This document shows positions 1 through 32,986 of a DNA stretch of 32,986 nt, in pieces. This DNA is from Deltaproteobacteria bacterium (GTDB taxonomy: Bacteria > Desulfobacterota > Desulfuromonadia > Desulfuromonadales > BM103). A program made the position numbers and the translations under genes. A model generated the notes under the pieces. The model was not told the origin of the DNA. It saw nothing but the letters and a program-made list of their open reading frames with translations, and ran no database searches. Numbering within the stretch: position 1 is the first letter of the stretch; every line of letters begins with the position of its first letter. Where the stretch lies: assembly GCA_019313185.1 (NCBI GenBank), contig JAFDBS010000165.1, forward strand, positions 1 through 32,986, in the 5' to 3' direction.

Positions 1-46
1 ACGCTGATGCCGTGAGAACTTTTGAAGACCTAATCAAAAGTTTCAC
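1..46 (-). CDS. 5' fragment of a minus-strand CDS running off the window edge (possible amidohydrolase-like N-terminus)
   Basis: Minus-strand GTG at 46 preceded by GGAG at about 5 nt; reads (M)KLLIRSSKVLTASA with no stop to the edge. Only 15 codons are visible. Confidence 0.35.
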   Translation of the reverse strand, partial: MKLLIRSSKVLTASA

Positions 47-124
47 GATATCTCCCGGTGGTTGATTGAGGCATCAGCAGTTGGCTATATGCGCCAAACC
101 GCTCTCGTGATATCAAAGGATTCC

Positions 125-153
125 CGCCCCAAACATCATTGATGTTTGGGGCG
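125..153. repeat. Near-perfect 29-nt palindrome (hairpin) between divergent genes
   Basis: CGCCCCAAACATCA-T-TGATGTTTGGGGCG: 14-bp arms around 1 nt; no U-tract follows on either strand. Confidence 0.8.
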
Positions 154-292
154 TCGACATCAAAAGATGCCATCTCCTCCATTCGCCTAAGTATTTCCCC
201 TGGCCATCGTCAAACCCTTACTGAACAAACCTCAGCTGGCGCACGTAAATGAAAAGTAATCCTTAACAAGCAACCATTCACGGTTTATTACA

Positions 293-308
293 GAATGATC
301 ACTCACTC
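293..308. promoter_or_regulatory. Candidate TetR-type operator upstream of the TetR gene
   Basis: GAATGA-TCAC-TCACTC, about 12 nt before the ATG; 13/16 identical to a second site at 925-940. Confidence 0.5.
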
Positions 309-319
309 TGGATATACCT

Positions 320-907
320 ATGTCACGACCCGATAAACGTGCAGACGTTATGAAAGCCGCCCTCGAGATAATCGCAGAGAGAGGATTTCATGACTCTCCT
401 ACATCACTGATAGCCGAGCGTGCACAGGTCGGAATGGGGACGATCTATCGGTATTTTAAGAGCAAAGATGAATTGATCCACACGATTTTCAGGGAACGGA
501 TCGCTATCGCCAAAGAAAATATACTGCTAAATTATGACCGATCGCAAAGCTTACAAGACCGGTTTCTTTTTTTGAGCAAAAATTTGTTTGATTACATGCT
601 TGAGAACCCGCTGGATTTTAGATTCTATGAGCAATACAGCAACTCTCCCTTTGGAGTGCAGACCCAATTAGAAAATGCTGCATCTTTTGAGCAAGGGATA
701 ACGCCTGGCGACTATCCGTTCATGACTGTTTTTAGAGAGGGTCAAAACCAGGGAGCCATCAAGGCGATGAGTTTGCCGCTGTTGGTCGCCTTAACGCTGA
801 GCCCGATCTTTAATTTAATCGGTCAAGCGCTTAACGGTGCCTACCAGCCAAAGCCATCGGAGTGTGACGCGTTTTTTTTAGCGTGTTGGGATGCTATAAA
901 GGCATAG
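320..907 (+). CDS. TetR/AcrR family transcriptional regulator
   Basis: N-terminal TetR helix-turn-helix: ADVMKAALEIIAERGFHDSPTSLIAERAQVGMGTIYRYFKSKDEL. Confidence 0.93.
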   Translation: MSRPDKRADVMKAALEIIAERGFHDSPTSLIAERAQVGMGTIYRYFKSKDELIHTIFRERIAIAKENILLNYDRSQSLQDRFLFLSKNLFDYMLENPLDFRFYEQYSNSPFGVQTQLENAASFEQGITPGDYPFMTVFREGQNQGAIKAMSLPLLVALTLSPIFNLIGQALNGAYQPKPSECDAFFLACWDAIKA

Positions 908-924
908 TTTTTTGCTAAAGAAAG

Positions 925-940
925 GAGTGATTGCTCACTC
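925..940. promoter_or_regulatory. Second candidate TetR-type operator, upstream of the receiver gene
   Basis: Perfect inverted repeat GAGTGA-TTGC-TCACTC between the TetR stop and the response regulator start. Confidence 0.5.
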
Positions 941-1051
941 ATTTCGGTCAGGTTTTATTCTGCTTTGGGCAACTTTCCCGATAAAGCCCCAAAGCTCTGC
1001 CAGGCAAGCTTGTTACCGAGTAAGCTCAAGCGCTGGGGAAAGGAAACAAAG

Positions 1052-1453
1052 ATGAGAGGAACCGAACATGCGCCCAGAGGGCAAAAGATTCTGGTCGTTG
1101 ATGATCAGCATGATCTCCTCAATCTCCTGCAAATCTGCCTTTCGAAAGATCATAATGTCGTTGAGGTTGCAGCCGATGGTTTGGATGCTTTGCAAAAATT
1201 GTCCTCGAATTCATACGATCTGATTTTGACTGACATTGACATGCCAAATATGGACGGAAACGAACTTTGCAATTTTATTCGAAAAGCTTGTCTTCAACCT
1301 GAGGTGCCAGTCGTCGCCATTACAGCCGAACCATGGCTTGCAACAGCAGAATTTAATTTGGTTGTCAACAAACCGTTTCGCATTGTTGAAATCAGACAGG
1401 TGGTCGAAGATCTATTGGGGCGCAGTGGATCTGTGGCTTCAATTAAATGGTGA
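1052..1453 (+). CDS. Single-domain response regulator (CheY-like receiver)
   Basis: ILVVDDQHDLL, DLILTDIDMPNMDG phospho-acceptor region, AITAEP, and VNKPF lysine motif. The ORF opens at 965; ATG at 1052 is the more likely start. Confidence 0.85.
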   Translation: MRGTEHAPRGQKILVVDDQHDLLNLLQICLSKDHNVVEVAADGLDALQKLSSNSYDLILTDIDMPNMDGNELCNFIRKACLQPEVPVVAITAEPWLATAEFNLVVNKPFRIVEIRQVVEDLLGRSGSVASIKW

Positions 1454-1833
1454 CCAGATTCATCCGGCAAAGGGTACATTGACCGTTGATGAACAACAGC
1501 TTCTGGCTTGGGAACTTTCTCACAGATTAGACTCCACCGGCACCCTCCAAATCCTGAGGGCTGCCGAATCTCAGACTGCCTCCCAAATTTCGCAAAGGCA
1601 CTGTCAAGCTTGCCATGTCCCATATTTGCTGAGTTTGCGACGCATTGGAACCTTCCCCTTACGATGAAGTCCGACAAAGTTGACCTGGTGAGCAAGGAAC
1701 ATGGCACAGGCCGTCTCTTGTTATGGATTCAAATGTTCCAGGTCTTTAATTTTGCCCAGTCAAAGCAGACATTCAAAACCGGCCATCCGATTCATTTAGC
1801 CTGTCTCAATTGAAAAGGCTGACTTGTTCGAGA

Positions 1834-2484
1834 TCACCGATTCTGGTGCTGATGCCAGTCGGCGAGGAACTTGTCGAGACCAACATCCGTCAAGGGGTGT
1901 TGAGCAAGCTGTAGCATGACGGAATATGGTATAGTGCAGATGTCTGCGCCCATCAACCCGGCCTCAAGAACGTGCTGTGGGCTCCTGACCGAGGCCACGA
2001 TGATCTCTGTAGTAAACCCGTAATTGTCGAAAATGGTACGAATCTGATCGACACCATCCATGCCGTTATGACCAATATCATCAAGCCGACCAACAAAAGG
2101 GGACACATAGGTGGCTCCTGCTTTAGCCGCGAGAAGCGCTTGAACAGCCGAAAAAACCAGCGTGACGTTCGTCTTGATGCCAAGCGTGCTCAGCCGTTTA
2201 GTGGCTTTGAGGCCTTCGGGAATCAATGGGACCTTGATGACTATTTTCTCCGGATCGAACTTAACCAGCTGTTCCGCCTCGCGCAACATGCCTTCGGCAT
2301 CGGTCGCAACCACTTCCGCTGACACCGGACCGTCCACCAAACCAACGATTTCGGTCAACACTTCGTTGAAATCTCGACCAGACTTGGCAACCAAGGACGG
2401 ATTTGTTGTGACTCCATCAACCAGACCGAGTTCTCCGGCGGCACGGATTTCATTGACATCTGCGGTATCTATAAAAAATTTCAT
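1834..2484 (-). CDS. tal: Transaldolase (short TalC/fructose-6-phosphate aldolase-like form)
   Basis: [73 protein letters not shown]. Confidence 0.95.
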
Positions 2485-2756
2485 GAGCGCGTCTCCTTAT
2501 CTTTTGCAACCTGAGCAATGTATTGATCACGACAATCTTCTGAGCAGAAGAACTGTTGAATACCTCTTATCGAGCAACTGAACGAATCGGATCGAGAGAC
2601 AAAGGTACCACAATAGGGATCTTGGAGCATATCCTCCCCCTTGGCGGTCTTCTCGGGTGGCTGGATGTCAGGGCGTTTCAGGAACTGCTTGATACTTTGC
2701 ACCAATGTGTAGATCAGGAACGCAATAAGAAGTGCTATCAATAACCTGACAATCAT
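2481..2756 (-). CDS. Small membrane-anchored YHS-like/zinc-ribbon protein
   Basis: N-terminal TM helix ([19 protein letters not shown]), then [11 protein letters not shown]...[12 protein letters not shown]. Overlaps the tal start by 4 nt. Confidence 0.75.
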
Positions 2757-2760
2757 TTGG

Positions 2761-3258
2761 CTACCACGTTTCTCGAATCGGCTTAAGCATTAGCACCTCT
2801 GGTAGCTCGGAAGCCAAGTCAGTCATGTTCCTCAGCAGACGAGGGTGCACAATCTGAGGAGCAATTTCTTGCATCGGCGCCATAACAAAAGCGCGTTCAT
2901 GAAATCTCGGATGAGGGATCACCAAGTGTTCGTGATCCAGGACATGATCACCATACATCAGGATATCCATATCCAATGTGCGGGGGGCCCAGCGTTTCGG
3001 TCGAGTTCGGCCAAAGTCATCTTCAATAGCTAAACATGCCGCGAGAAGCTCTTGCGGCGCCAGGCTGGTAATTATCTGCAACACCGCATTGAGAAACAAA
3101 GGCGTATCGGCTGGACCGCCGACTGGAACGGTTTCATATACGCTGGAGGCCCTGACTAAGTCAACATCTGACGTGGCCAACAGAGCGTCCCGCCCACCGC
3201 GCATAAACGCCAAACGGTTTCCGAGATTGCTACCCAAACCGATAAAGACATTATCCAT
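2761..3258 (-). CDS. folK: 2-amino-4-hydroxy-6-hydroxymethyldihydropteridine diphosphokinase
   Basis: VFIGLGSNLGNR, SSVYETVPVGGPADTPLFLNAV, RTRPKRWAPRTLDMDILMYGD, IPHPRFHERAFVMAPMQEIAP. Confidence 0.95.
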   Translation of the reverse strand: MDNVFIGLGSNLGNRLAFMRGGRDALLATSDVDLVRASSVYETVPVGGPADTPLFLNAVLQIITSLAPQELLAACLAIEDDFGRTRPKRWAPRTLDMDILMYGDHVLDHEHLVIPHPRFHERAFVMAPMQEIAPQIVHPRLLRNMTDLASELPEVLMLKPIRETW

Positions 3259-3357
3259 CTTTTTGGAGGTCTCCCCAGACTGCGATAGAATTTAAACATA
3301 GCGACCCATATGTCGTCAACATTCGCCTCTCCAGTCAGAGAAAAGCAGGTGTTCTTC

Positions 3358-3774
3358 ATGTCATTTTCAGTAACGTTGTGCGTTTCTTGCCTGAACAGAA
3401 CAGAATCTTTTTACCGGGAGGTTTTGCATCTGTCGATTCTCCGCCACCAACTGCAAAGGGGGATGCCTGAGATACTGATACTTAATCATGGAAGTGGGAC
3501 TATCCTTTTTCGAGAGAAAGTCGCTTTGCAATCTCAACATCCAGCACTTTTTGCCCCGCTCGATCGTCATCCTTGGGGCCTTGGGTGTAGCATCGAATTT
3601 GAAGTAGCCGATCTCGAACATGTTCGACGTGAGTTCGCAAGACGGCAACAGCCTTTGCTTTATGAGTTGTCCGATGAGGAGTTCGGATGGGAGGAGCTTT
3701 GGGTGCATGATCCTGACGGGTACCTTATCATTCTTAGCCAAGGCCCATCTGAGACTGACCCCAGGGCAAAATAA
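3358..3774 (+). CDS. VOC/glyoxalase superfamily protein
   Basis: FYREVLHLSIL, GCSIEFEVADLEHVRREFARR, EELWVHDPDGYLIILSQ. The ORF opens at 3310; ATG at 3358 fits the domain start. Confidence 0.8.
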   Translation: MSFSVTLCVSCLNRTESFYREVLHLSILRHQLQRGMPEILILNHGSGTILFREKVALQSQHPALFAPLDRHPWGLGCSIEFEVADLEHVRREFARRQQPLLYELSDEEFGWEELWVHDPDGYLIILSQGPSETDPRAK

Positions 3775-3857
3775 GTTGATATAATTTGACCGAAACCATT
3801 TGCGCCAAGCCTCATGAGAACGCCACTTCAGATATTTTGTGGAAAGGTACTGCGGTC

Positions 3858-6572
3858 ATGACACCCACGAGGGAGGGCATAGATAGTGCACGCCCAGCAT
3901 GGCATGCGATGACATCTGAACAAGCCCTGAGGGCGATGCAAAGCAGTCGTTCGGGCCTGACAGATGACGATGCCGCAACTCGTATGGCCCAGTATGGCCC
4001 AAACAAATTACCGAGCAAACCACCCCCGGGAATTGTTTTGATTTTTCTGCACCAATTCCTCAGTCCGCTGATATACATTTTAATTGTCGCTGGCTTGGTT
4101 TCTTTGGCTCTTCGCGAATGGACGGATGCTGGCTTCATCTTTGCTGTAATTTTCCTCAACGCCAGCCTAGGGACATTTCAGGAATGGAAGGCAGAAAAAA
4201 GTGCAGCCTCTCTTCAGAGACTTCTTCGAATAGTTTGTCGTTGTCGCCGCAATGGACAACCAATTGACCTTGAGGCCGAGTCACTTGTCCCTGGCGACAT
4301 CGTTATTCTCGAATCCGGAAACAGAGTTCCAGCCGATTTAAGGCTTTTCGAGAGCAATTCCCTCTTGATCGACGAATCGCTCTTAACCGGCGAATCTCAG
4401 GCTGTGGCAAAAGATCTGCCCCCTTTGCCACTTGAGACCCCTCTCAGTGATCGCAACAACCTTGCATTTGCAGGATCAACCGTAACCCTTGGCCGTGGAT
4501 TGGGTTTGGTCGTAGCGACTGGAAAACAGACCGAGGTCGGCCAAATAGCCAGTGCTGTCGCCTCGACCATCAGCGCCAAACCGCCCTTGGTCATTCGAAT
4601 GGAAAAGTTCGCACGTCAAGTCAGCTATCTGGTTCTGGGCTTTGTCTTGTTGCTGGCCGCAGTGGCAATTCTTGAGGGAATGCCATTTAAAGAAGTTTTT
4701 TTTATGGCCGTCGCTCTGGCGGTATCCGCCATTCCAGAAGGTTTGCCCGTCGCGATGACCGTTGCCCTGTCCATCGCGACCAGCCGGATGGCGCGAAGGA
4801 ATGTTATCGTCCGTCGGCTCACAGCAGTTGAAGGCCTTGGCAGCTGTACATGTATTGCCAGTGATAAAACCGGGACCTTAACTGTGAACAGGCAAACCGT
4901 CAAAGCTCTTTGGGTGCCAAGTGGCGAGAATTACACTGTCAGCGGCGAGGGCTACGCTGGTGTTGGTGAAGTTCAAAAAGACGATGGTGCCAGCCTGAGC
5001 TTGGACGAAACACACCATTTGAAGCGGCTGGCAAAAGCCGGGATCCTTTGTAATGAAGCCTCTTTGAAATTAGCTCTCGGGGAGTGGGTGCACCACGGTG
5101 ATGCCATCGATGTAGCCATCCTGGCGTTCGCCCACAAACTCGGACTCGACCCGGAAGAAGAAGTCCAGAAAAGCGTTATTCTTGGCGAAATCCCGTTCGA
5201 ATCTGAACAACGATATGCCGCACGTTTTGTGCACAATCAACAAAGCTATTGCATCGTCAAAGGTGCGGTCGAGCAGGTGCTTGATTTCTGCTCAACAATG
5301 GATGGAAGCAACGGCCGTCGTGATTTAGATATTCTCGATGTCGAAGGAGAAGCCTTGCGATTGGCCAGTTCCGGTTATCGGGTTCTGGCAATTGCTGAAG
5401 GGAATTTACCAGAAACCTCCCAAAACTTTCACTTCGGGCCGGCGGCTATTCCTAAATTGACTTTGCTTGGCTTGGTTGCCTTTATCGACCCGTTGCGCCC
5501 AGAAGTGATTGAATCGTTGGATGTTTGCCGGAAAGCCGGTGTTCGGGTTGTCATGATCACTGGCGACCATCCTGCCACAGCACTTGGAATTGCTCGCGAG
5601 TTGAAGCTGGCCAGCGATGGTGAAGCCTTGATGACCGGCAAAGAATTCACAGCGATTGAACACAACCCAGAGGCGATCTTGAAACAGGTCTCTAAAACGA
5701 CTGTCTTCGCCCGTGTCGCACCGTTGCAAAAGCTTTCCATCGTCAATGCCCTCAATCAGCTCGGGCATTTCACTGCAGTCACCGGTGACGGGGTCAACGA
5801 TGCTCCGGCGTTGCGCAAAGCGCATATAGGGGTTGCCATGGGCACCGGTACAGATGTTGCCAAAGAAACAGCGTCAATCATCGTTGCCGACGATAACTTT
5901 GCATCCCTTGTCGCAGGAATTGAAGAAGGCCGTTTTGCCTATGACAACATCCGAAAGGTTGTTTATCTGTTGATTTCAACGGGGGGGGCAGAAATAGTTC
6001 TCTTCACGCTTGCCCTTTTGTTTGGGCTTCCTTTACCACTTGGCGCGGTTCAATTGCTATGGTTAAACTTGGTTACAAACGGCATTCAGGATATCGCCCT
6101 GGCGTTTGAGGGGGGCGAGCCTGGCGTGATGCACCGACCGCCAAGGCGACCGAATGAAGGAATTTTCAATCAGCTGATGATTTCCCAAACATTGGTTTCT
6201 GGAATTGTCATGGGAATTCTGGCGTTTTGCTGCTGGCATTTCTTATTGACAAGCGGCATGGGGGTGTCAGAAGCGCGCAATTCTGTGCTATTGTTAATGG
6301 TGTTGTTGGAAAATGTCCATGTTTTTAATTGCAGGTCGGAACGGATCTCGGCATTTAGGGTGCCGTTTCGAAAAAACCCTCTGCTTATTGGCGGTGTGCT
6401 AACTGCGCAAAGCATTCATATTTTGTCTATGCACTTGCCCTTTATGCAAACTGTTCTCGATATCCAGCCGGTTTCATGGGTAGAATGGTCCCGATTGCTT
6501 GTTTTGGCCGGTATTCTTCTGCTGGCTATGGAGCTTTTTAAACTCATGAAAAAAACCAGGAAGACCCTTTGA
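3858..6572 (+). CDS. Cation-translocating P-type ATPase (P2A/Ca2+-like)
   Basis: DKTGTLT, LTGES, PEGLP, MITGDHPATA, TGDGVNDAPAL, multiple TM helices. The ORF opens at a TTG at 3786; ATG at 3858 is more likely. Confidence 0.95.
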   Translation: MTPTREGIDSARPAWHAMTSEQALRAMQSSRSGLTDDDAATRMAQYGPNKLPSKPPPGIVLIFLHQFLSPLIYILIVAGLVSLALREWTDAGFIFAVIFLNASLGTFQEWKAEKSAASLQRLLRIVCRCRRNGQPIDLEAESLVPGDIVILESGNRVPADLRLFESNSLLIDESLLTGESQAVAKDLPPLPLETPLSDRNNLAFAGSTVTLGRGLGLVVATGKQTEVGQIASAVASTISAKPPLVIRMEKFARQVSYLVLGFVLLLAAVAILEGMPFKEVFFMAVALAVSAIPEGLPVAMTVALSIATSRMARRNVIVRRLTAVEGLGSCTCIASDKTGTLTVNRQTVKALWVPSGENYTVSGEGYAGVGEVQKDDGASLSLDETHHLKRLAKAGILCNEASLKLALGEWVHHGDAIDVAILAFAHKLGLDPEEEVQKSVILGEIPFESEQRYAARFVHNQQSYCIVKGAVEQVLDFCSTMDGSNGRRDLDILDVEGEALRLASSGYRVLAIAEGNLPETSQNFHFGPAAIPKLTLLGLVAFIDPLRPEVIESLDVCRKAGVRVVMITGDHPATALGIARELKLASDGEALMTGKEFTAIEHNPEAILKQVSKTTVFARVAPLQKLSIVNALNQLGHFTAVTGDGVNDAPALRKAHIGVAMGTGTDVAKETASIIVADDNFASLVAGIEEGRFAYDNIRKVVYLLISTGGAEIVLFTLALLFGLPLPLGAVQLLWLNLVTNGIQDIALAFEGGEPGVMHRPPRRPNEGIFNQLMISQTLVSGIVMGILAFCCWHFLLTSGMGVSEARNSVLLLMVLLENVHVFNCRSERISAFRVPFRKNPLLIGGVLTAQSIHILSMHLPFMQTVLDIQPVSWVEWSRLLVLAGILLLAMELFKLMKKTRKTL

Positions 6573-7543
6573 TGAAACTTCATTGCGACAATCGCACACA
6601 AATGAACTCCGATGCGCGAAAGCCAATCCATCATGTCATCGATACCCTCGCTGAACACTACTTAAAAGGGAAAGTAAAAACTATCAAGCTTGCCATGACC
6701 ACTTTGCTTGCTGGCGGGCATCTGTTGCTCGAAGACATCCCTGGCTTGGGGAAGACGACATTGGCCTTGGCTCTGGCTAACGCTTTGGGCCTATCTTTTG
6801 GGCGGATTCAATGCACGAGCGATTTGCTGCCTTCCGATATAACGGGACTATCGATTTATGATCGGAATCAAAACCAGTTTAATTTTGTGCCAGGGCCAAT
6901 TTTCAACAACTTGGTCTTGGCCGATGAAATCAACCGAGCCATGCCCAAAACGCAGAGCGCCTTGCTTGAAGCTATGGAAGAACGGCGCGTAACCGTTGAA
7001 GGGAAAACCTACCCCCTTCCAGACCCTTTCATGGTGATCGCCACTCAAAACCCGATTGAACAAGTTGGGACCTACCCCCTTCCGGAATCACAACTTGACC
7101 GTTTTTTGATCACAACGGGGATTGGCTATCCTCCTGAAGAAATGGAAAAAGCCATTATCATGACCGGGAGCATTCGGGATGGCATTCGCGATATAGGTTC
7201 TCTTTTGAGTCGCGATCAATTACTCATAGCCAAAGAGGCATTGCAAAAAGAGGTGTACCTTTCAGAAAAAATTGTGGAGTATATTTACCGGATAGCAACA
7301 GCTACACGTAATCACAAACTTTTACTGGCCGGGGTTTCGACCCGTGGGGCGATCAGCCTAGCCGAGGCTGCCCGGGCGAAAGCCTTTCTCGCCAATCGTG
7401 ACCACGTCATCCCGGAGGACGTGAAACACCTCCTCGGCCCAGTCTGTGCGCATCGCATCATCACGAAACCGGAACATGACACCCTAGATCGCAAGGAGGT
7501 CCTCCAATCGCTATTAGATACAATCCCCGTAACTTTAGCCTGA
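6572..7543 (+). CDS. MoxR family AAA+ ATPase
   Basis: LLEDIPGLGKTTLALALA (Walker A), LVLADEINRAMPKTQSALLEAMEE (Walker B), FMVIATQNPIEQVGTYPLPESQLDRF. ATGA overlap with the ATPase stop. Confidence 0.94.
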   Translation: MKLHCDNRTQMNSDARKPIHHVIDTLAEHYLKGKVKTIKLAMTTLLAGGHLLLEDIPGLGKTTLALALANALGLSFGRIQCTSDLLPSDITGLSIYDRNQNQFNFVPGPIFNNLVLADEINRAMPKTQSALLEAMEERRVTVEGKTYPLPDPFMVIATQNPIEQVGTYPLPESQLDRFLITTGIGYPPEEMEKAIIMTGSIRDGIRDIGSLLSRDQLLIAKEALQKEVYLSEKIVEYIYRIATATRNHKLLLAGVSTRGAISLAEAARAKAFLANRDHVIPEDVKHLLGPVCAHRIITKPEHDTLDRKEVLQSLLDTIPVTLA

Positions 7544-8406
7544 GCCTGACTCGTTCTGGCCTGATCTATATAGTGTTGACCTTGCTGATTGGCTTCGCAG
7601 CAGTCAACACAGGCAATAACCTTCTTTACCTCCTGGTCTCAGCCCTGCTTGGCTTCATGGCCGTATCTGGCGTGCTCGGCAAATGGAATCTTAGTGGAAT
7701 CTCGGTAAATTGCCACCCCCCTGCGGAAGTCTATGACGGCTTGACGACACTGATGAAAGTCGAACTGTTTAATCGACGCCGTTGGCTGCCTGGAATCCTC
7801 TTGGAAGTGGGTTATTACGACCAGAAGGCCCTCTTTCCAATTGTCGATGCAAAAAGTTCTCAACAAAGGCTTTTGGAGATCACCTTCGAGGGTCGCGGCC
7901 AACACCCTGCACCAACACTTCGGTTATCGTCGCGATTTCCGATAAATTTTTTCATTCGGCACAAAACCCTCGAAACCGAAAAATTTATAACCGTTTTCCC
8001 TCGACCCCAATTATGCCCAATGGATCAGCTCCAAGATCCAAACATCCAATTCGGCAATTCCCTGTCCCTGCGCAAAGGTCAAGACGGAGATATTAACCGG
8101 ATCAGCAACTACCGTGGCGGAGAACCCTTGAAACGGATTCACTGGAAGCTCAGCGCTCGCCAGGGGCAACTGAAAGTCAAAGAACTCTCAACCACGGCAC
8201 ACACACCGTTAATCCTGGAAATAAATCAACTCCCCGGCGCAAATCTCGAGCAAAAACTTCAACATGGCGCCTATCTGGTTACCCGGATGCTCAGATCTGG
8301 TCGTCCGGTAGGGTTGCAGAACGGGACCATGGTAATCCCGCCTGACACGGGCCTGCATCATAAACAACGCCTGTTGCACACTTTGGCACTATATGGTCAA
8401 GACTAA
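7507..8406 (+). CDS. DUF58 domain protein
   Basis: NTGNNLLYLLVSALLGFMAVSG and GEPLKRIHWKLSARQGQLKVKE. The supplied ORF starts at GTG 7573, but the frame stays open to 7480 and contains the expected LTRSGLIYI N-terminus; AAGGAGGT at 7493-7500 precedes ATC 7507/ATT 7513. Confidence 0.88.
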   Translation: MAIRYNPRNFSLSLTRSGLIYIVLTLLIGFAAVNTGNNLLYLLVSALLGFMAVSGVLGKWNLSGISVNCHPPAEVYDGLTTLMKVELFNRRRWLPGILLEVGYYDQKALFPIVDAKSSQQRLLEITFEGRGQHPAPTLRLSSRFPINFFIRHKTLETEKFITVFPRPQLCPMDQLQDPNIQFGNSLSLRKGQDGDINRISNYRGGEPLKRIHWKLSARQGQLKVKELSTTAHTPLILEINQLPGANLEQKLQHGAYLVTRMLRSGRPVGLQNGTMVIPPDTGLHHKQRLLHTLALYGQD

Positions 8407-10291
8407 AACACTCCTCAATCAAATCTGTTACCTTGTGGCAGCAATCAGTATTGCACCTGTTTTGGGTTTTTTGGATTTTGCTTTCGTTCTGCTTGCGATG
8501 GGTGCAACTGTCCTCGGCGCCTGGTTTGATTATAAAGAGCTGCATCCGATTCCAGGCTGGGGAACGTCCTTGGTGGCCTTGGCTGTGATTGTCAATTACA
8601 GCCTTCAGTTTTCGCAGGAGGACATTGCGACCCCATTGGTCCATGTTTTGATCAGCTTGTTGGGCATCCGCATGGTCTCAACCAAAAAAGGCCGCGATTA
8701 TCTGCAAATTTTTGTATTGGGCGTTTTTATCCTTGCAGGCTCATCTTTGCTCAGCTTGAATGTTGAATACATTATTTACTTGGTTCTCATGGTCTTCTCC
8801 ATCACCGTTGGCCTTGTGCTCCTCTGTGTCTTCGAAACAGATTCAGGGCTTGCATTCTCTTCAAGTCAGCTCCTTAAACTATTACGGGTTGCCATTGTCT
8901 TACCCACTGGTTCTCTTGTGCTGATGGCACTGTTGTTTTTTATTCTCCCACGCACCAGTCACCCACTCTGGAATTTTTTGAACCCGACTAACAAAGCGAC
9001 AAGTGGGTTGACCGAGGCTGTCAAACCTGGCGCTTTTGCAAAAATTTCAACGGGAAACCAACTTGCGTTTCGAGCTGAGTCTCCTGAACTTGCCCCGGAA
9101 GATCTCTATTGGAGAGCATTGGTTTTAAATCGCCCTGAAAGAGAGGAGTGGATACGTGTTACCCCTCCACCTGAGATTTCGCATGTTGTTGATAAATCTC
9201 CTTCACTACAATTGCAGATTTTCCCGACTTCTCGCAACGACAAGTATCTGATCACTCTTGATCGGACAACAGCCTTGCATGGTGTGCAACATAAAAAAAG
9301 CAGTGATCACGTATATGAAACCAGGCGGAAACAAAGCCAGCGGCATAGCTATCAAATCGACTCCAAGTTGGGCGCACCGTTAACTGTTATTGGACAAGTT
9401 GACCATGAATTCTATAAAGCTTTGCCGGAATTCACCTCCGTACGCGTTCAAAGCATTGCACAAAATATTTCTGTTTTACCGGACACTGACACAAAACTCG
9501 AGGCTTTGGCTGACTTCTTTCGTAAACAGTCTTTGCGATATGCAGAAACAGATTTACCGAGTGGTCCAAATGTGATCGAAGAATTTCTTTTTGAAAAACG
9601 CCAAGGCTATTGTGAATTCTTTGCTTCAGCATACGTTACTTTGGCCAGGCTGGCCGGAATTCCGGCGCGGCTGGTTGGGGGCTATTATGGTGGCGAATAT
9701 AACCCGCTGGGAAGCTACTACTTAGTAACTGAAGACAAAGCCCATGTCTGGGCAGAGGTCTTAGACAACGAGAACCGCTGGCACCGAGTTGATCCAAGCC
9801 TTTGGGCCACCAATGCCGCTAGCACTTTGGGAGCAAGCCGGTTGAACCGGCTAAGTATGCTCCAAAAAATTACCGACAGCCTGAATTACTATTGGATACA
9901 AGCGATTGTCGTGTTTGACTTCAGTCGCCAGATCACTATGTTTCAAGAGTCTGTAAAAACAATTGGATCCTTATCGAAGCCAAGTGTCCCAACTGGCTAT
10001 TTCTGGTGGAGCCTTGGTGGCGTGGGAACGTGTCTGCTTATTGTAATCAGCCGCCATCAGCGACGTTTGAGCCGAGAAGCAAAACTATTGCGAAAATTCC
10101 AAAAGCGTGTCGCTCGCCGTTATGGTTCCACGATACTCAACGAAACAACCGGCCTCTCCGAATTGGCTGAAAACGTCGACAGCCCTCACTGCCGTGAATT
10201 CGCCCGGATTTATCAACAGGCTGTATTTACCGATCGCGCCTTGCGCTCCACTGAATGGAAGATTTTGAACTCTTTGCTTAAGAAGGTTTAG
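8393..10291 (+). CDS. DUF3488/transglutaminase-like membrane protein (TgpA-like)
   Basis: Multiple N-terminal TM helices; transglutaminase core GYCEFFASAYVTLARLAGIPARLVGGYYGGE...HVWAEVLDNENRWHRVDPS. Confidence 0.93.
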   Translation: MVKTKTLLNQICYLVAAISIAPVLGFLDFAFVLLAMGATVLGAWFDYKELHPIPGWGTSLVALAVIVNYSLQFSQEDIATPLVHVLISLLGIRMVSTKKGRDYLQIFVLGVFILAGSSLLSLNVEYIIYLVLMVFSITVGLVLLCVFETDSGLAFSSSQLLKLLRVAIVLPTGSLVLMALLFFILPRTSHPLWNFLNPTNKATSGLTEAVKPGAFAKISTGNQLAFRAESPELAPEDLYWRALVLNRPEREEWIRVTPPPEISHVVDKSPSLQLQIFPTSRNDKYLITLDRTTALHGVQHKKSSDHVYETRRKQSQRHSYQIDSKLGAPLTVIGQVDHEFYKALPEFTSVRVQSIAQNISVLPDTDTKLEALADFFRKQSLRYAETDLPSGPNVIEEFLFEKRQGYCEFFASAYVTLARLAGIPARLVGGYYGGEYNPLGSYYLVTEDKAHVWAEVLDNENRWHRVDPSLWATNAASTLGASRLNRLSMLQKITDSLNYYWIQAIVVFDFSRQITMFQESVKTIGSLSKPSVPTGYFWWSLGGVGTCLLIVISRHQRRLSREAKLLRKFQKRVARRYGSTILNETTGLSELAENVDSPHCREFARIYQQAVFTDRALRSTEWKILNSLLKKV

Positions 10292-11573
10292 CGGTTCTGG
10301 GCGGACGCCTTCTGCGGGAACGAGGTCTTCTTCTAGGCTGTTGGGTTTTTTGCGACGCATTCGCCTCTTTGCCGCTCTGCCTCTGTTGGTCAAGGGCCTG
10401 CTGCCAACACATGGCAAGCGTCATACTTTCACCATTGGCTTTGAGCCATGCACGGTAGAGTTCAAGAACCCTCGGCGTCATCGGATGCCTGAGCAATCTC
10501 CGTTCCCCCCGGCGACCCAGCCCCCTCGCCATGCGGTAACACCCCACCAAAAGCTCTTTCGCCTGATGTCTCAATCCATGAGAAATCCGATAATAACTAC
10601 AGTAGGCGGTGAGCAGCAAACTGGCCATTTGCAAGACTTCACTTATTGGCAATTCTGCAGATACCGGGCAATTACGCCAAAATCGGTTGAGGAACAAGCT
10701 CGCTATGATTTCCGCCTCGTCAATTTGATCGTTTGCCAAAGCCTTTTGGTCCAAAATCTCCAGCAACGCAAAGGTCGCCTCGTCACTTTCATACCCTGCC
10801 ATCATTGGGCCGATCAGCCCCATTGCCTGTGCCCGGCGTAAAACTGCACTGCCGACACCGTTCCGGAAAAGACCCAAGATTTCTTCTCTTATCCGCGCCG
10901 GTGCTGCATCAGCCATTAAAGGGGCTCGCGCGTAGATCGCCTCGCGCGCTTCCTCATCAAGCGAGAAACCGAGGCGAACATTAAACTCAAGAGCGCGCAA
11001 CATTCGAACTGGATCTTCGGTGAAACGAAGCAAAGGGTCACCAATGACTCTCAGCCGGCGTGCTTTTAGGTCAGCTAAACCGCCAACGTGATCAATCACT
11101 TCAAAGTTGGCAATATTATAGAACAACGCATTGACCGTAAAATCTCTCCGGAAAGCATCTTCGCGAGGAGTCCCAAATAGGTTTTGCACAAAAAAAGCGT
11201 GCTCTCCACGGTCTTCGGGCAACTCCTCCGGGCCGGGCTGGCGGCGAAATGTCGCAACCTCAACAACTTGATTGTTGCCAAACCGGATGTGGGCGAGCCG
11301 AAAACGACGGCCGACCAGAAAACAATTGCGAAACAGTTTTTTGACCTCTTGCGGGGTTGCATTTGTTCCCACATCAAAGTCTTTCGGAGTGCGCCCAAGC
11401 AAAAGGTCTCTGACGCAACCTCCAACCAGATAAGCCTGATAGCCTTGACGGTGTAAACGATAAAGGACTTTCAAGGCCTGGGCGTCAATCTGTTTTCGCG
11501 AGATGCCGTGCTCGGACCGTGGTAATATTACCGGCTCGGCATCGTCCTTGATGTTATGGTTAGGTTCTGGCAT
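10278..11573 (-). CDS. pcnB: Poly(A) polymerase / CCA-adding-type nucleotidyltransferase (PcnB-like)
   Basis: AYLVGGCVRDLLLGRTPKDFDVGTNATPQEVKKLFRNCFLVGRRFRLAHI, RRDFTVNALFYNI, RFTEDPVRMLRALEFNVRLGF; Arg-rich C-terminal tail. Confidence 0.94.
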   Translation of the reverse strand: MPEPNHNIKDDAEPVILPRSEHGISRKQIDAQALKVLYRLHRQGYQAYLVGGCVRDLLLGRTPKDFDVGTNATPQEVKKLFRNCFLVGRRFRLAHIRFGNNQVVEVATFRRQPGPEELPEDRGEHAFFVQNLFGTPREDAFRRDFTVNALFYNIANFEVIDHVGGLADLKARRLRVIGDPLLRFTEDPVRMLRALEFNVRLGFSLDEEAREAIYARAPLMADAAPARIREEILGLFRNGVGSAVLRRAQAMGLIGPMMAGYESDEATFALLEILDQKALANDQIDEAEIIASLFLNRFWRNCPVSAELPISEVLQMASLLLTAYCSYYRISHGLRHQAKELLVGCYRMARGLGRRGERRLLRHPMTPRVLELYRAWLKANGESMTLAMCWQQALDQQRQSGKEANASQKTQQPRRRPRSRRRRPPRTAKPS

Positions 11574-11602
11574 GATATCGGCGGCTATAAGCTGGACATG
11601 GA

Positions 11603-11630
11603 TTGACAGTTATCAATTAGCTTGTATAGC
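11603..11630 (+). promoter_or_regulatory. Candidate sigma70-type promoter toward miaA
   Basis: TTGACA at 11603-11608, 16-nt spacer, TATAGC at 11625-11630. Confidence 0.45.
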
Positions 11631-11721
11631 AGATTCTTCGACCAGTGGGAAGTAGCCGTTACGGGTTGTCCGATATCGAGCTGTTTATGCCATAAACGAA
11701 ACCTTTTGCTGGTGATTAAAA

Positions 11722-12651
11722 GTGAATGCACTGACGCCGAACTTGTTGGTTCTGCTCGGCCCTACGGCTTCCGGGAAAACCCGCTTAGCTGTTGATGCTG
11801 CTCGAAACCTGAATGGAGAGATACTTTCTGCAGACTCCCGCCAAGTCTACCGAGGACTTGATATAGGCAGCGGTAAAGACTTAGCAGAGTATGGATCGGT
11901 GCCATATCATCTGATCGATATTGCCGAGCCAGGGGACAACTTCAACCTTTTTACATTTCTTCAAGCCTTTACAACGGCTTACGAAGGTATCCGCCAACGG
12001 AACCGCCTGCCGATACTCGCTGGAGGGACGGGGCTTTACTTGGACGCCGTGCTGCGAGGGTACTCTCTTACAGAAGCTCCACAGAACCTGCCACTAAGAA
12101 AACAATTGGCTTCGACATCACTCCCTGATCTGCAGAAACGACTCATCACCCTCCGCCCCAAACAACACAATACCACTGACCTAAGCGACCCGGATCGCTT
12201 GATCCGGGCAATTGAAATTGCCCTTGCAGAGGAGAGTCAGTCAGCTAAGACGTTGTCTTTGCCAAAACTTCAGCCAATTGTTTTCGGCCTAAAGTGGCCA
12301 CGCAACCAATTACGACATCGCATTACCAAGCGTCTTCAAGAACGTCTTGCTCACGGCATGATAGAGGAAGTAGAATCGCTTCACAGGCGAGGGGTCTCCT
12401 GGGCCACTCTCGAAGGCTTTGGGCTCGAATATCGTTTCGTCGCCCAATACCTTCAACTGCATTTCAACCGAAACGATTTGATGCAGAAACTAAACAGTGC
12501 CATTTTTCAATTTGCGAAACGTCAGGAGACATGGTTTCGGCGTATGGAACGCCAAGGGGTAACCATACACTGGCTTGAGGCTCAGAAATCGCCGTTACAA
12601 GAACTTCTCCAGCTATGGCTAAAAATGAACGATGGCTGTTGCGCCCCATAA
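11722..12651 (+). CDS. miaA: tRNA dimethylallyltransferase
   Basis: LLVLLGPTASGKTRLAVDAA, GEILSADSRQVYRGLDIGSGKD, YHLIDI, LPILAGGTGLYLDAVLRG. GTG start. Confidence 0.95.
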   Translation: MNALTPNLLVLLGPTASGKTRLAVDAARNLNGEILSADSRQVYRGLDIGSGKDLAEYGSVPYHLIDIAEPGDNFNLFTFLQAFTTAYEGIRQRNRLPILAGGTGLYLDAVLRGYSLTEAPQNLPLRKQLASTSLPDLQKRLITLRPKQHNTTDLSDPDRLIRAIEIALAEESQSAKTLSLPKLQPIVFGLKWPRNQLRHRITKRLQERLAHGMIEEVESLHRRGVSWATLEGFGLEYRFVAQYLQLHFNRNDLMQKLNSAIFQFAKRQETWFRRMERQGVTIHWLEAQKSPLQELLQLWLKMNDGCCAP

Positions 12652-13897
12652 AGTCAAAGAGTACCTTACGAAGCGATCCTTTTCCGGCCCTTGGCAACTT
12701 GCTGGGCAGCGGCGAGGGGGGTTTTATGGTGCGATTGTAATCCCATCTCTTGCCGAAGGAGACAGCCTGTTCAAAACCCTGGACAGCCTCCGACAGAATC
12801 CCCCAGAGATCAAAAACCGCTTTCTGACCGTAGTTGTTGTCAATGCCCATTCAAAAACTCCTTGCTCAGATTTTGCACAGAATCATGCTGACCTGAACCG
12901 TTTATCACAGCAGGATCAAGCGACACTGCCACTTGCCTGGGTCGATGCAACCTCTCCCGGGGTCACATTAGCCGATAAATTTGGCGGCGTCGGCCTGGCA
13001 AGAAAGATCGGCATGGACCTCGCTCTTGGTCGGCTTGACTGGAGTGTTCAACCGATACTGATTTCATTGGACGCTGACACCTTGGTTGATACAAACTATT
13101 TGACCTGCCTTGCGAATCATTTTAAAAGCCACCAGAGCGGCGGCGCTGTTCTTGCCTATCGTCACCAAAGCGCAGAGAATCAAGAGCTGCAATTGGCGAT
13201 CGATACGTATGAACTGTTCCTGCGAAGTTATGTGTTGGGATTGTCTCTTGCAAAATCCCCCTATGCTTTTGCAACAATTGGTAGCGCCATGGCCTGCAAG
13301 GCCATGGCCTATGTTCAATGTGGTGGGATGAGCACCCGAAAAGCCGCTGAAGATTTTTACTTTTTGGACAAACTGAGCAAAACTTCTGGGATTTCGATGT
13401 GTTATGGTACGATCGTTGCCCCTTCACCACGGCCATCAGGGCGCGTGCCGTTTGGCACAGGACAAAGCGTTGCCAACCAATTGCTTGATCGCGACCAGCC
13501 TTTTGTTTTTTACCCATCGAGCCCGTTCAAGATCCTTGGTGCCTGGCTCTCGGCGGTATCTCGGCATGTTGAAGATAATGCAGAGTCAATTTTTGCCGAA
13601 GCACTGACTATTGCTCCAGAGTTGGCCAGGTTTTTACAACAAGCAGGCTGGCAAAAAACGTGGACCAACTTGTGCCGCAATCATGCTCAACTTGACAAGC
13701 GCCTCCATGCCTTTCACTGCTGGTTTGACAGCTTGAAAACGTTGCGTTTGATCCACCATCTCTGCGCCACGGTCCACCCAAAAGCAGAAGCCGAATTGGC
13801 TTTACCGGACTTATTTAAATGGGCAAAGCTGGCCTGTCCTCAGGGCATTGCTGCCAAGCTTGCAGTTCTCCGGCATTCGCAACAAGTTTATAAGTGA
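12632..13897 (+). CDS. Glycosyltransferase family 2-like protein
   Basis: AIVIPSLAEGDSLFKTLDSL, ISLDADTLVDTNYL, CKAMAYVQCGGMSTRKAAEDFYFLDKL. Overlaps the miaA 3' end by 20 nt. Confidence 0.75.
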   Translation: MAVAPHKVKEYLTKRSFSGPWQLAGQRRGGFYGAIVIPSLAEGDSLFKTLDSLRQNPPEIKNRFLTVVVVNAHSKTPCSDFAQNHADLNRLSQQDQATLPLAWVDATSPGVTLADKFGGVGLARKIGMDLALGRLDWSVQPILISLDADTLVDTNYLTCLANHFKSHQSGGAVLAYRHQSAENQELQLAIDTYELFLRSYVLGLSLAKSPYAFATIGSAMACKAMAYVQCGGMSTRKAAEDFYFLDKLSKTSGISMCYGTIVAPSPRPSGRVPFGTGQSVANQLLDRDQPFVFYPSSPFKILGAWLSAVSRHVEDNAESIFAEALTIAPELARFLQQAGWQKTWTNLCRNHAQLDKRLHAFHCWFDSLKTLRLIHHLCATVHPKAEAELALPDLFKWAKLACPQGIAAKLAVLRHSQQVYK

Positions 13898-13974
13898 AAA
13901 TTTCCAACCATGCACATTCTATGTTAAAATTTGAAAACATTGTTTCGCTTGCGATGTGTACTTCAGGGGTAATT

Positions 13975-14361
13975 ATGACTGAGAATAATGTTTCTGAAAC
14001 TCCGGGAACCCAACAAAGCCAGCGCAGCGATTTGAGATCGCCACTGATTGTTGAAAAAATTCCCTGCGAAGATTCAAAAAAAACTTTTTTTGGTTATGCA
14101 AAAAACCTTAGCAGCGGGGGGTTGTTTATCTCGACAGTAAATCCACGACGCCCCGGTGAACGATTCACAATAGAACTGACCCTGCCTACACCGGAAAAGC
14201 CAACTATTCAATCCGCCTGTGAAGTCGTGTGGTGTCGGCATTATGAGCGCAAACAACCGTATGAACCCGGAATGGGGCTAAAATTTTGTGGGCTGTCTAT
14301 GGAAAATCAGGCGGAAATTGAACGTTGGGTCAAGCAACAGTCTACATCTTCGACCGAATAA
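13975..14361 (+). CDS. PilZ domain protein
   Basis: QRSDLRSPLIVEKI...YAKNLSSGGLFISTVNPRRPGERFTIELTLP...VWCRHYERKQPYEPGMGLKFCGLS. The ORF opens at 13894; ATG at 13975 is likely. Confidence 0.85.
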   Translation: MTENNVSETPGTQQSQRSDLRSPLIVEKIPCEDSKKTFFGYAKNLSSGGLFISTVNPRRPGERFTIELTLPTPEKPTIQSACEVVWCRHYERKQPYEPGMGLKFCGLSMENQAEIERWVKQQSTSSTE

Positions 14362-14387
14362 TTTCTGCCTTCAATGCATTTGTCGAA

Positions 14388-14417
14388 TTGACAGCTGTTC
14401 CCAGGCAGTGTTATTTA
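14388..14417 (+). promoter_or_regulatory. Candidate sigma70-type promoter for the ferritin-like gene
   Basis: TTGACA (14388-14393), 18-nt spacer, TATTTA (14412-14417). Confidence 0.35.
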
Positions 14418-14474
14418 TACGTTCCTTAATCGACTACCAATAAGCATTCGATATATTGTGCCAAGGAGAAACTT

Positions 14475-14972
14475 ATGACCCAGGAATTCAGCATGAAAGA
14501 GGCCATCAAGTTGGCGATCCAAACAGAAAAGGACGTCATGGACTTTTACAACAAAGCCGCCTCAATGACAAAAAACCAGCGAGGCAAGAAAGTCTTTGAA
14601 CAACTGGCCAAAGAAGAACGTGAGCATGCCAGCCACTTTTTCAAGATTTACCCAGGAGACGACTTGGGATCTTTTGAGGAATTCATGCAGCAGCCAGCAC
14701 GCATCGATCATGCTTTACTCAAGCAGCTCGAAAAGGCGTTAAACGAAAATATTCATGAACGTAAAGCGATGGAGCTGGCGATGCAAGAAGAAGAGGACTT
14801 GGTCAAGCGCCTTCGTCAAACGGCTTCACATATTGTCGATCCGATGGTGCGCACTGTGTTCGAGCGAATGGCCGAGGAAACTGAAAATCATTTTGCCATC
14901 ATTGAATCTGAATATGCCCACATGATGGGCATGGTCCATGAGACGGATATCGATACTTATGTGCGCGAATAA
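14475..14972 (+). CDS. Ferritin-like (rubrerythrin-domain) diiron protein
   Basis: AIQTEKDVMDFYNKAASMTKNQRGKKVFEQLAKEEREHASHFFKIY ... MAEETENHFAIIESEYAHM: duplicated E...ExxH-type helices; preceded by AAGGAG. Confidence 0.87.
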   Translation: MTQEFSMKEAIKLAIQTEKDVMDFYNKAASMTKNQRGKKVFEQLAKEEREHASHFFKIYPGDDLGSFEEFMQQPARIDHALLKQLEKALNENIHERKAMELAMQEEEDLVKRLRQTASHIVDPMVRTVFERMAEETENHFAIIESEYAHMMGMVHETDIDTYVRE

Positions 14973-15291
14973 AAAGAACCTGCTGTTGGTTTGTGTTGTC
15001 ACTTTGCTTTTGATGTGGCCAGCTTTAGCCTTGGCTGAGGCTTCTGGTGCGGTCCATGACCCACATCAGATGTTCAACAACGATGACTTTCAGGAAACGC
15101 TCGAGGCACGGTGCATAATTTGCCACCCCCGTGACCGTATTGACCAGGCGATGGAAGAGGGTGAAGACCTGGATGCACTTTTACAGCGCATGATCGAGCG
15201 AGGTGCGATTGTTAACGAGCGGGACAAAAGTGTTCTCGGCACCTTCTGGGGATCACCCATCACCGGCGACCAGCACCCTGGCAGTCAATAA
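14959..15291 (+). CDS. Exported small mono-heme c-type cytochrome-like protein
   Basis: Signal peptide NKKNLLLVCVVTLLLMWPALALAEA; heme-binding CIICH; later LLQRMIERGAIVNERDKSVLGTFW with a possible Met ligand. Overlaps the upstream gene by 14 nt. Confidence 0.75.
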   Translation: MCANKKNLLLVCVVTLLLMWPALALAEASGAVHDPHQMFNNDDFQETLEARCIICHPRDRIDQAMEEGEDLDALLQRMIERGAIVNERDKSVLGTFWGSPITGDQHPGSQ

Positions 15292-15311
15292 ATTTTTAAA
15301 TCTTCTGACAT

Positions 15312-15355
15312 CCCCAAAAGACCGGCTTGCTTGCCGGTCTTTTGGGGTTTTTGTC
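15312..15355 (+). terminator. Strong rho-independent terminator
   Basis: CCCCAAAAGACCGGC-TTGCTT-GCCGGTCTTTTGGGG (15-bp perfect stem, 15312-15347), then TTTTTG. Confidence 0.92.
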
Positions 15356-15364
15356 ATGCGACGA

Positions 15365-16237
15365 TCAAGGTTGCCAAATATTCAGCAGGGCATCACTCAT
15401 CTCCGCTGGACTATCTGCCACACTGACCCCACATTCTCGCAAAAATGCCTTTTTGCTCACGGCGTCGCCCTTCCCTCCTGAGATTATGGCTCCAGCGTGA
15501 CCCATTCTTTTTCCAGCAGGAGCTGTTGCCCCGGCGATAAATGCCGCAACGGGTTTGCTCATGTGATGTTTGACAAACTCGGCGGCCTGTTCTTCCGCAT
15601 CGCCACCGATTTCTCCAATCATAATCACTGCTTTTGTCAACGGATCAGCTTCAAACATTTTCAGGCAGTCCAGGAAGTCGGTGCCATTCACGGGGTCTCC
15701 GCCAATCCCAACACATGTCGTTTGACCGATGCCGCGGCTCGTCAACTGCCAAACCGCCTCGTACGTTAAGGTTCCGGACCGAGAAACAATTCCAACTGGT
15801 CCCGGTTTGTGAATATAACCGGGCATAATGCCGATTTTACATTGATTAGGAGTAATGACACCTGGGCAATTTGGGCCAATAAGTCGACTTGGCTTATCTT
15901 TCATAAACTCGACAACCTTGACCATGTCCAGGACTGGTACGCCCTCAGTGATACAGATCACCAATTCAATTCCGGCATCCACTGCCTCGACAATTGCATC
16001 CGCTGCACCAACCGGTGGCACATAAATAACTGAGGCATTCGCCCCGGTCTCTTTAGCCGCATCCTCCACCGTATTAAACACTGGAAAACCATCTATAAGA
16101 CTGCCGCCCTTGCCTGGTGTGACACCTCCAACCATCTGTGTGCCATAATCACGACATTGTTGGGCATGGAATAGTCCTGTGGCACCGGTAATCCCCTGGG
16201 TGATAACCTTGGTATTGCTATCGACCATGATACTCAT
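15365..16237 (-). CDS. sucD: Succinyl-CoA synthetase alpha subunit
   Basis: [75 protein letters not shown]. Confidence 0.96.
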
Positions 16238-16250
16238 CTGTCAGATCTCC

Positions 16251-17414
16251 TTAACCTTGAACAGCCTTGACTATCTTCTCTGCCGCATCGGCCATGCCAT
16301 CTGCGGCAATAATGTTCAGCCCAGATTCAGCCAACATTTGTTTGCCTTTTTTAACATTTGTCCCCTCGAGTCGCACAACCAGTGGGACGTCTACACCAAT
16401 TTGTTTTGCGGCTTTGATTACGCCTGTGGCAATCACATCACATTTCATGATGCCCCCGAAGATATTGACCAAAATCCCCTGAACCTTTTCGTCGGACAGG
16501 ATAATCTTGAAGGCCTCAGTCACTCTCTCAATGGTGGCCCCCCCTCCGACATCGAGAAAATTCGCTGGTTCTCCACCGTAGTGCTTGATGATATCCATTG
16601 TGGCCATGGCCAATCCAGCACCGTTGACCAAACAGCCAATATTGCCATCCAAAGCGATGTAGGACAGGTCGTATTGTGAGGCCTCTATCTCGTTCGGGTC
16701 TTCTTCATCATAGTCGCGTAAATCACGGATTCGCAAATGTCGAAACAGAGCGTTATCGTCAAAATTAAGCTTGGCATCGAGACAAAGCAAGGTGCCTTCT
16801 TGTGTCAACACCAGGGGGTTGACCTCCAAGAGCGTGCAATCCGCTTCAACAAAGACCTTATAGAGGTTTGAAAAGAGCGTGACCGCTTGCTTGACCTGGA
16901 CTATGTCAAACCCAAGCTTAAAAGCGATTTTGCGTGACTGAAAAGCTGTCATTCCAAGTGTCGGATCGACAGCTTCGAAGAAAATTTTTTCAGGCGTTTT
17001 GGCCGCAACCTCCTCAATATCCACCCCACCTTCAGCAGAGGCCATGAAGGTGACCTGATTGGTGGCACGGTCGATCAGTATCGACAAATAAAATTCTTTG
17101 TCGATACTGCACCCTTTTTCAATCAGCACTCGTTTTACATTTTTGCCTTCTGGACCGGTTTGCGGAGTGACTAACGTCATGCCAAACATTTCTCGGGCGT
17201 ATTGCTTTACCTCATCAGCTGTTTTGGCGATTTTGATCCCACCGCCTTTGCCGCGGCCACCGGCATGAATCTGCGCTTTCACCGCGTAAGGACCTTCACC
17301 AAGTCTCTTGGCCCAGTCTCGAGCAGAATTGCTGTTGTAGACAACGTGCCCTTCAGGCACAGGGACACCAAAATTACGCAAGATGGCTTTGGCCTGGTAC
17401 TCATGGATGTTCAT
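16251..17414 (-). CDS. sucC: Succinyl-CoA synthetase beta subunit
   Basis: [78 protein letters not shown]. The ORF extends to 17645; ATG at 17414 matches the family N-terminus. Confidence 0.96.
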
Positions 17415-17533
17415 TGTGAGGCCTCCGGGAATCACGGTGCGAAATGAGACAGAAGATAACCTGTCATGAATTACGAAACGGCGAAACTCTGTGACGATAA
17501 GTTTAACAAAGTTTCTTTTCTTTACACTTGCCA

Positions 17534-17549
17534 GACCGAATGGTCGGTC
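17534..17549. promoter_or_regulatory. Candidate TetR-family-like operator upstream of sucC
   Basis: GACCGA-ATGG-TCGGTC inverted repeat about 120 nt upstream of the sucC start. Confidence 0.4.
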
Positions 17550-17645
17550 AGAGCTGCGGACACCGTTTACATCGGTCCAAATGAAACTGCCTGACATTTG
17601 GTCTGGCGTCCAACACGCCCTGTGGTTGCTGATGAAGAAGAGCAA

Positions 17646-18473
17646 CTAGCGGTTATGACTGTGATGATGAGGCTTGTCAGGGTGTGGCACAATGAGGGGT
17701 TTTTGCGCAGGATTGTCGATGGTTTTGGGAGAGCAGTTTGGACAATTTTGCATAGCAAAGGGTTTCTCCAGGCAGCATCGATCCAACAAGGACTCGTCGC
17801 GAAAGATCTCTAACGTCGGTCCATCGGCCATGACCTGGCCCTCATGCAAAACTATGGTGCGTTCACATAATTCCATAACCATGTCAAGGTCGTGCGAGGT
17901 GATGATCCGAGTATGATGAAACGCTCTTAGCATAGCCATCAGTTGGCGCCGAGCGCAAGGGTCTAAACCGCTTGTCGGCTCATCAAGAATTAAAATTTCA
18001 GGAAGCATCGAAAGAACTGAAGCGATTGCAACACGTTTCTTTTCGCCTCCAGAGAGGTGATAAGGAGGCCTGTCTGTGAGGTTTTGAGCGCCGACGCGGT
18101 CCAGCGCATCCTTCACCCGTCTCTCAACTTCCGATTTCGGAAGTCCCATATTCATCGGTCCGAACGCGACATCATCAAAAACAGTCGGCATAAAAAGCTG
18201 ATCGTCTGGGTCCTGGAAAACCATTCCGACCGTTCGTCTCACATCAACCAAGTTTTTTTTGGAGACAGTGAGGTCCCCTACAACAACTTCCCCAGAGGTC
18301 GCTCCCAAATAGCCATTCAGGTGGAGAAGCAACGTGGATTTGCCGGCGCCGTTGGCACCAATGATGGCAACCGATTCACCGTGATGAACTCGAAAAGAGA
18401 CATCCTTCAGGGCGGTGGTCCCGTCGGGATAGATATGGTGTAAATGTCTTGCTTCCACAATGTGGTGACTCAA
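17646..18473 (-). CDS. ECF-type Ni/Co transporter ATP-binding protein (CbiO/NikO)
   Basis: IIGANGAGKSTLLLHLNGYL, VGMVFQDPDDQLFMPTVFDDVAFGPMNMGL, LSGGEKKRVAIASVLSMLPEILILDEPTSGLD; His-rich C-terminus HPDKPHHHSHNR. Confidence 0.93.
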   Translation of the reverse strand: MSHHIVEARHLHHIYPDGTTALKDVSFRVHHGESVAIIGANGAGKSTLLLHLNGYLGATSGEVVVGDLTVSKKNLVDVRRTVGMVFQDPDDQLFMPTVFDDVAFGPMNMGLPKSEVERRVKDALDRVGAQNLTDRPPYHLSGGEKKRVAIASVLSMLPEILILDEPTSGLDPCARRQLMAMLRAFHHTRIITSHDLDMVMELCERTIVLHEGQVMADGPTLEIFRDESLLDRCCLEKPFAMQNCPNCSPKTIDNPAQKPLIVPHPDKPHHHSHNR

Positions 18474-19285
18474 GGTATTCTCCAGGTCATTAAATTGCCA
18501 AGAAACTGGGGGAGATTATAGAAACGAAAAAACACAAACAATGCACTCCAGCCGCTAATAAAAAACAAATCGTCGCGCCCAAGGCGACCTTTCCCCCAGG
18601 TTGCCTGGAATTCACCCTGAAATCCCCGTGAGAGCATCGCCATATGGATTCGCTCAGCGCGTTCCCAAGTTCTTAGCAAAAGGTGACCGATCAAAGAGCC
18701 AAACTGGTGCAGGCCTAAACCACGTCGACCGAAACTGCGTAATTGCCGGGACCTGGCAACGCGAACAGCCTCATCTGTTAATACGAAAATGTATCGGTAA
18801 AGAAATTGTAGCTGTATCGCAAACACTTGCGGCATACCAAGTTTTTGCAATGCAGCGCATATTGCTGGGAAGCCGGTTACGGCCACCAGGATGATCGCGG
18901 TACTGGCTGTTAAAATTGCTCTCAATAGAATAGAGGCACAGGAAACCCACCCACCCCATACATTAAGCTCACCAAATCGCAAAACCACTTGACGATCAAA
19001 GAGCGGGTTGAACAGACCTATTGCCAGAGCAAATGGAATGACAAGCAACAATTTGCGGAGTAGGTAGCCAGGCGGAAGATTACCCAGGACTGAGAGGACA
19101 ATTGGGAAACTGAGAAAGGGCAGCATTGCTGCTATCGTGTACCGGTCGAAAGAAACCACACAGATGATAAAGACAATGGTTGTGACCACTTTGACCCGGG
19201 CATCAATGCGGTGTATAACCGTATTCTGCAATGCCAAGCGATCAAGACGCTTGAAATCCAATGTAGAGCCGTCTATTGCCAACAT
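18470..19285 (-). CDS. ECF-type Ni/Co transporter transmembrane subunit (CbiQ/NikQ)
   Basis: HRIDARVKVVTTIVFIICVVSF, VFAIQLQFLYRYIFVLTDEAVRVARSRQLRSFGRRGLGLHQFGSLIGHLLLRTWERAERIHMAMLSRGF. Confidence 0.93.
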   Translation of the reverse strand: MLAIDGSTLDFKRLDRLALQNTVIHRIDARVKVVTTIVFIICVVSFDRYTIAAMLPFLSFPIVLSVLGNLPPGYLLRKLLLVIPFALAIGLFNPLFDRQVVLRFGELNVWGGWVSCASILLRAILTASTAIILVAVTGFPAICAALQKLGMPQVFAIQLQFLYRYIFVLTDEAVRVARSRQLRSFGRRGLGLHQFGSLIGHLLLRTWERAERIHMAMLSRGFQGEFQATWGKGRLGRDDLFFISGWSALFVFFRFYNLPQFLGNLMTWRIP

Positions 19286-19325
19286 GGCATGTCTCCATCA
19301 GACAAATCGCGATGCGAATCCATTG

Positions 19326-20342
19326 TCACTTCCTGCACTTTCGCAACAGCAAACCGATCATTGCGCACATCATGAGAGTGACCATGCCACCAACGACTCC
19401 AGCAACACTGGTGGACAGGGGCGCTGTTTGGCCAGCTGACAAATTTTCATTTTCGTTATCTGGGGGAAATGCATAATCTCTCATTATGGCCGTTTTGTCT
19501 TGCAGAGCAGATGCGCGGACGTGTTCTGTGGATGATGGGGGAGGAAGTTCTTCTGCTCCAGTCAACTTGGCAATCGACCATTCAAGACCATCCGGGGATT
19601 CGGAAGCTAACCACGAGAGTCCTCCGGCTAGGGTAAAACTGGCCACCAAAAAGGTGACAACTATGGTTCGCTGCGGAAGCTGACCAATTGGCTGGGATCG
19701 TAAGGCCGCATCCAGTATTTCAGGCCGAGCACGGTAAACAAAAAGAACCACAAAAGCCGTCACGATACCTTCAATAATGCCGATTGCCAGATGAATTGGC
19801 TGCATCAGCATAAGAAATGAACTGAAAGGTAGTGCAGCGACACCTGAGGCAACCGTTTGTAGCACTACACCCAAGGCCCCTAATTGAAGACCAATGACTG
19901 CCGACACAACGGCAGCAAAGAAAATGCGTGATGGCTTCAACGGTCGGCCAACCAAACGCTTGTAAATCCAAGGGTAAGCGATAAAAGCCGGGAAAAAACC
20001 AAGGTTGATGATATTGCACCCTAACGCCAACAATCCCCCATCCGCAAAGAAAAGGGCTTGGACCATCAGCACAGAGGCAATACTCAAAAACGCGGCATGG
20101 GGCCCCAACAAAATTGCCAACAGCAACCCTCCGCCAAGATGACCGCTCGACCCAGTGGCCGGGATGGCAAAATTTATCATCTGTGCCGCAAAAACAAAAG
20201 CGCCGAACACGCCCATAAGAGGAATTTTGCGGTCATTTATCTCTTGTTTTACACGATTCGAACAGTAAGCTATCGTACCTGCCGACACAGTCCAAAGAAC
20301 TCCCCCGACTGTGGGCGATATCAACGCATCAGCCATGTGCAT
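19326..20342 (-). CDS. Ni/Co transporter substrate-binding protein, CbiM/NikM fused to an N-type PDGLE domain
   Basis: MHMADALISPTVGGVLW, GHLGGGLLLAILLGPHAAFLSIASVLMVQALFFADGGLLALGCNIINLGFF; C-terminal SPDGLEWSIAKLTG plus a terminal TM. The ORF opens at 20369; MHMADAL at 20342 is the mature-like start. Confidence 0.92.
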   Translation of the reverse strand: MHMADALISPTVGGVLWTVSAGTIAYCSNRVKQEINDRKIPLMGVFGAFVFAAQMINFAIPATGSSGHLGGGLLLAILLGPHAAFLSIASVLMVQALFFADGGLLALGCNIINLGFFPAFIAYPWIYKRLVGRPLKPSRIFFAAVVSAVIGLQLGALGVVLQTVASGVAALPFSSFLMLMQPIHLAIGIIEGIVTAFVVLFVYRARPEILDAALRSQPIGQLPQRTIVVTFLVASFTLAGGLSWLASESPDGLEWSIAKLTGAEELPPPSSTEHVRASALQDKTAIMRDYAFPPDNENENLSAGQTAPLSTSVAGVVGGMVTLMMCAMIGLLLRKCRK

Positions 20343-20396
20343 ACACCCACCTCCTGCTAGCCCGAACATTTAGTTCATTATTTATCAGACGAATCC

Positions 20397-20423
20397 GTGT
20401 TACGTTTTGTGGTTTCGTACCAC
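20397..20423. promoter_or_regulatory. Candidate NikR operator
   Basis: GTGTTAC-N13-GTACCAC: one mismatch from a perfect GTGTTAC-N13-GTAACAC, 55 nt upstream of the transporter operon start. Confidence 0.65.
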
Positions 20424-20460
20424 GCTAGCGAAGACTTAAGGTGGGGTCAAGAAGAATCTT

Positions 20461-20477
20461 ACGAATCGCGGATTCGT
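20461..20477. repeat. Inverted repeat ACGAATC-GCG-GATTCGT abutting the SprT-like stop codon
   Basis: 7-bp perfect arms, 3-nt loop; another ACGAATC at 20389-20395. Confidence 0.7.
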
Positions 20478-20478
20478 G

Positions 20479-21090
20479 CTACCGGTTTGTTACGACTTCA
20501 GCTTGAATTTTTCGAGTAAAGCGCAGGTTGGACCCACAATCTTTGCAAAAGGCATGAAAATTCTTGCGTAACTTTCTATGCATGATACTTGTCAAGCGGT
20601 GTTCTCGACACCGACATGTGTATAGAAAGTTTCGGCTGACGATTCTTGCGGGGCGGGTAACGTAGTCATGACAACGTTTTGGAGGGAGCCCAAAACATTC
20701 CTGCATGACAGCTTGCCATTCTGGCCCATGAGGCTTTGGCCTTATCGCTAAGTGACGTGATTGCCAAAAAACGCACAGGTGGGCGACCTCATGTGGAATA
20801 GTTGTTCCTAAGTATTCATCGGTGTAGGTTTTCAAAAGGCACATGTTGAGACGCATTTCGAGCTGGTTATTGATAATTCGGGCTTGACCAGCAACATGGC
20901 CCCGCAAACCAAAATCAAGATGAATGTGGGGCAAATCGATACCGCTTTTTTGAGAGATTTGGGCAACCGCAAAGGCAAGAGAGTCTTTGGCCCTTGCTTT
21001 GAGATGGGAATCGTTGTCTGAAGACAAGATTTTGGCTCCACAGTTTAGGCGAACATCATCTGGATTCGTTACGCCGAAAGGCGGTTTCAC
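20479..21090 (-). CDS. SprT-like zinc metalloprotease
   Basis: LGTTIPHEVAHLCVFWQSRHL (HExxH), GPEWQAVMQECFG; C-terminal zinc ribbon CRCREHRLTS...CKDCGSNL. Confidence 0.85.
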   Translation of the reverse strand: MKPPFGVTNPDDVRLNCGAKILSSDNDSHLKARAKDSLAFAVAQISQKSGIDLPHIHLDFGLRGHVAGQARIINNQLEMRLNMCLLKTYTDEYLGTTIPHEVAHLCVFWQSRHLAIRPKPHGPEWQAVMQECFGLPPKRCHDYVTRPARIVSRNFLYTCRCREHRLTSIMHRKLRKNFHAFCKDCGSNLRFTRKIQAEVVTNR

Positions 21091-22044
21091 TTATCGTTTG
21101 AGAGCATCAAATAATAGACGGTGTAGCGCTTCTGACAATTCTTTGTTGTCTTCACCCTTTGAATGCATTTCCGTCAAGTTAGCAAAAACCCCGCAGTAGT
21201 GGTTGACCAGCCGAGGCTTATCAGTCGCCAAATTGAAGGTCAGACCTTCTTGGCCATGAAGATAAAGCCGCCCATATTCTTTTGCATGGTCGAGTTCAAC
21301 AATACCGCTTTGATAACGCAACCGAGTGGTTTTGTAATTCTTTCCAAGCGTCCAATTGGTATCGATCATGCCATAGCCAAGCTTATCCGCTGATTTAAAG
21401 CTTAACAGCGCAAGCCCTTGCAGTTGCGCACAGTTGATACTGGGCACAATGGTCATCCGTCCATCATAAACACTCATCGTTCCAACATCGATCAGCCGGG
21501 AGAGTACACTGAGGCTGCTTATGCCACTGTCAATCCATGCACCAGCTTTTCCGATTGCGCCCAAGGTTAGCTTACCATCAATATAGTAGGGGTCGGCAAA
21601 ACAGGACTCAAAGCCGATCAGTTCACCCAAATCGAAGTTCTGTGCATCCCTCTGTTCACGCCACCAATCAACTTCTCTTCCATAAGATGGATGAAACACG
21701 GTATAGAGGGGTAACTTCCGAGTTCGAGCAGCGGTCATTAAGGCATCCATTTGCTCTTGGTTCGTGCAAAGCGGTTTCTCGACAATTGCCACGCGGTCGG
21801 CCTCGATGATTTTCATCGCTACTTCAAAATGTGTCCCTGTTGGCGTCGAAACCAAAAAAGCATCGGCAGTCGACTTCTTTAACATCTGGTCAAAATCATT
21901 AAAGAATTGAACGCTTCCAGGAAGCTCTTCAGATTTGACTGGATCAAGATCGTGGGCATCCGTTAACTTGATGCCGAGGGTGTGAGTGATCGCCTGCATT
22001 TGATAGTTCGCTATTTTACCGATGCCGATAAGTCCAATACGCAT
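21091..22044 (-). CDS. Gfo/Idh/MocA family oxidoreductase
   Basis: MRIGLIGIGKIANYQMQAI (Rossmann), AFLVSTPTGTHFEVAMKIIEADRVAIVEKPLCTNQEQMDAL. Confidence 0.9.
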   Translation of the reverse strand: MRIGLIGIGKIANYQMQAITHTLGIKLTDAHDLDPVKSEELPGSVQFFNDFDQMLKKSTADAFLVSTPTGTHFEVAMKIIEADRVAIVEKPLCTNQEQMDALMTAARTRKLPLYTVFHPSYGREVDWWREQRDAQNFDLGELIGFESCFADPYYIDGKLTLGAIGKAGAWIDSGISSLSVLSRLIDVGTMSVYDGRMTIVPSINCAQLQGLALLSFKSADKLGYGMIDTNWTLGKNYKTTRLRYQSGIVELDHAKEYGRLYLHGQEGLTFNLATDKPRLVNHYCGVFANLTEMHSKGEDNKELSEALHRLLFDALKR

Positions 22045-22345
22045 AACAGACTCCAATCAGTGGGTTAAAAATATCTTTTAGACTAGCAGAAATGCTCAAA
22101 GAGTCCAGAGTAAATGATACCCTCAGCAAAACCCGGCTATTCTGAATTTTATTAAATTGTGTCCGCCTATAATTGAGCATATCGACAGGCAGACTGCGAA
22201 CTGTTTGCAAAAAATTAAGGGGAGCGAACATTAAAATATATGTTAAGAGATTTCAAGACGAAAAGTTGAAGTCTTATTCATAGAGTGGCATAGTTTTATA
22301 ACATTTTGATAATTATCGGCTATTTGATGGTTTGGATGAAGTCCC

Positions 22346-24034
22346 TTGAAAACATTAGCTGCTGAATTTGCATACTTTTTAAGAGGTCGCGCTCGGCAAA
22401 ATCTCAAAGCGTTGCTGGTTTATTGTGCTTTTTTGATCGTCATGGTCTTGGTCTATGCGGCGATTTTCCGTTTCTTGATGTGGCATCTGGAAGGCAGAGA
22501 GTTTTCTTTGATTGCTGGCATATACTGGACCATCACCGTAATGACCACCCTGGGGTTTGGCGACATCACTTTTCATAGCGATCCTGGTTATGTTTTTGCT
22601 GCTATCGTGACCATTTCAGGGGTTCTTTTTCTCTTGATCATTCTTCCCTTTGGGATGATAAGCCTTTTTTTGACCCCATGGATCGACCAAAGGTTGCGAA
22701 GACGCTTGACATATGAGCTGGCAGAAGAAACCACCGGCCATATCGTCATTTTCGGACTGGACATGACGACCCGGGCCGTTGTGTCCAAACTGCAAGCACA
22801 AGCGGCCCCTTATGTGGTCGTAACCGTCGACCAGAATGAAGCATTTGAACTCGAGGCTGAAGGATTTCGGGTCATTTGTGGCCGGCCGACTGATGCAAAA
22901 GTTCAAACAGCTGTCAGGATTGACCAAGCTAAATATGTGATTGCTAATCTCTCTGATCCGGAAAATGTTGCGATCTGTCTCAGCGTACGTAGCCGTTGTC
23001 AGACACCAATTGCAGCTTTTGCAAATGATGACGATCACATTAATCTTATCCGCCAAGCTGGGGCAACCCGGGTCGTACCGCTACACAAAATTTTAGGGCG
23101 TTATTTAGCCATCCGCTCAACAACCTGTGGCGCGCTCGCCCACGTGCTTGATTCCTTCGGGGATTTGCACATTGCAGAAATTCCAGTTTATGGAACACCG
23201 TTTGCCGGAAGCAGTTTAGACAAAGCAGGGATTCGTGAGCGGACGGGATTGGCAGTGATCGGCATTTGGGAGCGGGGCCGTCTTACTGTTCCGACCCCGG
23301 AAACATTGCTCAACGAAAACGCTCTTTTGGTACTTGCTGGTACCCGACAGCAATTGGAGTGTTTAGAACAAATTACCGGTGAAAATGCGATGAATGACCT
23401 GATTTTCATTCTTGGTCATGGTCGAATTGGCTGTGCCGCCGCCCAGTTCCTTGAACAAAAACCTGTCCCATTTATTTTGATTGATAAAACAGCAAACCCT
23501 GCATGTAAAAATCATGTTCCGATTTATGGTGATGCCACAGTTCGGCATGTCTTGAACCAAGCGGGTATCGACCAGGCCAAAGGCTTGATTGTTACAACCA
23601 ACGATGACAACACCAATATTTTCCTAACCCTGGCGAGCCGCCAATTGCTTCCTCACATCCGTTTAGTGGCCCGGGCAAATTGCGATGAGAGTGTCTCGCA
23701 ACTGTATCTGGCAGGGGCAGATTTTGTCGTTTCGAATGCTTCGCTTGGTGCAAACATACTGTTTAATATCTTGGAATCCAAAGCATCCGCATTCCTAACA
23801 GAAGGCGTCTCAGTGTTTCGGAGGCCTATCCCCGAATTTCTAGTTGACCAAAGAATCCAAGAGACCCAATTGCGACAACGAACCGGATGCTCGATTGTCG
23901 CAATTGAAAGCGAGCAGGGGCAGATAGAGGTGTCTCCGTCGCCTGAAACTATTTTGAAAACTGGGTCGATCCTGATTCTAATTGGAACCCCGAGCCAAGA
24001 GGCGGAATTTGATGCGGCGCTGGGCAGAGATTGA
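22346..24034 (+). CDS. 2-TM potassium channel with tandem RCK (TrkA-N/TrkA-C) domains
   Basis: Pore WTITVMTTLGFGDITFHSD; two RCK units (HIVIFGLDMTTRAVVSKL and IFILGHGRIGCAAAQFL), each followed by a TrkA-C-like segment. TTG start; no in-frame ATG upstream. Confidence 0.92.
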   Translation: MKTLAAEFAYFLRGRARQNLKALLVYCAFLIVMVLVYAAIFRFLMWHLEGREFSLIAGIYWTITVMTTLGFGDITFHSDPGYVFAAIVTISGVLFLLIILPFGMISLFLTPWIDQRLRRRLTYELAEETTGHIVIFGLDMTTRAVVSKLQAQAAPYVVVTVDQNEAFELEAEGFRVICGRPTDAKVQTAVRIDQAKYVIANLSDPENVAICLSVRSRCQTPIAAFANDDDHINLIRQAGATRVVPLHKILGRYLAIRSTTCGALAHVLDSFGDLHIAEIPVYGTPFAGSSLDKAGIRERTGLAVIGIWERGRLTVPTPETLLNENALLVLAGTRQQLECLEQITGENAMNDLIFILGHGRIGCAAAQFLEQKPVPFILIDKTANPACKNHVPIYGDATVRHVLNQAGIDQAKGLIVTTNDDNTNIFLTLASRQLLPHIRLVARANCDESVSQLYLAGADFVVSNASLGANILFNILESKASAFLTEGVSVFRRPIPEFLVDQRIQETQLRQRTGCSIVAIESEQGQIEVSPSPETILKTGSILILIGTPSQEAEFDAALGRD

Positions 24035-24054
24035 CCTCTCACACTTTTTTCACT

Positions 24055-24106
24055 TGAAACCCGAACTTATTGGGACTAAAGACCCTGTTTAGTCATCTTG
24101 GTTTCA
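24055..24106 (+). ncRNA. Candidate structured 5' leader of the aminotransferase gene
   Basis: Nested stems: TGAAACC(24055-24061)/GGTTTCA(24100-24106) enclosing GACTAAA(24074-24080)/TTTAGTC(24088-24094). Confidence 0.4.
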
Positions 24107-24131
24107 CGCACCCAAACGGGAAGGCTCTATC

Positions 24132-24995
24132 ATGAGTTATGTCTACCTAAACGGAACGTTCGTTGAAAGCGACCTGGCCATGGTGTCTGTATTTGACCAA
24201 GGTTTTCTTTATGGAGACGGCATTTTTGAGAGTTTTCGATCGGTAAAGGGACATTTGTACCAGTTTCCTGAGCATTATAAGAGGCTGAGACAGTCTGCAG
24301 AGGCGCTGTGTTATCCGGTTACCTTGTCGCAACAAGACCTCGAGAGCATTCTCAGCGAACTGCAGAAGCGGAACACTTTGTGTGACGCTTATTTCCGGAT
24401 AACGATTACCCGTGGCAAAGGACAGGTCGGCTTCCAGCGAAACATAAACAGCCAGTTAACCTGTTTGATCATTGGACAGGAATTCCGCGGTTTCGATAGC
24501 GCCTGTTACCAGCAAGGAATCACCCTGAGGCTTGCGCAAACCCGGCGCAACGCCCCGGAGGCAATCAACCCAAAAATTAAATCAATCAGTAACTTGAACA
24601 GCCTGCTTGGCAAACTCGAAGCCAAGGCTGCAGGAGCCTTTGAGGTTATTATGCTCAACAACAAAGAGCATATTTGCGAAGGCGCCTCATCAAACATTTT
24701 CTGGACCAAGGATCAGTGGGTCTTCACCCCCGATGCATCAACTGGATTATTGGAGGGCGTGACCCGTGCAACGATCATGCGCTTGTGTGAGGAGAGGTTG
24801 AACCTGAGGGTCATTACTGGTGAATTCAAAATGCAAGATTTAAAATTCGCCGATGAGGTTTTTATCACCTCAACATCTTTGGAGGTGATGCCGGTGACAA
24901 AAGTCGATGATTTCACCGTCAACCAAGGGGTGGTAGGGCCGATTGCCCATCACCTTCGAGAGGAATTACACCGGGACATGATGCCCCACCTTTAA
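24132..24995 (+). CDS. Class IV PLP-dependent aminotransferase (BCAT/D-amino acid transaminase/ADC lyase family)
   Basis: DQGFLYGDGIFESFRSVKGHLYQFPEHYKRL, NPKIKSISNLNSLLGKLEAKAAGAFEVIMLNNKEHICEGASSNIFW, EVFITSTSLEVMPVTKVD. Confidence 0.93.
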   Translation: MSYVYLNGTFVESDLAMVSVFDQGFLYGDGIFESFRSVKGHLYQFPEHYKRLRQSAEALCYPVTLSQQDLESILSELQKRNTLCDAYFRITITRGKGQVGFQRNINSQLTCLIIGQEFRGFDSACYQQGITLRLAQTRRNAPEAINPKIKSISNLNSLLGKLEAKAAGAFEVIMLNNKEHICEGASSNIFWTKDQWVFTPDASTGLLEGVTRATIMRLCEERLNLRVITGEFKMQDLKFADEVFITSTSLEVMPVTKVDDFTVNQGVVGPIAHHLREELHRDMMPHL

Positions 24996-25029
24996 TCGAA
25001 TAATAGGGCTTCAAACAATTGTGAAGATT

Positions 25030-25070
25030 GGCCACATAGCCAGAAAACAATCAGGCATGTGGCCTCTTAT
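25030..25070 (+). terminator. Probable rho-independent terminator after the aminotransferase gene
   Basis: GGCCACAT-A-GCC ... GGC-ATGTGGCC followed by TCTTATT; the U-tract is imperfect. Confidence 0.5.
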
Positions 25071-25904
25071 TCAGATAGACAATCGCAAGACTTCTGCCTG
25101 GGGATGTTGCACGGCCCTGGAATATTGGATGGCCGGTCTACCAAACCCCATGGCATAGCCAATGATGTGGTGCTCAGGAATGCCGAATTGCATCCGCAAA
25201 GACGGAACCAGTTGGTCGACGAGTCGTTTGACCAAGCCGTTCCAAACGGTACCAACACCTAGAGATTGTGCAAACATTTCGAAGTATGCGAGAGCGATGA
25301 GGCAGTCCGGCACGGGTGAAGCGGATTTTTTGGGGGCCGAGGTGATCAGCAGATGCGGCGCCCCGCGGAACAAAACATCTTCTCTCTTATTTTGCCAAAG
25401 GTCGACAAACCTGGAGAATCCTGAGCGGGTTTCGGAAAGATGCCCCAAGGAAACCAGTTTTGCCAACGAGTCATAAGCCTTCTCACGAAATTCGGCTAAA
25501 ACTTGTTTATCGTCAATTACCGAAAACCTGACTGATCGCGAATTGAATCCGGTCGGAGCATAACTGGCGACGTCGATCAGCTTTCTGATTGTGTCAGCAG
25601 GCAAATTTTCATCGTGATAATATCGCACCGAGCGACGGCCTTTGATCAAGGCTTCCATCTTATTCGGTTCAGGGAGGCTGTTCACGCTCACCGGCACGCT
25701 TTGCTCTGGAGATAAACCCATGATTGACAGCGCGCCATTCGGACAGACCGCTAAGCAGTGCTGGCACTTGATGCAGAGCTCTTGGTTGGCAGGAAGAATC
25801 CTTGGTGCCCCTGTCTGAAGTGTTATTATTTTGACTGGACAATCTTTTCCACATAGGCCACAGCGCGTACATTTGTCTTCTGTAATTTCAAAACTCAGCG
25901 TCAT
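25071..25904 (-). CDS. Nitroreductase with an N-terminal 2x[4Fe-4S] ferredoxin domain
   Basis: CTRCGLCGKDCPVKII and CIKCQHCLAVCPNGAL, then a nitroreductase domain MEALIKGRRSVRYYHDENLPADTIRKLIDVASYAPTGFNSRSVRF. Confidence 0.93.
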   Translation of the reverse strand: MTLSFEITEDKCTRCGLCGKDCPVKIITLQTGAPRILPANQELCIKCQHCLAVCPNGALSIMGLSPEQSVPVSVNSLPEPNKMEALIKGRRSVRYYHDENLPADTIRKLIDVASYAPTGFNSRSVRFSVIDDKQVLAEFREKAYDSLAKLVSLGHLSETRSGFSRFVDLWQNKREDVLFRGAPHLLITSAPKKSASPVPDCLIALAYFEMFAQSLGVGTVWNGLVKRLVDQLVPSLRMQFGIPEHHIIGYAMGFGRPAIQYSRAVQHPQAEVLRLSI

Positions 25905-25995
25905 TCACCCTCTCTTTGCGAGCCTTAGGTGACCATGCCGAAAACCACACGACCTCTTGTTGCCAATTCGAAGCTGGCATAGTCTGTTAGACGAC

Positions 25996-26601
25996 TTAAA
26001 AGGAGTTTTCAAAAATCAATTCATTGAGCGGCAGCTGTCCGGGCTTCGGCCATGTGTCTTTGGTTTTTTTTTTTTTTGCAACCATCGGTCCCATCACATA
26101 ATCGTTAGGAAGGTTGATTAATTTGGCAACTTGCTCAATTTCAAAGCCGATCATCGGACATGAGTCATAGCCCATGGCCGTGGCTGCCAACATTAGCGTC
26201 TGCATGGCCAAACCAATCGATCTTTGCGCTTCGTCGCGCTGCAACCATTCCCGTCCCTCATGGAACGGCCCCATCCAGCCGACAAGCATCTCTGCCACCT
26301 CCTGCGGAGCATTGCGCCAATAACGTTCAGGCTGTTTCTTCCATGCCGCCATGTCAGCTGTCATGATAATGAGTAATGACGCCTCGGTGATTTGGGGTTG
26401 ATCATTCCCAAAGTCTGAACGAATTTTTTTTCGCAGGGCGTGATCTCGTACAATCACAAACCGCCAATGTTGAATATTGAAGCTGGTAGGTGATTGTATC
26501 GCAGCTTCGAGCAGTTTGGTCTCTTCCTCTTTTGTCATGCGGTGTGTTGGATCAAAGTGTTTTATTGCCCGACGTTGATAAATGGCTTTGAAAGTTTCCA
26601 T
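25996..26601 (-). CDS. Nitroreductase family protein
   Basis: METFKAIYQRRAIKHFDPTHRM...LLEAAIQSPTSFNIQHWRFVIV; AAATAMGYDSCPMIGFEIEQV. Contains an A14 tract near the 3' end. Confidence 0.92.
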   Translation of the reverse strand: METFKAIYQRRAIKHFDPTHRMTKEEETKLLEAAIQSPTSFNIQHWRFVIVRDHALRKKIRSDFGNDQPQITEASLLIIMTADMAAWKKQPERYWRNAPQEVAEMLVGWMGPFHEGREWLQRDEAQRSIGLAMQTLMLAATAMGYDSCPMIGFEIEQVAKLINLPNDYVMGPMVAKKKKTKDTWPKPGQLPLNELIFENSF

Positions 26602-26834
26602 CTAGCCCTCCAAAGGTGTAAATATGCCTTAAGTTCATATGAGTATATCTCGAATTCAAAAAAAGTCTTGCCATTCGCTTTGTCTGCAGAAAACGAGCTC
26701 TTGATGAATGACTGGGGAGTCCAAAAACAGAAGATTCGGACATGGCCAACATGCCGAAAAGGGCTAATAAATCATCTGATGGCCATATGCAAAAGACCGT
26801 TTATAGGCTATTCCCACTGGAGGGGCAGAGTTCA

Positions 26835-27956
26835 TCACCCTTCGGAGAGATAAAAATTAGGTAGGCTAAAGGTGAATGTTGATCCTTGGCCAAGCACGCT
26901 TTCTGCCCAAATCCGGCCGTTGTGAGCGTTGATAATCTTTCGCGATATGGCCAACCCTAAACCCGTCTGGCGGTCTTCTCGAGTTGTTTTTGTTTTGATG
27001 TCTGGATAGGGCTGAAAGAGTTTGCTCATATCACCCTTGGCAATTCCCGGGCCGTTGTCGATCACGGAAACCTGAAGCTGGCCACTCATTAAAGAAGCGT
27101 TGACAATGACTTTTTGCCCTTCAGGAGAAAATTTGAGTGCATTTGAAATCAAGTTGTTCAGCACTTGTTTGATTCGGGGCGTATCGAAACTAATTTTACC
27201 AGGTGGCAATTGATCGTCTAAAACCAATTCAATACCACTTTTTTGGGCAAAAACCTGATTGATTTCAACGGTTTTACTCAACAGAACGGAAAAATCCTGA
27301 AGATGCAATTTCAGGCTAAGCTTTCCAGCTTCGATTATAGAAATGTCGAGCAGGTCGTTAATCATGGAGAGCATGAAATCGCTTAGGTAACGGATGTCGT
27401 TGAGCAAATGTAAATAGTCTGGGCGTTTGAAATTTTCTGGTTCCATCGCCATCAATTCGCTGTAACCCATAATAACCGTCAAGGGGTTTCGCAGATCATG
27501 AGCCGCCATTCCAAGAAAATGATTTTTCAATTCGTTCAACTTGGTCAGTTCAGCGCTCTTTTTATGAAGTTCACGGGTCAGATTGTTCAACTCATTGTTG
27601 CTTTGAACCAATTCTTGGCGCAGATTGTCCAATTCCAGCGTATCGATCTGTCCCAGCGCAAGGATTCCGTCGTTAAGCTCGTAAAATGAAAAATAGTAGG
27701 TCTGTGGTAAACCAGAAACTGTTGAGAGATTGAGGAGTTGGCCAGATGCCTGTTGTTGAGCACAACGTTTGAGAGAGAAGGTCCCGCGAAAGTCTAAAAA
27801 GATCTCATTGGCTTGTCGGCCCAGTTGATCATTGCCAAGTTGTTTTTGGGCGTGTTGATTTAGGTGGCAGAGCCGCTCTTGACCGTCAAATTCAAGGACG
27901 AGCAAAGCCGCAGTGCTCTCAAGAAAATTGAGCAAAATGGTGTCCCGCGATATCAA
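26835..27956 (-). CDS. Sensor histidine kinase with an N-terminal PAS-like domain
   Basis: H-box FLGMAAHDLRNPLTVIMGYSE; N-box NNLISNALKFSPEG; G-boxes VIDNGPGIAKGD and TGLGLAISRKII; coiled coil after a PAS-like N-terminus. Confidence 0.93.
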   Translation of the reverse strand: MISRDTILLNFLESTAALLVLEFDGQERLCHLNQHAQKQLGNDQLGRQANEIFLDFRGTFSLKRCAQQQASGQLLNLSTVSGLPQTYYFSFYELNDGILALGQIDTLELDNLRQELVQSNNELNNLTRELHKKSAELTKLNELKNHFLGMAAHDLRNPLTVIMGYSELMAMEPENFKRPDYLHLLNDIRYLSDFMLSMINDLLDISIIEAGKLSLKLHLQDFSVLLSKTVEINQVFAQKSGIELVLDDQLPPGKISFDTPRIKQVLNNLISNALKFSPEGQKVIVNASLMSGQLQVSVIDNGPGIAKGDMSKLFQPYPDIKTKTTREDRQTGLGLAISRKIINAHNGRIWAESVLGQGSTFTFSLPNFYLSEG

Positions 27957-27966
27957 TGTCTTAGCC

Positions 27967-28686
27967 TTATGAATTTTGGTCTATAAAATTTTCCAACGCA
28001 TCAAGAGAGACAACCAACTGGACCGAAGACGAAGGTGGGACAAAGGCTGTCTCTCCCCCCACAAAGGCTTGTCCGCCAACAATTATCGGCATCTTGGGAA
28101 ACCTGCAGGACAAGGTATCAACGTGATCCAGCAACACACCCAAATTGGAAATGAGCGTCAACGAAAAACATACAACGTCCGGTTTCTTCTCTCCGACCAG
28201 ATGCAAAAGATCTTTGACCGGCGTATTGGCACCAAGAAAATAGCCGTCCCAGCCATGCAGTTCAAAGATATCTGCCACCATTTTGCCGCCTATTTGATGA
28301 TACTCGTTTGCCACACAACTGATTACGGCTTTCCGGCCAGAATGTTCCGAAGCAAAAATCATCGGATGCAAGAGATTCATGGCGTTCTCGGTAATAGCGG
28401 TAGCGATATGTTCAACAGCGACCGAAATGCTGTTCGACTCCCAAAGCTCTCCAACAGCGTACATTGAGCGCTCGAAAAGACTCAAGTAGATGCTTTTCAA
28501 CGGCACCCCATGTCCCATCAGTTCCTCAACAATGGCCAGACAAGCTTGCCGCTGACCACTGAGGAGTGCATTGAAGTAATTAACATAGACCTTGTCAATT
28601 AGCTCATTGCTGTCTGACTGTTTCATAAATGCCCTGTTCAGTTCGGCGAGATGTTTACTAACGTGTTTTATAACATATATTGGCAA
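27967..28686 (-). CDS. Stand-alone cobalamin-binding protein with CarH-type photoreceptor motifs
   Basis: Helical-bundle motif W-ESNSISVAV-EH (Wx9EH); ANEYHQIGGKMVADIFELHGWDGYFLG (ExHxxG); no DNA-binding domain. Confidence 0.9.
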   Translation of the reverse strand: MPIYVIKHVSKHLAELNRAFMKQSDSNELIDKVYVNYFNALLSGQRQACLAIVEELMGHGVPLKSIYLSLFERSMYAVGELWESNSISVAVEHIATAITENAMNLLHPMIFASEHSGRKAVISCVANEYHQIGGKMVADIFELHGWDGYFLGANTPVKDLLHLVGEKKPDVVCFSLTLISNLGVLLDHVDTLSCRFPKMPIIVGGQAFVGGETAFVPPSSSVQLVVSLDALENFIDQNS

Positions 28687-28741
28687 GAAATAAATTCAAG
28701 AGCTTTTTCCTTGATCATGTAAGCCAGTTCAAAACTTTGTG

Positions 28742-28773
28742 CGAACTGACTATATCTTGCTTTAGTCAGTTCG
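28742..28773. repeat. Perfect 11-bp inverted repeat in the divergent intergenic region upstream of the B12-binding protein
   Basis: CGAACTGACTA-N10-TAGTCAGTTCG, with similar half-sites CAGTTC at 28725 and GAACAG at 28790. Confidence 0.75.
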
Positions 28774-28920
28774 TTTAAGATGCTAAACTGAACAGGTTAA
28801 GTGCATTTTCATTGACTTGAGAGAATTGTTCAAGTTGCGGTCGCTGCTATTTTACGATAGTGGAATGTTTCGGCAACCTTTAAGCAAGACACTCAGTTTC
28901 ATACTGAAATAATTTCTTCG

Positions 28921-29973
28921 ATGCTGTTATTAATTGTCTACATTTCGATTGCCCTTGGTTTTTCTTTTTTGTGCTCAATTGCCGAAGCCGTTTTGCTGAG
29001 TGTAACCGTACCCTACATAGCACTTTTGAAAACGCAAAATAAACCTTCAGCCAATCTTCTAGATAAATTAAAAACAGACATCAACCAACCTCTTGCCGCC
29101 ATATTGACACTTAACACCATTGCTCACACCGTAGGCGCCGCCGGCGCCGGTGCGCAAGCCGCCGCAGTGTTTGGCAGCGCTTTTGTCGGCATCACCTCAG
29201 CCATTTTAACCTTGCTCATTTTGATCGTTTCCGAAATCATCCCCAAAACATTAGGAGCTCATTACTGGCGGCAACTGGCACCGACAACAGCCTATGTGTT
29301 AAGGATGTTGGTCTGGGGACTCTATCCATTTGTCAAATTAACGGAGTTGTTGACCCGAAGCTTGACCGAAGGGCCAACCCTGCGAGGGATCAACCGCAAA
29401 GAGCTGATTGCATTGGCAGAAGTCAGCGGTCAGGAAGGGGCGTTAGCCCTTAAAGAGTCTGCAATCTTACAAAACCTCCTTCGTTTGCATGAAACCCCTG
29501 CAAAAGCTGCCATGACTCCACGGACTGTGGTTTTCTCGATCACAGAATCTCTCAGGGTTGGAGATTACTTTGCCTCATACGAAGACAAGCCTTTTTCTCG
29601 GATTCCTGTTTACCGTAATGATCCTGAGAATATCATTGGATTTGTCCTCCGCAGTGATTTGCTCCTAGCTCAAGTTCGCGGTCAAACCGACCGGACCATC
29701 GCTGACTTCACAAGAATGCTGCCCAACGTTCTCGAACAGACTGACCTTTCCCATATCTTTGACCGCTTTCTTCAAGAACGCGTACACATTATGCTCGTGA
29801 TTGACGAATACGGTGGGTTTTCAGGCATCCTCACTCTAGAGGATGTACTTGAAACCATGCTTGGCCAAGAAATAGTTGATGAGTTTGACGACACAGAAGA
29901 TATGCAGCTTCTTGCCCGCAAGCTTTGGAAAAAGCGTGCAAAACACCTCGGATTGGACATCAAGGACATCTGA
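28921..29973 (+). CDS. DUF21/CBS-domain membrane protein (CNNM/CorC-HlyC family)
   Basis: N-terminal TM region CSIAEAVLLSVTVPYIALL, VSEIIPKTLGAHYW, PRTVVFSITES...FSRIPVYRNDPENIIGFVLRSDLL, VHIMLVIDEYGGFSGILTLEDVLETMLGQEIVDEFD. Confidence 0.94.
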   Translation: MLLLIVYISIALGFSFLCSIAEAVLLSVTVPYIALLKTQNKPSANLLDKLKTDINQPLAAILTLNTIAHTVGAAGAGAQAAAVFGSAFVGITSAILTLLILIVSEIIPKTLGAHYWRQLAPTTAYVLRMLVWGLYPFVKLTELLTRSLTEGPTLRGINRKELIALAEVSGQEGALALKESAILQNLLRLHETPAKAAMTPRTVVFSITESLRVGDYFASYEDKPFSRIPVYRNDPENIIGFVLRSDLLLAQVRGQTDRTIADFTRMLPNVLEQTDLSHIFDRFLQERVHIMLVIDEYGGFSGILTLEDVLETMLGQEIVDEFDDTEDMQLLARKLWKKRAKHLGLDIKDI

Positions 29974-30006
29974 GCCGGACGGACATCGAGAAAAGGAGTT
30001 GTTTAC

Positions 30007-31296
30007 ATGAAGCACCCTGACCTTTTGATGCAACAGCTCAAATCAGCGACAAGCGCATTACATCGCAATTTAGAAGCGTTGCCTTTCTTTTCCGCATTGG
30101 CTGAAAGGACATTGCCTAAAATCAGCATCGTCGGGCAGCTGAGGGTGTTTGCCATTCAATTTAGTGTTTTGGAATCTGCCCTTGCAGAAACCAGGTTAAT
30201 CGGTCTGTCCAACCTCAAGAACGTGGTGACACAGAAAAAACATCAGCTTTTAGCTGATCTGGATGGGTTAGGAGAGCTTCTCCCTGACTTGAGGCCGACG
30301 GTCCAAGCCAGTCTAACCTGCGCAGCCTCTATGCGCAGCAAGACCCTCGAACAACCGGCGTCCCTGGTAGGCTATCTCTATGTTTTGGGAGGAACGGCTC
30401 TCGGCAACTTGACCCACGCTCATGATGCAGCGTATGCCATTGGCTTACCAATAGGGGAGAATTTGCAATTCTACAACACCAAAAGAAGTGAAGTCGCCGA
30501 GCAGTGGCATTTTTTTTCAAGTCAGGTTAATCGCTTGGAGTTTTCTGACAAACAATGTCAGGAATCGATCGACGCCGCAAAAGAGCTCTTTCACTTTTTG
30601 CATCAAATCCACGCAACCCTTTATCCTTTCGCAAAGCGTGACCTCTATTTTTGTGCAACAACCATAAACCCTGAAGCGGGCAACCATCCTGTCCCGAACA
30701 ACCTTGATGAAATCGAGGCAGCGATTCGGGCAGGTGCACGGTGTTGCAATGAGTTCCCATACTTCAATTTGCGTTATCAGGCCCGTGGCAAAAGGTTTAC
30801 CGACAGTGATGCAGCCTGGTTGGCGACATTGTATGACCTCGAGGACAACGCCGCTTTGGCCCAAGTCACATGGCTGGCAAGGGTTTTAGCCGCTCGTGGC
30901 ATGCCGTCGATAACCCTGATACGGCAACTGAAGCTTCTCTATGAAGAGCTTGCCGCAACAGTACCAGAAAAACAAAAGCGTTATGAAACACTTATCAAAA
31001 TTGCCAAGAATCTCGAAAGCGAGCAAACCAGAGCGGTCGCTCAAACCACGAGGAGAGCCCTGATCAAAAATTTTGAACAGATGGCCCCTGAGACGGAACT
31101 GGCAAACTTTCCCGATGCCGGCGAGCTGTTTCTCTCTGCAGCGCTTGATGAGCATCTTGGCCGAACCAATGCCATTACAAGTTTGGAGGCTTGGCTTGCA
31201 AACCCTCAGAAATTTTCGGCAACCTGGATTGCTGCAGTCAAAAATCTCGTCGCCGAAACCCAACAGGCCATCGCAGAAAAGTCAAAAAAGAACTGA
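30007..31296 (+). CDS. Heme-oxygenase-like N-terminal domain fused to a C-terminal domain of about 200 aa
   Basis: LKSATSALHRNLEALPFFSAL (HO proximal-His-like) and ASLVGYLYVLGGTALGNLTHAHDAAYAIGL (distal-helix-like); C-terminal EIEAAIRAGARCCNEFPYFNLRYQARGKRFTDSDAAWLATLYDLED... AAAGGAG RBS. Confidence 0.72.
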   Translation: MKHPDLLMQQLKSATSALHRNLEALPFFSALAERTLPKISIVGQLRVFAIQFSVLESALAETRLIGLSNLKNVVTQKKHQLLADLDGLGELLPDLRPTVQASLTCAASMRSKTLEQPASLVGYLYVLGGTALGNLTHAHDAAYAIGLPIGENLQFYNTKRSEVAEQWHFFSSQVNRLEFSDKQCQESIDAAKELFHFLHQIHATLYPFAKRDLYFCATTINPEAGNHPVPNNLDEIEAAIRAGARCCNEFPYFNLRYQARGKRFTDSDAAWLATLYDLEDNAALAQVTWLARVLAARGMPSITLIRQLKLLYEELAATVPEKQKRYETLIKIAKNLESEQTRAVAQTTRRALIKNFEQMAPETELANFPDAGELFLSAALDEHLGRTNAITSLEAWLANPQKFSATWIAAVKNLVAETQQAIAEKSKKN

Positions 31297-31377
31297 TTGT
31301 CATCGACTTTCTTTGATCTTGGACACACAATTTTTGCGTTGTCCGTCAAAGGCGAGCTTGTTTACCGAGTTATCGAC

Positions 31378-32619
31378 TCAGCTATTTGCGTCCAATGTGC
31401 TGAGCAGAGCCATGAAAAAAGGATACTCGCCGGTGTCGATGATTTTTATCGACATTTTAAGCTTCACTGTTTTTTGATCACGACGCAAGCCAATGAGATG
31501 ATGTTCCTGTTCAAACCATTGTTCCGGTGCCTTGGCAATAAAGCTTGACAAACTCGGCACGTAACTCTCTTCATCGGGAAGGAACAAGCGATCAAACGAT
31601 TCGCCCAACAGCTCGTTTTCCTTGTAACCAAATATCTTCTCGGCTTTTTGGTTGAACAGAAACATCTGGCCATTTGGCAAAAAAGCGACAATTGCATCTC
31701 GAGCGATTTCTGTCATCAAGCGGAAACGCGTTTCTGACTCCTCAAGCTGTCCGGTTTTTTCTTTAAGTTCACTGACCATGGCATTAAACCCTGCTACCAG
31801 ATCACCAATTTCATCATGGGTATCACGGGAAATGGCTTCTGTAAAACGGCCCGTTTGGCGAATGTCGTCTATGGTTTGTGACAACACACTAAGGGGTGTA
31901 ACGACCGTTTTCCGTATCATCAAACCAAGGCAGATCACCAGAGCGCAAAAAAAGCCTGCCGTCGTGACCAATGTTGTATTGAACCCGTGCGCCAGCCTTT
32001 TCTCTATCTGCGCAATCGGAATAACCACAGAGACCGCACCGATCACTTCTCCGATTTTGTAATTATAGGCTTGGTCCTTTTCTGGCGGATAAATATTCCT
32101 CAAAAATTGTGGAGATTCATCTGGTTTGCCGTGACATTCCAAACAACTGGAGTCGGCATATGCTGCCTGCAAATAACGAAACACAGGGTTGCCATCAAAC
32201 TCTGTGACCTCAGCTACATAATCAAGGCTTGCTCGATTAGTCATACGTTCTAACACTTTACGTTCATATTGATCAGGAGCATTTTCGGGGTTTCGAAACC
32301 GATTTGACGTATGACGGATGCTATACGTCAAGTCTTCACTAACCAGTCTGCCAATCCGATTCGCAACAACAACCGGAATCATTCCGTATCGGTCTTCGTT
32401 TAGTTCGATTTGGCCAATCTGGAGCTGTCTGGAAATGTACTCCCGAGTACGAGTCGCTTCTGTGATGATGATTTCAGCCTTTTCGCTTGCTTCGGAAAAA
32501 ACCAATCTTTGATGTTGACGATATTGCCAAATTAAACTTGTGGAAAGCAAGCCTGCAAGACTTATCAATAAAATGATGTTGACTTTCGTCCGCAGGCGAA
32601 AATTTTGCCAAAACCGCAT
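31378..32619 (-). CDS. Membrane sensor: DUF3365-like c-heme domain, HAMP, PAS, no output domain
   Basis: N-terminal TM, periplasmic SSCLECHGKPDESPQFL (CxxCH), second TM, HAMP ETPLSVLSQTIDDI-like linker region, PAS FRLMTEIARDAIVAFLPNGQMFLFNQKAEKIFGYKENELLG, then stop. Confidence 0.88.
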   Translation of the reverse strand: MRFWQNFRLRTKVNIILLISLAGLLSTSLIWQYRQHQRLVFSEASEKAEIIITEATRTREYISRQLQIGQIELNEDRYGMIPVVVANRIGRLVSEDLTYSIRHTSNRFRNPENAPDQYERKVLERMTNRASLDYVAEVTEFDGNPVFRYLQAAYADSSCLECHGKPDESPQFLRNIYPPEKDQAYNYKIGEVIGAVSVVIPIAQIEKRLAHGFNTTLVTTAGFFCALVICLGLMIRKTVVTPLSVLSQTIDDIRQTGRFTEAISRDTHDEIGDLVAGFNAMVSELKEKTGQLEESETRFRLMTEIARDAIVAFLPNGQMFLFNQKAEKIFGYKENELLGESFDRLFLPDEESYVPSLSSFIAKAPEQWFEQEHHLIGLRRDQKTVKLKMSIKIIDTGEYPFFMALLSTLDANS

Positions 32620-32651
32620 TTTGCCTCCTTTGCCATCAGAAAGGTGCCCTA

Positions 32652-32679
32652 ATTATAACCTCAAGGGACGCGCCCGCAA
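32652..32679 (-). promoter_or_regulatory. Candidate sigma70 promoter for the c-heme sensor gene
   Basis: Minus-strand TTGCGG, 16-nt spacer, TATAAT (32657-32652), 33 nt before the start codon; AAAGGAGG RBS adjacent to the ATG. Confidence 0.55.
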
Positions 32680-32830
32680 GCCGCCTGTCGGCGACCAAAC
32701 TCGGTGGTATGGCCACCAGCAAACATCTATTGCCTTGCTTTTCGCAAAACGCTAAGTTGCAGAGTTGTTTCAACTTGAGCTAGAATTCTAGTATATCAAC
32801 TGATCTATTCAAAACTGATAATTCAAGCAT

Positions 32831-32974
32831 ATGTTTAAGATTAATGAAGAATATTTCTCCTGCATCTATGATGCTTCAAAATATGTTTTGCGCTTGGCAG
32901 CAGAAGGCAAAGCCGTATGTATTCGTAAAGCGCAACCCGGAGAAGCATTGCTTTTCCGTTTACGGAGCAAATGA
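32831..32974 (+). CDS. Small protein of unknown function (47 aa)
   Basis: ATG at 32831 reads MFKINEEYFSCIYDASKYVLRLAAEGKAVCIRKAQPGEALLFRLRSK then stop. It falls below the size cut-off of the supplied track; no clear RBS. Confidence 0.45.
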   Translation: MFKINEEYFSCIYDASKYVLRLAAEGKAVCIRKAQPGEALLFRLRSK

Positions 32975-32986
32975 TCCTTTGAATAT

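Follow-up and report, generated by a model that had tools for sequence, protein, structure and literature searches.

In the 32,986-nucleotide stretch of DNA that we have analysed (the window) the gene of a stand-alone, predicted AdoCbl-binding sensor protein of the photocobilin/CarH type (27967-28686, minus strand) is followed after 10 nt by that of a cytoplasmic histidine kinase (26835-27956, minus strand), a pairing that is not due to chance. We lean towards a reading in which the B12 protein is an AdoCbl photosensor that would act in trans on the kinase, probably as a 'split photocobilin' that has a biliverdin source of its own, namely a heme oxygenase that carries a globin-like C-terminal domain and is encoded nearby (30007-31296, plus strand). 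The domains, the motifs and the fold are established, and so is the conservation of the linkage, both within the pair and with this third gene.

The assignment of the B12 protein rests on Pfam, motifs, AlphaFold2 and Foldseek. Its open reading frame comprises 239 aa when counted from a TTG codon; an in-frame ATG at 28626 lies nearer to the start common to the homologues in an alignment of 25 proteins and is probably the conserved start. A helical cap (∼28369-28578) is combined with a Rossmann B12 domain (∼28063-28332), and the sole Pfam matches are B12-binding_2 (49.4 bits, cut-off 23) and B12-binding (59.2 bits, cut-off 32.1). No DNA-binding domain was found by Pfam, neither the MerR-type N-terminal domain that characterizes CarH and LitR, as had been noted in the preliminary description, nor any other, and the score of 48.5 bits against the NCBIfam CarH model is below its cut-off of 400. 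The globin that is fused to the B12 domain in photocobilins is likewise absent, both by Pfam and in the model, the 239 residues containing B12 domains only. The two motifs reported initially, Wx9EH (W-ESNSISVAV-EH) and ExHxxG (EYHQIGG), are confirmed, with Trp62, Glu72, His73 and His110 (ATG numbering; His110 is the H of EYHQIGG) invariant in the 25 aligned B12 proteins, as is the stretch EYHQIGGKMVAD. At the position of GxxH, part of the published photoreceptor signature, the window protein has NxxH.

The AlphaFold2 model of the B12 protein (pLDDT 91) has as its top Foldseek match the photocobilin 8j2w (TM 0.84, E 1e-12), followed by a Chloracidobacterium CarH-like domain and then by MetH and CarH; the residues that contact AdoCbl in the photocobilin, Trp61, Glu71-His72 and His108, correspond to Trp62, Glu72-His73 and His110 here. 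The initial designation as a CarH-type B12 photoreceptor is sound with regard to a photosensor-type domain but not with regard to the subtype, since the nearest structures are photocobilins and none of the 25 members has a His at the position of CarH His132, the bis-His residue that adjoins Trp131; in the window protein Trp62 is followed by Glu. The absence of this His suggests, by analogy with PMC10979010, that the light state would be water-ligated as in photocobilins rather than bis-His. The B12 proteins present in close kin of the host are all distant (the best, from a single genome within the order, has 40% identity), so that the gene is likely to have been gained by horizontal transfer or else to have been lost in those kin.

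The kinase, 373 aa long, is read from a TTG that is preceded by AAGG and was identified by Pfam as well as by the conservation of its N-terminus and its adjacency to B12 genes in relatives. It is of the HisKA type, with HisKA (∼27324-27527, 53.1 bits) and HATPase_c (∼26859-27185, 97.9 bits) both above cut-off and with the H-box HDLRNP and the glycine boxes present in the alignment, in agreement with the kinase first described on the same strand as the B12 gene. A degenerate PAS domain (∼27626-27956) and a conserved coil (∼27537-27635) make up the N-terminal module, referred to in what follows as PAS-coil. The PAS-like character originally ascribed to it is borne out by the family, 11 of 23 members matching PAS_8 and 7 of 23 PAS_9, with the window protein itself below cut-off (PAS_8, 13.3 bits). 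The coil is strongly conserved (consensus LNxELxNLTRELHKxNAEL), and what lies behind it differs: HisKA/HATPase in most partners, HisKA_2 in one (L111) and, in kinase-less partners (Omnitrophota, L002, L109), a short Cys4 tail, IPICxxCxKIR..SHGxCPxC. In a mirror-tree comparison resting on 17 proteins the distances among B12 proteins correlate with those of the PAS-coil with r=0.76 and with those of the kinase core with r=0.61; that the PAS-coil tracks the B12 distances better is a weak hint that it may be the contact site for the B12 protein.

Relatives were sought with the B12 protein alone in one genome per species, 85,462 species in all, and 25 were found (tblastn identity 43-52%) in Thermodesulfobacteriota, Verrucomicrobiota and other PVC bacteria, Omnitrophota, Spirochaetota, Planctomycetota and one Methylococcaceae MAG. 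A PAS-coil partner, with the N-terminal domain of the window kinase, is located directly downstream in 22 of the 25, in most cases overlapping the B12 gene at its end; in L002 the partner is nearby and divergent, in L011 it is on a separate contig of the same genome (L112), and in L014 a kinase remnant is all that is left. Searching the genomes of the 25 relatives with a profile of the PAS-coil domain gave 26 places, most of them the B12 neighbours themselves; one, an additional copy in L114, is not next to a B12 gene. When 247 genomes drawn evenly from the phylum of Desulfobacter were searched, the PAS-coil domain occurred in 4, exactly those 4 with a B12 family match above 200 bits and always adjacent to it, one of the genomes carrying two tandem pairs. 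The hypergeometric P of 6.6e-9 for this co-occurrence overstates independence, since the genomes share descent, while the spread of the pair over several phyla does not depend on this value. Among 243 genomes from the phylum of the Verrucomicrobia genome L016 both genes are present, and adjacent, in 3; a fourth genome has an interrupted B12 frame beside the PAS-coil, a fifth match stops at a contig edge, and 3 more genomes contain divergent B12 genes, 2 of which adjoin divergent kinases. Conserved adjacency of the pair, proposed as a check in the preliminary description, thus holds across several phyla, and an apparent operon of the B12 gene with a dedicated kinase is supported.

Most of the matches of ∼155-180 bits in the phylum of Desulfobacter combine a B12 domain with an additional domain at the N-terminus, which in L104 matches Pfam Phycobilisome above cut-off; a profile built from six such domains retrieves from the PDB phycobiliproteins as well as the globin portion of photocobilins, and we class these cousins as photocobilin-like proteins. 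The next gene encodes a coil or PAS-coil with GGDEF in L105, L107, L108, L123 and L127, and also in L132, but there the B12 protein is without the extra domain; in L104, L122 and L126 it encodes a kinase, and in L128 a kinase is found ∼275 bases off. In the tree the window B12 protein falls within a stand-alone clade, with support of 99/99 for the split from the other clade.

As had been stated for this DNA, no response regulator adjoins the kinase in the window; the nearest that was found there is an orphan single-domain receiver 25 kb away (965-1453, plus strand). The statement does not extend to some homologous loci (L110, L113, L114, L148), where regulators consisting of a receiver (REC) with a Cys4 tail, or of REC-LuxR, lie near the kinase. 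The tail, a domain without a Pfam name (L114:1462-2091; L110:2124-2810; L148:973-1767; L018:5635-6258), ends receiver proteins near the system in L006, L016, L110, L114 and L148. Since the same tail is found on receivers and on kinase-less partners, the latter are, as judged from their sequences, PAS-coils fused directly to what otherwise ends a response regulator. Two tandem B12/PAS-coil-tail pairs are seen at L109:2031-5601, with the second B12 gene interrupted in frame. At L114:2084-3208 a PAS-coil kinase is followed by a REC-Cys4 tail gene; no B12 gene is adjacent and a complete pair is present elsewhere in that genome.

The pair is separated from the CNNM and heme oxygenase genes by a divergent intergenic region (28687-28920). 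In this divergent promoter region there is a perfect 11-bp inverted repeat, GAACTGACTA..TAGTCAGTTC, with a 10-nt spacer (28742-28752/28763-28773), which occurs once in the window where 0.01 would be expected and is a candidate operator; the region itself is presumably regulatory. Neither a cobalamin riboswitch nor any other RNA was matched by Rfam within the window. A Tll0287-like (DUF3365) sensor with HAMP and PAS and without an output domain (31378-32619, minus strand) adjoins the heme oxygenase gene.

The two-gene layout proposed originally survives as a pair with a dedicated kinase, but it overlooked the heme oxygenase gene, which lies 1.3 kb from the B12 gene in divergent orientation, with the CNNM gene in between. 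Its product consists of a heme oxygenase part (∼30007-30621; Pfam PF01126) and a conserved globin-like C-terminal domain of ∼215 aa (∼30637-31293), and on the grounds of Pfam, linkage and hhalign it is probably a third, conserved component of the sensor set. BLAST places full-length homologues near B12 or kinase genes at 11 loci, 12 with the window; contig L150 has a further homologue after a kinase end, and the gene order in G089 is B12, heme oxygenase-globin, PAS-coil-histidine kinase, REC-Cys4 tail. In the heme oxygenase alignment His19 is nearly invariant and Gly129 and Gly133 are invariant, residues that we take to be, consistent with what is known of the family, those of heme ligation and of the glycine-rich distal helix, respectively. 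When 32 selected genomes were searched with a profile of the C-terminal domain, 13 proved to contain it, for the most part at the B12 locus.

Comparison of this profile with photoglobins by hhalign gave P 5.5e-5 (Prob 66, ∼108 columns), as against 0.17 and 0.78 for unrelated controls. Within the domain an S-D close to the position of phycobiliprotein C-x-R/Q-D is invariant and an RGMP where BBAG-2 has RGMC is nearly so, and both Cys of these photoglobin/BBAG-2 motifs are absent. AlphaFold2 predicts an all-helical structure (pLDDT 93) for which Foldseek places photocobilin and haemoglobin chains among its top probabilities (0.5-0.8) with non-significant E-values, and there were zero matches in Pfam or in a direct PDB profile search. 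On this moderate evidence the domain is probably a bilin-type globin of the BBAG-2/photoglobin type. Two other candidates were considered and rejected: a phytochrome as the user of biliverdin, no PHY domain being found in the host's own, 86%-complete genome, and a separate photoglobin detectable by Pfam PF00502, of which the same genome has none.

It might be argued that the heme oxygenase-globin is unrelated to the sensor, serves heme or iron metabolism and is a mere neighbour, so that the sensor would be made up of the B12 protein and the kinase alone. The gene is indeed missing from roughly half of the pair-bearing genomes, the globin fold is non-significant by Foldseek E-value, and in the window the gene is divergent and set off from the pair by the CNNM gene. 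However, the C-terminal domain is present in just 2 of the 247 genomes from the phylum of Desulfobacter, both times beside B12 genes of the same superfamily, the similarity to photoglobins far exceeds that of the controls, and B12 and heme oxygenase-globin distances are correlated (r 0.88, n 9). We consider a chance neighbourhood unlikely, though far from negligible.

The main rival to light as the signal is sensing of AdoCbl itself, whereby the B12 protein would inform the kinase of the supply of AdoCbl (or of AdoCbl as opposed to hydroxocobalamin) and light would be irrelevant in vivo. One pocket would serve either use, many of the hosts are sediment anaerobes, and the window includes genes of a cobalt ECF transporter (CbiM with PDGLE, CbiQ and an ABC ATPase; 17649-20369, minus strand) for the uptake of cobalt for B12. 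Against this, the Trp and Glu-His by which the adenosyl group is held are invariant and constitute the signature published for light sensors, a photocobilin is the best fold match, a chromophore system is indicated by the linkage with heme oxygenase and with globin-like domains, and the window is without a cobalamin riboswitch; such a cobalamin-status sensor appears to us improbable. Very much less credible is a methyltransferase corrinoid subunit with an incidental kinase neighbour, the alternative held out in the preliminary description, for although it would have the same two-domain fold, with MetH among the fold matches and with NCBIfam models of corrinoid proteins and of MetH matched weakly, these NCBIfam matches are all far below cut-off, no methyltransferase gene was found in the window, the Trp/Glu-His is invariant, and the adjacency to kinases is kept across phyla.

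In the photosensor reading that we favour, the B12 protein would be made together with the downstream kinase and would bind AdoCbl in the dark, with His110 as the lower ligand and with Trp62 and Glu72-His73 holding the adenosyl group as in photocobilins. Light would break the Co-C bond and alter the oligomer or the position of the cap; the B12 protein would contact the PAS-coil N-terminus, which would feel the light state and alter kinase activity, and the kinase would in turn transfer phosphate to a response regulator encoded elsewhere in the genome, in some relatives perhaps the REC with Cys4 tail near the kinase. The divergent heme oxygenase-globin would probably make and hold biliverdin as a second chromophore or antenna, and the set would resemble a photocobilin split over separate chains. 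We infer light as the signal, protein contact, the direction of control and bilin binding from the comparisons given above. Counting against the photosensor reading, many hosts are anaerobes, whereas heme oxygenase requires oxygen; furthermore, the B12 protein does not itself carry the globin part, GxxH is replaced by NxxH, and the heme oxygenase-globin gene is missing from about half of the genomes with the pair. Somewhat short of probable, and advanced tentatively, is the fuller proposal that a heme oxygenase carrying a bilin-holding globin of its own docks in trans on a stand-alone AdoCbl photosensor, giving green-plus-red input to a PAS-coil kinase with receiver/Cys4-tail output, the whole having spread horizontally among distant, largely anaerobic phyla.

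Schneider and coworkers are said to have predicted, in 2022, a light-sensing unit of B12 and photoglobin that is coupled, also via gene neighbourhood, to signalling domains of bacteria; their work reportedly concerned globin-bearing proteins, whereas the pair described here has a globin-less B12 protein. Both photocobilins (PMC10979010) and BBAG-2-type globins with heme oxygenase and B12 proteins (PMC10151467) have already been published. The photocobilins (SasPcob 8j2w/8j2x, AbDPcob 8j2y; PMC10979010) are alike in B12 fold, in the Trp, Glu-His and axial His, in having a signalling output and, probably, in a bilin-globin partner; they differ in that their globin is on the B12 chain, whereas the globin-like domain here is on the heme oxygenase and the output is a separate kinase gene. 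CarH and LitR share Wx9EH, ExHxxG and the B12 fold, but the protein described here has neither their MerR DNA-binding domain nor an equivalent of His132, and has a kinase partner. AerR/PpaA resemble it, by description rather than by alignment, as B12 sensors without a DNA-binding domain of their own that act on a partner protein (PMC5362033), although the partner of AerR is the transcription factor CrtJ and not a kinase. In BBAG-2-type clusters, so far as the accessible part of PMC10151467 describes them, a B12 protein, a bilin globin and heme oxygenase are associated and the RGM motif is shared; the globin there is a separate protein, with a bilin reductase in some clusters, whereas here the globin-like domain is fused to heme oxygenase, and that part of the description mentions no kinase such as the pair has here. 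A literature search that left most subscription journals and all supplements outside its reach found no paper on a B12 sensor whose dedicated kinase is a separate protein and none on a heme oxygenase-globin fusion.

Previously known modes of action of B12 photoreceptors are DNA binding (CarH), acting on a repressor (AerR) and fusion to enzyme domains (photocobilins). The linkage described here points to a route by which light sensed through B12 would enter two-component signalling, namely a dedicated kinase that is a protein in its own right and has a recognisable PAS-coil module, and also to a heme oxygenase fused to what appears to be its own bilin-binding domain. The system is testable in the cultured relatives Desulfobacter latus, Desulfogranum marinum and Solidesulfovibrio aerotolerans, and, if the reading is true, would provide a modular green/red-light sensor for optogenetics. 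The association in heterotrophs of bilin globins with heme oxygenase and B12 proteins, for which there has been no explanation, would then also gain a function, and the findings suggest a light-sensing system of separate proteins in several distant bacterial groups.
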